Shown here: positions 1 to 52,034 of the stretch, piece by piece | Layout of the letters: every line of letters starts with the position of its first letter | How positions within the stretch are numbered: position 1 is the stretch's first letter | Assembly: GCA_003223295.1 (NCBI GenBank) | Contig: QHYM01000126.1 | Location: 1 to 52,034, forward strand | Direction: 5' to 3' | Origin: Acidobacteriota bacterium | GTDB taxonomy: Bacteria; Acidobacteriota; Terriglobia; Acidiferrales; UBA7541 | DNA: 52,034 nucleotides | Position numbers and translations under genes: made by a program | The notes under the pieces: model-generated | The model's input: the letters and a program-made list of their open reading frames with translations, nothing else | What the model was told of the DNA's origin: nothing | The model's database searches: none

Positions 1-1
1 G

Positions 2-253
2 GTCAAAACTTGGCCGCATTTCCGACCGGCGATGACGCTGGAGTCGCTGGGGATCATGGCGGTTCTGGCGCTGCTTGCGAATGTTTGCTACTGCGCGGCG
101 TATCTGGCGGAGATTTTGATCCAGAACTCGGGCATCAGCACAGGGTGGAACCGGCAACGATGGGGAATTTGGGCGATAGGAACACTGCTGGCGATGCTCT
201 TCGAGAATTATTGGATCGCGGACGAGATCTATCCTTTTGTTCAGCACCCGTGA
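2..253 (+). CDS. C-terminal end of a membrane protein (5'-partial)
   Basis: The reading frame is open from the first bases of the window, so the start lies outside it. The visible 83 or so residues contain two hydrophobic stretches, roughly LGIMAVLALLANVCYCAAYL and WGIWAIGTLLAMLF, separated by a short polar loop. This suggests the last two transmembrane helices of an inner-membrane protein. An in-frame ATG at position 32 could start a 73-residue protein, but there is no convincing ribosome binding site and the frame is open upstream. I do not recognise the family and give no function. Confidence 0.55.
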   Translation, partial: VKTWPHFRPAMTLESLGIMAVLALLANVCYCAAYLAEILIQNSGISTGWNRQRWGIWAIGTLLAMLFENYWIADEIYPFVQHP

Positions 254-562
254 GTGCTGGCCCGTGACTTTATTCGTTGAGAGGCTGACGCGCGCTTGAT
301 TTTGGGGTCAGGATTCCTGGGATCGGCGCCAGGCCAAGCGCGCGCCAGCAATTCTCGGCTGGACTGTATGAAGGGAGGGCGCGCTGCCAGCATCGCCAGG
401 CAAGTCTTTAGATCGAGCTAGACTCACCAAGTGCCCTGTGAGCCTTAGCGCGCCCGTCCTCTTTGCATAAGGGAAAGCACGACAAAAAAAAGTATAGGGG
501 ACGCGTTAGGGTTTTTACCCGAGGCATTGGCACGGCGTAAAGGCAGTTAAACCTACGCTGCT
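254..562. other. Intergenic region without a recognisable gene
   Basis: No convincing coding frame on either strand. A run of eight A (484-492 region) would be a T-tract for minus-strand transcripts coming from the MoaD-like gene, so transcription may end here. I see only a weak hairpin (GGGT-TTTT-ACCC near 513-524) and do not call a terminator. Confidence 0.4.
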
Positions 563-880
563 TCAGCCGCCAGCAATGGCGCCGAGGATGAGTAGTGGTT
601 CTTTTCCCGAGATGACCGCATCGGGCAGCGGGGTGTCCGGGGATTCGTGAGAAAGATCTTCTTCGCACGCGAAGAAACGCAAGAACGGGCGGCGCTGTTG
701 CGTGACGTGATCGCGGATGGTGCCCTGAAGCATCGGATAAGTGGCTTCGAGGGCGTCAAGCACCGAGCGAACGGTCGGAGCGCCTGCAACTTCGAGAAGA
801 AGCTCCCCACTGATGTGCGCCAGCCCGCGCAAATGTGGCGGGAGGATGATGCGAATCTTGCGAGGCGGCCCCCAGCTCAT
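563..880 (-). CDS. MoaD/ThiS-family ubiquitin-like sulfur carrier protein
   Basis: A 105-residue protein with a beta-grasp pattern: an N-terminal strand ([10 protein letters not shown]), a central [19 protein letters not shown] segment typical of MoaD/ThiS proteins, and a C-terminus ending GAIAGG. The terminal Gly-Gly is the site that is adenylated and thiocarboxylated in this family, so the tail is intact. The start is the ATG at 878-880, which overlaps the stop of the upstream BNR-repeat gene as ATGA, pointing to translational coupling. A longer frame upstream of that ATG is out of place inside the neighbour. Known MoaD proteins serve molybdopterin synthesis and ThiS serves thiazole synthesis. 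No cofactor-synthesis gene lies nearby, so the acceptor is unknown. Confidence 0.82.
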
Positions 881-2064
881 GACAGCGTCTGCACTTCGAC
901 GGAAAGCACGGCGGGGAGATCGCGGACGATGGGCGCCCAATTATCTCCCGCGTCGGGAGAAACGTAGACCTGGCCGCCGGTGGTGCCGAAGTAGATGCCG
1001 CACTTGTCGAGGGAGTCGACGGCCATGGCGTCGCGCAGCACGTTGACGTAGCAATCCTTTTGCGGCAGGCCCTTGGTGAGTGCCTCCCACTCGTTTCCGC
1101 CGGTGCGACTGCGATATACGCGCAGTTTCCCTTCGTGCACATAGTGCTCGCCGTCGCTTTTAATGGGGACGACGTAAATCGTTTCGGGCTCGTGCGCGTG
1201 AACGTCAATCACAAAGCCAAAGTCGGTGGGCAAGTTTCCGCTGACTTCTTTCCAGTTGTCGCCGGCATCGTCGCTGCGCATCACATCCCAGTGCTTTTGC
1301 ATAAACAGGACGTTGGGACGCGACTTGTTCATGGCGACGCGGTGGACGCAGTGGCCCACTTCTTCGGTGGGATTGGGGATGTATTGCGAGTACAACCCTT
1401 TGTTGATGGGCTTCCAGGTTTTGCCGCCGTCGTCGGTGCGAAACGCGCCCGCGGCAGAGATGGCAATGTAGATACGATTGGGATTCGCGGGATCGAGAAT
1501 AATGGTATGGAGGCACATGCCACCCGCGCCTGGCTGCCATTTGGGGCCCGTTCCGTGGCCGCGAAGGCCGGAGAGCTCGTGCCAGGATTTGCCGCCGTCC
1601 TTCGAACGGAAAATAGCGGCGTCCTCGACACCGGCGTACACGGTGTCCGGTTCCGTGGGCGAAGGTTCGAGATGCCACACGCGCTTGAACTCCCAGGGAT
1701 GCTGTGTGCCGTCGTACCACTGATGCGTGGTGAGAGGCTTGCCGCTTTCCGCGGAGGTGTCGTACACGAACTTGTTGCTCTCGCCCTTGGGCGTTCCACC
1801 GGGGGCGGTGGTTGCTTCGCCCGGAGGCGTGCCCGGCTGAGTCCAAGTCTTGCCGCCGTCATCGGAACGCTGAATGATTTGACCAAACCAGCCGCTGGTC
1901 TGCGAGGCATAAATGCGGTTGGGATTCGCGGACGAGCCCTTCATGTGGTAAATCTCCCAGCCGGCAAAGTGCGGGCCACTCACGTCCCATTTTTCGCGTT
2001 TGCCGTCCGACGACAGAATAAACGCGCCCTTGCGCGTGCCAACCAATACTCGTACTCCGCTCAT
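877..2064 (-). CDS. BNR/Asp-box repeat beta-propeller protein (sialidase/YCF48-like fold)
   Basis: A 395-residue protein with at least six Asp-box repeats of the form S-x-D-x-G-x-x-W. Examples are [40 protein letters not shown] and [10 protein letters not shown]. These mark the turns of a beta-propeller, as in sialidases, VPS10 domains and photosystem assembly factors. There is no signal peptide, so it is probably cytoplasmic. No catalytic sialidase residues can be claimed. The start ATG at 2062-2064 follows a GGGGG ribosome binding site 7 nt away. Its stop overlaps the MoaD-like start (ATGA), so the two are probably co-translated and may work together. Substrate unknown. Confidence 0.85.
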
Positions 2065-2118
2065 GTTTCATCCCCCAACAAGCTGTGTGAAATCGCGCGA
2101 GACAGTGTGCCCAAGTAG

Positions 2119-2133
2119 CTTGCAAAATGCAAG
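2119..2133. promoter_or_regulatory. Candidate HxlR operator between divergent genes
   Basis: A perfect inverted repeat CTTGCA-AAA-TGCAAG sits 23 bp upstream of the HxlR start and 54 bp upstream of the divergent BNR-repeat gene. HxlR regulators usually bind short palindromes beside their own gene. Control of both divergent genes is inferred from position. Confidence 0.6.
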
Positions 2134-2156
2134 TGAAAATGTGTTAGCATGTCGAT

Positions 2157-2591
2157 ATGGCGAACAAGCGCCAGCCCAAGCGCCGGTCGGGATGCCCGCT
2201 GAACGCCTCGGTAGAAATGCTGGGCGACCGGTGGTCGCTGCTGATCATTCGGGACATGATGTTGCTCGGCTCCCACACGTTCAAAGAATTCCTGGCGTCT
2301 TACGAAGGGATTGCGTCGAACATATTGGCTGACCGGCTACGCAGGCTGGAAGCTTACGGGATCATTCGTACGGAACAGGACCCCGCCGATGGGCGAAAGC
2401 TGATTTACGAGCTTGCACCGAAGGGGATCGATCTCGCGCCGGTGCTTACGGAGATGGTGCTGTGGGCTGGCCGGCACGAAAAAACTGAGAACCAAGCGCT
2501 CATCCGGATTATGCAAAAGGACAAGCAGAAATTCATTGCGGAAATCCGCCGGCGCTGGGCGTACGAGACAGCCAGCTCAAAATCCAAGTAA
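2157..2591 (+). CDS. HxlR-family winged-helix transcriptional regulator
   Basis: 144 residues with the HxlR signature: a basic N-terminus, the conserved CPLNASVEMLGDRWSLLIIRDM segment (residues 13-34), a recognition helix region SNILADRLRRLEAYGII and a wing with DGRKLIYELAPKG. Cys13 is at the position used for thiol sensing in redox-responsive members such as HypR and YodB. Whether it senses anything here is not shown. The gene is divergent from the BNR-MoaD pair, and a perfect palindrome lies between them. Autoregulation and control of that pair is the simplest reading. Confidence 0.92.
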   Translation: MANKRQPKRRSGCPLNASVEMLGDRWSLLIIRDMMLLGSHTFKEFLASYEGIASNILADRLRRLEAYGIIRTEQDPADGRKLIYELAPKGIDLAPVLTEMVLWAGRHEKTENQALIRIMQKDKQKFIAEIRRRWAYETASSKSK

Positions 2592-2714
2592 ACCCGACCT
2601 CAACACGCTGTTGGATAATTAGGGCCGCGGCGGAGGCCCCTGCAATGGCGTTCGTGAAGCTCTCAACGCGTTAGCATTGGGCTTTTCCGTGCGCCAGCCT
2701 TCGCCGAGACTCGG

Positions 2715-3140
2715 CTACTTCCAGAGGACGAGGATGGCACCCATGACGAGGAAGCAGACGAGCTGATAACCAGTGTTGATGGCGAAGAGCCTCATGCTTT
2801 GTTTCGCGAACAAGGCGCCGGTGAATTGCACGGTGGCGACAAAGCCGAGCCAGATATGGAAACTGGCCATCACGCCAAAATGAAGAGAATCCGCACGGAT
2901 ACCATGAAGAATGAGGGCGAGCGTGAAAGCGCTAAGCAGGCTGGCTGCAAGAGAGCCAGCGTAGGCGGGCCCAGCGCTCTTACGCATTTCGTCCATCTTG
3001 GCTTTATCGTTCAGGTCGTAGCCCATTTCGCGAGTCCAGGCTTTAGCGAAGAGCAAGGGCGAGTACCAGAGGAAGCCGAGAATCATGGTGGCAATGGCAG
3101 CGCCGAGAATGGCAAGCCAATTCAAGCTATGCATGTGCAT
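2715..3140 (-). CDS. DUF1761-type integral membrane protein
   Basis: 141 residues with about four transmembrane helices: LAILGAAIATMILGFLWYSPLLF at the N-terminus, two central helices (SLAASLLSAFTLALILHGI and FGVMASFHIWLGFVATVQF) and a C-terminal one (LVCFLVMGAILVLW). The first helix ending in GFLWYSPLLFAKAW is typical of the DUF1761 family. The start ATG at 3138-3140 has an AAGGAG ribosome binding site 7 nt upstream; a longer upstream frame is low-complexity and rejected. Family function unknown. Confidence 0.8.
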   Translation of the reverse strand: MHMHSLNWLAILGAAIATMILGFLWYSPLLFAKAWTREMGYDLNDKAKMDEMRKSAGPAYAGSLAASLLSAFTLALILHGIRADSLHFGVMASFHIWLGFVATVQFTGALFAKQSMRLFAINTGYQLVCFLVMGAILVLWK

Positions 3141-3357
3141 GAGGGATCTCCTTGTGAGTGCTTTTAGGGGAAAGGTGGGCGGTATGGTATGACGCGACGG
3201 GCCGGGATGCAAAGGAAAAGAGAAGGTGAAGGAGGATGGCGAATGATGCCGGGACACGAGTAGTCACTTTTGCGTCGCAAGCGAGAAAATTATCCTCTTG
3301 GGGATGCATGAAGATGTCTCAAAACAAAAGGAACTCAGGGAATCGACAGCCTGAGAA

Positions 3358-3594
3358 ATGTGTCTTCGCCTCCATGAGGCGCATGCTGGTCGCTCTCCCG
3401 TGTCAAGGTTTGGCGAAAATCATGCGGACGGGAACGGGGCAACCACGGCGGTCCGAGCGCTCGGCGCGTTGCGCCGCGCGAAGGAACATATGCACGCCGC
3501 GCATGACTTCGGCGGGCACCGCGTGGAAGCTCTGAGGGCGACGGATGAAGCCATCCGGCAACTGGAGCTTTGCCTGAAGTTCGACAAGGATTAG
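3358..3594 (+). CDS. Small hypothetical protein, possibly a truncated secreted protein
   Basis: 78 residues. The C-terminal half (ALRRAKEHMHAAHDFGGHRV, then EALRATDEAIRQLELCLKF) looks like a real conserved helical module that I associate with small exported proteins of Acidobacteriota. Those normally start with a signal peptide. Here the frame begins at 3358 just after a stop, has no good ribosome binding site, and has no hydrophobic leader. The N-terminus may have been lost by frameshift or truncation, or the true start lies within the frame. It ends 54 bp before a good bidirectional terminator. Confidence 0.5.
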   Translation: MCLRLHEAHAGRSPVSRFGENHADGNGATTAVRALGALRRAKEHMHAAHDFGGHRVEALRATDEAIRQLELCLKFDKD

Positions 3595-3647
3595 GGAACC
3601 GGAAGCGCCGATAGGTACTTTCGACGGAAAACGTTTAAGGAACAAGA

Positions 3648-3675
3648 AGCCCGGGCTAAGGAGTCGGCCCGGGCT
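3648..3675. terminator. Bidirectional intrinsic terminator between convergent genes
   Basis: The arms AGCCCGGGC (3648-3656) and GCCCGGGCT (3667-3675) form a perfect 9-bp GC-rich stem with a 10-nt loop. The sequence after it is pyrimidine-rich on both strands (CTTCCTTTTCTG on plus, TCTTGTTCCTT on minus). It separates the small plus-strand gene from the convergent secreted-protein gene. Confidence 0.7.
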
Positions 3676-3700
3676 CTTCCTTTTCTGAAGAACTTGCCGA

Positions 3701-4246
3701 TCAATGAGCGCGGCGGAACTCGATGAAATCGCGGCCGACATAGAGGCGATAGCTGCCAGCTGTTGAGGAGGCGACGACCTGAAGGGGGACGGGGCGCTTC
3801 ATTTCGGCGTCGTGTTCCCCAGCCGCCTCGATGAGATTATTGGCGGCGAGATCCATCAAGATGAATTTTCCACCGGTGATGAAACCGAAACCGTATGCAC
3901 CGGGCTTCACCGTTTGACCGCCAATTTCCAAAGTCACTTCGCTGAGCAAATAAGCCTGGTACTTTTCCTTGATGGCGGTGGAGTAGCCTGAGTTGTCCAC
4001 CAAACCCGCCAAAACATAGAGATCGTCGGCAAAATGCACGCCGCCGGTGTTGCGGAGTTGCGCGGGAGCGACTTGGCCGCGGAAGAAGACATGCTCCGGG
4101 AAAAGTTTAGGCGTGATGTCAGAGGCCTTGAGGACTGCGTCTTGCCCAGCCGGTGGATTGCCGGCTTTGACACCGGGCGCTTGCCGGAGAGAGAAAGCCA
4201 AAAGCAAGAGCAGCAGGGAAACCAGGAGGAATGCAGAGCGTTTCAT
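3701..4246 (-). CDS. Secreted protein of unknown function
   Basis: 181 residues with a clear Sec signal peptide: MKR, then a leucine-rich core SAFLLVSLLLLLLAFSL, then a likely cleavage region near residues 25-30. The mature part contains LYVLAGLVDNSGYSTAIKEKYQAYLL and a glycine-rich GAYGFGFITGGKFILMDLA stretch, suggesting a compact beta-rich fold. I do not recognise a named family. The start ATG is supported by AAGGAGC a few bases upstream. It is monocistronic, ending at the shared bidirectional terminator. Confidence 0.75.
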   Translation of the reverse strand: MKRSAFLLVSLLLLLLAFSLRQAPGVKAGNPPAGQDAVLKASDITPKLFPEHVFFRGQVAPAQLRNTGGVHFADDLYVLAGLVDNSGYSTAIKEKYQAYLLSEVTLEIGGQTVKPGAYGFGFITGGKFILMDLAANNLIEAAGEHDAEMKRPVPLQVVASSTAGSYRLYVGRDFIEFRRAH

Positions 4247-4433
4247 TCGGGCTCCTTTCGAAGTGAATGCATGGTACGCGATTCGAATGGGGAGAGCAAA
4301 ACCCGAGACCGGAACAGGGTCAATAACGCAAAAGAACTAGCGGAGGGCGGCGCTGGAGGCCGCGAGAGGACGAAGACCGCGCGGGATGTGATATGTTACG
4401 CGCGCTCGCGAGTGGCCGAAGGGGAGGATGCAG

Positions 4434-6287
4434 ATGCTGGACCGGCGAAATTTCATGAAGACCTGCTCGGGGACGGGGCTGGCGGGAACGCTGTTTCCCG
4501 GGGTGTTATGGGCGCAGGCGCAAGCACAGGGCGCGACGAAGATCACGAAAGAAATGATCGACAATGCCGCGGCCATAGCGGATGTGCCGATCGCCGATGA
4601 GTACAAAGAAATGATGCTGGAGGATTTGAACGATCACGCCAAAGGCTACGAAGAGATTTACAAGCTAAAGATTCCGAATTCGGTCGATCCGGCGCTGGTG
4701 TTTGATCCGGTGCTGCCGGGAATGAAGTTTGAAACCGAGCGGAAGCCGATGCGGATGTCGAAAGCGCCGGCGGCGCCGACGAGTGCGCCGAAGAACCTAG
4801 AAGATTTGGCATTCGCGAGCGTGAGAGAGCTGGCGGAACTAGTGCGAACGAGGAAAGTTTCGTCGGTGGCGCTGATGGAAATGTACGTGCAGCGATTGAA
4901 GAAATATGATCCAACGCTGAAGTTTGTGGTGACGCTGACGGAAGAGCGTGCGCTGGCGCAAGCGAAGAAAGCCGACGCAGAAATCGCAGCCGGAAAATAT
5001 CGCGGGCCACTGCACGGGCTGCCGTGGGGCGCAAAAGACTTGTTGGCGACGAAGGGCTACCGGACAACGTGGGGAGCGGGCGGATTCGAAAACCAGATGA
5101 TTGACGAGGATGCGACGGTGGTAAAGCGCCTGGATGAAGCGGGCGCCGTGCTGGTGGCGAAATTGACGCTGGGTGCGCTGGCATTGGGTGATGTTTGGTT
5201 CGGAGGGATCACGCGGAATCCGTGGAACACGAATCAGGGATCGAGTGGGTCGTCGGCGGGGCCTGCTTCGGCAACGGCGGCGGGGTGCGTGGCGTTCAGC
5301 ATCGGTTCCGAGACGTTGGGGTCGATTTCTTCGCCCTCGACACGATGCGGATGTACGGGATTGCGGCCCACGTTTGGGCGGGTGCCGCGAACCGGAGCAA
5401 TGGCGCTTTCGTGGACCATGGACAAGCTCGGGCCAATCTGCCGGACGGTGGAGGATTGCGCGCTGGTGCTCGACGCGATTTACGGGCCGGATGGACACGA
5501 CCGCACGGTGCATGCGGCGGCTTTTCATTGGGACGCGAATCTGGATTGGCGGAAGCTGCGTGTCGGTTATTTGAAAGCGGACTTCGAACGCAAGCCGGAA
5601 CCGCCGCAAGAAGCGGAAAAAGAGGAGCCGGCGAAGACTCCCGAAGAACAGAAGAAGCGAGACGAACAAAAGAAACGGCGCGAAGCGGGGCGTGCGCGCG
5701 CGGAGTACGACCGAAAATACAATGAAGCGTCGCTCGCAAAATTGCGGGAGATGGGCGTGAACCTGATCCCCGTGGAGCTGCCGAAGTTTCCCTACAGCGC
5801 GATCACGGTGATGCTGACCGCGGAGTCGGCTGCCGCGTTTGATGAGCTGACACGCGCGGGAAGGGACAAGCTGCTGACTTCGCAGAAGGACTACGACTGG
5901 CCGAACTCGTTTCGATCGGCACGGTTCATTCCGGCGGTGGAGTATATCCAGGCAGCGCGGGCACGAAAACTGGCGATGGAAGCGATGGCGAAAGTTTTCG
6001 ACGCCGTAGAGGTGATCGTGGCGCCGACGAATGGCAGTCAGCAACTGGTGATTACGAACCTGACCGGGCATCCTTCGGTGATTTTGCCCAATGGATTGCG
6101 CGGAGACGACGCGCCGAAGTATCCCTTCGTGGATCCCAGCGATTTTCAAAATGCGGGCGGCCCGGGAACGCCCACGAGCTTGACGTTTCTGGGCAAGTTG
6201 TATGGCGAAGCGGAATTGCTGGCTTTCGCGCGGGCGTTTCAGGAGGCAACGGGGTTTCATCTGCAGCACCCAAAGCTTGCGGTCTAG
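4434..6287 (+). CDS. Exported amidase-signature-family hydrolase
   Basis: 617 residues. The start is the ATG at 4434, with GGAGG 6 nt upstream; the ATG at 4428 is directly against that site. The N-terminus DRRNFMK followed by a hydrophobic stretch ending in AQAQAQ resembles a twin-arginine signal. The amidase signature is complete: Lys201 in PWGAKDLL, cis-Ser273 in GSSGSSAGP and nucleophile Ser297 in GSETLGS, which form the Ser-cisSer-Lys triad of this family. Residues about 385-430 are a highly charged linker rich in E, K and R. The family hydrolyses amides such as fatty-acid amides, peptides or Gln-tRNA. Export and the absence of gatB/gatC argue against a tRNA role; the substrate is unknown. 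Confidence 0.9.
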   Translation: MLDRRNFMKTCSGTGLAGTLFPGVLWAQAQAQGATKITKEMIDNAAAIADVPIADEYKEMMLEDLNDHAKGYEEIYKLKIPNSVDPALVFDPVLPGMKFETERKPMRMSKAPAAPTSAPKNLEDLAFASVRELAELVRTRKVSSVALMEMYVQRLKKYDPTLKFVVTLTEERALAQAKKADAEIAAGKYRGPLHGLPWGAKDLLATKGYRTTWGAGGFENQMIDEDATVVKRLDEAGAVLVAKLTLGALALGDVWFGGITRNPWNTNQGSSGSSAGPASATAAGCVAFSIGSETLGSISSPSTRCGCTGLRPTFGRVPRTGAMALSWTMDKLGPICRTVEDCALVLDAIYGPDGHDRTVHAAAFHWDANLDWRKLRVGYLKADFERKPEPPQEAEKEEPAKTPEEQKKRDEQKKRREAGRARAEYDRKYNEASLAKLREMGVNLIPVELPKFPYSAITVMLTAESAAAFDELTRAGRDKLLTSQKDYDWPNSFRSARFIPAVEYIQAARARKLAMEAMAKVFDAVEVIVAPTNGSQQLVITNLTGHPSVILPNGLRGDDAPKYPFVDPSDFQNAGGPGTPTSLTFLGKLYGEAELLAFARAFQEATGFHLQHPKLAV

Positions 6288-6324
6288 CCCCTACAGCGCG
6301 GCTTCCAAGGCAAACCGATTCCTT

Positions 6325-6834
6325 CTACATACCCTTCTGCAGGGGATAGCCCTTGCCGGCCCAGTCGGTGGCGAAGCTCGTGGGTATCACGAGCACGCGG
6401 AGTTTCTTCAAGCCCATGCTGCGGAGGGCGTTGTAGGCCGGGCGGATGTTGGGGCATTTATCAAACGGGCAGCAGCCGCAGTAGATGACCAGATCGGCCG
6501 AGCGGGGAAGCGTGGCGGCCCAGGCTTTCAATTCCGCAAGGCCCTGTTCCGTGGAAGCGGTCCCGTGAAAAGCTGCGTCGGGCACATGCCCGCCAACGTA
6601 GAGCGAGCGAAATCCAACAAAAAGAACAGTGGGTAGAGACGAACTTTTGTCCGTGAGTTCCTTGGCAAGCTGAGCGGGCTGCAAGGTTGCCGAGCTAGGC
6701 CAAGGGTCCGCGGGTTTCTTTTCGTCTCCACTGGCGGTCCTCACCGGGAAAGAGCTGATCGCCAACGCGAGTAGAAAAGGAAGGGATGAAACGAAAACGA
6801 AGATGAGAGAGCCATGCGTCCGAAAGCGAGACAC
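6325..6834 (-). CDS. Exported rhodanese-like protein with Cys-rich active loop
   Basis: 169 residues. The start is taken as GTG at 6832-6834 because a perfect AGGAGG lies 6 nt upstream; the longer frame to 6897 has no such support. Residues about 8-30 form a signal peptide or membrane anchor (SLIFVFVSSLPFLLALAIS). The C-terminal half is rhodanese-like, with VGGHVPDAAF, then DLVIYCGCCPFDKCPNIRPA, in which Cys119, 121, 122 and 127 cluster at the catalytic loop. A canonical rhodanese needs one Cys; four suggest redox or metal chemistry. It converges with the amidase, 37 bp apart. Confidence 0.8.
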   Translation of the reverse strand: MSRFRTHGSLIFVFVSSLPFLLALAISSFPVRTASGDEKKPADPWPSSATLQPAQLAKELTDKSSSLPTVLFVGFRSLYVGGHVPDAAFHGTASTEQGLAELKAWAATLPRSADLVIYCGCCPFDKCPNIRPAYNALRSMGLKKLRVLVIPTSFATDWAGKGYPLQKGM

Positions 6835-6981
6835 CAGAAGCCTCCTGATGGTTTTCGATTGTAGGCTGAAGCAGGGGGTCGCGGCTACTTGGAACACGAT
6901 GAGCGAGAGCGCGTTCCAACAATTGGTTCGACAGTGAGCTTCTGAAGAAGCGAAGCCGTTCGTCGCTGAGGAATAGAGGAA

Positions 6982-7953
6982 TTACCTTTTCTGATCGGCG
7001 CGCGTGCGCTGAAGCTTCATGGCTGTAGTGCGAAGAGTTTCGGGAACATTCTTATTGGTTGTCAGGCGTTTGAGATCCTGGGCGTTGAGTATCGGCAAAA
7101 TGTGCAAGGTGACGTCGAGTGGGGTTTTGGGATTGTTGATGAGATTGCGCACGACTGTATAGTTCTTGCGAAACGCGCGGTTGCCGGCGATAAGCCGGAG
7201 GATTTCGTCGGTTAGGCTGGACATGGCCGCGAAAGATTCAACTTCCTGATCGGTCAGACGTGGCGATTGAAGAACAGCCCGCTGAACGACCTTGTTGGAG
7301 TCGCGTATGAGTGTGCGGCGCGCGTCCGAGGCGCCCTTGATGGCGTATTGTACGCGTTGCGCGACGGTCATTGTGGCGATGCGTTGGATCAGGGTCTGAC
7401 GGCGTGCGGCGTCGGGTTCCGCGGCGGCGGCGGCGTCTGCCAGGGCGGCTTCGTCAATGGGATGGCCCGGCCCGTGAAGTTCGTGGAGATGGTTTTTCTG
7501 TTCCGCCGTCAAGGAGGGAGAGTGTTCCAGAGCAGCGGCGAGGGCAGGAGAGGCGCTGACGCGATCGAGGTCTTCCATCAAGGCCTGAGTGGCAACACCT
7601 GAAAGATGGCGCGCTATATGAACGAGATACTCTGCAGCGCAATTCTTGTTTTGTACGAGCGCGTCACAGATGCCGGGCTTGTCGGCAAGATTCCGCGAGG
7701 CATAGACAAAAAGCGCGGGTTGAGCGTTCTCTCGCTTGATAGCCTCGACGAAAGATTCCGGTGGCATTGAGAGAATCGCGTCGCTCGCACGCGTGGCGAT
7801 CATTTCGTCGGTGTCACTGGCGAGAATGGCTAGAATCTCCGCGCGGTCCGCGGGGGCAAGATGCGCGCCGCCCGTGCAGACAGCCAGCTTTCGTTCGCGC
7901 GTGGCGCGGCCGTGCCGAAGATCTTCTACAACTTCAGGGTTGAGAGTCTCCAC
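6982..7953 (-). CDS. HEAT/DUF2336-like alpha-helical repeat protein
   Basis: 323 residues, almost wholly alpha-helical by composition, with repeating units of about 35 residues such as ILAILASDTDEMIATRASDAIL and AVLQSPRLTDQEVESFAAM. It ends with the pattern ILRLIAGNRAFRKNYTVVRNLINNPKTPL, typical of DUF2336/HEAT-like scaffolds. No catalytic motif or signal peptide is seen, so it is probably a cytoplasmic interaction platform. Its start overlaps the end of the upstream RodZ-like gene by 20 nt, so the pair is probably co-translated. Confidence 0.75.
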   Translation of the reverse strand: METLNPEVVEDLRHGRATRERKLAVCTGGAHLAPADRAEILAILASDTDEMIATRASDAILSMPPESFVEAIKRENAQPALFVYASRNLADKPGICDALVQNKNCAAEYLVHIARHLSGVATQALMEDLDRVSASPALAAALEHSPSLTAEQKNHLHELHGPGHPIDEAALADAAAAAEPDAARRQTLIQRIATMTVAQRVQYAIKGASDARRTLIRDSNKVVQRAVLQSPRLTDQEVESFAAMSSLTDEILRLIAGNRAFRKNYTVVRNLINNPKTPLDVTLHILPILNAQDLKRLTTNKNVPETLRTTAMKLQRTRADQKR

Positions 7954-8635
7954 CGGATGTCTTCCTCAAATTCTCATGGCTGAATACCATTCTACCGAAG
8001 GTTCCGGGCGCACCGAGCGGCGGCATGGCCCTGCCGTTCAATTGCAGCAACACCGCCGAGGAGTTTGTCGCGCTAACGTCAAACTCACCTTTGGCGGTGA
8101 AATGCTGGGTTTCTCCGGCGTACAGCTGGGAATCCATAAGGAGTTTGCCGTCCGCAATGATGCGAACGTGGGTGCTCATGGAAGCCGAAATGGAGAGTTC
8201 GAGAGGGGTATCGGAAGACGCGGAGGCGGCGGATTGTTTCGCGGCCCGATAGGCGGCCAGGTGGCGCCATGTGTATCTTGCCGCATAGAAAAATAGAATT
8301 AGCAGAAGCAGGCCGACGAGAGCCGCGGCGGCAGGAATCCACCTGGCGGGCGATGGAATGGGCTGCACAGGCTTTGGAGGAGGGGGCGGTAACTTTTCGG
8401 CACGCGCCAGGTCATATTCGCCCAGGAGGGCTTCTTCGGCGAGGCCGAGGTAACGAGCAATGCTGCGCACAAAGCCATGTCCGAAGACACCGCCGGGCAG
8501 TTTTCCCCAATCTTCGTTTTCCAGGGCTTGCAAGAAGCGGTTACTGATGCGCGTGGCCTTACTCAACTCGTCCAGGGAGACTTCACGGAGTTCCCGCTCG
8601 CGCTTCAGGTGTTCACCAAATTTTCCCTTGGCCAT
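7934..8635 (-). CDS. RodZ-like membrane-anchored helix-turn-helix protein
   Basis: 233 residues in RodZ order. An N-terminal Xre-type HTH (FGEHLKRERELREVSLDELS followed by KATRISNRFLQALE, residues 6-39) is followed by GGVFGHGFVRSIARYLGL, which is characteristic of the RodZ/YmfM cytoplasmic domain. Then come a proline-rich linker PPPPPPKPVQPIPSP, one transmembrane helix (about 100-118), and a C-terminal beta-rich domain (STHVRIIADGKLLMDSQLYA) resembling DUF4115. RodZ links MreB to cell-wall elongation; no mre genes are nearby, so the role is by homology. It is translationally overlapped by the HEAT-like gene. Confidence 0.83.
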   Translation of the reverse strand: MAKGKFGEHLKRERELREVSLDELSKATRISNRFLQALENEDWGKLPGGVFGHGFVRSIARYLGLAEEALLGEYDLARAEKLPPPPPKPVQPIPSPARWIPAAAALVGLLLLILFFYAARYTWRHLAAYRAAKQSAASASSDTPLELSISASMSTHVRIIADGKLLMDSQLYAGETQHFTAKGEFDVSATNSSAVLLQLNGRAMPPLGAPGTFGRMVFSHENLRKTSGGDSQP

Positions 8636-8947
8636 CGAAACGACCTGCCCTTATATGAAGTGAGAGTGGCGCACTGCGCGAGCGGCGCGCAGCCCTTGAC
8701 GGACTATAGGCGGGGCGAGAAGGTGCTGTCAAATGAATGAGTTGGGGGAGTTGTGGAAATGAGGCACCCAATGTGCGGCTCAAGATGGCGAGATGGCCAC
8801 GCCTGTACTACGAGCATATTGCGTATCATTTTAATAGGGGCCTATACTGAGATTGATTCGCCACTTTTGGGCGTGCGCAGGGCGGATAAGTGTTTCTTCG
8901 GGTCCTGACCTGCCCCTTGGCTCAGAGTTCCAGGGGCAGACGGCAGT
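8636..8947. other. Divergent intergenic region (RodZ-like / diguanylate cyclase)
   Basis: 312 bp between divergent genes with no coding frame of its own. It holds the plus-strand promoter at 8819-8848. No palindrome strong enough to call an operator was found. Confidence 0.5.
8819..8848 (+). promoter_or_regulatory. Sigma-70-type promoter for the diguanylate cyclase gene
   Basis: -35 TTGCGT (8819-8824), 18-bp spacer, -10 TATACT (8843-8848). Transcription would begin near 8855, giving a leader of about 93 nt before the GTG start. Confidence 0.6.
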
Positions 8948-10123
8948 GTGCACAGGGGCGAAACCGAAAGACGGTTGGAAAACCACAAAGGGCGGGCTTA
9001 CCGAGGCGTGGAAGAAGTAAAACAGTTTCCGGCTGTAGAGCGGCGGCGCAATGTTGGAACGTCGTCCGACCGCGAAAAAGGGGAAGTCGCGGTCTTCCAG
9101 GAATTGGGGAAGGCGCTCACCTCGTCCCTGCAGCTCGACCAGGTCCTCCGCACCATCATGGAGAAGATCGACGAATTCCTGCGCCCAGATAACTGGTCGC
9201 TGTTGCTGCTGGATGAGGAAAATCAGGAACTGTATTTTGAACTAGCCGTGGGTAAAGCCTCACAAGCGCTGAGAGATGTGCGCATCAAGATGGGGCAAGG
9301 CATCGCCGGCTGGGTGGCGCAGCATGGGGAAACCGTGGTTGTGCCCGATACCTCCAAGGACACACGCTTCTTCTCCAAAGTCGATGAAAAGACCAAAACC
9401 GAGACGCAGTCCATCGTGGCGGTTCCTGTCCGCTTTCGAGACACCTGCCTTGGCGTGATCGAGTTGATCAACTGCATTGGTCCGAGTGGGTTCGATCCGC
9501 GGGACTTGAAGCTGCTGGAAGCGCTCTCGGACTTTGCCGCCATCGCGCTCGAAAACGCGCGGCACGTCAAGAAAATTCACGACCTGACCATCCGGGACGA
9601 TTGCACGACCCTTTACAACGCGCGGCACATGAGTTTCATCCTGGAGACGGAAATCTATCGCTCCCAGCGCTACAACTACGAGTTCTCGCTGGTATTCATC
9701 GACCTTGACCATTTCAAAATGGTGAACGATACGCACGGGCACCTGGTGGGATCACGGCTGCTGGCGGAGATCGGGAACGCCTTGAAGGTCCATTGCCGGT
9801 TGATCGATTTTGCGTTCCGCTACGGCGGGGACGAATTCGTGCTTTTGTTGCCACAAACGTCCAAGGAAAACGCGCTCAACGTCGCGCGCCGTTTGCACAA
9901 ACTGATCCGGGAGGGCGTGTGGCTCGAACAGGAAGGCTTGAACATCCGCCTGACGCCCAGCCTCGGCGTGGCTTCTTACCCCGTGGATTCGCGCACCAAG
10001 GAAGGCCTGCTGCACCTCGCCGATGAGGCTATGTACCTGGTGAAAAACACCAACCGCGACAGTGTGGCGGCTGCAAACATCGGAATCCTGCCTAACACGG
10101 CGACCGCAGAGTCAGCAGGATAA
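8948..10123 (+). CDS. GAF-GGDEF diguanylate cyclase
   Basis: 391 residues. A GAF sensor domain (about residues 50-205, with RIKMGQGIAGWVAQHGETVV) precedes a GGDEF domain (about 220-375). The catalytic motif is intact: FRYGGDEFVLLLP, with GGDEF at 293-297. The metal and substrate region FIDLDHFKMVNDTHGH is also present. An RxxD inhibitory site (RLID, 284-287) stands exactly five residues before GGDEF, so c-di-GMP product inhibition is likely. There is no EAL domain, signal peptide or membrane segment; it is a cytoplasmic c-di-GMP synthase with an unknown GAF ligand. The start is a GTG with AGGGG upstream; a later start is possible. Confidence 0.92.
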   Translation: MHRGETERRLENHKGRAYRGVEEVKQFPAVERRRNVGTSSDREKGEVAVFQELGKALTSSLQLDQVLRTIMEKIDEFLRPDNWSLLLLDEENQELYFELAVGKASQALRDVRIKMGQGIAGWVAQHGETVVVPDTSKDTRFFSKVDEKTKTETQSIVAVPVRFRDTCLGVIELINCIGPSGFDPRDLKLLEALSDFAAIALENARHVKKIHDLTIRDDCTTLYNARHMSFILETEIYRSQRYNYEFSLVFIDLDHFKMVNDTHGHLVGSRLLAEIGNALKVHCRLIDFAFRYGGDEFVLLLPQTSKENALNVARRLHKLIREGVWLEQEGLNIRLTPSLGVASYPVDSRTKEGLLHLADEAMYLVKNTNRDSVAAANIGILPNTATAESAG

Positions 10124-10272
10124 TCTCTTTTCGTTGCAGTGCCCATCTTTGTCCATCCTCAAGCTCACAAATGCCATTCAAAATTTGCGCGCGACTCTGA
10201 GACACGGCTCGAAGTACAATGCTGCCCGTTCCCAGCTCAGCGAGGCGACCAAAAGAAAGGAATCTCGTTGTT

Positions 10273-10449
10273 ATGAGGCGTGCCCAGACTTCGATCAAGC
10301 TATGCAAATGCGGTCACGGCAAGAGCATCCATGCGGGAATCTTTCAGCGGAAACGAACGGGCCCGGCCAAGTGCAATTACCCTGATTGCCGCTGCTCCGG
10401 TTACCGGCCAGTTCCTGCGTCAGAATTGAAAGCCAGAAGCAAAGCGTAA
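10273..10449 (+). CDS. Small Cys-rich, probably zinc-binding protein
   Basis: 58 residues from the ATG at 10273, with AAAGGA about 11 nt upstream. Metal ligands are evenly placed: C11-x-C13-G-H15, H20, then C34, C39 and C41 (KLCKCGHGKSIHAG and AKCNYPDCRCSG). This looks like a treble-clef or ribbon-type zinc site. The rest is basic (RKRTGPAK), which would suit nucleic-acid binding. I do not recognise a named family. It is followed by its own terminator, so it is separate from the LPS genes. Confidence 0.7.
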   Translation: MRRAQTSIKLCKCGHGKSIHAGIFQRKRTGPAKCNYPDCRCSGYRPVPASELKARSKA

Positions 10450-10471
10450 GCCTCAAGATTGCGTCCATTGG

Positions 10472-10502
10472 AGCCGCTGTGCGCGAATCGTGCCCAGCGG
10501 CT
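10472..10502 (+). terminator. Intrinsic terminator after the small Cys-rich gene
   Basis: AGCCGCTG (10472-10479) pairs with CAGCGGCT (10495-10502), with a 15-nt loop, followed by a short T-rich tail (TTTTGTG counting the last stem base). It separates this gene from the LPS-export genes. Confidence 0.55.
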
Positions 10503-10541
10503 TTTGTGTACAGCCTTCCCAAATTTTGCTTAACTGAAAGC

Positions 10542-12929
10542 ATGACGAGAAGCGAAGCGGCCAGGTATGCGCGCTGGTCGGCTGCTGTGGCCTGCTTATT
10601 GGCGGCGCTTACTGTGGGTGTGTATCTGGAGCGCAAGTGGGTGGCGCATCGAGAAAAAGCAAAGGCCCCGCCGCCAGCGCCTGAGGGCGTGGTCCGGCAG
10701 GAGAGTGGGCTCACTTTCTCGAAAGGACTGGGAGCGCAAAAGCTTTTTACCGTGGAAGCATCAAAAGCGACGAACTTCAAGAATGATGCTGCGAGCCTGC
10801 TGGAAGACGTCAAGATCACAATTTTCGGAAAGACCGGTGAGCGGCGCGACATCATACACACGAAAAGCTGCCAGTACGAAAAGGAAGGGCAAAGTATGGT
10901 GTGCAGCGGTGAAGTCCAGCTCGACCTGCAAAGCGCGGAGGATGCGGAGCGGGCCGAGAAAAATCACGGAACGGCCGCACAAAAAGTTCATGTGGAGACG
11001 CGAGGAGTGACCTTTAACCGCGAGACGGGAATTGCACAATCGGACCAGCCCGTGAAATTCGTTTTTCCGAATGGCCAGGGAGAAGCAGTTGGCGTGGAGT
11101 ACCACTCTGAAGAGGGCACGGTGCGGCTGTTGCGGGACGTCAATTTTCTGCTGACCTCTGCCGAGGCAACCCCGAAAGGGAAAAACAGCGGAACGGTTGG
11201 CCGAGAGCCTGTTCGCGTCACCGCAAAGAGGGCCGATTTCGAGCGCGACTCCAGGATGATGCATCTTCGCGGGCTTGTAGAGGCACAGACGGCCACGGCC
11301 CATCTGCGGGCAGGGGAAATAACTTTGGTCCTGGACAAAGCGTTCCGCGCGGAGAAAGTAGTGGCCATCGCCGGCGCGAACGGGAAGGATCCGGAGCTGG
11401 AGTTTCAAGGTAAGGATAGTCAGGCCCATTTGAGCGGGGAAACGTTGACCGCCAGTTTCGCGCCGGAGGGATGGCTGACAAGAATGGAAGCTGCCGGCAA
11501 TGTTAAGGGCTCACGGCAAAGCGGGAAAGATGCCGATGACTTTAGCGCTGACAACGCTTCCATGGAGCTGTGGCCGAAACTGAATCAGCCCAAGGACCTG
11601 AACCTGAAGGGGAATGTGCGGCTGACGTCAAGGATGGAGAAAACGGGAGAATCGAGGACGCTGCAGACCAGTGCGTTGCTCGTGGAATTTGCCGAGGGCA
11701 AGAAAGGCCAAAGCAGCACGCTGGAGCGAGCGGAAACGCTGGCGAAGGGCACGCTTGAGTGGGCCGATCCGGCGGCACCGTTCACCATGTCTACAAATCC
11801 TGGAGAAACGGGCTCCGCGAGAACAAAACTGACCGCGGACAAGCTGGAGCTGAAATTCGGCGCCGATGGAAAAGCGAATCAGTTGGTTGCCGCCGGCAAT
11901 GTGCTGACGGAGAGAACCCTGCCGGGAAAACCGTTGCAAGCGGCCACCGCTCAAAATGGAGACGCGCAGTTGCTGGGGAGCGGCGGCTGGTCGCAGTTGG
12001 AATTGCAAGGAGATGTAAAGCTGAAGGAGGGCGACCGAAGCGGCCAGGCGGGCCAGGTTGTATTTGTCAGGCCGGCACAAACGGCCACGCTAACGGGGAA
12101 CGCGGTGGTGCGCGATGCAACGACAGAGACGCGAGCGCCGCGCATTACCTTTGTGCAGAGCTCTGGAGAGATACGCGCCGACGGTGGTGTGCGATCCACC
12201 GATTTCTCGGCGAAAGGGGCCAGCCTGCAACTGGCGGCGATGCCCGCGAATATCTCCGCGGACATGCTGCGCGCGAATTCCAATACGGCCAGAGCCCTTT
12301 ACACCGGTCACGCGCGCTTGTGGCAGGGAGATTCCGTGATGGAGGCGGATTCCATCGAGCTGTTGCGCGAGACGAAAATCCTAAATGCCTCGGGAAATGT
12401 TCGCGCGGTGTTTCCGCAGAGCGCGGGGCAAGCTCCGGCGCGGACACTGGCGGTGCAACAACGCGTGCCCAGCAAGGTGAAGCTCTGGCATGTCAGTGCC
12501 GGCGCATTGACCTACCGAGACGCCGAAAGCCGCGCGCATCTCGAAAAGAACGTGGTGGCGAAAGCGCCGGACTACGAAATACGCGCCCCGCTGATGGACC
12601 TGTATTTCACGCGAAGCGAGAAAGGCGCTCCAGCTTCCGCGGGCGCCTCACCTTCTGCAACTCCTTCCGGAACGCAGCAGATCAGCCGTGCGGTTGCTAC
12701 TGGGGGCGTGATCGTGGAGCAGGGAACCAGGAGGGCTGCTGCCGAGCGGGGCGAATACTCCGCCGCGGACGGAAAATTCGTGATGAGCGGCGGAAATCCC
12801 ACAATTTTCGACGCTTCCGAAGGGACGACAACAGGCCGTCAATTGACCTTCTTTTTAGCGGATGATACGATCATCGTGGACTCAGAAAATGGTTCGCGGA
12901 CGTTGACGAAGCACCGAGTCGAGAAATGA
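10542..12929 (+). CDS. LptC/LptA (OstA)-type LPS transport protein, long form
   Basis: 795 residues from the ATG at 10542; upstream codons in frame are not supported. Residues about 10-30 are a transmembrane anchor (ARWSAAVACLLAALTVGVYL), as in LptC. Next comes an LptC-like beta region (KLFTVEASKATNFKN, EDVKITIFGK) and then repeated OstA/LptA-type strands, including MHLRGLVEAQTATAHLRAGEITL, LTADKLELKFGADGKANQLVAAG and GVIVEQGTRRAAAERGEYSA. LptA is usually under 200 residues, so this is a long fused or expanded periplasmic bridge. It is followed after 6 bp by lptB, the ATPase that drives LPS extraction. Confidence 0.82.
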   Translation: MTRSEAARYARWSAAVACLLAALTVGVYLERKWVAHREKAKAPPPAPEGVVRQESGLTFSKGLGAQKLFTVEASKATNFKNDAASLLEDVKITIFGKTGERRDIIHTKSCQYEKEGQSMVCSGEVQLDLQSAEDAERAEKNHGTAAQKVHVETRGVTFNRETGIAQSDQPVKFVFPNGQGEAVGVEYHSEEGTVRLLRDVNFLLTSAEATPKGKNSGTVGREPVRVTAKRADFERDSRMMHLRGLVEAQTATAHLRAGEITLVLDKAFRAEKVVAIAGANGKDPELEFQGKDSQAHLSGETLTASFAPEGWLTRMEAAGNVKGSRQSGKDADDFSADNASMELWPKLNQPKDLNLKGNVRLTSRMEKTGESRTLQTSALLVEFAEGKKGQSSTLERAETLAKGTLEWADPAAPFTMSTNPGETGSARTKLTADKLELKFGADGKANQLVAAGNVLTERTLPGKPLQAATAQNGDAQLLGSGGWSQLELQGDVKLKEGDRSGQAGQVVFVRPAQTATLTGNAVVRDATTETRAPRITFVQSSGEIRADGGVRSTDFSAKGASLQLAAMPANISADMLRANSNTARALYTGHARLWQGDSVMEADSIELLRETKILNASGNVRAVFPQSAGQAPARTLAVQQRVPSKVKLWHVSAGALTYRDAESRAHLEKNVVAKAPDYEIRAPLMDLYFTRSEKGAPASAGASPSATPSGTQQISRAVATGGVIVEQGTRRAAAERGEYSAADGKFVMSGGNPTIFDASEGTTTGRQLTFFLADDTIIVDSENGSRTLTKHRVEK

Positions 12930-12935
12930 CGAGGT

Positions 12936-13661
12936 ATGCTGAAGCTCCAGGCCCTCGAGTTAAGCAAGTCTTACCGTGGCCGCAAAGTCGTTGACGACGT
13001 CGAACTGGAGATCGGTCAGGGTGAAGTCGTCGGGCTGCTCGGCCCGAATGGCGCAGGAAAGACGACAACGTTTTACATTCTCGTCGGTCTCGCCCGGCCG
13101 GACTCCGGCCGCGTGCTGCTGAACGGCGACGAAATCACCGACTTGCCCATGTATCTCCGAGCCCGAAGTGGGATCAGCTATCTCCCTCAGGAACCCTCGG
13201 TATTTCGACAACTTACAAGCGAAGAGAATCTGCTCGCGGTGCTGGAAACCCTCCCGCTCACGCCTGAGCAGCAGCGCGATCGGCTGGAGGAGTTGCTGGT
13301 GCAAATGGGGCTCGAAACGGTCCGAACGAGCAAAGCATACACGCTTTCAGGCGGGGAACGCCGCCGCCTCGAAATTGCCCGTTCCCTAACCCTACAGCCT
13401 TCCTTTATTCTTCTCGACGAACCTTTTTCCGGGATTGACCCTCTAACGGTGAAGGATCTCCAGGAAATTATCCGGGACTTGGCAAAATCGGGGATTGGCG
13501 TGCTGATTACCGATCATAACGTCCGCGAAACTCTTAGCGTAACGGATCACGCATACATCCTAAAAAATGGGAAAATATTCCGGAAAGGCCGCCCCGAGGA
13601 ACTGAGCGCCGATCCGGAAGTACGGCGCGTCTATCTCGGCGACCATTTTCGGCTCAACTGA
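12936..13661 (+). CDS. lptB: LPS export ABC transporter ATP-binding protein LptB
   Basis: 241 residues. Walker [10 protein letters not shown] (about 37-45), Q-loop in YLPQEPSVF, signature LSGGERRR, Walker [14 protein letters not shown] and an H-loop ITDHNVRE. The segment [21 protein letters not shown] and the ending [10 protein letters not shown] are LptB-specific. It powers movement of lipopolysaccharide from the inner membrane through the LptFG and LptC/A bridge. It follows the LptC/A gene and precedes rpoN, an order common in Gram-negative bacteria. LptF, LptG and LptD are not in the window. Confidence 0.95.
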
Positions 13662-13691
13662 TTTCAAGGACTGAAGAGAACGAGACCATAG

Positions 13692-15134
13692 ATGGCTTGG
13701 CAGGGACTCAAACTCAATCTCAAGGTCGCGCAGAAGCAGATTCTCACGCCCGGCCTCGTCCAGATGGTCAGCGTCCTGGCGCTCAACCGCCTCGAGCTGA
13801 AGGAAATGATCAACCAGGAAATGATTGCCAACCCGGTCCTCGAAGAACAGAGCGAAGAGCCTACCCAGGCTGATAATTACAGCGACGAAAATTTTCTGAA
13901 GGAAGAAACGGAAAAAGTTCCGGAGAAACCGGAGCCCAATCCCTTCGACGAGTTTGACGTTGGCACTTTCTTCAATCAGTACCTGGATACGGGCGGCGAC
14001 GGAGGCCAATCCCAGGAGCGCGAGGTCTCCGAGCGGCCCTCCTTCGAGAAGTTCCTCTCCTCTCCGACCGGGTTGACCGAACATCTTCAGTGGCAATTGA
14101 GTGTGTCGATCTGTTCCGATCCGGTGCGCCAGGTCACCGAGAATATCATTGGCAACCTGGATGAGAATGGCTATCTGACGGCGTCGTCCGAAGAGCTCAC
14201 CGAGAACGGAAAGTATTCCCAGGACGACCTGGACGATGCGCTGGCGGTGATTCAGGAGTTCGATCCCATGGGGGTGGGCGCGCGCGATTTGCGCGAATGC
14301 CTGCTGCTGCAACTGAAGGCGTTCGATCCGCAGAACTCGCTTGGGCAGCAAATCGTTTCCGAACATCTCAAGCAAGTGCAAACGAACCAGCTCAAAGAGA
14401 TTGCCCGCGCGCTGAATCGCCCGCTGGAAGTGGTGAAACGCGCCATCGACGTGATTAAGAAACTCGATCCCCGGCCGGGCCTGCGCTACAACAAGACAGA
14501 ACCGCGGCTGGTCGAGCCGGACGTCTACTTCCGCAAAGTGGACGCGCAATGGCAGGCGTTCCTCAATGAAGACGACATGCCGCAGTTGCGCCTAAGCCCC
14601 ACGTACCGCCGCTTACTGGTCAAGGACGCCGCCGACCGCGATGTGCGCAATTATGTGAAGGAGCGCTTCACCGCCGCCGTCCAGTTGATGAAGAACATCG
14701 AGCAGCGCAAGCACACGATTTTGCGTGTCTGCCAGTCCATCATCGCGCGGCAAGGCGAATTCCTGGATCACGGCCCGGATGCGCTCAAGCCGATGATGAT
14801 CAAGGAAGTGGCCGAAGAGGTTGGCGTGCATCCCTCCACGGTAAGCCGCGCCGTCGCCAGCAAATACGCGCACACGCCACAAGGCGTCCTGGAGCTGCGT
14901 TCCTTCTTCAGCGAATCGGTGAACGGTCCGGAAGGCGGCGGGATGTCGCTGCTGACCTTGAAACGCCTAGTCAAGAAAATGATCGAGGAAGAAGATTCCT
15001 CCAAGCCGCTCACCGACGAACAAATCGCCAAAAAGCTGGATGATGCCGGCATACACGTGACGCGGCGCACGGTGGCGAAATACCGCGAGGATATGCGCAT
15101 TCCCAGCACGCACCAGCGCCGTGTAAAAAGCTGA
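13692..15134 (+). CDS. rpoN: RNA polymerase sigma-54 factor
   Basis: 480 residues. The glutamine/leucine-rich region I (KVAQKQILTPGLVQMVSVLALNRLEL) binds activators and core polymerase. An acidic region II follows (EEPTQADNYSDENFLKEETEKVP). The core-binding region and HTH come next (KEVAEEVGVHPSTVSRAVASKY). The near-invariant RpoN box TRRTVAKYRE is at residues 457-466. All domains are present and the length is normal. It lies 30 bp after lptB and 11 bp before rapZ. In many genomes a hibernation factor gene lies between rpoN and rapZ; it is absent here. Confidence 0.97.
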   Translation: MAWQGLKLNLKVAQKQILTPGLVQMVSVLALNRLELKEMINQEMIANPVLEEQSEEPTQADNYSDENFLKEETEKVPEKPEPNPFDEFDVGTFFNQYLDTGGDGGQSQEREVSERPSFEKFLSSPTGLTEHLQWQLSVSICSDPVRQVTENIIGNLDENGYLTASSEELTENGKYSQDDLDDALAVIQEFDPMGVGARDLRECLLLQLKAFDPQNSLGQQIVSEHLKQVQTNQLKEIARALNRPLEVVKRAIDVIKKLDPRPGLRYNKTEPRLVEPDVYFRKVDAQWQAFLNEDDMPQLRLSPTYRRLLVKDAADRDVRNYVKERFTAAVQLMKNIEQRKHTILRVCQSIIARQGEFLDHGPDALKPMMIKEVAEEVGVHPSTVSRAVASKYAHTPQGVLELRSFFSESVNGPEGGGMSLLTLKRLVKKMIEEEDSSKPLTDEQIAKKLDDAGIHVTRRTVAKYREDMRIPSTHQRRVKS

Positions 15135-15145
15135 GCCGCTTTCCT

Positions 15146-16021
15146 GTGAAGCCGCCCACGCGACAGGACACGCGCCAACTGGTCATCCTCACCGGACTCT
15201 CCGGCTCCGGGAAAAGCACCGTGCTGCGGGCCTTTGAGGATATGGGCTTCTACTGCGTGGACAACCTTCCGGTCGATCTCATTCCCATTTTTGCGGAACT
15301 TCATGCCGCAGGCGAAGGCGACTTCGCCCGAGCAGCCCTGCTGGTGGACGCGCGCGAGGGCCTGCAGCTCGAGAAATTGCCTGCGCTTCTGAAGCATCTC
15401 AAGAAAGATCATCCGATTACGCTGGTGTTCATCGAGGCTAATGAAGACGCCCTGCTGAGACGCTACAGCGAAACCCGCCGTCCGCATCCACTCGGAAAGA
15501 ATTACTCCGTGCGCGAGAGTTTAAGCCACGAGCGCGCGCTGATGGAGCCCATTCGTAAACTGGCGGACGTGGTCATCGACTCCACGCAGTTCAATGTGCA
15601 TGAGCTTCGCCACTTCGTTACCACGCGCTTCAAGAATCCTTACACGCGCCCGCTGCTGGTATCGGTGGTCAGCTTTGGGTACCGCTATGGCGTGCCTTCG
15701 GATGCGGACTTGGTCTTTGATGTGCGTTTTCTGCCCAACCCGCATTTTGTTCCCCGGCTGCGCCCGTACAACGGCACAGACCCGAAAGTCCGTCAGTATA
15801 TTCGGTCGTTTCCGCAAACCGGCGAGTTCTTGCGGCGCATTGAAAGCCTGCTCACCTATTTGATTCCGCACTACATCCGCGAGGGCAAGAGCTATCTGAC
15901 GATCGCGTTTGGCTGCACCGGGGGGAAACACCGTTCGGTGATGCTGGCGGAATCGGTGCAAAAGGCGCTGGAGAAGCGCGACTATTCCGCCAAGGTGATT
16001 CACCGCGACATCGAGAAATAA
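15146..16021 (+). CDS. rapZ: RapZ-type nucleotide-binding protein
   Basis: 291 residues from a GTG start. Walker A GLSGSGKS is at residues 17-24, followed by FEDMGFYCVDNLPVDLIP and, in the C-terminal half, FGYRYGVPSDADLVFDVRFLPNPHF and FGCTGGKHRSV, all hallmarks of RapZ/YvcJ. In E. coli RapZ binds small RNAs and controls glucosamine-6-phosphate synthase; elsewhere YvcJ is a nucleotide-binding protein with unclear role. No glmS is visible here. It is closely coupled to rpoN (11 bp). Confidence 0.95.
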   Translation: MKPPTRQDTRQLVILTGLSGSGKSTVLRAFEDMGFYCVDNLPVDLIPIFAELHAAGEGDFARAALLVDAREGLQLEKLPALLKHLKKDHPITLVFIEANEDALLRRYSETRRPHPLGKNYSVRESLSHERALMEPIRKLADVVIDSTQFNVHELRHFVTTRFKNPYTRPLLVSVVSFGYRYGVPSDADLVFDVRFLPNPHFVPRLRPYNGTDPKVRQYIRSFPQTGEFLRRIESLLTYLIPHYIREGKSYLTIAFGCTGGKHRSVMLAESVQKALEKRDYSAKVIHRDIEK

Positions 16022-16069
16022 ATCGATACTCTGCGGGCGACGACTTGAGAAGCATTCAGCGCCGGAAAC

Positions 16070-16098
16070 TTGACATGCAGCAACACGGCGAATAGCGT
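16070..16098 (+). promoter_or_regulatory. Possible promoter in front of the MsbA-type gene
   Basis: -35 TTGACA (16070-16075), 17-bp spacer, -10-like TAGCGT (16093-16098). The predicted start site would fall at about the GTG codon at 16104. If the promoter is real, translation is leaderless or begins further in. Confidence 0.35.
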
Positions 16099-16103
16099 AA
16101 CAG

Positions 16104-18005
16104 GTGTCTGAACCAAGAGTTAGCGGGAGCGATGCTTTGCTATCGCCACAACTAAAACGCCTGCTAGGTTATATTCGCCCGTACCTTCTCCGGATGGTCA
16201 CGGGCGTGATATTTCTTGCCATAGTGGCGCTGGCGGAGGGCGCCATCGTATTTCTGATTGTGCCGATCATCGATCGCGTCCTGAATCCCGCTGCCATCGA
16301 TTCGGCGCTTTCTCTCTTCACCCTGCCCATCACCCACAAAACCATCTATCTGAATCATTTCTTTCCGCCCAGGATTCACAACGTCTGGACGGTTGTCTCG
16401 CTCTCTCTCCTGGTCGTGTTTCTGGTCAAGGCGATTGCCGAGTTTGTGGGCAATGGGCTCATTCAGTCTGTCGGGCACTACGCCGTGACCGATTTGCGGA
16501 ATGAGATTTACGCCAAGCTCATCCGCCAGCCTATCGCATTTTTCCAACACCAGCCGGCTGGCCGCCTGATGTCCGTGGTGATCAACGACGTGGAGCGCGC
16601 GCGTTTGGCGGTTTCGGAATACCTTGCAGATCTCTTTCGTCAGAGTTTTGCCTTGGTCGTATTCACCGCTGTGCTACTTCGTATCGATTGGGCCATGGCG
16701 CTTGGCTCTGGGGTATTTTTGCCGCTGGTCCTGTGGCCGGTGGGGAAACTGGGAAGGCGCATCCGCCGTTCGGTACAGGACAGCCAGACGCGCCTGGGGG
16801 AGCTCAGCCAGATACTGCAGGAAACAGTGAGCGGAAACCGCGTGGTCAAAGCTTTTGGCATGGAAGAGTTTGAGATTCGAAAGTTCCGCGCAGCCGCGCA
16901 ACGTCTGCTTCGCGAGACCATGCGCTGGGTTCGCGCCTACGTCGCCAGTTCACCCCTTATGGACCTGCTTCAGCCGGTTGTTATCTCTCTGCTTTTGCTT
17001 TATGCCCGTGACAAGATCCGGCTCCAGCAGATGACTTTGGGCATGTTCTTTGCTTTTGTCGTCGCGCTCTTCAAGTCTTACGAGCCCGTCAAACGCATGG
17101 GTTCGGTCTATCAACAATTCCAGCAGGCCGAAGGGGCCACCATTCAGGTTTTCAAATTTCTTGATCTAGCCGAGGAGGAGCAGGATGCTGCCGGTGCCAC
17201 GGCCCTGCCCGAGTTTTCACGCGAAATTCATTTTGAAAATGTTAGCTTTTCCTATGATTCGACGCCCGTGCTGGGCGGGATCGATTTCCGCGCCGGCAAC
17301 GGCGACGTGATCGCGCTGGTCGGGTCGAGCGGCGCTGGAAAAACAACTCTTGTCAATCTGCTCCCCAGGCTCTACGAGGTCAGTTCGGGAGCGATTCGTA
17401 TTGACGGAGTTGACATTCGTTCGGTCACTTTGCGTTCCTTGCGTGCGCAGATCGCGATGGTCACCCAGGAAAACATCCTGTTTCACGACACGGTGTGGAA
17501 CAACATTTGTTATGGGCTTACCAGCGTTCCGGAAGAAAAGGTCCTTGCCGCCGCCAAAGCAGCTCTGGCTGAGGATTTTATTCTGGCCCTGCCAAACGCG
17601 TACAATACAGTGATCGGAGAACGCGGAACGCGGCTCAGTGGCGGACAACGCCAGCGCATTGCAATCGCCCGGGCCATCTTAAAGGACTCACCCATTCTCA
17701 TTCTCGACGAAGCCACTTCGGAACTCGATGCGGAATCCGAACTTTACGTGCAAAAGGCCTTGGCCAATTTGATGGTGGGACGGACGACATTTGTCATCGC
17801 GCACCGTTTGGCGACTATCCGGCGCGCCGATAAGATCCTCGTGTTGGAGGGCGGCCGGATTCGCGAGAGCGGCACGCATACGGAACTCATTGCCCGCGGT
17901 GGCACGTACGCCCGTCTGCACGATTTGCAGTTTGCCGATGACGATATGCTCGCGCCGGCCCAAGCTGCGCCAGCCAACCTGGAATCCCCGCAGAATAGCT
18001 CATGA
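16104..18005 (+). CDS. MsbA-type lipid A/lipid exporter (ABC half-transporter)
   Basis: 633 residues with a fused six-helix membrane domain (about 25-345) and a nucleotide-binding domain (about 375-610). Walker A GSSGAGKTT, Q-loop MVTQENILFHDTVWNNI, signature LSGGQRQRIAIARAIL, Walker B ILILDEATSELD and H-loop IAHRLATI are all present. The combination with LptA/C and LptB upstream makes lipid A-core flipping the likely role. A multidrug exporter cannot be excluded from sequence alone. It starts at a GTG with weak ribosome binding site and overlaps yicC by 4 nt (ATGA). Confidence 0.88.
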   Translation: MSEPRVSGSDALLSPQLKRLLGYIRPYLLRMVTGVIFLAIVALAEGAIVFLIVPIIDRVLNPAAIDSALSLFTLPITHKTIYLNHFFPPRIHNVWTVVSLSLLVVFLVKAIAEFVGNGLIQSVGHYAVTDLRNEIYAKLIRQPIAFFQHQPAGRLMSVVINDVERARLAVSEYLADLFRQSFALVVFTAVLLRIDWAMALGSGVFLPLVLWPVGKLGRRIRRSVQDSQTRLGELSQILQETVSGNRVVKAFGMEEFEIRKFRAAAQRLLRETMRWVRAYVASSPLMDLLQPVVISLLLLYARDKIRLQQMTLGMFFAFVVALFKSYEPVKRMGSVYQQFQQAEGATIQVFKFLDLAEEEQDAAGATALPEFSREIHFENVSFSYDSTPVLGGIDFRAGNGDVIALVGSSGAGKTTLVNLLPRLYEVSSGAIRIDGVDIRSVTLRSLRAQIAMVTQENILFHDTVWNNICYGLTSVPEEKVLAAAKAALAEDFILALPNAYNTVIGERGTRLSGGQRQRIAIARAILKDSPILILDEATSELDAESELYVQKALANLMVGRTTFVIAHRLATIRRADKILVLEGGRIRESGTHTELIARGGTYARLHDLQFADDDMLAPAQAAPANLESPQNSS

Positions 18006-18940
18006 GCACAAAACATACAGCCACCGCGAAGCATCCTGAGTGCCTGTCGATGACCGGTTACGCCCAGGCGCGCCATGAAAAGCATGGCTGGGCCGTGCGC
18101 GTCACGGTCAAAAGCGTGAACCACCGTTTTCTCGATTTGAAGCTGCGCTTGCCGGAAGGTTTTGATCTTTATGACTTGCGGTTGCGCCAGATTGTGCGCG
18201 AGCGCATTAATCGCGGCCATCTGGAAATCTACGTGAACGCCGAGCCCGGGACCGCCGCTCCCGTTCAGGTCAATAAGGAACTCGCTCAAGCGTACCTGCG
18301 TGCTGCGGAATCGCTGATGCATGGAACGTCCGCCGCCGGAAAACTGGACGTGGTTTCCTTGCTGCGTCTCCCCGGCGTGATCGCAGGATCCAACGGCACC
18401 GTGCCTGAGGGCGTGGAAGACCAGGAAAAGCTGGGGAAAGCGTTCGAAACCTGCCTGCGCGAAGCCCTCACCAAACTGGATGAGATGCGCCGTGCGGAAG
18501 GCAAGCACCTCGTCGCGGAGTTACGCGAGCGATTGGCGCGCATTGCCGGCCAGGTCGAGCAGGTGCGAGGGTTGGCCGCCTCGTTGCGTCCCGTCTTTGC
18601 GCGGCGCCTCGAGACGCGCCTCAGGGAATTGCTTGGCGGAACGGCCATCGACCAGGCGCGCTTGGCGCAGGAAGCTGCGCTGCTTGCGGAACGCAGCGAT
18701 ATCAGTGAAGAATTGGACCGCTTGCGCAGCCACCTGCAACAGTTCACGAAGTTGCTGGATGGCGCGGGCGAACTTGGCAAAAAGCTCGATTTTCTGTTAC
18801 AGGAGATGCATCGCGAGGCCAACACCATGCTTTCCAAGACGCCCGGCGTGGAAAGCGAAGCACTTGCCATTACAGGCTTAGCGCTGGAGATCAAGGCGGA
18901 GATTGAAAAGCTGCGCGAGCAGGTACAAAACATCGAATGA
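18002..18940 (+). CDS. yicC: YicC-family endoribonuclease
   Basis: 312 residues. It opens with the family signature MTGYAQARHE and VKSVNHRFLDLKLRLPE, followed by a coiled-coil middle (LRERLARIAGQVEQVRGL) and ends with FLLQEMHREANTMLSK and ALEIKAEIEKLREQVQNIE, both diagnostic of YicC. The family has been shown to cleave RNA, including regulatory RNA, in E. coli. It overlaps msbA at the start and gmk at the end (4 nt each). YicC next to guanylate kinase and omega is a conserved neighbourhood in many bacteria. Confidence 0.94.
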   Translation: MSTKHTATAKHPECLSMTGYAQARHEKHGWAVRVTVKSVNHRFLDLKLRLPEGFDLYDLRLRQIVRERINRGHLEIYVNAEPGTAAPVQVNKELAQAYLRAAESLMHGTSAAGKLDVVSLLRLPGVIAGSNGTVPEGVEDQEKLGKAFETCLREALTKLDEMRRAEGKHLVAELRERLARIAGQVEQVRGLAASLRPVFARRLETRLRELLGGTAIDQARLAQEAALLAERSDISEELDRLRSHLQQFTKLLDGAGELGKKLDFLLQEMHREANTMLSKTPGVESEALAITGLALEIKAEIEKLREQVQNIE

Positions 18941-19575
18941 GCGCGGGGACGGAGAGCGGGCCGATGGTGTTGATTGTTTCGGGACCTTCCGGCTCCGGCA
19001 AATCGACGCTGGTGCAAAAGATTCTCGAGTTGCCCGGCACCATGCCGTCGATCTCCTGTACTACAAGGCCGCGCCGCGCGACTGAATCCAGCGGAAAATG
19101 TTATGATTTTGTTTCAGAGGCCGAATTTGATGCCATGGTGGCGCGTGGCGAGTTCCTCGAGTACGCGCGGGTCTTCGGAAAGCATTCCTACGGCACGCCG
19201 AAAAAGTGGCTGGAGGAATCGCGCAAGAAAGGACTCGACCTTGTGCTGGAGATCGACGTTCAGGGCGCGGCGCAGGTCAAGGAAAAGCTGCCGGAATCGC
19301 TAGCGATTTTCATCCTGCCGCCCTCGAGGGAAGAGCTGGAGCGCCGGTTGCGTAGCCGCGGGCAGGATTCCGATGAAGAAATTGCGCGGCGGCTTGCCAA
19401 GGCGCACGATGAGATCGCCGCTTTAGGCAAGTATTATGATTTTTGCGTGGTGAATGAGGACGTGGAGCGCGCGGGACGCGAGGCTCAGGCGATTGTAATC
19501 GCTTTGCGCTGCACCAGCGCGCGCCGCCGGGACCGGGTACAAAAACTTCTGGCATCGTTTGGGGGGAAGAATTAA
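18937..19575 (+). CDS. gmk: Guanylate kinase
   Basis: 212 residues. Phosphorylates GMP to GDP with ATP. P-loop GPSGSGKST near residue 16, GMP-binding SCTTRPRR and EFLEYARVFGKHSYGTP, and LEIDVQGAAQVKE all match Gmk. Normal length. The start overlaps yicC (ATGA), and its stop overlaps the rpoZ start as TAATG, so the three are translated in a chain. Confidence 0.97.
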   Translation: MSAGTESGPMVLIVSGPSGSGKSTLVQKILELPGTMPSISCTTRPRRATESSGKCYDFVSEAEFDAMVARGEFLEYARVFGKHSYGTPKKWLEESRKKGLDLVLEIDVQGAAQVKEKLPESLAIFILPPSREELERRLRSRGQDSDEEIARRLAKAHDEIAALGKYYDFCVVNEDVERAGREAQAIVIALRCTSARRRDRVQKLLASFGGKN

Positions 19576-19802
19576 TGACTGTGCAGACAAAAGCTCCGGA
19601 GAGCCAGTTTGCGTATGTAGTGCTTGCAGCCAGGCGCGCGCGGCAGATTATGGCCGGTGCGCCTCCGATGATTGAGAATCCCAAGACACAAAAGGCTACG
19701 CGAGTCGCTTGCGAAGAGTTGGAGCAAGGTTTGCTCGAATTCGATTTTCCCGAGGTAACTTCCGTCGACGAGGACAAGGACGGCAATAAGAGGAAGAAGT
19801 AG
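19575..19802 (+). CDS. rpoZ: RNA polymerase omega subunit
   Basis: 75 residues. QFAYVVLAARRARQIMAGAP and TRVACEELEQGLLEFDF are the conserved omega segments for binding the beta' C-terminus; in some bacteria omega also helps form a ppGpp site. The C-terminus is short and charged. The start codon overlaps the gmk stop. Confidence 0.9.
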   Translation: MTVQTKAPESQFAYVVLAARRARQIMAGAPPMIENPKTQKATRVACEELEQGLLEFDFPEVTSVDEDKDGNKRKK

Positions 19803-19821
19803 CGCCAGCGGGAAGGAAGAA

Positions 19822-21057
19822 ATGCGAATCACGTTGGGTGTCACCGGCGGCGTAGCGGCTTATAAAGCCGCGGAACTCGTGCGCCGTCTGCAACAGGAAG
19901 GCTACAACGTCCAAGTGGTGATGACACGCAGCGCGCGCGAATTCATCACGCCACTCACTTTTGCTGCGCTGAGCGGGCAGAAAGTAATCACCGACCTCTT
20001 CGGGGATTCTTCCGGCAGCGAAGCCAATCTTGAAAGCGCCATTGAGCATATTGCGGTGGCGCAGCGCACGGACCTTCTCCTGGTAGCACCCGCCACGGCC
20101 GACATCATCGCAAAGTTCGCTCGCGGCGTTGCCGACGACTTCCTCACGACTCTATATTTGGCCTCCACCGCACCTGTAGTGATCGCTCCGGCCATGAATG
20201 TGAATATGTGGAATCATGCGGCCACCCAAGAAAACGTGGAGATGCTAAGGGCGCGCGGCGCGAAAATCGTTGAACCGGATGAAGGCTATCTGGCTTGCGG
20301 CATGACCGGGCCCGGACGCCTCGCTGGCCTAGAAGAGATTCTGGCGGCAGTGCGCGAAGTCACGAAATCACAAAGAGACTTGGAGGGCGAAACCATTCTG
20401 GTTTCCGCTGGTCCTACTTGCGAAGACCTCGACCCTGTTCGCTACATCACTAACCGTTCGTCCGGCAAGATGGGCTACGCCGTCGCCGAAGCCGCCGCAA
20501 AACGCGGGGCCAGAGTATTTTTGGTCAGCGGGCCGGTGAATTTGGAAACTCCCGCGGGTGTTGAGCGCATTGATGTGCGCACCGCCGAGGAAATGCATCG
20601 CGCGGTCGTAGAACAATTCGCCCAAGCATCGGTTGCGATTCTCGCCGCGGCTGTGGCGGATTACCGGCCTGTCGAGCGTCGCGGCGAAAAAATCAAAAAG
20701 GGCGTCGCGCCGCTTGCGATCTCTCTCGAACCGACAACCGACATTCTCGCAGCAGTTGCCAGGAACAAAGGCGAAAAGATTGTCGTCGGTTTTGCTGCGG
20801 AAACGGATCACGTCGCAGAGCATGCCCGGAAGAAACTCGCGTCCAAGAACGCCGATCTGATCGTAGCCAACGACGTTACGGCGGAAGGCGCGGGTTTCGA
20901 CCGGGACACCAATGTCGTCACTCTTTTCTCCCGCGACGGCCGCGATCTCGCCCTTCCCAAAATGCCCAAGAGCGAAGTGGCCCAGCGCATCATGGACGAA
21001 GTTATTCGGTTGCGGGCGTTGCGCCAGGCTCCGGCAGCACGGCATTCGAACGTCTGA
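19822..21057 (+). CDS. coaBC: Bifunctional phosphopantothenoylcysteine synthetase/decarboxylase
   Basis: 411 residues with both CoA-pathway domains. The N-terminal FMN decarboxylase (CoaC) shows GVTGGVAAYKAAELVRRLQ, the catalytic His in SAIEHIAV, the PAMNVNMW motif and the Cys loop GYLACGMTGPGRLA. The C-terminal synthetase (CoaB) shows SAGPTCEDLDPVRYITNRSS, GKMGYAVAEAAAKRGARV and AAAVADYRP. It couples 4'-phosphopantothenate to cysteine and decarboxylates the product. It follows rpoZ by 19 bp with GGAAGGA as ribosome binding site. Confidence 0.96.
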   Translation: MRITLGVTGGVAAYKAAELVRRLQQEGYNVQVVMTRSAREFITPLTFAALSGQKVITDLFGDSSGSEANLESAIEHIAVAQRTDLLLVAPATADIIAKFARGVADDFLTTLYLASTAPVVIAPAMNVNMWNHAATQENVEMLRARGAKIVEPDEGYLACGMTGPGRLAGLEEILAAVREVTKSQRDLEGETILVSAGPTCEDLDPVRYITNRSSGKMGYAVAEAAAKRGARVFLVSGPVNLETPAGVERIDVRTAEEMHRAVVEQFAQASVAILAAAVADYRPVERRGEKIKKGVAPLAISLEPTTDILAAVARNKGEKIVVGFAAETDHVAEHARKKLASKNADLIVANDVTAEGAGFDRDTNVVTLFSRDGRDLALPKMPKSEVAQRIMDEVIRLRALRQAPAARHSNV

Positions 21058-21063
21058 TCCTCC

Positions 21064-21945
21064 ATGCCCGGGCAAATTCCAGAACATCTTCAGAAAAAAG
21101 CCGCGGACCGGTTAGCTTTCTACGAAGACCTCGGAATTCGTTTGTTTTACCGCAATCGCCGCGTGGAAGCAGTTTTCCAGCAGGAACCGTCGGTGGAATC
21201 AGCAGAAAACATAAACCCCTCGACTCAAATCACTTACCAGGAGCCCACTTTGCCGAAAGCCCTTCCCAAACCCGGGTTGCAAAAAGCTGTCTCAGCCGTG
21301 CCTTCGAAGATTCCGCCCTTGCCTCTGCCAGCTTCACCCCCGCCATCTTTATTCGACGCTACCGACAAAATCGTGGGTGACACGCTCCTAAAGATTCGCG
21401 AGGATCTGGGTGAGTGCACGCGCTGCAAGCTTCATAAGCACAGGCATACAATCGTCTTCGGCGACGGAAATCCTAAGGCCGAACTCGTTTTCGTCGGCGA
21501 AGGACCGGGTGCGGACGAAGATGCACAAGGGCTTCCTTTTGTCGGGCGCGCCGGGAAACTTCTCACGCAAATGATCGAGGCGATGGGCTTGCAGCGCAAG
21601 GATGTTTACATCTGCAACGTGGTGAAGTGCCGCCCGCCGGAGAATCGCACGCCGGAAGACGACGAAATCAGCACTTGCTCGCCCTTTCTCTTGCGGCAAC
21701 TCGAAGTCATCGCGCCTAAAGTGATAGTTTGCCTCGGTGCCGTCGCCGCGAAAACGCTTCTGAAAACAAATCGCGGAATTTCCCAGTTCCGCGGGCAATG
21801 GCTTGACTATCGAGGAAGCAAATTGATGGCTACCTATCACCCCGCCTATCTCTTGCGCAACCCCAACGCAAAAGGGGAAGTCTGGAAAGATCTCCAGAAG
21901 GTCATGGCCGTCCTCGGTCTCCGTGCAAAAGGCAAGTCCGCCTGA
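21064..21945 (+). CDS. Family-4 (Fe-S) uracil-DNA glycosylase
   Basis: 293 residues. The catalytic core (about 105-290) has the GEGPGADEDAQGLPFVG motif and TYHPAYLLRNP, typical of family-4/5 enzymes that remove uracil from DNA. The iron-sulfur ligands fit family 4: Cys118, Cys121, Cys189 and Cys205, with the 68- and 16-residue spacings expected. An N-terminal extension of about 100 residues includes a conserved-looking FYEDLGIRLFYRNRR and a Pro/Ser-rich linker; related N-terminal extensions occur in other bacteria. It is only 6 bp from coaBC. Confidence 0.93.
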   Translation: MPGQIPEHLQKKAADRLAFYEDLGIRLFYRNRRVEAVFQQEPSVESAENINPSTQITYQEPTLPKALPKPGLQKAVSAVPSKIPPLPLPASPPPSLFDATDKIVGDTLLKIREDLGECTRCKLHKHRHTIVFGDGNPKAELVFVGEGPGADEDAQGLPFVGRAGKLLTQMIEAMGLQRKDVYICNVVKCRPPENRTPEDDEISTCSPFLLRQLEVIAPKVIVCLGAVAAKTLLKTNRGISQFRGQWLDYRGSKLMATYHPAYLLRNPNAKGEVWKDLQKVMAVLGLRAKGKSA

Positions 21946-21951
21946 CCCATC

Positions 21952-22824
21952 ATGGGAATCCTGCTCGGGCTGCTTACCGCGATAGGCTGGGGCGGCGCTG
22001 ACTTTACCGCGCGATTCTCCGCGCATCGCGTGGGCGCGCTCCGCACCATGTTTTACATGCAGTTCATCGGATTTCTGCTCCTCACCGCCTCCATGCACTG
22101 GCTCGGCGGTTGGGGACATCTTGCAGACGGTTCCGGATGGCAACCGTGGGCCTGGGGATTCCTTGCCGGCCTTATCAATGCTTGCGGCACGCTTTCTCTG
22201 TATCGTTCGTTCGAGATCGGCAAGATGGCCGTCGTCGCCCCGCTGTCCGCGAGTTATCCTGCGCTGACATTGATCCTTTCCTGGCATGGCGGTGATCATC
22301 TTTCGGCTGCAAGAGTTGGCGGCATCCTCTTGATACTATCCGGCGTCGTGGTGGTCGCAGGTGGAGAGCACCTGCCCTCAGAAAATTCCACACAACCCGC
22401 AAAGACAAATACCCGCGGCATTGGCTGGGCGATCGTCGCTGCCGTCGCATTCGGCATCTTATTCTGGCTCCTTGGGATTCGTGTCGTGTCCCGCGTCGGA
22501 GCGATACAATCCGTGTGGATGATCCGCCTGACCAGTTCGATCCTGACAGCATCCATAATTTTCTCCGCCGCGCAGCCCATGCGCCTGCCGCGCGGCACCG
22601 TGCGTTGGATGGCTCTCGGGATGGGTCTATTCGATACTCTGGCCTTTGTGTTGAGCAATCGCGGCATGCAGTTGGAGCAAGTGGCGGTGATCAGCGTGCT
22701 CGGCTCGCTCTATGGAGCGGTTACTGTGGGACTCGCGGCAATTTTTCTGCGCGAACATATCTCCCGCTGGCAATGGGCAGGAATCGCGACTATTTTTGCC
22801 GGAATTTTTCTAATTAGCAGGTAA
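21952..22824 (+). CDS. EamA/DMT-superfamily transporter
   Basis: 290 residues with about ten hydrophobic helices in two EamA halves: the first from LLGLLTAIGWGGADFTARF to about 130, the second from WAIVAAVAFGILFWLLGIRV to the end (WAGIATIFAGIFLISR). The Gly-rich helix 4 region FEIGKMAVVAPLSASYPALT and its second-half counterpart QVAVISVLGSLYGAVTVGLA are typical of drug/metabolite transporters. The substrate cannot be read from the sequence. It is 6 bp after the glycosylase, in the same operon. Confidence 0.87.
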   Translation: MGILLGLLTAIGWGGADFTARFSAHRVGALRTMFYMQFIGFLLLTASMHWLGGWGHLADGSGWQPWAWGFLAGLINACGTLSLYRSFEIGKMAVVAPLSASYPALTLILSWHGGDHLSAARVGGILLILSGVVVVAGGEHLPSENSTQPAKTNTRGIGWAIVAAVAFGILFWLLGIRVVSRVGAIQSVWMIRLTSSILTASIIFSAAQPMRLPRGTVRWMALGMGLFDTLAFVLSNRGMQLEQVAVISVLGSLYGAVTVGLAAIFLREHISRWQWAGIATIFAGIFLISR

Positions 22825-22899
22825 GTGCCCACCACCCTTACCTTGAACCGTTCCCCCCATTCGAACGCATTTCTCCCTGCTGATACACTACACGGCGCG

Positions 22900-25356
22900 A
22901 TGAATTCTTATTTCTGCAACGTGGCGTTGCCCGTGCCCCTGCGAACGACGTTCACCTATGCCGTGCCGGAAGAGTTGCGCTATACGTTGCGGGCGGGCAC
23001 CCGCGTCCTGGTGCCCTTCCGCAAGAAGTCGCTGGTTGGCGTTGTCGTGGAGTTGGCCGACGCCGCTCCCAAAGACACTAAAATCCGTGAAATCACCCGC
23101 GTGCTCGATATCGTCCCTCCGCTTACCTCGAAGCTCATCGAACTCGCCACCTGGATTGCCGGCTACTACGTCGCGCCCCTTGGCGAAGTCTTTCGCGCCA
23201 TGCTTCCCCCGCTCGTTGAGCTGAGATCCCAGCGCCAAATCGTTTTGACGGAATGCGGGCGCGAGGCCGCCGAAAGTTTGAGTGGCGGCGAACTGTCTCA
23301 CGGCTTGACGGGAATAGAGGCCGCATTTCTCGCGAAGTTGAAAGAAAAGAAAGGCGCAATGCCTTTAAGGCCGCAAGCGAAGCTGGGTTTGGAAGTTTCG
23401 TCGCTGCAAAAACTACAGCGCCTTAGGCTCATTGAAATTCACGAGAGCATTCAACCGCAAAAACGCAAAACGCAGCGTGTGATTGCCTGGAAAGCTGCGC
23501 TGGCGCACAGTGACGCCGCCAAGCCGCTCGCCGAAAAAGAAGAAAAGATTCGGATGCTGCTCGAAACGGAGCGTGGACCGCTTCCCTTAGCGCAACTCTT
23601 GCGGCTTGCGAAAATAACGCGATCTTTGATCGAGCGTATGCTGCGAGACGGCTTACTCGAAAGCTGGGAGGAGCCGCAAGATCCGGCGGAAGACGCTTTC
23701 GATGCGGGCTACACGCCACCAGCGCACGAACTGAACGCCGAGCAGGACAGCGCGCTCAAAGAGATTCGCGCGCGATTCGAGTTGGGAGAGTTCGGCGTGC
23801 AATTGCTGCATGGCGTGACCGGCAGCGGCAAAACAGAAGTGTATTTGCGCGCGGTGCAGGACACTCTCGCCCGCGGGAAAACCGCGATCATCCTCGTGCC
23901 GGAGATCGCCCTGACGTTGTGGATTGGGCGGCAGTGTCGCTCCTGGTTTGGCGCTCGCTTTGAGGGCGTGGCGGTTTTGCATTCCGCGCTCAGCGACGTC
24001 GAGCGAGCGCGCGAATGGTGGCGCGTTCGAAACGGCGAAGCGCGCGTCGTCGTTGGAACCCGCTCGGCAATTTTCGCTCCGCTCGAGAACCTCGGCCTGA
24101 TTATCGTCGATGAAGAGCAGGAAAACAGCTACAAGCAGGAAGAAACGCCCCGGTATCACGGGAGAGACGTGGCTATCGTCCGCGCAAAGATGGAAAACGC
24201 CTTGGGGCTCCTCGGGTCCGCTACGCCCTCCATGGAGAGCTACCATCACACCCGCAATGGAAAGTACGAATTATTGACACTCGCATCCCGTGTCGCGGAC
24301 CGCGCACTCGCAAACGTGGAAATTGTCAACCTGCGCGAAGAGTTTCAGCAAACGCATCAGACCAGTCCGATTTCCGCCAAGCTGCACGCGGGAATTCAAG
24401 ACTGTCTTTCGAATGGCACGCAGGCCCTCGTGCTCATCAACCGGCGGGGATATTCCTGGTCCGTTCTGTGCCGAAGTTGCGGCGCGTCCGTGCAGTGCGT
24501 CAATTGCAGCATCTCCATGACGCATCACAAGCAACGTAACCGCCTCGAATGCCATTATTGCGGCTCGATTCAAGCTATTCCGAAACTCTGTCCGAAGTGC
24601 CAGTCCAAATACGTTTATTTTTTTGGCGAAGGCTCCGAGCATCTCGAAGAGCGCCTGCGCAAGGAATTTCCCGGCGCGCGCATCGCGCGGCTCGACCGCG
24701 ACACCGCGCGCACCAAGCGCCAATATCAGGAAACGCTCGGAGCGTTTGCCGGCGGCGCGCTCGATATTCTCGTGGGTACGCAAATGCTCGCTAAAGGTCA
24801 CGATTTTCAGCGCGTAACACTCGTTGGCGTCGTCAGCGCGGATTCCTCGTTGAGCCTGCCGGACTTTCGTGCTGCGGAGCGAACCTTTCAATTGCTGACG
24901 CAAGTAGCCGGCCGCGCGGGCCGCGGCGAACTGCCCGGACGCGTGCTCATTCAGACCTTTTATCCGGAGCATTACGCGATTCAGGACGCCGTCAAACAGG
25001 ATTACCTTTCCTTCTTCGAGCGCGAATTGCACTTCCGCCGCATGATGGCCTACCCGCCGTTCGCCTCGCTGGCCAACGTGATTGTTCGGGATACCAGTTT
25101 GGAGAAAGCAATCCGCTGGTCGCGACTGCTTTCCGAATATCTCTCGCCGCACGATGGAGAAAAAGTCCGCATTTTGGGGCCGGCGACCGCGCCGCTTGCA
25201 CGGCTAAAAAAGGAGCACCGTTTCCAGTTTTTGCTGAAGTCGCCAAAGCGCGCGGTCCTTACAAAGCTGCTCAGCGGTGCTCTCGCGTATTGCCATTCCA
25301 AGGAAATCCCTCAGCCAGCCATCCTCGTCGATATGGATCCACTTAACCTGTTGTAA
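22900..25356 (+). CDS. priA: Primosomal replication-restart helicase PriA
   Basis: 818 residues from the ATG at 22900 (MNSYFCNVALPVPLRTTF); the upstream in-frame codons look non-coding. It has the N-terminal 3'-DNA-binding domain, Walker A GVTGSGKTEVYL, a motif II reading IIVDEEQENSYKQEE (DEEQ where E. coli and Bacillus have DEEH), and an eight-Cys zinc region with CRSCGASVQCVNC, CHYCG and CPKCQ. The C-terminal helicase lobe has VGTQMLAKGHDFQRVTLVGV and AGRAGRGELPG. It reloads replication machinery at stalled forks. Confidence 0.95.
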   Translation: MNSYFCNVALPVPLRTTFTYAVPEELRYTLRAGTRVLVPFRKKSLVGVVVELADAAPKDTKIREITRVLDIVPPLTSKLIELATWIAGYYVAPLGEVFRAMLPPLVELRSQRQIVLTECGREAAESLSGGELSHGLTGIEAAFLAKLKEKKGAMPLRPQAKLGLEVSSLQKLQRLRLIEIHESIQPQKRKTQRVIAWKAALAHSDAAKPLAEKEEKIRMLLETERGPLPLAQLLRLAKITRSLIERMLRDGLLESWEEPQDPAEDAFDAGYTPPAHELNAEQDSALKEIRARFELGEFGVQLLHGVTGSGKTEVYLRAVQDTLARGKTAIILVPEIALTLWIGRQCRSWFGARFEGVAVLHSALSDVERAREWWRVRNGEARVVVGTRSAIFAPLENLGLIIVDEEQENSYKQEETPRYHGRDVAIVRAKMENALGLLGSATPSMESYHHTRNGKYELLTLASRVADRALANVEIVNLREEFQQTHQTSPISAKLHAGIQDCLSNGTQALVLINRRGYSWSVLCRSCGASVQCVNCSISMTHHKQRNRLECHYCGSIQAIPKLCPKCQSKYVYFFGEGSEHLEERLRKEFPGARIARLDRDTARTKRQYQETLGAFAGGALDILVGTQMLAKGHDFQRVTLVGVVSADSSLSLPDFRAAERTFQLLTQVAGRAGRGELPGRVLIQTFYPEHYAIQDAVKQDYLSFFERELHFRRMMAYPPFASLANVIVRDTSLEKAIRWSRLLSEYLSPHDGEKVRILGPATAPLARLKKEHRFQFLLKSPKRAVLTKLLSGALAYCHSKEIPQPAILVDMDPLNLL

Positions 25357-25535
25357 GTGCCTTGACGTCAATGGGTTAGGCGAGAAATTACCCAGCAACC
25401 CTGGCGGAGCACCGGGCATCAAAAAGACTGGTGGTGATGTCTTCAAGCCCTAGGCATGTCCACCGCCTTGGACGTTCCCGACAGCCCTCAGTCCAAGCAA
25501 TCCAAAAATACGTAGCGTGGAGGAAGATCATCCTT

Positions 25536-26096
25536 ATGCGCAAATTAGCGTATCTCGTGGGACTCTTTGTTCTTGCCAGCCTGCCGGCAGTCGCGCAGGA
25601 GTCGAGAACCAAGGATCTCTCTTTGGAATACTCTTATCTTCGGGCCAATCCTTCGACCACTGGTTTTCCGAGCTTTGGCGCCAACGGAGGCTCCGCCTCT
25701 TTTGCGCTTAATCCTCGGAGTTGGTACGGGATCGCGGGCGAGTTCAGCGCGTATCACGTAGGCGATATCAGCGGCGCTAGCGTCGATACGAACTTGTTGA
25801 CTTACATGGCTGGCCCGCGGTTCTATTTCCACCACTTCCGCCGCTTTACTCCGTTTGCCCAGGAGCTTTTCGGTGCGGCTCATTCCGGCGGCACGGGCTT
25901 CGGAATTCCTGGGTCGCGGAACTCCTTTGCGATGGCGCTCGGCGGAGGCGTGGATGTTCCGTTCAAGAACCACTTGTCCGTTCGCTTGGGGCCAGTGGAT
26001 TATTTACTGACGGAGTTCCCCGAGACCACCGCAGCAGCTGGTAGAAAGACGCAGAATAACCTGCGTGTTTCCGGAGGAGTGCGCTGGCGGTTCTAA
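25536..26096 (+). CDS. Outer-membrane beta-barrel protein
   Basis: 186 residues. Sec signal peptide MRKLAYLVGLFVLASLPAVA with a likely cut before QES. The mature protein alternates short beta strands and turns: LSLEYSYLRANP, WYGIAGEFSAYHVG, NLLTYMAGPRFYFHHFRRFTPFAQELFG, HLSVRLGPVDYLLTEF, and ends with NLRVSGGVRWRF. A terminal aromatic residue is the usual signal for outer-membrane barrel insertion. This matches the small OmpA-like eight-stranded barrels common in Acidobacteriota. Start ATG chosen for the signal peptide and GGAGG upstream. A terminator follows at 26120. Confidence 0.82.
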   Translation: MRKLAYLVGLFVLASLPAVAQESRTKDLSLEYSYLRANPSTTGFPSFGANGGSASFALNPRSWYGIAGEFSAYHVGDISGASVDTNLLTYMAGPRFYFHHFRRFTPFAQELFGAAHSGGTGFGIPGSRNSFAMALGGGVDVPFKNHLSVRLGPVDYLLTEFPETTAAAGRKTQNNLRVSGGVRWRF

Positions 26097-26119
26097 GTGA
26101 AAGCTGGTTACGCAGTAGC

Positions 26120-26150
26120 GAAGAAGCCGGGCCTCGTGTCCGGCTTCTTC
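26120..26150 (+). terminator. Intrinsic terminator after the beta-barrel gene
   Basis: GAAGAAGCCGG (26120-26130) and CCGGCTTCTTC (26140-26150) form a perfect 11-bp stem with a 9-nt loop, followed by ATTTCG. It lies 24 bp after the beta-barrel stop. Confidence 0.8.
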
Positions 26151-26240
26151 ATTTCGCAACCAGCAAAGAAGCAACGAGGTCATAGGTCCCGAACACTCTC
26201 AGAGACCTCCCCGTTTCAACAGTACGGTAGAATGCGGGGC

Positions 26241-27347
26241 ATGAGACATTCTTTTGGATTCGCGGCGCTAATTTCACTTGTCCTCGTTTTGTGCTCAGCT
26301 TCTGCAACCACTGCTCAAACGGCCCTATCGGAAGGAGCGCAGCAATTTGCCGAGTTTGACGACTTCCGATTGCGCAACGGCGGGGTCATCCACGATTTCC
26401 GGCTTGGCTATCGCACGCTTGGAAAACTCAACGCTGAAAGGTCGAACGCCGTTCTTTGGCCGACGTGGCTAGGTGGCAAGTCAGAAGACCTGCTGCAGTT
26501 CGTCGGGCCAGCAAAGGTGGTGGATAGCAGCCGCTATTTTGTGATTCTCGTGGATGCCATCGGCAACGGGGTATCCAGTTCACCCTCGAACAGCAAGTCC
26601 CAGCCGCTCATGAAATTCCCCGAGTTCATCATTCGCGACATGGTGGAATCCGAACATCGCCTTGCCACCGACGTTCTGCGTTTGTCGCATCTGCGCGCCG
26701 TCATGGGCCTCTCCATGGGTGGCATGCAAACCTTCGAATGGGCCGTGACTTATCCCGATTTCATGGATTTGCTTATTCCCATGGCCGGGTCGCCCCAGTC
26801 CACTTCCTTTGACAAGCTCCTGTGGACCTCACAGATCGATGCCATCGAGCTGGACCCCGCCTGGAATCACGGCAATCCCACCGGGCCGTTGGACCGGGGT
26901 CTCGGACTATTGGAAGAGATTGGTTCCATGAACCTTACCTCGCCGGCCTACCGTGTAGCGCAGACCAAGCCCGACGGATTTGACGCGCTTCTGAGTGACA
27001 TACGGAAGGGTGCCAAAGGCGACGGCGGAATGGCAAGCGACCGGATTCGCCAGCGCCAAGCCATTATTGTGCTCGACATTCCAGGGGAGCTTGGCATAAC
27101 CATGGAACAATCCGCGATCAAAGTACACGCAAAGCTCCTGGTCATCGTTTCACCCCAAGATCATTTGGTGAATCCAGAGCCTGCCATGAAGTTCGCCGCT
27201 GCCGCCGGCGCCGCACTGGTTAAACTGGATTCCGCGTGCGGGCATCTGAGTCTGTCCTGCATCTCCGTGGGGCCTACGGTAGCCCGCTTCCTAGCTGACC
27301 CTACATCAGTTCATAGTGAAACATTGCGCGAGCCGGTGAACCACTAG
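26241..27347 (+). CDS. Exported alpha/beta hydrolase, MetX-like
   Basis: 368 residues from the ATG at 26241 (an ATG at 26232 is also possible). A signal peptide spans SFGFAALISLVLVLCSASATTAQ. The fold is that of homoserine O-acetyltransferase-like hydrolases: FRLGYRTLGKLN, then LVDAIGNGVSSSPSN, nucleophile Ser158 in MGLSMGGMQTFEWA, an acid residue in VSPQDHLVNPEPA and His in CGHLSLS. The Ser-Asp-His triad is therefore intact. Cytoplasmic MetX makes O-acetylhomoserine; this exported version is more likely an esterase or acyl hydrolase. Its upstream boundary is the beta-barrel terminator. Confidence 0.85.
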   Translation: MRHSFGFAALISLVLVLCSASATTAQTALSEGAQQFAEFDDFRLRNGGVIHDFRLGYRTLGKLNAERSNAVLWPTWLGGKSEDLLQFVGPAKVVDSSRYFVILVDAIGNGVSSSPSNSKSQPLMKFPEFIIRDMVESEHRLATDVLRLSHLRAVMGLSMGGMQTFEWAVTYPDFMDLLIPMAGSPQSTSFDKLLWTSQIDAIELDPAWNHGNPTGPLDRGLGLLEEIGSMNLTSPAYRVAQTKPDGFDALLSDIRKGAKGDGGMASDRIRQRQAIIVLDIPGELGITMEQSAIKVHAKLLVIVSPQDHLVNPEPAMKFAAAAGAALVKLDSACGHLSLSCISVGPTVARFLADPTSVHSETLREPVNH

Positions 27348-27804
27348 AGCGCACTCACAGAGCCTCACTTTCATTCTCAGAATGAGTCATCAAAGCAAGG
27401 TTTGTTGCGTCCTGAGACGATCTCATTGTCGCGTCCGTCAGATTGGCTCGACGGGTCGTGCCTAACTGAATACAAAGCCGTACTTCTGAGGAAAAGCAAA
27501 ATCGCCCGCGATTATTGATAAAAAAGAAGATGCTGGTGCAAGCTTGTTTCACTGGCCTTAAGAGACATTCATTACCCGCGCTGCGGAGTCCAAAGTCGAA
27601 AAACTGGAGTTTCTGGCACGCGCAATGCATCTCTACCCGCAGGTCCGCGCACGCGACGGTTGAACTTCGGGAGTGATGGTGCAAAGCGGAACCGGGAAGC
27701 CACCCGAACCAGCTACGGAATTGGCTCCCCGCGGCCGTAAAGATTGACTCCCGCAACCGCCAAGTCCCCCGAGGACACACCTCAAAAGTGCGCTGCAGGT
27801 CGAG
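27348..27804. other. Intergenic region, nothing recognisable
   Basis: 457 bp with no convincing coding frame. A 141-codon minus-strand frame across most of it has ordinary composition but no family features or ribosome binding site, so it is not called. I find no strong hairpin or promoter. Confidence 0.4.
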
Positions 27805-28869
27805 ATGCGGTGCAAGCTGTCTGAAGCTAAGAATCTAAATGCTAGGCCTAGGTTTCTCAAGGCCCTCCCACCGAACGAGATTTCGGCCATCTTTCTGACC
27901 CTTGTCCTGTTTGCCTTTGCGGCGAGTGTCAACGCCCAGGAGCCAAGTGCGCTGGGAAGGGCCGGCACGATCTCAGGCACGGCGTACCTGCCCGGCAACA
28001 ATCAACCGGCCAGCCAAGTGGCGGTAAGCCTGAAATCGCACGACGCCGGAATCTTTCGCGGCGTCCTAACTGACTACGACGGCCATTTTGAGGTCACCGG
28101 GCTGCCTTCAGGCACCTATGAAATCACCATCGAAGAACAGGGGTACCAGCCTTTGCGAAGCACCGTACCGTTCGATGGGACCTCTCTCAAGCTTGAGCTT
28201 CACCTGCTCCCATTTGCACCGCCGCCAGCACCGCAGAACGCCAATACCGTCTCAGCACGGGAACTTATGATTCCCGGCAAAGCCAAAGACGAGTACAGAA
28301 AGGGATTGCTGAGTCTGGCAAAAAAGCAATTTGTACAGAGCCTGAGCCACTTTACGAGGGCCGCCCGAGCGTTCCCCGGTTACTTTGAAGCGCTCTATCA
28401 TCAAGGAGTCGTGGAGACGGACCTCGGTCATAACGAAGAAGCCATGCAGGCTTTTCAAGCGGCAGTTAATTTGAGTGGAGGACGGTACGCCAGGGCGCAG
28501 TTCGGCATTGGCTACCTCTATTATCTGCAGGGTAAGCCAGGCGACGCAGAAAGCATAACTCGGAGGGGGTTGGAGGTGGATCCGAACTCCGCCGATGGTT
28601 ACGTCATCCTGGGTATGGCGCTTTTGCGGTTGAACCGGCCAGACGAAGCGGAAAGGAGCGCTCGCGACGCCCTCCTCAGGAATCCCAAAATGGCGAACGC
28701 CTACCTTCTCCTGGCGGATACTTCTGCGCGCAAGGGAAATTATGCGGAGCAGATCAAGGATCTGGATACCTACCTGCGGCTGGATCCCACCGGCCCTGCC
28801 AGCAAACGTGCGCATGAAGTGCGGGACGTTGCGCAGAAAATGCTAAATCGAACCCAGCCACAGGATTAG
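27805..28869 (+). CDS. Secreted carboxypeptidase-regulatory-like / TPR protein
   Basis: 354 residues. A signal peptide or anchor covers SAIFLTLVLFAFAASVNAQ. Next is a carboxypeptidase regulatory-like (transthyretin-fold) domain, about 50-135: GTISGTAYLPGNNQPASQVAV, DYDGHFEVTGLPSGTYEITI. A Pro-rich linker (PFAPPPAPQ) leads to four or so TPR units (about 150-345), for example FVQSLSHFTRAARAFPGYFEALYHQG and AYLLLADTSARKGNYAEQIKD. This architecture is frequent in Acidobacteriota and is probably periplasmic, used for protein contacts. No enzymatic residues. Confidence 0.8.
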   Translation: MRCKLSEAKNLNARPRFLKALPPNEISAIFLTLVLFAFAASVNAQEPSALGRAGTISGTAYLPGNNQPASQVAVSLKSHDAGIFRGVLTDYDGHFEVTGLPSGTYEITIEEQGYQPLRSTVPFDGTSLKLELHLLPFAPPPAPQNANTVSARELMIPGKAKDEYRKGLLSLAKKQFVQSLSHFTRAARAFPGYFEALYHQGVVETDLGHNEEAMQAFQAAVNLSGGRYARAQFGIGYLYYLQGKPGDAESITRRGLEVDPNSADGYVILGMALLRLNRPDEAERSARDALLRNPKMANAYLLLADTSARKGNYAEQIKDLDTYLRLDPTGPASKRAHEVRDVAQKMLNRTQPQD

Positions 28870-29025
28870 TTCCTATGGCCCGGAGTGCGAACACTGTAGC
28901 TGGTGGTCTTCAAGTTTTAGTTTAACTTGGCGGCGCAGAGTAGCTTGCGGATTGGCTACAACACGCACCCGAACGCCTGTCCCCTTCAATTCCCTTAAAG
29001 TCAGCAGGTTAGGGGAGTAGCTGGC

Positions 29026-30375
29026 TTAGACTCTAGCTGAGGCACGTTTGCGCCAAGAAAGATAGGCAGGGACGCCGATGACAAGCAGGAAAATAGCAAC
29101 TTTGAGATTCCGGAATTGATCTGGATCGCGGAACGCGGCGTACACGGCGTTGCCAACGATCGCGGCCGCTGCCAGAACAAAGAGAATCGGCGTCCATGGG
29201 TATCCGGGAACACGGTAGGGAATGGGCCGGCTGCCATTGGCCTTGCGTATGGGAAATATTGCCGCAGCGCCCAGGCCGTAGAAAATCCACCCGATGAAAA
29301 TCACGCCTTCAATCAGTTTTTGGAACTTGCCCAATTCTCCCGCGCAAACGAGTACTGCCGACCAGACGCCTAGCGCGACAATCGCGAAAACCGGCGTACG
29401 AAACTTCACGTGCACAACAGCGAGCTTCTTGAAAAAAAGATTGTCCTGCGCCATGGCGTAAAAAACCCGCGGAGCAGTAAGGATCACGCTGTTGGCGGCG
29501 CTGAACGTGGACACAAGAATCGTGAGCGCGACAATCTTGCCCGCCCAGGGTCCCAAGACCGCGGTAACCGAAGTGGCTGCGATGGTCTCGCTGGCGGCCG
29601 TGGCCACAGGACCAAGCGCAAAGAGATAAGCAGCAATAGCAACAAGATAGAGCCCGATCAAAACAAGAGAGCCCAGCAGAAAAGCGCGCGGAAAGGCCTT
29701 CTGCGGATCGACAACTTCTCCCGCGCTGTACGTCCCGAATTGCCAGCCCTCGTAAGCCCACAAAACAGCAATCATGGCTATGCCAAAATTCGAGAGCAAA
29801 CTACCACCGTGTTGTGTAGCGCCTAGGGCCGGTATCACCTCCTTGGCGTGATGGCCCAGCGAGAGAAGCACTGCGCTCAAGATCACAATGACTCCCGCTT
29901 TAATGAGCGTGGTCCAGTTCTGTAAGTCCGAACTTTTTCGCGTGCCCCAAACGTTCACGATCGTGACGATGGCAATCACCACCACGGCCACGAACGTCTG
30001 CGCTACTGGGGAAACAGGAAATATCCTGGCAAAGTATTCGCTGAACGCACGGGCCAGCGCAGCCACGGACCCGCTGGCAATCACGAGAAACAGGCACCAG
30101 CCATACAGAAAAGCGAGCGGCCGACCGAACCCGTCGCGGATATAGCAGTAGAGCCCGCCCGCTTCCGGATTGCTCGCGGCCAACTCAGCGTAAGTAAGCG
30201 CTCCGAGGAGAGAGAGCACGCCCCCGACGATCCACACCAGCAATGCAATGCCGACCGAGCCTCCCACCTGACGCAGAATGGGGCCCGGCGTGCGAAAAAT
30301 GCCTGAGCCAATGACGGAGCCGATAAACAGAAGGAAAAGATCGCGCAGCCGAAGTGTGCGGACGAGTTCACTCAT
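29026..30375 (-). CDS. APC-superfamily amino acid permease
   Basis: 449 residues from the ATG at 30373-30375. About twelve hydrophobic helices; the first has the APC signature LFIGSVIGSGIFRTPG, and helix 2 region LVWIVGGVLSLLGALTYAELAA contains the conserved E of this family. A late segment ILTAPRVFYAMAQDNLFFKKLAVVH, then KFRTPVFAIVALGV, is typical of LAT/GABA-type permeases. It is likely to exchange amino acids or amines; the substrate is not determined. No transport partner is adjacent. Confidence 0.88.
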   Translation of the reverse strand: MSELVRTLRLRDLFLLFIGSVIGSGIFRTPGPILRQVGGSVGIALLVWIVGGVLSLLGALTYAELAASNPEAGGLYCYIRDGFGRPLAFLYGWCLFLVIASGSVAALARAFSEYFARIFPVSPVAQTFVAVVVIAIVTIVNVWGTRKSSDLQNWTTLIKAGVIVILSAVLLSLGHHAKEVIPALGATQHGGSLLSNFGIAMIAVLWAYEGWQFGTYSAGEVVDPQKAFPRAFLLGSLVLIGLYLVAIAAYLFALGPVATAASETIAATSVTAVLGPWAGKIVALTILVSTFSAANSVILTAPRVFYAMAQDNLFFKKLAVVHVKFRTPVFAIVALGVWSAVLVCAGELGKFQKLIEGVIFIGWIFYGLGAAAIFPIRKANGSRPIPYRVPGYPWTPILFVLAAAAIVGNAVYAAFRDPDQFRNLKVAIFLLVIGVPAYLSWRKRASARV

Positions 30376-30438
30376 CGGGCAGTTTGCCGCGAGTCGCGCG
30401 AGCAAGCCGCAGGCATCATAACCGGAGATTCAGGTCCG

Positions 30439-31314
30439 TCAAGGAGAACTTGGAGGGATCGAGATGGGCGCAGGCATGAAGCACAGCAAGAAGATAATCA
30501 GTGCAAGGAACGCACCGAACCGGCGTTTTGCATCCAGCGGAGCCGGATCGTAGACCGGAGGGATGCGGAGAAAGCGCATGACCAGGAGCAGAACGCCCCA
30601 AATGTACCAACCCTCCCAGAAATGAAGCCAGCCGAGGGCCATTAGCCCGATGGGCAGAGCAAAGGACAAAACGCGATGCGCTCTCACATTCACCGAACGC
30701 AGAATGTGGCCGCCATCCAGTTGCGCCACCGGCACAAGGTTGAGCGAAGTGACGAACAAAGCCACCCACGCGGCGCGGCCAATCGGCGGCAGGAGCAGCG
30801 CGCCGGGAGAAACCCCTGGATGAAAAGCCGCATCGAGAAGCCGCAGCAGGAGAGGCGTTCCGTAAATCAGTTCCGCATCCGCTGGATTTGTAAGCCCGGG
30901 CACCAGTTTGGCATGGAGCACACCGTAAACCAGCGCGGGGATCGCAAAAAGGAAACCCACGATGGGTCCCGAGGCGCCAACGTCAAACAAAGCGCGATTG
31001 GTGCGCATCGGCGAACGAATTAAGATAAACGCACCAAAGGTTCCGGCAAGGTTGGGGAAGGGAATGAAAAAGGGATAGCTGGCGCGAAGGTGATGGTAGC
31101 GGCAAGCGAAGAAATGTCCCAGTTCGTGCGCGAGCAGAATCCCGAGCAACGTGGCGGCAAACGGAAGTCCCGTGAGGAGGCCCGCAGGATTTTTGTAAAA
31201 GAGCGTGAAGGCCCGGAAAAATTCATTGATGGACACGGCCTCATTGTGCCCGTACGCCACAGCAAACTGCGTTCCGGCCACAAGGCACGTGCATAGCGTA
31301 AGGAGAAAAAGCAA
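30439..31314 (-). CDS. Site-2-protease-like M50 zinc metalloprotease, start unclear
   Basis: At least 291 residues. Zinc motif HELGH sits in LLGILLAHELGHFFAC and the third ligand region is LVPVAQLDGGHILRSV (N-x-x-P-x-A-x-LDGG type), so the intramembrane active site looks complete. Six or so hydrophobic helices follow. The only standard start in this frame is a TTG at 31312-31314, without a ribosome binding site. The frame stays open for another 54 codons upstream, to a stop at 31477, and encodes a sensible Pro-rich tail (PPPPPPPPLPENPPS) and polar linker. The true N-terminus is probably longer; see findings. Confidence 0.8.
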   Translation of the reverse strand: MLFLLTLCTCLVAGTQFAVAYGHNEAVSINEFFRAFTLFYKNPAGLLTGLPFAATLLGILLAHELGHFFACRYHHLRASYPFFIPFPNLAGTFGAFILIRSPMRTNRALFDVGASGPIVGFLFAIPALVYGVLHAKLVPGLTNPADAELIYGTPLLLRLLDAAFHPGVSPGALLLPPIGRAAWVALFVTSLNLVPVAQLDGGHILRSVNVRAHRVLSFALPIGLMALGWLHFWEGWYIWGVLLLVMRFLRIPPVYDPAPLDAKRRFGAFLALIIFLLCFMPAPISIPPSSP

Positions 31315-31546
31315 AGCTGCGAGAATCAGCGATTTCAGCGTAGGGCGAGGGGGAATCTGCGCGGAATACCATTGCTGGACAAGATCGGAACTCCAATCAA
31401 CATTTGCTGGTATCGATGACGGGGGATTCTCTGGCAGTGGCGGTGGCGGTGGCGGTGGCGGTGGGACAGGTTCACGCTACAAAGGAAACCACTGAGGATC
31501 CTAATCTCTCGGATTGCCGATTGCTTTCTGCGCTTCCAAAGAACCG

Positions 31547-31834
31547 CTACGCCGTCTTCTTGTCGTCGTCCTTGCCCTGAAGTTCCTTGCCCGGCTTGAA
31601 GCGCACAGCTTTTCCCGGCGGAATGTTGACTTCCTCGCCCGTTCGCGGATTCCGCCCAATTCCCGTCTTGCGGGGCTTCACGCTAAAAACGCCGAAGCGG
31701 CGGAGCTCGATGCGTTGACTGCGGCCAAGCGCTTGCTTCAAGGATTCAAAAATCGTTTCGACGGCTTGCTCGGCCTTCGTGCGGCTAATGTTCGTCGCGG
31801 CCACTACCGCGTTGACCAGGTCCAGCTTAATCAC
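31547..31834 (-). CDS. HU/IHF-family DNA-binding protein
   Basis: 95 residues from a GTG at 31832-31834, preceded by GGAGG at 5 nt and a good promoter. Conserved HU/IHF elements: KAEQAVETIFESLKQALGRS (helices), RIELRRFGVFSVKPRK, and the beta-arm GRNPRTGEEVNIPPGKAVRFKPGKEL with the Pro that intercalates DNA. It bends and packs DNA. HU versus IHF cannot be settled by sequence alone. The C-terminus is Lys/Asp rich. Confidence 0.95.
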   Translation of the reverse strand: MIKLDLVNAVVAATNISRTKAEQAVETIFESLKQALGRSQRIELRRFGVFSVKPRKTGIGRNPRTGEEVNIPPGKAVRFKPGKELQGKDDDKKTA

Positions 31835-31860
31835 TCGATCCTCCCGCACTTCCGAGGCAG

Positions 31861-31889
31861 ATGCTAGAGGGTGCAGGGCGGGTTGTCAA
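31861..31889 (-). promoter_or_regulatory. Sigma-70 promoter of the HU-family gene
   Basis: On the minus strand: -35 TTGACA (31884-31889), 17-bp spacer, -10 TAGCAT (31861-31866). A start site near 31854 would leave a leader of about 20 nt that holds the GGAGG. This supports the GTG at 31834 rather than a longer start at 31849. Confidence 0.75.
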
Positions 31890-31991
31890 GACGTGAGGGG
31901 TAATCTACACTGAACGTCTTTTGGCGTGGCGTGTTGCGCCGGTGAGCGGCAGTCATCGAACAAAATTTGCAATTACTTTCAGGAGGAATGG

Positions 31992-32546
31992 ATGTCCGTC
32001 AAGCCAGACCGCTGGATCCGGCGCATGTCGCTGGAGCACAAGATGATCGAGCCGTTTACGGACCGCCAGGTGCGCGAAGGAGTGATCAGTTACGGAGTGT
32101 CTTCCTACGGCTACGACATCCGCGTGGCGGAGGAGTTCCGCATTTTCACAAATGTGAACACCACTATCGTCGATCCAAAACATTTCGATCCGCGGTCGCT
32201 CGTGGAATTCAAAGGTGACGTTTGCATCATTCCTCCGAATTCTTTCGCCTTGGCCCGTTCAGTCGAATACTTCCGCATTCCGCGCAACGTGCTGACTATC
32301 TGCGTGGGCAAATCGACCTACGCGCGTTGCGGGATTATCGTCAATGTGACGCCTTTCGAGCCGGAGTGGGAAGGATTCGTGACTTTGGAAATCAGCAACA
32401 CTACCCCTCTGCCCGCGAAGATTTATGCCAACGAAGGCTTGTGCCAGGTGATTTTCTTTTTGTCGGACGAAGACTGCGAAGTCAGCTACAAGGACAAAAA
32501 AGGCAAATACCAGGCACAAGGCGGCATCGTTCTTCCGCGCGTGTAA
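31992..32546 (+). CDS. dcd: dCTP deaminase
   Basis: 184 residues from the ATG at 31992 with AGGAGG 5 nt upstream. Conserved trimeric dUTPase-like core: [42 protein letters not shown] and [21 protein letters not shown]. Glu in the segment PEWEG is the usual catalytic acid region. It deaminates dCTP to dUTP for dTTP synthesis. Whether it also hydrolyses dUTP to dUMP is not resolved here. Confidence 0.94.
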
Positions 32547-32584
32547 GGCGCGGACGTCAACGGTATCAAACGCTTGGCTCGAGA

Positions 32585-33685
32585 ATGAAACCTTTCACCC
32601 GAGCAATCATTGGGGCTGGGCTTTCGCTGATGTTCACAGCCGCTACGAGGGCGCAGTCGAACTGGGCGGTGGCCCCCGACAACCGCGGCGCGCTTTACTT
32701 CTGCGACATCCAACGCGACAAGGTGTGGCTGTGGGAGCCGCGAGGGCTGCGCCTGCTGTTTGATCACAATCACTGTCATACCCTGGTGCTCGGCTACGAT
32801 GGCTGGGTGTACGGAGAAAATGTGGGCGGCGAATCGCGCGCGGGAGGTGTCGTCGGGGTATGGCGGCTGGCGCCTGAAGGCAAGCAGGAGTTCTTGCTGG
32901 CTCCCACTGCAAGGCCTGACCCGAGCATTTGGGTTGTGCGCGATGCCAAGGGCAACACCTATGCGTGGGAGGGGAACCCGGAGACGAAGGGCCGTTCAAG
33001 AATCCTCGAGCGCTCGCCCCAAGGGGAATTAAGAGTTCTGGCAGGTGACTTATGGGGATTTGCCGATGGGGCCGGAAACACGGCGAAGTTTGGCCAGGTG
33101 GCTGCGATGGCGGCGACCGCTGACGGGTCGCTTTATCTGGCGGACGAAGGGAGTCTTCGGTGCGTCTCCGCGGATGGAACAGTCAAAACGCTACAGCGAG
33201 ATATTTTTTCTACCGTGGTTGGAGGGCTCCCGGGAATCGGTGGCCTTTACAATCATCACATGGGCATTGCGGTGGACGACCAAAGCGTTGTCTACGTGGT
33301 GGACTATGGCCGCAACCATATCCTTCGCTGGGATGCAGCGCACGGCACGCGTGTCGTGTTCCAGTCTCGCGGAGTAGCAAACTGGCTCAGCTCCGGCGGA
33401 TGGGGTTGGCGACCAACGGGAGTGGCTGTCGAAAAAAACTCCATCCTGGTCATGGAAGATTGGGGTTTGCCGACGTTCGCGGCAGAGTTGATCGGCAATC
33501 CTCGAGTGAGCCGTGTTTTGGCGGATGGTACCGTGGTGAAGGTGACGGCAGTGTCAAATACCGTGACGCGAATCTTCGCTGCCGCGATACTCCTGGTGCT
33601 CGGCTTAGCAATGTTTGCCTGGCGCCGCAACAAAACGAGAAGAAGTTCCACTTTCGGGGGAAAAGCAAAAGGCGAACAGGCCTGA
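32585..33685 (+). CDS. Exported NHL/beta-propeller-like protein with C-terminal anchor
   Basis: 366 residues. A signal peptide (MKPFTRAIIGAGLSLMFTAA, cut near TRAQS) is followed by propeller-like blades: RGALYFCDIQRDKVWLWE, VAAMAATADGSLYLADEGSL and GIAVDDQSVVYVVDYGRNHIL resemble NHL repeats. A single transmembrane helix near the end (IFAAAILLVLGLAMFAW) followed by Arg/Lys residues anchors it to the membrane with most of the protein outside. It is 38 bp after dcd but its role is unrelated as far as I can see. It converges on the DedA-rhodanese gene, 12 bp apart. Confidence 0.75.
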   Translation: MKPFTRAIIGAGLSLMFTAATRAQSNWAVAPDNRGALYFCDIQRDKVWLWEPRGLRLLFDHNHCHTLVLGYDGWVYGENVGGESRAGGVVGVWRLAPEGKQEFLLAPTARPDPSIWVVRDAKGNTYAWEGNPETKGRSRILERSPQGELRVLAGDLWGFADGAGNTAKFGQVAAMAATADGSLYLADEGSLRCVSADGTVKTLQRDIFSTVVGGLPGIGGLYNHHMGIAVDDQSVVYVVDYGRNHILRWDAAHGTRVVFQSRGVANWLSSGGWGWRPTGVAVEKNSILVMEDWGLPTFAAELIGNPRVSRVLADGTVVKVTAVSNTVTRIFAAAILLVLGLAMFAWRRNKTRRSSTFGGKAKGEQA

Positions 33686-33697
33686 ATTCACATTGGC

Positions 33698-34639
33698 TCA
33701 CGTGGAAGCATGGCCCGCCAACGGATAGCCACGCTCGCGCCATGCATTCAGGCCGCCTTCCAACGGCCGGATGCGCTTGATTCCATTCTTTCTGAGGAGC
33801 AGCGCCACACGGGCGCTGGTAGCTTCGTTCGGTCAAGTACAGTAAAGAACCACCTCACTATCCCGCGGGAGACGGTTGCTCTTTTCCTCGAGCTCCTTGG
33901 CCTCCATGTGCAGCGCTCCGGGAATGGTCTCCGGCTCAGCTTCGAAATCCATCGAATGGCGCAGATCCACGATCGTGACCGGTTCTCCCGAATCAATTTT
34001 TTTCTTTAATTCATCCACGGTAATCCGCGCGATACGCAATTCCCGGAGGAAGCGCTGGCGGGCGACAAATTTGTAGCCGATATAGGCAGCCAGGGCGCCG
34101 GCCATCAGCACAAGAAGCCAGCCGCCAAGCGAAGCCAGACGCGCCGCAACGCGCTCAATCTCGCCGCTGAAGGCGTACCCTACTCCGAGAAAAGCGCACG
34201 CCCACAGCGCCGAACCTATGGCGTCAAACAACAAAAAGCGCCGGAAGCGCATGCGAAAGACTCCCGCAAGCGGCGGCGTAACCAGCCCAAGACCCGGCAA
34301 AAACTTCGCCAACAAGAGCGATCGCGCTCCCTGCTTGGAGAATATGCCTTCCGTCCGCCGCACGCAGGAATCCGGCTCGAGCGAAATCCGGCAGAGAAGC
34401 TGCAGAATCTTGATGCCTTTGTGGCGTCCCAGCTGAAACCAAACGGAATCCGACGTCAGCGCACCTAACACCGCGAACAAAAGTGAGGCAAAGAAATTAA
34501 GTTGTCCCGCGCCGGCAAGGGCGCCCGCAGCAAGCAGCAAAGGCATTGCGGGAATGGGAACGCCGATCTGTTCCACGAGAACCCACGCAAACAATACCGC
34601 GTGTCCATGGTGGATGAGGAAATCGAAGGCGCGATGCAT
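33698..34639 (-). CDS. DedA-rhodanese fusion, candidate selenoprotein (in-frame UGA as Sec269)
   Basis: 313 residues if the UGA at 33833-33835 is read through, 268 if it stops. Residues 1-200 are a DedA (SNARE-associated) membrane domain with EQIGVPIPAMPLLLAAGALAG and AKFLPGLGLVTPPLAGVF. Residues about 215-313 are a rhodanese domain: VTIVDLRHSMDFEAEPETIPGAL split across the domain start, then EVVLYCT, UGA, PNEATSARVALLLRKNGI, IRPLEGGLNAWRERGYPL. The UGA falls where related fusions are expected to have Cys in a YCxCPNEA loop. Cys267 is intact. The downstream frame is perfectly rhodanese-like. A SECIS-like hairpin follows. The alternatives are a nonsense mutation or a sequence error. It is last in an operon, after the nitroreductase. 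No clear ribosome binding site. Confidence 0.8.
33800..33818 (-). promoter_or_regulatory. Candidate bacterial SECIS element
   Basis: On the minus-strand mRNA, CAGCGCC (33818-33812) and GGCGCUG (33806-33800) form a perfect 7-bp stem closing the loop CGUGU. The loop begins after 21 nt from the UGA. Bacterial SECIS rules ask for an apical loop 16-37 nt after the UGA with a G among its first two bases, and both are met. It lies inside the coding sequence, as bacterial SECIS elements do. Confidence 0.6.
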
Positions 34640-34666
34640 GGTTGGGCTGGCGTCCCTGTTCTCCAG

Positions 34667-35272
34667 TCACTTGGAAGCGAAAGGAGCAGTATGCCCCCAA
34701 CTGCCCGTCATTACGAATTCGCGGATCGGCTTGCGTGTCCTTGGCGCCAATTCTGACTTTCGGAAGTCTTCCGGGAGAGTTTGCGGGTCGCCGGGATATC
34801 CGATGGCGATTGCCGAGACGGGATCCCAGCCCTCGGGAATCCCGAACTCCTTCCGGGCCTTATCATGGTAAAAGCCCGCCATCTGATGAACGAGCAATCC
34901 GCGTGAGGTAGCTTCCGCAGTCAGTTGCGCATTAGCCGCGCCGACGTCATGAACGGCCACGGGGTTCGGCGTACCATTGTGACTGAAGTTCCGGCGCGCC
35001 ACAGAAATCGCCAGCACTGGTGCGTTCTTGGCCCATTTTGCGTTGAACTCCACCAGAACGCTCAACATTTTCCTGCAATTTTCTGCATCATCCTTGGTGG
35101 CGACGAGATACGACCAGGGCTGGTCGTTATAGCTGGATGCCGCCCAGCGCGCCGCCTCGAAAAGGCTGGCGAGGACCGCTGGTTCAACGGTTTTGTCCGA
35201 GAATGCTCGCGGGCTCCAACGATTGCGGATGAGATCGTGTACGGGATAGTCCGTTACTGCTGCTTTCTGCAT
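34667..35272 (-). CDS. Nitroreductase-family flavoprotein
   Basis: 201 residues. NRWSPRAFSDKTVEP and FEAARWAASSYNDQPWSYLVA are the FMN-binding N-terminal signature; a later AHDVGAANAQLTAEATSRGL-like helix (starting VHDVGAANAQLT) and WDPVSAIAIGYPGDP complete the family fold. It reduces nitro compounds, quinones or related acceptors with NAD(P)H; the physiological substrate is unknown. The start ATG has AGAGGG 9 nt upstream. It lies between yceI and the DedA-rhodanese gene (27 bp before it), suggesting a redox-stress operon. Confidence 0.9.
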   Translation of the reverse strand: MQKAAVTDYPVHDLIRNRWSPRAFSDKTVEPAVLASLFEAARWAASSYNDQPWSYLVATKDDAENCRKMLSVLVEFNAKWAKNAPVLAISVARRNFSHNGTPNPVAVHDVGAANAQLTAEATSRGLLVHQMAGFYHDKARKEFGIPEGWDPVSAIAIGYPGDPQTLPEDFRKSELAPRTRKPIREFVMTGSWGHTAPFASK

Positions 35273-35318
35273 GCTTTTAATCCCTCTGCTTGTGACTTCT
35301 TCTTAGATGATTCCGGCA

Positions 35319-35349
35319 ACCGAGGCGGTGCATCGCGCCGCCTCCCGGT
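35319..35349. other. Intercistronic hairpin between YceI-like and nitroreductase genes
   Basis: ACCGAGGCGG pairs with CCGCCT plus CGGT, with a two-base bulge (CC), and a 9-nt loop. No T-tract follows on the minus strand, so it is more likely to protect or partly attenuate the operon transcript than to end it. Confidence 0.5.
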
Positions 35350-35376
35350 CACCTTCCGCTATTTCCAGGGAGCAAG

Positions 35377-36000
35377 CTAATCGCCGGACTTCGGCGCAGC
35401 CTTTTGAATCAGCTCCACGTCGAGCGTAATGTTCACGTCATCGCTCACCACCACGCCGCCGTTATCGAGTTTGGCGTTCCACTTCACGCCGAAGTCTTGC
35501 CGGTTGATTTTCGTGGTCGCCGTGGCCGCGACTCGCTGATTTCCCCAGGGATCCTTTACCGGAGCAGTCAGCCCATCCACGTCGAGCACTACCTCTTTGG
35601 TCGTGCCCCTGATGGTGAGGTCGCCGGTCACGCGGAGCTTTCCCGGCGCGATTTGTTCCACCTTTTTCGATTTGAAAGTTATGCTGGGGAAGTGTGCAAC
35701 GTCAAAGAAGCGTTCGCTGCGCAAATCTTTGTCGCGGTCGGGTTCGCGAGTGTCCACGGTATTCACGTCAATGCTTACTTCTATGCTGGATTTCGTAATG
35801 TCTTGATTATCGAGCACCATCGTTCCACTGAGCTTGCTGAAGGCCCCGCGCACTGTGGAAAGGCCCAGGTGACGCACCGCGAACTGCGCTGAGGAGTGCT
35901 GCGGGTCGACCTGCCAGGTGGAGTCGGCGGCCTTGGCAGGTATCAAAAGGCCCATCGCGATGCTTGAGAGTATTGTGATTCGTGAGAAGTATTTGTTCAT
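35377..36000 (-). CDS. YceI-family periplasmic lipocalin-like protein
   Basis: 207 residues. Signal peptide MNKYFSRITILSSIAMGLLI with a cut near PAKA-AD. The mature protein begins STWQVDPQHSSAQFAVRHLG, the classic YceI opening, and continues with DNQDITKSSIEVSIDVNTVDT, FDVAHFPSITFKSKKVE and DDVNITLDVELI. YceI proteins bind polyprenoid or amphiphilic molecules in the periplasm and are often stress-induced. It follows the MarR gene by 56 bp on the same strand. Confidence 0.94.
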   Translation of the reverse strand: MNKYFSRITILSSIAMGLLIPAKAADSTWQVDPQHSSAQFAVRHLGLSTVRGAFSKLSGTMVLDNQDITKSSIEVSIDVNTVDTREPDRDKDLRSERFFDVAHFPSITFKSKKVEQIAPGKLRVTGDLTIRGTTKEVVLDVDGLTAPVKDPWGNQRVAATATTKINRQDFGVKWNAKLDNGGVVVSDDVNITLDVELIQKAAPKSGD

Positions 36001-36056
36001 CTTTGGGTTTTTCCTTCCTTCATTAGTTGGAGTTTGAAACGCGAGTCCGTAAGTCG

Positions 36057-36518
36057 TTACTCCTTCTTGCCAGCGCGGGTTTCTTCCAGCAGGTCATGGA
36101 GAGTCTTCAGTCGCGCGCCGGCCATGTGCCGGAATTGCCGCTTGTGCAGATCCCGCATGGGCTGGTCCAGTGGCTTCAAGAGTTCTAGTCCATGCGGTGT
36201 GATGCGAGTCTTCACCACGCGCCGGTCATCTTTCTGCCGCTCGCGTGTGATCAACCCGCGCTTTTCCATGCGGTCCAACAGCCGCGTGATATCCGGATCG
36301 TGAGTAATCATCCGCTCGCCAATCTCGCGGCAAGCCATCCCCTCGGGTCCCGCGCCCCGCAGGATGCGCAGCACATTGTATTGCGTGCCGGTCAATTCTG
36401 AGGTGCGCGTCAGTTGCTCGGCCTCCTGGCCCAGCGCATCGGCTGCTTTCAGCAACGCAAGGAAAATGCGCTCTTCCACAGAAGCCGGCGGGCGCTGGGA
36501 TTTGTATTTTCGGCTCAC
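36057..36518 (-). CDS. MarR-family transcriptional regulator
   Basis: 153 residues with the MarR winged helix: TGTQYNVLRILRGAG, CREIGERMITHDPDITRLLDRM (recognition helix) and the wing RQKDDRRVVKTRITPHGLELL with the conserved D-R-R. The first gene of a likely operon with yceI, the nitroreductase and the DedA-rhodanese gene. A perfect palindrome immediately upstream (36529-36546) probably serves as its operator, so the operon would be self-repressed and induced by a ligand. The ligand is unknown. Confidence 0.92.
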   Translation of the reverse strand: MSRKYKSQRPPASVEERIFLALLKAADALGQEAEQLTRTSELTGTQYNVLRILRGAGPEGMACREIGERMITHDPDITRLLDRMEKRGLITRERQKDDRRVVKTRITPHGLELLKPLDQPMRDLHKRQFRHMAGARLKTLHDLLEETRAGKKE

Positions 36519-36528
36519 GATGGAATAT

Positions 36529-36546
36529 TAGTCGTGTAAACGACTA
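36529..36546. promoter_or_regulatory. Candidate MarR operator
   Basis: Perfect inverted repeat TAGTCGT-GTAA-ACGACTA, starting 10 bp before the MarR start codon, in the 67-bp gap after the SDR gene. Size and form are typical for MarR dimers. Confidence 0.7.
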
Positions 36547-36585
36547 TTGTCAAGAGGAAAAGCCAGTTGCCGCAACCGCCACTTC

Positions 36586-37335
36586 CTACGCCTTGCGCAG
36601 CGGGCGCAGCTGGATCTCGCTCAGAAAGCTCCCCGGCTTTTGCGTGACAATCGCTTCCACGGCGTGCGCCACGTCCTCCGGTTGCAAAGCCTTCGCGGCA
36701 TTTTTCTGCTCGCGCCCGGAAAACTCCGTGGCTACGCTCCCGGGGCAAATCACGCTCACGCGGATTCCGTGTTCGCGCAAATCCTCCGCCATGCAGCCCG
36801 TTAAGCCCATCAGGCCCCATTTGGATGCGCAATAAATCCCGCCGCCCGCAAACGTGTTTCTCCCGGCGAGCGAGCTGATATTGATAATGTCTCCCGTGCC
36901 GCGCTGAATCATTGAAGGCGTCACCGCCCGCGCAACCAGAAATACACTCTTGAGATTCGTGTCCAGCACGCGATCCCAATCTGTCTCCGTTCTTTCGTGC
37001 GCCGGGCCGAAAAGGCCGATCCCCGCGTTGTTCACTAGGATCGTGATTGGACCAAGAGCGGCTTCCGTTTTGGCGACAAGTTCGGCTACCTCCGCCGCTT
37101 TAGTGACATCCGTCACGTGGAAGAAGGAGCGTGAGCCTTGCTTTTCCAAGCTTGCAGCCGAATCTTCCAGCGCTTTTTGGTCTCGCCCGCAAATGGCGAC
37201 CGAAGCGCCCAGCGTTGCCAGACGCTGTGCGATGGCGCGCCCAATCCCGCGGCCCCCTCCCGTTACCAGCGCCACCGTCCCGCTAAGCGGGTTGTCTTTA
37301 AGGCGTCCTCTATTTGCGCTATTTATTCCAGCCAT
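36586..37335 (-). CDS. Short-chain dehydrogenase/reductase
   Basis: 249 residues from the ATG at 37333-37335, with GAGGAAG upstream. Rossmann motif VALVTGGGRGIGRAIA, NNAG in ILVNNAGIGLFG, catalytic Ser in INISSLAG and Tyr-x-x-x-Lys in GIYCASKWGL, so the catalytic set of classical SDRs is intact. An Arg after the Gly-rich turn and ICGRDQKALE hint at NADPH preference. A substrate cannot be assigned. Same direction as the MarR operon but separated by the operator region. Confidence 0.9.
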   Translation of the reverse strand: MAGINSANRGRLKDNPLSGTVALVTGGGRGIGRAIAQRLATLGASVAICGRDQKALEDSAASLEKQGSRSFFHVTDVTKAAEVAELVAKTEAALGPITILVNNAGIGLFGPAHERTETDWDRVLDTNLKSVFLVARAVTPSMIQRGTGDIINISSLAGRNTFAGGGIYCASKWGLMGLTGCMAEDLREHGIRVSVICPGSVATEFSGREQKNAAKALQPEDVAHAVEAIVTQKPGSFLSEIQLRPLRKA

Positions 37336-37495
37336 GAGAATTCTTCCTCGCACGGGCCACTCTTTTTGTGCGAAACTCATCCTATCATCAGAAGTTTCTG
37401 CGGCAGCGCCCATCCTGTTCGCTGTGGCGGAAATGGTGAAGTGGCCCCCGCGGCACCAAGGAAAGATCATCAGGAGCTTCGTCGAGGATAACGTC

Positions 37496-37525
37496 TTGCG
37501 GATGTGGCGCGGCTTTTCCTATAAT
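37496..37525 (+). promoter_or_regulatory. Sigma-70-type promoter of the TPR gene
   Basis: -35 TTGCGG (37496-37501), 18-bp spacer, -10 TATAAT consensus (37520-37525). A start site near 37532 gives a leader of about 93 nt before the ATG at 37625. Confidence 0.65.
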
Positions 37526-37624
37526 CCCAACGTTTTCCGAGACAGAATGATTCCCGGTGGAAGAATTTCGGGTTGCACCGGAATACAAAATCGACGCACG
37601 GAATCTCAACGAGGAGAAACCGGA

Positions 37625-38971
37625 ATGAATGGAACAAGGAAATGGGTGGGCATCGCGCTTGCGGTGGTGCTTTGTCTGATTCTTGGCAGCTCAAGCAGCC
37701 TGCGCGCGCAAGCACCTGCGGCCGCCCAGGACACCGCAAAGGCTCCGCCCTATACGCTTGTCGAGTACAACGCGGAACAGGCGTGCGCGGCCGAAAAAGC
37801 CCCTGCGACGCAGGTCAAATGCCTTGATGATTTCGTTTCAAAGTATCCCAATTCCGCGCTCCTCATTTACGTTTATCCCCTCTATGTCAATGCCTATAAC
37901 CAATTGAAGAATCCTCAGAAAGTGATTGAGTTTGCCGATAAAACCGTGGCGTTGGCCGACAAAGTGGAACCTGTGGTCCGCTACCAGGTGTTGTATGCCC
38001 GGGCCCTTGCCTACACGAGTCTAACCGGCCCCGAGCAGGCTGCCGGGGCGGCCAAGGCTCGCGAGTCGGCGCTGCTTGGCCTGAAAACTCTGGACGAAGT
38101 CAAAAAGCCCGACAACGTTTCTGACGAGGACTTCAAAAAGCAAAAACAGCAGCCCATGGTTCTCTTCAACTATACGGCGGCCAACGCGGCGATGTTGGCT
38201 AAGGACTATGCGGCGGCCGTGGAGTCCTTCAAGGCGGTACTGGCGCTGAACCCTGACGACCTGAGCACGAACTACAACTTGGGCCTGGCCTACAAGGCAA
38301 TGACACCTCCGCAGTGGATGGAGGCCTTCTGGTATTTTGCAAGAGCGGTGACCTCCAAGGGTGCTACGCAGGCGCAAGCAGACAAAGTAAAGAAGTATCT
38401 GAAAGCTCAGATGGCCAACTACCAGGGCGGGAACGTCTGCGACAACCTGATCGATGGTGAGTTGAACGAACTTCTGCAGCTCGCGGGTACTTCAGCCGAG
38501 CGTCCCGGCACCTATTCCTTGCCAAGCGGGGCGGACATCAGCGCCGTTCAAAAGGATATGACCATCGCTTCCGTCTTCACTGACCTCAAGGCCGGAGGCG
38601 ACAAGAGCAAGCTGACCTGGCTCGCAGCATGCGGTCTGGAATTCCCGGAAGTACCGGGCAAAGTCATCTCTGTCGCTACCGGCGATCCGATCGTTCTGAA
38701 GATTGCCTTTGTAACCAGTGACGCTGAATTTGAGGCTGCCACTGCCCCCAACATGGATGTCAAAGTGGTTGGCCAGCCCGAGGCCGCGCGCGTCGAAAAA
38801 GACAGCGCCGTCCATTTCACGGGAACGCTCGTTTCTTACGATCCCGAACCCTTTTTCCTGCACTGGGACAAGGCTAAGGTCAAGGCAGAAGATATTCCGA
38901 AGGAAAAGGGCCCCGCCAAAAAGCCGCCCGTGCGACGGCCCGCAAAGAAGCCAAGCGGCCGGTCCAACTAG
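37625..38971 (+). CDS. Exported TPR-containing protein
   Basis: 448 residues. Signal peptide in WVGIALAVVLCLILGSSSSL with a cut near RAQA. TPR-like helices follow (NSALLIYVYPLYVNAYNQLKN, YAAAVESFKAVLALNPDDLS, TNYNLGLAYKAM). The C-terminal third is different: TWLAACGLEFPEVPGKVISV and a short beta-rich tail ending in a Lys/Pro/Arg-rich segment (KKPPVRRPAKKPSGR). The basic tail may contact the envelope or nucleic acid. Start supported by GAGGAG upstream. Its own promoter and terminator mark it as a single-gene unit. Function unknown. Confidence 0.8.
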   Translation: MNGTRKWVGIALAVVLCLILGSSSSLRAQAPAAAQDTAKAPPYTLVEYNAEQACAAEKAPATQVKCLDDFVSKYPNSALLIYVYPLYVNAYNQLKNPQKVIEFADKTVALADKVEPVVRYQVLYARALAYTSLTGPEQAAGAAKARESALLGLKTLDEVKKPDNVSDEDFKKQKQQPMVLFNYTAANAAMLAKDYAAAVESFKAVLALNPDDLSTNYNLGLAYKAMTPPQWMEAFWYFARAVTSKGATQAQADKVKKYLKAQMANYQGGNVCDNLIDGELNELLQLAGTSAERPGTYSLPSGADISAVQKDMTIASVFTDLKAGGDKSKLTWLAACGLEFPEVPGKVISVATGDPIVLKIAFVTSDAEFEAATAPNMDVKVVGQPEAARVEKDSAVHFTGTLVSYDPEPFFLHWDKAKVKAEDIPKEKGPAKKPPVRRPAKKPSGRSN

Positions 38972-38995
38972 CTCTCTCATAGCCTTCAGGATCAA

Positions 38996-39038
38996 CACCA
39001 CGGCTCTCCGGCATCCCGGAGAGCCGTGGTGCTTTTTT
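38996..39038 (+). terminator. Very strong intrinsic terminator
   Basis: A perfect 16-bp stem: CACCACGGCTCTCCGG (38996-39011) with CCGGAGAGCCGTGGTG (39016-39031), loop CATC, followed by C and six T. It ends the TPR transcript before the convergent Fis/purC genes. Confidence 0.95.
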
Positions 39039-39054
39039 GGAAATTGCAAGGGGT

Positions 39055-39330
39055 TTAGCGCGACCGCCGGCGATGGCCGTTCGTATCCAGCTTGTACTGC
39101 TCGATTTTTCTGCTCAGCGTATTGCGATGGATGCCAAGAAGCTGCGCGGCGCGCGACTGGTTGCCGTTGGCGCGGTCCAATACTCGCTTGATGAATCGTT
39201 TCTCGAACTCCTCGATTGCTTCGTCAAAGTAGATCCCGCGCTCCACCATTTGATTGACGAGCCCTTCCAGTTGATCTTTCACGGTTTTCACGCTCCGCTG
39301 GGATGTTTGTGCACGGGGCCCGGTTGCCAT
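39055..39330 (-). CDS. Fis-family small DNA-binding protein
   Basis: 91 residues. The C-terminal half is a Fis [23 protein letters not shown] followed by [18 protein letters not shown]. The N-terminal half ([20 protein letters not shown]) resembles a dimerisation helix. No sigma-54 activation domain is present, so it is a stand-alone Fis-like protein rather than a truncated NtrC. It overlaps the end of purC by 43 nt in another frame, so its ribosome binding site lies inside purC. Normal length for the group. Confidence 0.88.
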
Positions 39331-40226
39331 GTCAATTCGCGTCCGGTCAAAATGCGGTAGGCCTCTCGATATTTCTCGCGAGTGGCGTCGACTACCTCCG
39401 GTGGCAGCTCTGGCCCTGGCGGGGTTTTGGGCCAGCGCATCCGTTCGAGGTAGTCCCGCACAAATTGTTTGTCAAAAGAAGCCTGCGGCCCTCCAGGGCT
39501 GTAATGCGCGGCGGGCCAGAACCTGGACGAATCCGGCGTCAGCGCCTCGTCAATCCAAATCAGTTCGTCGTTCAGCAGGCCGAACTCGAATTTTGTGTCT
39601 GCCACGATAATTCCGCGCGGCTCCGCATGCTCTGCCGCGCGCCGGTACAGTTCCAGGCTGACCGCGCGAACTCTTTCCGCAAGATCCTTGCCGACCATTT
39701 TCTCGGCCTGACTAAACGGAATATTTTCGTCGTGGCCGCTCAGGGCCTTTGTCGCAGGTGTGAAAATCGGCTCCGGCAAGCGGTCCGATTCGCGCAGCCC
39801 GCTCGGAAGCGTGACGCCGCAGATCTTGCCGGTTACCTGGTAATCCTTCCAACCTGAGCCTGAAACGTAGCCGCGCACCACGCACTCAATTGGCAAGGGC
39901 TTCGTCTTTCGCACCAGCATGGACCGCCCGGCCAGTTCATCGCTGAATTTGTCAAACGGAGCAGGGAACTCCGTGGCGCTGATCACATGATTGGGAATAA
40001 CGTCGTTCAAAAGATTAAACCAGAAGAGTGAAAGCTGCGTGAGCACGCGCCCTTTATCAGGGATCGGTGTTGGCAGGATTACATCGAACGCCGAGAGCCG
40101 GTCCGTGGCCACAATTAACAGCTTGTCGCCCAAATCGTAAATGTCGCGCACCTTCCCGCGTGCGCTCGGCGACAATCCGGCGAACTGAGTCTCCCTCAGG
40201 ACTTTCATGGCTGGAGCTGAAGACAC
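39288..40226 (-). CDS. purC: SAICAR synthetase
   Basis: 312 residues. Catalyses ligation of CAIR and aspartate in purine synthesis. Motifs: [66 protein letters not shown] and [13 protein letters not shown]. This is the longer PurC form seen in many non-enteric bacteria. Start is GTG at 40224-40226 with GGAG 9 nt upstream; an ATG six codons later is possible. The end overlaps the Fis-like gene by 43 nt. Confidence 0.96.
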
Positions 40227-40431
40227 CGAGAAAATCTCCCCGACTTGGTGCTCCGCATTCTAGCGCACCGAATCGCGAAGTCAAACCCAAGCGCGGTGGA
40301 AAATTGTGCGAAACGCAAAGCCGTTAAACTCAATAGGAAAACTTTATGGAAGCAGTGATAAATAATGTCTGGAAGAATTCTCAGCGTTCCCTGCCTGTCT
40401 GGTTTCTTTCTCTGGGAAATGTGCGGGCTCG

Positions 40432-43400
40432 CTACGCTGCGGAAGCCGCCGCCGCGCGTGGATTGAGGTTTTCGCTCCCCGTTTCTTCCCAGCGCACACT
40501 GACCAGCTTCGAAACGCCCGGCTCCTGCATGGTCACACCGTACAGCACCGGAGCGATCTCCATGGTCTTGCGGTTGTGGGTGACCACAATGAACTGCGTC
40601 TGGCTGCTCATCTCGCCAATCAATCTCGTGAACCGGCCTACGTTCGCTTCATCCAATGGCGCATCGACTTCGTCCAGGATGCAGAACGGGCTCGGCTGGT
40701 AGCGGAAGATCGCGATCAGTAGCGCCAGCGCCGTCATGGCCTTTTCGCCGCCGGACAGCAGCAGCACATTTTGCAGCCGCTTCCCCGGAGGCGAAGCCAC
40801 AATGTCAATTCCCGCATCGCCGGAGCTGTCCGGTTCGGTCAAGCGCATCTCCGCCATGCCGCCGCCAAAAATCGCGTGAAATGCGTCCGAAAAACTCTTG
40901 TTAATCGCATGGAACGCGTTTTCGAATTTTTCCTTCGTAGCCTGGTCGAGTTCGGCGATCGCTTGCTGCGTGTCGGCAATCGATTTCAACAAATCGTCGC
41001 GTTCCCGTGTTAGGAACGTGAACCGCTGCTCGCACTCGTTGAACTCCTCGAGCGCCATCATGTTCACCGCGCCCATGGACTCGATGCGCTGCTTCATCTC
41101 GCGGTAACTCGCTTCCGCGGTGGCCAATTCCTCGCCGCTCATGAACGCCGCTTCCGTGGCGATCAGGTCTTCCGGCGGTGCATTCACTTCGCTCATGCAC
41201 GTTTCGCGCAGGTGCGCCCTGTCCGATTCGTTCTTCGCGCGCTCCACTTCTGCATGATTGCGCTGCTCACGCAATTCCTGCAGTTCTTGCCGCCCCATAC
41301 GCAGGTGATCTTCCGTTTGCGTTACGCGCGTGCGGGCTGATTCCCATTCCTGCTCGAGTTCTTTCTGCCGCGCGTCCAGACGCAGCTTTTCGCCGCGCAG
41401 CCCTTCCAGTTGCTGCGCCAGCTCTTCGCTTTGCTTGGCCAGCCCCGCGGTTTCATCGCTGATGGACATTACTTGCTGCTGCAGCGCCGTCTCGCGCCGC
41501 TCCATTTCCGCCCGTTCTTCGCGCAGCCGCGCCGCCAGAGCTTCCGCTGCCGCCAGCCGCTCGTTAATCGCCGCAAGCCCGGCGCGCCGGGTGGCCAGCT
41601 CCTGCTGCTCCGTTTGCACGGAGCTGCGCAGACCCACAAGTTCCTCCGCCAGCCGCGTGCTCTCCGTTTCTGCTTCGGCGCGATTCAGCGCCGCCGCGGC
41701 ATGCTCGTGCCTCGCGCGTTCCGCGCGCTGCCGCGCTCCCTCAGCTTCTTTCCGCACGCGCGCCAGCTCACCCTGGCAAACCGCCAGCTCTGCTCCCAGC
41801 CGCGCCAGTTCCGTCTGCATGTGGCCGTGGCGGTGCTGCGCGGAAATCACTTCGCGCTCCGCGTCGCGCTGCTTCGTATCGATTTCTTCCAGCGCTTGTT
41901 CCGTCGCGCGCAGCTCGGCGGCCACCGCCTCCAGCGCCGCCTGCTTCTCGCTCATCTGGTGTTCGAGCTGAAGCACTTCGGCATTCAGCGCGCGCAATTC
42001 GCGCTTCATGCCCAGTGGTCCCGCTTCGTCCGGGCGCCCGCCGGTTACCATGCGCCCCTGGTAGCACGTGCCCTCCGGCGTGACGAACGCGTATTGCGGA
42101 TTGTTCTGCGCCAACTTTTCCGCGGCTGCTGCGCTGTCCGTCAAATACGCCGCGCGCAGCCGCGGCAGGAACTGCTTCGCCGCCGCTCCCAGCGGATCGC
42201 GGAATTCCACCAGCTTGTCCATCCGCGAAATCACGCCGTCTCCCGCGTGGAAGTTCGCAATCGGTTCATACTCGTTCTCAAGCCGCAGGTTGCGCAATGA
42301 ATCCACGAAAAACGTTGCCCGGCCGCCCACTTCATCGCGCAGCATGGAAATCCCCGTGCGCGCGTGGTCGAAGGTCTCCACCACGACAAACTCCAGCTCA
42401 TCGCGCAAAAACTGTTCGATGGCCGCCTCGTGCTTCTCTTCAACTTCCGCGTAATCCGCCAGCACGCCCACCGCCCGAAATTGTTGCCCGCCACCCCGCT
42501 CATTCGCCGCAAAAAGTTTCTGCACGGCTTCCGCCGTGTACGACCGGTCATTCAAAATCTGTGTCAGCGTCGAGTGGCGCGCCCGCACTCCCGCCAGCGC
42601 GTCACGCACCGTGTCCACTTCTTTCGTCAGCCCATCGCGCTGCTCACGCAACGCGCCGATCTTCGCCTGCAGCTCCGCCGCGCTGTGCTTCAACGCGCCG
42701 AGCTGCCCTGACACAGCCTCCAGCTCATGCGCCGCCCGCTCAGCGTCATCGCGCGCGCGCATCGAGGTTTCCAGCACTTCGTGCTCGTTCGCCTCCAGTT
42801 TTCGCAGCGCCTCGGTTTGGTGCACCAGCGCTTCTTCCGCTTGCTTTTGCTCGCCGTGAAGCCGCAGCAGGCTTTCGCCCGCCTCCGACGCCGTCCGCCG
42901 CAGCGCCTCGATGCGCCCCTCGGTCTCGCGAATCTGTGCCGCGCGTTGCTCTGCGCGCTGCAAGAGTTCTTCGACGCGCGCGTTCAACACGCCCGATTCC
43001 TCGCGCAGCAGTGTCACCGCCTGCACCTGCGTCGCGCTGCGCGTCTCCCATTCCGCCGCCTGCGCCCGCGCTTGCTTCAACTCTACATCCATTTGCGCGT
43101 GACGCCCCGCCAGCTCCTGCGCCCGCTGGCGGTTGAACGCGATGCGATTCTCGCTGCGGTCCACTTCCAGCGCGGTCAAGTTCAACACATTCTGGTTCTG
43201 GCGGATTTCCGCATCCAGTTCGTAAATCCTCTGATTCAGCCGGTCCTGCTCGCCTTCCATCTGCTGGATGACCGTCGCGCGCTGCGTTTCCGCCGCGTTC
43301 AGCTCTTCCAGTTGCTTCCCAATCTTTTCCGCCGCGGCATCCAGCTCGCGTGCCTTGCCTGCCAGCATCTGCCGCACGATCCCGCGCATCTGGTCGCGAA

Positions 43401-44301
43401 TTTCCGAATATCGCCGCGCCTTCGCCGCCTGCCGCTTCAGCGACCCAAGCTGCTTCTCCACCTCGATGACAATGTCGTTCACGCGCGCCAGGTTTACTTT
43501 CGACGATTCCAGCTTCGCTTCCGCCAGCCGCTTCTTGGTCTTGAATTTCGTCACGCCCGCGGCTTCTTCGATGATCGCGCGCCGCTCCATCGGCTTGGTG
43601 GAAAGGATCAGCCCGATGCGCCCCTGTTCGATGATGGCGTAGGAATCCGGGCCAAGCCCCACGCCCATGAACATTTCCTGGATGTCGCGCAGGCGCGCGA
43701 CGCGGCCGTTGATGAGGTATTCGCTTTGTCCGGAACGATACAGCCGCCGGCTGACCATGATTTCGCCGGGCTTCGTTGCGAGCACGGGCTTGTCTTCCGT
43801 TTTCTTCTTTCTCTTGAATAGCTTCTTGAATCTGCCGCCGCTTTCCTCTACCTCTGCGGCCTTTGCGCCCTCTTGGTGCAACTGTTCCTGAGCCTGGCTG
43901 CTTTCCCCTGCATCCGCTATTGCGGTCGGATTCTCTTCAATTCTCTTCTCTGCGTTCTCTGTGCGCTCTGTGTTGAAATCCCCGTCCGCCTTCGCCACCC
44001 CTTCCATCACGAACCGCGCCGCTTCCGCGAGTTCCGGATCTTCCATCGTGATGGTTACTTCCGCCATGCCCAGCGGCGGCCGCTTCGTCGTCCCATTGAA
44101 GATGCAATCCGCCATGCGTTCCGCGCGCAGCGACTTGTGGCTCTGCTCGCCCAACACCCAGGAGATGGCATCCACCACGTTCGATTTCCCGCACCCGTTC
44201 GGGCCCACGATACACGTGGTCCCCGATCCGCTGAACGTCACCGTCGTTCGTTCGCAAAACGACTTAAAGCCCACGATTTCCACTTTTCGCAGCTTAAGCA
44301 A
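40432..44301 (-). CDS. smc: Chromosome segregation SMC ATPase
   Basis: 1289 residues from a TTG at 44299-44301 (MLKLRKVEIVGFKSF), preceded by AAAGGGG; frames further up are poorly supported. Walker A GPNGCGKSN at 33-41, two long coiled coils, a hinge around 540-680 (VGGRATFFVDSLRNLRLENEY), signature LLLSGGEKAMTALALLIA and Walker B FCILDEVDAPLDE. It forms the condensin ring with ScpA/ScpB, not in the window. Unusual: a charged insertion of about 65 residues in the N-terminal head (about 105-175) with FKKLFKRKKKTED. Confidence 0.97.
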   Translation of the reverse strand: MLKLRKVEIVGFKSFCERTTVTFSGSGTTCIVGPNGCGKSNVVDAISWVLGEQSHKSLRAERMADCIFNGTTKRPPLGMAEVTITMEDPELAEAARFVMEGVAKADGDFNTERTENAEKRIEENPTAIADAGESSQAQEQLHQEGAKAAEVEESGGRFKKLFKRKKKTEDKPVLATKPGEIMVSRRLYRSGQSEYLINGRVARLRDIQEMFMGVGLGPDSYAIIEQGRIGLILSTKPMERRAIIEEAAGVTKFKTKKRLAEAKLESSKVNLARVNDIVIEVEKQLGSLKRQAAKARRYSEIRDQMRGIVRQMLAGKARELDAAAEKIGKQLEELNAAETQRATVIQQMEGEQDRLNQRIYELDAEIRQNQNVLNLTALEVDRSENRIAFNRQRAQELAGRHAQMDVELKQARAQAAEWETRSATQVQAVTLLREESGVLNARVEELLQRAEQRAAQIRETEGRIEALRRTASEAGESLLRLHGEQKQAEEALVHQTEALRKLEANEHEVLETSMRARDDAERAAHELEAVSGQLGALKHSAAELQAKIGALREQRDGLTKEVDTVRDALAGVRARHSTLTQILNDRSYTAEAVQKLFAANERGGGQQFRAVGVLADYAEVEEKHEAAIEQFLRDELEFVVVETFDHARTGISMLRDEVGGRATFFVDSLRNLRLENEYEPIANFHAGDGVISRMDKLVEFRDPLGAAAKQFLPRLRAAYLTDSAAAAEKLAQNNPQYAFVTPEGTCYQGRMVTGGRPDEAGPLGMKRELRALNAEVLQLEHQMSEKQAALEAVAAELRATEQALEEIDTKQRDAEREVISAQHRHGHMQTELARLGAELAVCQGELARVRKEAEGARQRAERARHEHAAAALNRAEAETESTRLAEELVGLRSSVQTEQQELATRRAGLAAINERLAAAEALAARLREERAEMERRETALQQQVMSISDETAGLAKQSEELAQQLEGLRGEKLRLDARQKELEQEWESARTRVTQTEDHLRMGRQELQELREQRNHAEVERAKNESDRAHLRETCMSEVNAPPEDLIATEAAFMSGEELATAEASYREMKQRIESMGAVNMMALEEFNECEQRFTFLTRERDDLLKSIADTQQAIAELDQATKEKFENAFHAINKSFSDAFHAIFGGGMAEMRLTEPDSSGDAGIDIVASPPGKRLQNVLLLSGGEKAMTALALLIAIFRYQPSPFCILDEVDAPLDEANVGRFTRLIGEMSSQTQFIVVTHNRKTMEIAPVLYGVTMQEPGVSKLVSVRWEETGSENLNPRAAAASAA
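43846..43980. repeat. Repeat-like DNA translated inside the SMC head domain
   Basis: Two stretches in the smc insertion look like low-complexity dispersed repeats rather than normal coding sequence: TCTCTGCGTTCTCTGTGCGC plus a CTCTGTGTTGAA end (about 43947-43977) and CCTCTGCGGCCTTTGCGCCC plus TCTTGGTG (about 43850-43878). Translated on the minus strand they give NTERTENAEKRIEEN and HQEGAKAAEVEE. Similar CTCTGTG/CTTTGCG strings occur between genes in several soil bacteria, as I recall; a search would be needed. Confidence 0.4.
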
Positions 44302-44719
44302 GGTGTCCCCTTTGCCCCTCGAATTGCGTCCTTGGTAGTTCGATGCCTTCCGCCGATACCCGGTCCACCGGCTGGGCACAAGAAAAAGCGCGCAATAAGA
44401 GACGGCTTTGCGTTCCTCGAGGGGAGGGTCTTTCGAGCGTCAGGTCAATCCCGCATTCGTCGGGATCGCCCGCATCGGCCCGGTTAGGGTCGCCCGTAAG
44501 GCAGCGTGCCCGGTAAGGGCCGCGCAGAAAGTCAACCCGGTTAGGGTCGCCTTTCAAAACGTATGGCAGGTTCTCAGTCAGAGGCCCAGCCGCCTGGCGC
44601 TTAGGATGGCGGTACGGGAAAAAACCTTAACACGATGTTCCTATGGTGTCTAGCCCTATGCTACGCCTTGTGGCCCTCTCGTCAACGCCACAATTGCTCC
44701 CTTCCGGCGATTAGTTCCG
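44302..44719. other. Intergenic region with short direct repeats
   Basis: 418 bp between smc and the first PilZ-like gene. CCCGGTTAGGGTCGCC occurs exactly at 44479-44494 and 44536-44551, with a degenerate copy (GCCCGGTAAGGGCCGC) between them near 44508, giving a period of about 28-29 bp. No credible gene; the minus-strand frame across it only reflects the repeats. Confidence 0.55.
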
Positions 44720-45409
44720 TCAGGCTTTGCGGTCTTTGAAGAGACCAGCCAGGCGCTGCTGTACGCGCTCGACGGCCTGGAAGAATTCCTCAATTCCAAC
44801 CGTTTCGCGAACCACTTCGTGTGCGGCCGAGGCCGCGGTTATGGCATCGCAGAGCTGCGTAGCGCGGCGGATCCGTTCCGCCGTCAACAAGGGAAGCACC
44901 GAGTGCGGATCTTGGTTCCGCGATTGGCGCTCTTGCCACTCTTGGACGGCCCACGCCGTTTTGCGCACATTATCCACCGCGTCCCGGAATTCGCCGAGGA
45001 CGCGCTGATCGATTGCCCCGGAGCGCATGTCATATTCCAGCTTGACAAGGTCGGCGCAGGCTTTCTTTAACTGAAAATTCACGCCCCAAAAGGTATCGCT
45101 GGGGACAAGAAGCTCGACAGCAACCCCCAGCAAACGGCCCTCCGCGTTGCGGCGGACGCCGACAACACGGGCGTGCGAGGATTCATGTGAAAGAAGATTC
45201 GTTATCTCGATCTGATTCCCGACGGAGGGGTAACTCTTCATTTCCAGCAAGCCGCCCTGAGCATTCACTTCTGTAGCCTGCCCGGCCTCACGAACAATTT
45301 TGCCGTCTTTCTCCTGCCAAGTTGCTTCCACCGGCGAAATGAAGGGAAAACGCCTGCTCCGCCGCTTTCCCGCTGCTAGAGAAGATTGATTCGCGATTGG
45401 CTGTGTCAT
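44720..45409 (-). CDS. PilZ-like domain protein, paralog 1
   Basis: 229 residues from the ATG at 45407-45409, with GGAGG 8 nt upstream (this GGAGG sits in an earlier ATG, which is rejected). The N-terminal half has KRRSRRFPFISPVEATW and EVNAQGGLLEM, matching the R-x3-R and D/N-x-S/A-x-x-G pattern of PilZ c-di-GMP receptors in a degenerate form (the second motif has NAQGG). The C-terminal half is a conserved helical domain (VRKTAWAVQEWQERQ, LLTAERIRRATQL) that I cannot name. Its partner paralog is next door. A c-di-GMP receptor role is inferred. Confidence 0.72.
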   Translation of the reverse strand: MTQPIANQSSLAAGKRRSRRFPFISPVEATWQEKDGKIVREAGQATEVNAQGGLLEMKSYPSVGNQIEITNLLSHESSHARVVGVRRNAEGRLLGVAVELLVPSDTFWGVNFQLKKACADLVKLEYDMRSGAIDQRVLGEFRDAVDNVRKTAWAVQEWQERQSRNQDPHSVLPLLTAERIRRATQLCDAITAASAAHEVVRETVGIEEFFQAVERVQQRLAGLFKDRKA

Positions 45410-45470
45410 TTGAAGGACCTCCATAACGATGGAGCTGACCTATACAATTACACAACTCTCGGCAAAGTTT

Positions 45471-45538
45471 GGTAGGGGGTCTGTTTGAATTTACTTGATC
45501 GTGACCATAGGGGTCAAAATTCATACGGACCCACTACC
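45471..45538. repeat. Long imperfect inverted repeat between the PilZ-like paralogs
   Basis: The 22-bp arms at 45471-45492 and 45517-45538 match at 19 of 22 positions (left arm begins GGTAGGGGGTC). An inner stem TGACC-ATAGG-GGTCA (45502-45516) continues the fold, with a 9-nt bulge. The whole can form a 68-nt hairpin. Confidence 0.65.
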
Positions 45539-45609
45539 CGAAGCTTAGCTGCCGCCCATGCTTGAGGTCGAGCGCGGTTGGACTTGTCACGCTGGCCAAG
45601 CCGTCCTCA

Positions 45610-46290
45610 TCAAGCTTCCCGGAACAAAGTTGCGACACGTGGGTAAAGGCTCTCGACTGCCTGGTAGAACTCGCGCATTCCTGTAGTTTCGCGGGTTACT
45701 TCGTGCGCCTCCAGGTCCGTCTTTATGGCTAAGCTTAGCTGCGTGGCGCGGCGAATGCGTTCCGCGGTGATCAACGGAAGCACCGTCTGCGGGTCATGCT
45801 TCTGCAGTTGGCGCTCCTGCCATTCCTGGACCGCCCACGCGGTCTTGCGCACATAGTCCACCGAGTCCCGGAACTCTTCCAGGATGCGGGCGTCTATACC
45901 GCCAGACTTGATGTCCTGCTCGATTTTAACGAGCTCGGCGCTGGTCTTCCTCAATTGGAAATTCAAGCCCCAAAAAGTCTCGCTCGGAGTCAGAAGCTCG
46001 ACGGCAACCCTTAGGGCAGTCCCACCCATGGCACGGCGTGTACCCACAACGCGCACCTGGGTTGTTTGGCCCGAAAGAAGATTGGTCAGCTCCAGCTCAC
46101 TGCCGATCCTGGGGTACGTCTTCATCTCCAGCAGACCACCCAAAGCGCTTACTTCCATGGCTTGGGCCGTTTCTCGGACCTTTTGGACGCCGTATTCCAG
46201 CCACTTCGCCTCGACAAAGACAACCACGGGAAACCGGCTGCCCCGCCGTTTCTCTTTCATAGGTGGCTGTCCCGCAGTGCGCTCATCCAT
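45610..46290 (-). CDS. PilZ-like domain protein, paralog 2
   Basis: 226 residues from the ATG at 46288-46290, with GGAGG 8 nt upstream in the same arrangement as paralog 1. The same two-part architecture: KRRGSRFPVVVFVEAKW and EVSALGGLLEM (PilZ-like), then FWGLNFQLRKTSAELVKIEQ and VRKTAWAVQEWQERQ, LITAERIRRATQL. The two proteins share long identical blocks, so they arose by tandem duplication. Divergence is greatest at the termini. This copy lies upstream of paralog 1, in the same direction, with a strong hairpin between them. Confidence 0.72.
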   Translation of the reverse strand: MDERTAGQPPMKEKRRGSRFPVVVFVEAKWLEYGVQKVRETAQAMEVSALGGLLEMKTYPRIGSELELTNLLSGQTTQVRVVGTRRAMGGTALRVAVELLTPSETFWGLNFQLRKTSAELVKIEQDIKSGGIDARILEEFRDSVDYVRKTAWAVQEWQERQLQKHDPQTVLPLITAERIRRATQLSLAIKTDLEAHEVTRETTGMREFYQAVESLYPRVATLFREA

Positions 46291-46592
46291 AGGGAAGACC
46301 TCCGTCAAATCGCTTGCTGGCTTCTTTATACCACCTGATTCATCTAATTTCGCGGTGCGTAGCGATGGTGCCCCGGGTCCTCAAGGGCGCGGGGCGCAAT
46401 TAGTTACGTATTCTCGAAAAGCCCGCCGAGTTCAGCCGCGTGGTGATCGCTTTCGTCGAGCACAACAAACCGTTTGTAGGGGCGCAGCACTGCTGCAGCC
46501 CTTCTCTCTCGATCCTTTTGACTTTGATTGTGTAGGGGCGGGGGCTGCCCCGCCCGCTCCCCCATGTCAACGTAATTAGGCAACATCTGCCC
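46291..46592. other. Intergenic region with TAGGGGCG-type repeat elements
   Basis: 302 bp with two TGTAGGGGCG strings (46475 and 46531 regions). The second continues into a GC hairpin: GGGCGGGG (46536-46543), loop GCTG, CCCCGCCC (46548-46555). This resembles dispersed palindromic repeats. No gene is seen. Confidence 0.5.
46443..46485 (+). repeat. Direct repeat, copy 1, flanking the ADOP permease
   Basis: Begins GTGATCGCTTTCGTCGAGCA and ends TTTGTAGGGGCGC. It aligns over about 40 bp, with a few gaps, to the copy at 49181-49219. The same orientation is kept on both sides of the permease gene. Confidence 0.6.
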
Positions 46593-49061
46593 TCATTCAT
46601 ACCTCAATACCACGACAGGGTCCACGCGCATTGCCCGACGCGCGGGGACCGCGCAGGCAACCAGCGCAATACCACCCAGCAAAGCCATGACCCCTGCTAA
46701 CACCAGAGGATCGAAAGGCCGCACCCCGTAGATTTGGCTAGCCACCGCTTTCTGCAACAACGCCGCGCCGGCAATTCCTAAAGCAAACCCCATAGCAACA
46801 AGTTTGAATCCTTCCCGCAAGACCAGCCGCAGGATCCCGGCTCGCGTGCTGCCGAGCGCCACCCGAATGCCGATTTCGCGTGTGCGCTGAGCCACCAGAT
46901 ATGCCAGCACGCCATAAATGCCGAGCGACGCCAGAAACAACGCCACTCCGCCAAAAGCGTTCGCTAGGAGCATGGAAGTCCGGCGCGGTGACAGGGAAAG
47001 ATCGATTCGCTCGGACATGGAATGGACGTCGAAAAGCGCCAGGTCCGGATCGAGGCGCGAGATTTCGGTGCGTAAAGCGCGCACAACGGAACCTGGATCG
47101 CCGGTAGTCTTGAGGGCAAAGGTGCATGTGCTGGCAGGGTCTTGAGAATTGCACACATAGTAGGCGCCGACCCTCGCGCCGGAGTCATCCAGGTTTTCGT
47201 AGCGCAGCGTATGCGCGACGCCGACAACCGTATACCAGACCGTGTGTTCGTCAACTCTCATGAAGTTCTTGTCGCCGGCGCCTGGAAAATACATACGCCG
47301 GCCTACCGGGCCCCGGTTCGGCCAGAAATGGCGCGCCAGCCGCTCGTCCACAATAATCACGCGGGGAGCAGTTTCATTGTCGCGGTCAGTAAAACTGCGG
47401 CCTCGCACCATGGAAATGCCCATGGCTTCGAAATAGCCGGGCGTCACAGAGATGTTCAGCGGCGAAATCAGGGATTCGCCTGGCTTCATCTGGTAACCTT
47501 CGGCAAGAATCACGCTGTCATTGTGATTGCTGCCAAGCGGAATGGCCGCCGTGGCGCCCGCGTAGGGAACTCCGGGGATGGTACGGATGGCCGGGAGCGC
47601 GCGGTTCATGAACTCGCGCAAAGCATCATCTTTCGCGTATCTGGATCTTGGCAGGGCCAGCGATGCGGAGACCACACCGTCGGGATTAAATCCGGGATCC
47701 ACGTGCAAGAGCAGGCGAAAGCTCGCGAGCAGCAGTCCCGCGCCCATGAGCAGCGTGAAGGCAAATCCAACTTGCGCCGTGACGAGTAATTGCCGCACCC
47801 TGCGCGATTTCCTTCCGCCGGTACCGGTGCGGGACTCTTCATGCAGTGCGTCGCTTATGCTGATTCTGGAAATGCCCGCGAGAGGAAATAGCCCGACAAA
47901 GACTCCGGCAGCCAGCGATAGCCCGAGTGCAACGAGCACGGCCGTGCCATCCATCCGGACTTCATTGGCGCGCGGGAAATGCTCCAGCCCGATCGCGTTC
48001 AGGGCCCGCAATACGACAGTGCCCAATGCGATGCCGCCGATACCTCCGAGCAAAGCCAGCCCTAAGTTTTCCAGAATCAGCTGCCGCACCAGCTGCCCAC
48101 GGCCTGCCCCCAGTGCGATTCGCGTGGCGATTTGCTTTCGCCGCATGGCGAGCCGCGCCAGCGCGAGGTTGGCGATGTTGAGTCCGCCAATCAGCAGCAC
48201 CAGGAACGCGCCGCCCCACAACAAATACAGAGTCCCTTTCACGCCCGCAACGAGCATGTCCTGAAGAGGCTTCACCGTGGTGTGAAACCCTGCGTTGATC
48301 AGCAGCTCTTTAAACTCCGGAAAGCGCTCGAGGTTTTCCTTGTTTAAGGCGTCCACCTGCGCCTGTGCCTGCTGTTGCGTAGCGCCGGGCTTCAGGCGTC
48401 CGATGTGATACCAATTATTGTTGTGATGCACGGTCTTCTCTTCGGCCGCGAATGCGAGCGGCATCCACAGGCGAACGTCAGGATCAATAAAATCAAAATT
48501 GGCAGACATCACGCCGACGATGGTGAAGGGCCGCCCGCTGATGCGCAGCGTGCGGCCGAGTGCCGACTTGTCTCCGCCGTACAGCTGCTCCCAAAGCCCG
48601 TGGCTGAGGATCACTTCTTGATCGCGCCCGACTTCTCCTTCCTCTTCCGTGAAAGGGCGTCCCAGCCGGGGAGAGACCCGCAACAGATGGAACCACGAAG
48701 GCGTCACCAGCATCCCGCGAATCTGTTGAGGCGAGCCATTCAGCTCCACGGTTTGATTGCGCTGGCGGAACATGGCTTGGCTTTCAAAAGCGGTCATTTC
48801 CCTGAGCCGGTCGAAATAATCGCCGGAGGCGCTGTTGTTGGATCCTTGAACGCCCGCGTTGGGGTAATCATTCGACGTAATGAGGATGGCATTGGCGTCC
48901 GCTACCGGTAGCGGACGCAAAATCACGGAGTTCACGATGGCAAAAAGGGTGGCGTTGGCGGCGATGCAAACCGCAAACGTAAGCAGCACGGTGAGCGCAA
49001 AGCCTTTGTCTCGCCATAAGGAACGTACCGCGTATTTCAGGTCCAGGAAAAATGCATCCAT
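46593..49061 (-). CDS. ADOP-type ABC transporter permease (MacB/FtsX-like)
   Basis: 822 residues from the ATG at 49059-49061, with GAGGGGG 6 nt upstream. Opens with LKYAVRSLWRDKGFALTVLL then FAVCIAANATLFAIVNSVIL, which is typical of ADOP permeases. Two FtsX/MacB modules follow, each with periplasmic loop and three-helix block. The first holds LLIGGLNIANLALARLAMRR and the second ends FGGVALFLASLGIYGVLAYL and RTREIGIRVALGSTRAGILR. No ATPase gene is beside it, consistent with 'orphan'. The ligand is unknown; MacB relatives export lipids, peptides or drugs. Confidence 0.93.
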   Translation of the reverse strand: MDAFFLDLKYAVRSLWRDKGFALTVLLTFAVCIAANATLFAIVNSVILRPLPVADANAILITSNDYPNAGVQGSNNSASGDYFDRLREMTAFESQAMFRQRNQTVELNGSPQQIRGMLVTPSWFHLLRVSPRLGRPFTEEEGEVGRDQEVILSHGLWEQLYGGDKSALGRTLRISGRPFTIVGVMSANFDFIDPDVRLWMPLAFAAEEKTVHHNNNWYHIGRLKPGATQQQAQAQVDALNKENLERFPEFKELLINAGFHTTVKPLQDMLVAGVKGTLYLLWGGAFLVLLIGGLNIANLALARLAMRRKQIATRIALGAGRGQLVRQLILENLGLALLGGIGGIALGTVVLRALNAIGLEHFPRANEVRMDGTAVLVALGLSLAAGVFVGLFPLAGISRISISDALHEESRTGTGGRKSRRVRQLLVTAQVGFAFTLLMGAGLLLASFRLLLHVDPGFNPDGVVSASLALPRSRYAKDDALREFMNRALPAIRTIPGVPYAGATAAIPLGSNHNDSVILAEGYQMKPGESLISPLNISVTPGYFEAMGISMVRGRSFTDRDNETAPRVIIVDERLARHFWPNRGPVGRRMYFPGAGDKNFMRVDEHTVWYTVVGVAHTLRYENLDDSGARVGAYYVCNSQDPASTCTFALKTTGDPGSVVRALRTEISRLDPDLALFDVHSMSERIDLSLSPRRTSMLLANAFGGVALFLASLGIYGVLAYLVAQRTREIGIRVALGSTRAGILRLVLREGFKLVAMGFALGIAGAALLQKAVASQIYGVRPFDPLVLAGVMALLGGIALVACAVPARRAMRVDPVVVLRYE

Positions 49062-49180
49062 GATTTGCCCCCTCACTCGCTCTAAATCATATCGCCAGGG
49101 CGGATTTGGGCCTGGGAGTCAATACGCCCCCTTGGAATCAATACGCTTATCCTAGAGACAAAGTTCCTAGTCGCCTTGGT

Positions 49181-49219
49181 AATCGGCTTTGTCGAGCAGA
49201 ACAACCAATGTAGGGGCGC
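49181..49219 (+). repeat. Direct repeat, copy 2, flanking the ADOP permease
   Basis: Begins AATCGGCTTTGTCGAGCAGA and ends ATGTAGGGGCGC, aligning to the copy at 46443-46485. Together the two copies enclose the ADOP gene. Confidence 0.6.
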
Positions 49220-49321
49220 GCTTTAGTTTAACTAGAGGGGCGAAGTGCGCGTCCCTTGGGGTTTTCCTTTCTTCGCGTGCCAACGTACACGAGTCCGTTG
49301 ACAGGTCAGGGTTCTCCTCAG

Positions 49322-49362
49322 GGCACGGCTTTTTACCCTGAGAGACGAAGGGCAGCCGTGCC
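49322..49362. repeat. Palindromic element GGCACGGCT...AGCCGTGCC
   Basis: Perfect 9-bp arms at 49322-49330 and 49354-49362. An inner CCCT/AGGG stem (49336-49339 with 49349-49352) extends the fold. Elements of this kind are scattered between genes in acidobacterial genomes, as far as I recall. Confidence 0.6.
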
Positions 49363-49559
49363 GTAACTGCCACAGGATCCCAAAAGACTTCAGCCGCCGA
49401 GGTACCGTTTCGACTGTGAGGCCCGCACCACGTCCCCGTCATTTCGGCCCAGGGAATCCTAGGGGCGATTATATTTATCCAGTAACGCGAATCACGGCTT
49501 CGTGAACTAGGGCGTTTTTGCGGACTCGTTGCGTGTTGGCCCCAGAAAGTCGTCGCTCA

Positions 49560-49577
49560 CTGTCCGCTTCCGGACAG
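49560..49577. promoter_or_regulatory. Palindrome upstream of the second ADOP gene
   Basis: CTGTCCG-CTTC-CGGACAG, a perfect 7-bp inverted repeat, lies 142 bp upstream of the start at 49720. It may be an operator or part of a repeat element; no T-tract follows, so it is not called a terminator. Confidence 0.45.
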
Positions 49578-49719
49578 ATACGTCCCGCATCCGAGCAAGT
49601 TTCCGCCACCAAATACAATGAAGTCTAGAATCGTCAACAGTTTGCGGCGATCAGCGGGAGTACCGCAATTGCCCATGAATGCGATGTCTGGCGGCAGTGC
49701 GTGTTGCAGAGGTAGCTCC

Positions 49720-52034
49720 ATGGAATCGCTGGTGCAGCTATTGAAGGTCCGTCTTTTTGATGACCTGGGAAATGATATTCGATTCGCACTTCGCAGCCTG
49801 AAGAAGCATGCGTTGCTGTCAACGGCGGTTGTGATGACGCTCGCCTTCGGGCTGGGATTGAACGCGGGTGTTTTTACGATGATCAACGCGGCTCTCTTTC
49901 GCGCCCACGTGGACAAAGATCCGGATACCTTCTTCCGTGTACGTGCTTATTATTCGGATCGTTTCGTGCAGGGCCTCATCAGCTTGCCGGATTATCAGGC
50001 TTACCTTGCCGGCAGGCGCTCCGTGCGAGAACTCGCTGCCTGGGACGACGTGTGGACAACGCTTGGAACGCGAGCTCCGATCGCCGTTCGAGTTGCATTC
50101 GCCTCATGCAATTACTTTTCAGTTCGTGGGTTGGAGCGACCTGAATCTGGCCGATTCTTCTTCGCAAATGAGTGTTCCGTTTCGGGGTCTGGACCCGTGA
50201 CCGTCGTAAGCGACGAACTCTGGCATAGCCAGTTTGAAGGGGACCCTCATATTTTAGGCAAAGTGATCACTGTCGGTCACACCGCACTAACGGTCGTCGG
50301 TGTAACGGCGCCGCACTTTTCCGGCCGAGAAATGCGCATCGATATCTGGATTCCGTACACGATGTGGCTCCAATTCAAGAGCGAGCCATGGCTCACGGTG
50401 GAGGGACGCCTTAATCCTGGCTATTCGCGGGCAGACGCCCGAGCAGAGCTCAGCGTCATTGCGCAACAACAGGACCTCTTGTACGCACGCCGGAAAACGA
50501 CTTTGATCGTAACCAATGGCTCCCTCATCGCAGAACCGCACCTGCGCATGGCCATTTGGATAGTGTTCTCGATCATGGGTGCACTCACGCTCGTTCTGTT
50601 GATCTCCTGCACCAATGTTAGCGCGCTGCTCCTTTCGCGGGCAGCGGCGAGGAAACGGGAGATCGCCATCCGGATTTCGCTTGGCGCGGGACGTATCCGA
50701 TTATTGCGAATGCTGCTGACGGAAAGCATCCTGCTGGCAACGATAGGGGGCGTCATCGGCGCGTATGTGGCACGGAAAATCCCGACCATAATAGTCGGGC
50801 TCATTCAATTTGCACCCGCCTATTCATTGAAGCCGGACTGGTTGGTGTTTGCCTACTTAGGCGGAATCACACTGATAGCGGGTTGTCTAGCCGGTTTAGC
50901 TCCGATTGCTGAATCGCTAAAAGCAGATCTTGTAACGTCGCTCAAAGGAAGGGCAGGACTGCTTGCGAGCAGCGTCGGAAACTGGCGTACCCTCGACTTC
51001 CTAATCGCCAGCCAAATGGCCATGAGCCTGGTGCTACTCGCAGCGGCAGCCGTTTGCGTGCGCGCGCAGTACGCAATATTCGCAGGTGGCCCAGGATTCG
51101 AGATCGAACATGTGCTCGCAATGCGAGTTGGCTCACCCACGGATGGCTGGGCATTCCGACGCAACCTCGACCAGCGGTTGAGAGCCATACCCGGAGTGGT
51201 ATCGGTCTGCTACGCACAGTTTATGCCATTTGAACGGGAGGACACGGAGGGCGTCAGAACCTTGGGTCAAACCACGGGCACTGGGCGGCTGGTTTCAACA
51301 AATTTCGTGTCGCCGAAGTTTTTTGAAACGCTAGGAATAACGATAGTCCGAGGACGAGCTTTCGAGGAGCGTGACACTGATAGCGATCATGCAGGATTAT
51401 TTGCCGTCGTATCCGAAGCCTTCGCTCGCGAGTTTTGGCCGGGCGAAGATGCCATAGGAAAAGTGATCGAAGCCCCCGATCGTCTCCGGGTCGTCGGCGT
51501 CTCGCGGGATTCGAGGTCGGCGCGTTACGGCGAACAAGATGGTCCTCAGCTTTTCCGCTTACAAAGTCCGAAAGAATCCAGTGGTACGCTGATGGTGCGG
51601 TTCGATGGCAATGCCGGGCAAATCGAGAGACGGATCGCAGACGTGCTCTACGACATGGGGTCCGGTGAGTATTCGGCGCCCGAAACCTTAAAATCGATTA
51701 TGGACCGTGCTGCTTCTGGATTCTCGGCGATTGCCGAGATGGTTTTGTTTCTAGGAGTTGCGGCTGTCGGGCTGGCAGTGGGTGGTGTCTATGGTGTTAC
51801 CGCGTTCGCTACGGGCCGGCGAACCAAAGAGTTTGGGATTCGCATGGCGCTCGGAGCCGTGAAGGTTGACATCATTCATCTTGCGCTGCGGACTGGCGCG
51901 AAACCGATTGCCGGTGGATTACTTGCCGGCCTCTGTTTGGCGCTGGGCGCCTCCTACACGCTTGCGAAGTTGATGAAGAATGCGCCGTTCGTTTTGGATA
52001 CACACGATCCATTTGCTTATTTCGGCGTCTCCCT
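49720..52034 (+). CDS. ADOP-type ABC permease (3'-partial)
   Basis: 771 codons are visible and the frame is open to the window end, so the last segment is missing. The start is the ATG at 49720 with AGAGG 7 nt upstream; in-frame ATGs at 49675 and 49684 are less likely. Opens with LGNDIRFALRSLKKHALLST and LAFGLGLNAGVFTMINAALF. The first FtsX module carries ALLLSRAAARKREIAIRISL-like sequence (SRAAARKREIAIRISLGAGR) and the second ends GVTAFATGRRTKEFGIRMAL. It is divergent from the first ADOP gene and clearly diverged in sequence, so it is not a recent tandem copy. Confidence 0.92.
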   Translation, partial: MESLVQLLKVRLFDDLGNDIRFALRSLKKHALLSTAVVMTLAFGLGLNAGVFTMINAALFRAHVDKDPDTFFRVRAYYSDRFVQGLISLPDYQAYLAGRRSVRELAAWDDVWTTLGTRAPIAVRVAFASCNYFSVRGLERPESGRFFFANECSVSGSGPVTVVSDELWHSQFEGDPHILGKVITVGHTALTVVGVTAPHFSGREMRIDIWIPYTMWLQFKSEPWLTVEGRLNPGYSRADARAELSVIAQQQDLLYARRKTTLIVTNGSLIAEPHLRMAIWIVFSIMGALTLVLLISCTNVSALLLSRAAARKREIAIRISLGAGRIRLLRMLLTESILLATIGGVIGAYVARKIPTIIVGLIQFAPAYSLKPDWLVFAYLGGITLIAGCLAGLAPIAESLKADLVTSLKGRAGLLASSVGNWRTLDFLIASQMAMSLVLLAAAAVCVRAQYAIFAGGPGFEIEHVLAMRVGSPTDGWAFRRNLDQRLRAIPGVVSVCYAQFMPFEREDTEGVRTLGQTTGTGRLVSTNFVSPKFFETLGITIVRGRAFEERDTDSDHAGLFAVVSEAFAREFWPGEDAIGKVIEAPDRLRVVGVSRDSRSARYGEQDGPQLFRLQSPKESSGTLMVRFDGNAGQIERRIADVLYDMGSGEYSAPETLKSIMDRAASGFSAIAEMVLFLGVAAVGLAVGGVYGVTAFATGRRTKEFGIRMALGAVKVDIIHLALRTGAKPIAGGLLAGLCLALGASYTLAKLMKNAPFVLDTHDPFAYFGVS

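Follow-up and report, generated by a model that had tools for sequence, protein, structure and literature searches.

An open reading frame that joins a DedA-type membrane domain to a rhodanese domain is interrupted by one UGA codon, which raises the question of whether this codon ends the protein or is read as selenocysteine (Sec). The window, by which we mean the whole stretch of 52,034 nt that was analysed, is one contig of the genome of a soil acidobacterium; this source genome has 6.0 Mb, is 95% complete and is split into 481 contigs. Our results strongly support the view that the UGA is decoded as Sec in a protein of two-domain VTT/DedA and rhodanese anatomy.

Structure of the fusion gene and its product

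The frame that runs from 34639 to 33698 on the (-) strand contains a single internal stop, a TGA at 33833-33835 located directly after LYCT. This UGA is codon 269 of 313 and gives the motif LYC-T-U-PNEATSARVALLL. Past it, the frame continues for 44 further codons up to a terminal TGA at 33698. The readthrough product (PNEATSARVALLLRKNGI...) would have 313 residues with Cys267 and Sec269, and one of the peptides C-terminal to residue 269 in this predicted product is IRPLEGGLNAWR. A standard annotation of the gene would end at codon 268. The frame, the coordinates, the Cys267/Sec269 numbering and the 313-residue length proposed by the first-pass annotation were all reproduced from the sequence, as was the 12-bp gap that it described between the fusion gene and the convergent ORF, the end of which lies at 33685.

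33698..34639, (-) strand: DedA(VTT)-rhodanese fusion gene, 313 codons including Sec, plus the terminal TGA
33833..33835, (-) strand: in-frame UGA, codon 269, very probably read as selenocysteine; UGA or UGC/UGU only in 90 homologues and 79 loci
34175..34555, (-) strand: VTT/DedA domain, residues 29-155 (Pfam PF09335, 59.9 bits, cut-off 33.9)
33734..34021, (-) strand: rhodanese domain, residues 207-302, across the UGA (Pfam PF00581, 56.6 bits, cut-off 22.2; Foldseek)
33839..33841, (-) strand: Cys267 codon, forming a CxU motif with Sec269; invariant in the alignment and aligned with 3tp9
34391..34393, (-) strand: Cys83 codon, VTT domain; invariant in the alignments
34364..34366, (-) strand: Cys92 codon, VTT domain; invariant in the alignments

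Both domains scored above their Pfam cut-offs, which places the protein in PF09335 (DedA/VTT) and, with a Cys at the catalytic position, in PF00581; sulfurtransferase activity is a prediction. The AlphaFold model of the fusion protein was of fair to good quality (mean pLDDT of 81), and solved rhodaneses led the PDB matches returned by Foldseek for its rhodanese part, with persulfide dioxygenase-rhodanese and CoA-disulfide/persulfide reductase-rhodanese fusions among the matches. Cys267 aligned with the Cys in the catalytic loop of solved rhodaneses (3tp9), and Sec269 lies two positions further. Cys83 and Cys92 were found in all aligned Sec and Cys forms; one plasmid-borne CxC relative carries neither. 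An Arg/Lys-rich stretch follows the last predicted transmembrane helix, ahead of the rhodanese domain. Because the rhodanese domain and Cys83/Cys92 lie in or after such stretches, the positive-inside rule predicts that they face the cytosol.

Codon 269 and the downstream hairpin among homologues

The fusion protein had a match in 276 of 399 sampled genomes of the class, and nearly all of the best same-genus matches contained exactly one internal TGA. We compared codon 269 across 90 loci of the class and found UGA in 48 and TGC/TGT in 42, with no other residue and no other stop (UAA, UAG) at this position among the 90. That codon 269 is TGA in 48 homologues, each with exactly one such stop, and TGC/TGT in the other 42 excludes a chance UGA. 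The terminal stops of the homologues are a mix of TAA, TAG and TGA. A second set, obtained by scanning a genome collection with conserved peptides and overlapping partially with the first, provided 79 readable loci from several phyla, 46 with UGA and 33 with Cys at codon 269, again without any third state. The UGA form occurred in Acidobacteriota, Rokuibacteriota, Methylomirabilota, Myxococcota, Pseudomonadota and SAR324, and the Cys form in Acidobacteriota, Nitrospirota, Verrucomicrobiota and Pseudomonadota. The first-pass annotation had expected Cys at this place in relatives and regarded other kinds of stop codon as evidence against its reading; Cys is what we observed (42/90 and 33/79), and such stops were absent from codon 269. 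An in-frame UGA that aligns with Cys in homologues, the pattern looked for in a selenoprotein gene, is thus present. Furthermore, a protein tree computed with the Sec column masked required at least 10 Sec/Cys changes, 6 of which are forced by well supported branches. Therefore, conversion between the two forms has been recurrent.

In one genome (G358), a Sec copy (L117) and a Cys copy (L078) of the fusion gene occur together and form a natural pair on which selenium-dependent replacement could be tested.

Bacterial SECIS elements are located immediately downstream of the UGA codon and have a small loop containing a G (PMC1088965). The hairpin announced by the first-pass annotation was recovered after codon 269 with seven of seven pairs.

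33800..33818, (-) strand: SECIS-like hairpin, 7-bp stem (33818-33812 with 33806-33800) and loop CGUGU (33811-33807)

This hairpin, AGCGCC-CGUGU-GGCGCU, starts 17 nt past the first base of the UGA, and 2.6% of synonymous recodings of the source gene matched its 7/7 pairs. All seven stem pairs were present in 38/48 UGA genes of the class and six pairs in the other 10/48, and the 5-nt loop was mostly CGUGU or CGGGU. When synonymous codons were resampled within each gene, 4.0 pairs were expected in UGA genes, compared to an observed mean of 6.8/7; in Cys genes the observed value (4.5 pairs) stayed at chance level (4.2 expected). The codons that form the hairpin were frozen in UGA genes only (Ala+7 GCC in 48/48, Val+9 GTG in 43/43, Ala+10 GCG in 48/48), and Cys genes used several codons at these positions. 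The hairpin was also kept in twelve UGA genes of several phyla, with one compensatory pair, C-G to U-A, in that of a Myxococcota homologue. A stem-loop with a G in a small apical loop is thus found just 3' of the UGA and is absent or relaxed in Cys homologues. A search of the 52,034-nt window with Rfam at gathering scores returned no match.

In the rhodanese part of 27 same-genus UGA genes, dN/dS was 0.10 upstream of the UGA and 0.15 downstream, a value also obtained beyond the hairpin. Therefore, the frame that follows the UGA is selected as protein.

Selenocysteine machinery and alternative readings of the UGA

Family searches of the source genome located selA (571 bits), selB (350 bits, with SelB winged-helix domains), selD (349 bits) and a tRNA-Sec with a UCA anticodon and G73 (64.9 bits). 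A selenoprotein is expected in a genome with selA, selB, selC and selD, which the first-pass annotation proposed to look for, and all four are present in this genome. Together with the Cys homologues and the hairpin that tracks the UGA, they support its inference that Sec is used at codon 269.

The selD gene (contig C136:8380-9342) has its own single in-frame TGA (MVKAAGU...) followed by a stable hairpin, and is a second predicted selenoprotein gene of the source genome. Contig C465 bears two identical tRNA-Sec genes (L002, 1497-1595 and 1756-1854) with the same 100 bases after each; they are separated by a gap of 60 N, and the duplication is probably a scaffolding artefact, with one real gene.

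Across genomes, selB was found in 82/91 of those with the UGA form vs 21/54 of those whose form has no stop, the states of the genomes being entered by hand (Fisher p=1e-10, a test that ignores kinship). When kinship was controlled with sister pairs, six independent pairs remained, which is too small a number to reach significance. Nine UGA genomes had no full selB match; a tRNA-Sec was detected in seven of them, and the other two were incomplete or had a weak selB match. Among 19 Cys genomes without selB, no tRNA-Sec was found in 14, a clear one occurred in 2 incomplete genomes, and 3 gave borderline scores (~50 bits). Many Cys-form genomes retain selB, as would be expected if they encode other selenoproteins.

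Could the UGA be a plain nonsense mutation or a sequencing error that leaves the gene truncated or dead? Standard annotation does end at this codon, and a near relative (L163, QHYJ01000087.1) has a frameshift in the linker between the VTT and rhodanese parts, with the UGA motif intact; this frameshift may be an assembly error or a real split. Against this, the same codon is UGA in 48/90 homologues of independent genomes and never UAA or UAG, the downstream part is under purifying selection and the hairpin codons are frozen. We rejected a pseudogene on account of the alternation at codon 269, the frozen hairpin codons and the dN/dS after the UGA, and give this explanation virtually no chance. 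Decoding of the UGA as Cys has a precedent, as selC*-type tRNA-Cys with UCA anticodons are known in some bacteria (PMC7609411), and relatives do have Cys at the aligned position. However, the tRNA(UCA) located by the family searches scores as tRNA-Sec and has G73 rather than the U73 of tRNA-Cys, and the genome contains selA and selD. An altered code in which UGA specifies Trp or Gly conflicts with the use of UGA as the terminator of many normal genes of the window, including the fusion gene itself, and with the relatives, which have Cys and neither Trp nor Gly. Altered code and UGA-to-Cys decoding were both rejected on the basis of the G73 tRNA-Sec, selA/selD and the use of UGA as an ordinary stop, and we regard them as extremely improbable.

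The UGA could also act as a selenium-dependent switch, yielding the full fusion with selenium and a 268-residue protein lacking the rhodanese end when selenium is absent, both forms being meant. According to a passage of PMC4513850, bacteria recode UGA incompletely (30-40% in vivo) and require sufficient selenium to do so, which is consistent with such a switch, as is the VTT domain lying complete upstream of the UGA. However, because the UGA falls within the rhodanese fold, this domain would be left broken at the end of the short form, and Cys forms devoid of any switch are common; we consider a switch quite improbable. Another alternative holds that the fusion protein handles selenium or sulfur itself, as a perselenide or persulfide carrier or importer, and is not a redox enzyme. 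Both sulfane sulfur and selenium can be carried by rhodaneses, and selenite uptake in Cupriavidus metallidurans has reportedly been tied to a DedA protein; the two points speak for this role. However, no sel genes adjoin the fusion gene within the window, and since Cys-form homologues occur in many genomes where no selB was detected, a dedicated selenium role is unlikely. We consider this alternative as a whole rather improbable.

Proposed role and comparison with known systems

With the UGA read as Sec, the SelA/SelB/SelC/SelD pathway would decode it under the guidance of the SECIS hairpin just downstream. Cys267 occupies the usual sulfur-carrying position of rhodaneses, with Sec269 as an added partner. 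Cys267 may take a sulfane sulfur or attack a disulfide or persulfide, and Sec269 would then resolve the Cys267 adduct as a Cys267-Sec269 selenylsulfide. The putatively cytosolic rhodanese domain would thus act at the membrane as a fast enzyme of thiol/selenol redox chemistry or of persulfide processing, and the invariant Cys83/Cys92, also predicted to be cytosolic, could plausibly relay to the VTT domain. This specific chemistry of the Cys267/Sec269 domain is a tentative proposal. From its domains and residues, we infer that the protein may be a membrane-anchored sulfur-transfer or thiol/selenol redox enzyme, which is the role that we favour. It is doubtful that a selenylsulfide switch in the rhodanese domain gates, or is powered by, a lipid- or solute-moving DedA domain via the invariant Cys pair; if true, such a link would couple selenium redox chemistry directly to the transport of membrane lipids in soil bacteria that are abundant.

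For COG0586 flippases, a passage of PMC10127716 gives as criteria acidic residues at the tip of the first reentrant helix and two Arg at the second (Arg130 and Arg136 in YghB). With positions matched to YghB by eye, Glu23 was mostly kept in the fusion proteins and the second acidic position was variable; Lys112 was invariant at the first Arg position, and position 118, at the second, was variable (G/S/N/A). With Lys in place of the first reentrant-helix Arg and no Arg at the position of the second, a canonical undecaprenyl-phosphate flippase role appears less likely for the fusion.

The gene neighbourhood includes a possible operon partner.

34667..35272, (-) strand: nitroreductase-family gene (Pfam PF00881), 27 bp upstream on the same strand

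This family adjoins the fusion gene in 11 acidobacterial loci at a median distance of 27 bp, and local synteny within Acidobacteriota comprises MarR, YceI, nitroreductase, dCTP deaminase-like and peptidase-like genes. No convincing neighbour was common across phyla in the 79 loci, 16 of which have a short-chain dehydrogenase upstream of the fusion gene. Elsewhere in the window, a predicted exported protein (6325-6897, (-) strand) contains a Cys-rich CGCCPFDKCPN motif that resembles a rhodanese active-site loop by eye and had no Pfam match at 1e-4. Two related neighbouring genes of ~230 aa (44720-45424 and 45610-46308, (-) strand), PilZ-type-like by eye, probably arose by tandem duplication.

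The fusion adds a widespread Sec membrane protein that standard annotation would hide by ending at codon 268. Its hosts (Acidobacteriota, Rokuibacteriota, Methylomirabilota and others) belong to groups that are frequent in soil and groundwater. The fusion also gives access to the question of why DedA domains join rhodaneses, which the DedA literature describes as unclear: sister species naturally carry Sec and Cys versions, with which the part played by the second chalcogen residue can be tested directly.

A full-text literature search retrieved no paper joining selenoprotein, rhodanese and DedA. The Sec form of the DedA-rhodanese fusion appears to be undescribed, as no description was found in a literature whose coverage is incomplete and in which recent selenoprotein papers could mention one. 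The CxU rhodanese selenoproteins and the DedA-rhodanese fusions are each already known separately. Reviews of 2022 and 2026 give the CxU rhodanese form (TKB26178.1), with DedA absent. The closest likeness on the selenoprotein side is to NF041203 (rhodanese_LYCAU), a rhodanese with Sec two residues past the catalytic-position Cys (LYC-x-U). However, residues 200-307 of the fusion scored 90.3 bits against this model, under its curated cut-off of 115 bits, which leaves them outside the family, and the model has 126 positions and no membrane domain, whereas the rhodanese described here is fused behind VTT/DedA. TsoB (NF045694) is likewise a selenoprotein that joins a rhodanese-like region to another part, but this part is DsbD-like, the motif is UxxxxU with two Sec, and the model scored 12 bits against the fusion protein. 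The same two-domain order is found in COG0586 DedA-rhodanese fusions, such as P. aeruginosa PA1209, described as such a fusion in a passage of PMC12893004, and proteins named 'DedA family protein/thiosulfate sulfurtransferase GlpE'. PMC10127716, in its passage on rhodanese fusions within COG0586, calls their link to UndP unclear, and the fusion passages of these two papers mention no selenocysteine. Plasmid-borne relatives annotated as such fusions show a CxC loop at the corresponding place, and most of them carry Cys83/Cys92. In contrast to the protein described here, these COG0586-type relatives have Cys, not Sec, at position 269. We regard the fusion as real and well supported: its architecture is new, and it forms a group, likewise new and widespread, near the known CxU rhodanese selenoproteins.

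Follow-up and report, generated by a model that had tools for sequence, protein, structure and literature searches.

The DedA-rhodanese gene described here is encoded on the reverse strand of a 52,034-nucleotide acidobacterial contig, analysed whole and referred to below as the window. It carries an in-frame UGA that is followed, within the coding region, by the hairpin CAGCGCC-CGUGU-GGCGCUG. This arrangement raises the question of whether the hairpin is a bacterial SECIS (bSECIS) element through which selenocysteine (Sec) is inserted at the UGA. In bacteria, the loop and upper stem of a SECIS element are the binding site of SelB in complex with Sec-tRNA-Sec, which inserts Sec at the UGA. A sequence-only reading had proposed such an element from the stem, the loop and the spacing of the hairpin. 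The features of the locus are as follows (all on the reverse strand).

33698–34639: predicted selenoprotein gene, 313 aa, Sec at 269, TGA read through
33836–33838: ACU codon preceding the UGA
33835–33833: in-frame UGA, predicted Sec269 codon
33818–33800: candidate bSECIS hairpin, 7 bp with a 5-nt loop
33818–33812: 5' arm of the hairpin
33811–33807: apical loop, CGUGU
33806–33800: 3' arm of the hairpin
33700–33698: true stop codon, TGA

The UGA occupies the catalytic position of a rhodanese domain

The 313-residue protein joins a DedA/VTT membrane domain (aa 29–155; PF09335, E 4.6e-16) to a rhodanese domain (aa 207–302; PF00581, E 3.9e-15), so that PF09335 and then PF00581 occur in one protein, as in a DedA-rhodanese fusion. 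The UGA context is YC-T-U-PNEATSARVALLL, in which Cys267 and Sec269 form a C-x-U motif. The segment U-PNEAT-S gave an ungapped phmmer alignment with C-GGGFR-S of 6mxv, and a similar one with 3iwh. The aligned Cys in these solved rhodaneses is the catalytic Cys, as established for the rhodanese family. As in active rhodaneses, the alignment and a structure model (mean pLDDT 82.8) place the nucleophile at the start of a six-residue active-site loop. In the model, Cys267 and residue 269 lie in a loop between strand 262–266 and helix 273–284. The best fold matches of the model were rhodaneses, and models of the undecaprenyl-phosphate flippase UptA matched the protein below cut-off. Both Cys267 and residue 269 (Sec or Cys) are invariant across 55 homologs. 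Sec is thus predicted to replace the catalytic-position Cys of the rhodanese.

Homologs carry UGA or a Cys codon at the same position

Homologs were collected by a genome scan and by searches of the family and the class, and duplicates were removed. At the position of the UGA, 83 distinct homologs have TGA and 82 have TGC or TGT. The UGA form is present in several families of the acidobacterial class and its members share between 87 and about 36% identity with the window protein; plasmid records contained only relatives of less than 60% identity. One TGA flagged in the genome search (L172) was rejected as a UGA homolog, being a Cys homolog with its TGA at another codon.

All UGA homologs keep 37–65 codons after the UGA. 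Past this point, 31–32 close UGA homologs differ at first, second and third codon positions by 0.227, 0.130 and 0.464, with 75% amino-acid identity, a pattern of purifying selection. The Cys homologs read straight through the position. Thus, the conserved coding sequence past the UGA indicates that it is not a stop.

The hairpin has bSECIS geometry and is unexceptional as a single sequence

We applied the published constraints by hand to the hairpin. The bSECISearch model, as restated in PMC13188914, specifies a loop of 3–9 nt, a stem of 4–16 bp and 16–37 nt from the UGA to the loop, and the loop should carry a G in its first two positions, mostly followed by G or U (PMC13188914). Folding of 71 nt gave CAGCGCC-CGUGU-GGCGCUG as the stable local fold at the site, and both letters and fold agree with the perfect 7-bp stem, the small loop with G as its second base and the strand that had been claimed. 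Fourteen nucleotides, CCGAACGAAGCUAC, separate the UGA from the hairpin, which puts the start of the loop 21 nt after the UGA, in agreement with the earlier estimate and inside the published range. The mean free energy of the 21-nt hairpin region was −12.1 kcal/mol across 45 UGA homologs (threshold, ≤ −7.5 kcal/mol), and the RNAalifold consensus energy was −8.57 kcal/mol. A lower stem reaching toward the UGA was ruled out, as RNAalifold gives only the inner 5 pairs.

We then asked how often such a hairpin is found by chance. Comparable hairpins, defined by a stem of 7 bp or longer without mismatches (G-U allowed), a G at loop position 1 or 2 and 16–37 nt spacing, follow 109 of the 1426 TGA triplets (7.6%) on both strands of the whole window, so the rarity of the hairpin had been overstated. 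The 71-nt fold has a z-score of −0.68, which is unexceptional for one sequence. For this amino-acid sequence, encoded at the codon frequencies of the gene itself, a 7-bp stem that also carries the loop motif is expected with P ~0.014. Additionally, the hairpin was said to be independent of the protein-level evidence, which does not hold because it overlaps the conserved codons for S-A-R-V-A-L; two of its seven pairs come nearly free from two Ala codons, as they do in the Cys homologs. The hairpin alone is therefore weak evidence, given the 7.6% background and the unexceptional folding, and judging the SECIS from the single sequence was dropped. Searched as a genome-wide motif, the hairpin had one exact match, the DedA-rhodanese gene itself; the one single-mismatch match was rejected, being no commoner than in a reversed control. 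Rfam gave no match in the window at the gathering threshold. It is the comparative evidence that lifts the hairpin above chance.

The hairpin is conserved in UGA homologs and not in Cys homologs

To compare the two groups, we counted the pairs formed at the seven stem positions. UGA homologs form a mean of 6.70 pairs and Cys homologs 4.07, while synonymous-codon resampling predicts 4.27 and 3.89, respectively. The conserved core consists of the inner 4–5 bp and, in the loop, a G with G or U after it. The inner 4 bp together with this loop motif are present in all 83 UGA homologs and in only 3 of the 82 Cys homologs, which is the pattern of conservation with Sec but not with Cys expected of a bSECIS. 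Equal conservation of the stem in Cys homologs, which would have spoken against a SECIS, is thus not seen. With the inner 5 bp, the element is found in 80 of 83 UGA homologs (resampled mean 3.0, maximum 8). The loop motif by itself, with its G at position 2 or 1, occurs in 83/83 UGA homologs compared to 10/82 Cys homologs.

Synonymous sites give the same contrast. Among the 31–32 close UGA homologs, third positions differ by 0.058 in the hairpin versus 0.555 upstream and 0.464 downstream. Of 117 seven-codon windows, the one at +5 to +11 shows the largest synonymous excess in UGA homologs (0.79, against a median of 0.10), whereas the excess in Cys homologs peaks at 0.19. The loop itself varies with the amino acid or codon it encodes (CGU, CGG, AGG or GGU) and in the 83 UGA homologs always retains G followed by G or U. 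This loop motif survives Arg-to-Gly and Arg-codon changes in four homologs (L169, L179, L182 and L183). In two of these, L179 and L183, the Arg of the motif is replaced by Gly, with loops GGUCA or GGUCG.

A tree built with the hairpin codons masked yielded ten supported independent Sec/Cys pairs, and the element accompanied Sec in 7.8 of these, with the opposite pattern in 0.0 (median p 0.008); this was a quick tree with several long branches, so the number of switches is approximate. Two Cys homologs, both with TGT, are close to the UGA form: L185 has a fully intact element, and L023 has a 7-bp stem with the loop CACGT, lacking G at position 2. Both look like recent switches to Cys, although the tree is unrooted and this direction is presumed.

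The codon before the UGA, ACU, occurs in 58 of 83 UGA homologs and in 13 of 82 Cys homologs. The U preceding the UGA may reflect a recoding context effect. As a second recoding signal, ACU was rejected: the raw counts are strong, but the association is not significant in phylogenetically independent pairs.

Covariation is confined to the outermost pair

The predicted covariation in UGA homologs was found, at the outermost pair only. Fifty UGA homologs have CG here and 16 have GC; the pair shows 17 both-side changes, a number that 0 of 500 shuffles reached. Cys homologs have no excess covariation. For this outermost pair, the independent pairs within the UGA group all point in the right direction (3.5 to 0.0), but their number is too small to reach significance. 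Variation in two of the adjoining pairs is mostly to G-U or U-G. No UGA homolog shows a change in the inner three pairs or in the bases beside them, and with such an invariant core RNAalifold gives a covariation term of about zero. Synonymous constraint and the Sec/Cys contrast thus carry more of the case for the element than covariation does.

Alternative explanations

Reading the UGA as an ordinary stop, or as a sequencing or assembly error, would leave a gene ending after DedA and a partial rhodanese. That is what a standard gene caller reports, its table-11 ORF ending at the UGA at 33833. We give this almost no credence, since TGA recurs at the same codon in homologs from many separately assembled genomes, selection continues past it, and the Cys homologs lack any stop there. 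The hairpin might instead be a functionless by-product of GC-rich codons for the Ser-Ala-Arg-Val-Ala-Leu motif. The background frequency, the z-score and the two pairs supplied by Ala codons in both groups all fit such an origin. It is nonetheless highly improbable: in Cys homologs whose peptide is identical or similar, about 4 of 7 pairs form, just as resampling predicts, while the UGA homologs far exceed their prediction; synonymous sites are frozen only in UGA homologs; and the divergence of these homologs from the window protein shows that they are not one recent clone.

A constraint acting on the primary sequence instead of on pairing, for instance through a motif contacted by SelB or the ribosome or through pausing, is harder to separate from a SECIS because the inner three pairs never vary and pairing there is indistinguishable from sequence conservation. 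We consider it very unlikely, as the outermost pair swaps CG for GC far beyond the shuffled expectation, two adjoining pairs change mainly to G-U or U-G, and the geometry is that of published bSECIS elements. The hairpin is thus most probably a bacterial SECIS element with Sec inserted at the upstream UGA, to which we assign a probability of about 0.95. Computation establishes that Sec and Cys alternate at one codon, that coding continues after the UGA, that the hairpin is frozen only in UGA genes and that the selenium machinery is complete (below); from these we infer that Sec is actually inserted and that SelB binds, as well as the chemistry and the role in the cell. In the proposed mechanism, the transcribed hairpin, its loop 21 nt downstream of the in-frame UGA, would be bound at its loop and upper stem by SelB carrying Sec-tRNA-Sec, and Sec would be delivered at the UGA in place of termination. 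Sec at the rhodanese nucleophile with a Cys two residues before it suggests sulfur transfer or a selenenyl-sulfide redox cycle. Most likely, the selenol would carry sulfur as a seleno-persulfide or cycle via a selenenyl-sulfide with Cys267, at the membrane surface.

The genome encodes the selenium machinery

The genome containing the window is 95% complete and has selA, selB, selC and selD. The tRNA-Sec has the anticodon UCA and scores 64.9 bits, SelB and SelA score 350 and 571 bits over cut-off, and SelD scores 349 bits with an in-frame TGA of its own. This SelD (L108; C136:8380–9342) reads AAGUAAKL around its TGA, which is followed by a different strong hairpin; it is predicted to be a second selenoprotein of the genome, with another SECIS sequence. 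In this same genome (L001, 1480–1880), two identical-looking tRNA-Sec genes flank a run of N; a true duplication was rejected, as the two copies on either side of the N run are possibly an assembly or scaffolding artefact.

Of 38 Sec genomes outside the family, 35 have SelA, and the three without it are 75–88% complete; among Cys control genomes, SelA was found in 11 of 21. Within the family, the Cys genomes G083 and G084 (94–97% complete) had no SelA and no SelB over cut-off. Since many Cys genomes keep SelA and SelB, the machinery alone does not predict Sec.

Conserved neighbours

Two genes upstream, also on the reverse strand, are conserved:

34667–35272: nitroreductase-family gene, directly upstream (PF00881, 4.4e-20)
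35377–36000: YceI-family gene, next upstream (PF04264, 4.1e-51)

The nitroreductase gene adjoins the DedA-rhodanese gene in 38 further relatives' loci, some of them the same species twice, and the YceI gene is a conserved neighbour in most of these; both are conserved across the genus. Between 34667 and 36518, MarR, YceI and nitroreductase genes share one direction with the DedA-rhodanese gene. YceI-like proteins bind polyprenyl lipids. Hypothetically, YceI, DedA and polyprenyl lipids could be functionally linked. The DedA proteins of COG0586 are putative undecaprenyl-phosphate flippases (PMC10127716).

Implications and comparison with known systems

The hairpin appears to be a bacterial SECIS, and the selenoprotein gene that contains it is distributed across a class of soil Acidobacteria. 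Because the standard code cuts the gene at the UGA, many acidobacterial annotations probably lack its catalytic half. The family also offers a natural experiment on SECIS function, as the same peptide motif occurs in closely related Sec and Cys genes; with ten or more supported independent switches between Sec and Cys, and with elements decaying in Cys genes such as L185 and L023, the minimal element can be read from nature. Tentatively, the class-wide and apparently undescribed selenoprotein could combine a Sec-rhodanese, a DedA lipid-carrier flippase and the conserved YceI and nitroreductase neighbours in a sulfur or redox step at the membrane that depends on selenium and is tied to polyprenyl lipids, a possibility that we regard as somewhat unlikely. 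We found no paper combining selenoprotein, rhodanese and DedA, a weak indication because most subscription journals lay outside the search, and papers with both 'selenoprotein' and 'DedA' looked unrelated, judging from their titles and abstracts.

C-x-U rhodanese selenoproteins are known as form 3, NF041203 rhodanese_LYCAU (PMC13188914). The window protein shares with this model a rhodanese domain with C-x-U, and all 55 aligned homologs match the model (best E 5.9e-29). It differs in scoring 90.3 bits, under the curated cut-off of 115, in reading YCTU rather than YCAU, and in its N-terminal DedA/VTT domain, which has no counterpart in the 126-position model. Since its match is below the cut-off, the window protein is a relative and is not filed as a member. 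DedA-rhodanese fusions are in turn recorded within COG0586 (PMC10127716), with Pseudomonas aeruginosa PA1209 as an example (PMC12893004). Such fusions share the N-terminal DedA/VTT and C-terminal rhodanese arrangement of the window protein; the excerpts consulted on them do not mention Sec, whereas the active-site residue of the window protein is encoded by a UGA with a predicted SECIS. In comparison to the bSECISearch consensus, the hairpin shares loop size, upper stem, loop G followed by G or U, and spacing, with no essential difference; its loop sequence and stem are particular to the DedA-rhodanese gene family. The hairpin is thus of a known kind, and both DedA-rhodanese fusions and rhodanese selenoproteins with C-x-U have been described, each on its own.
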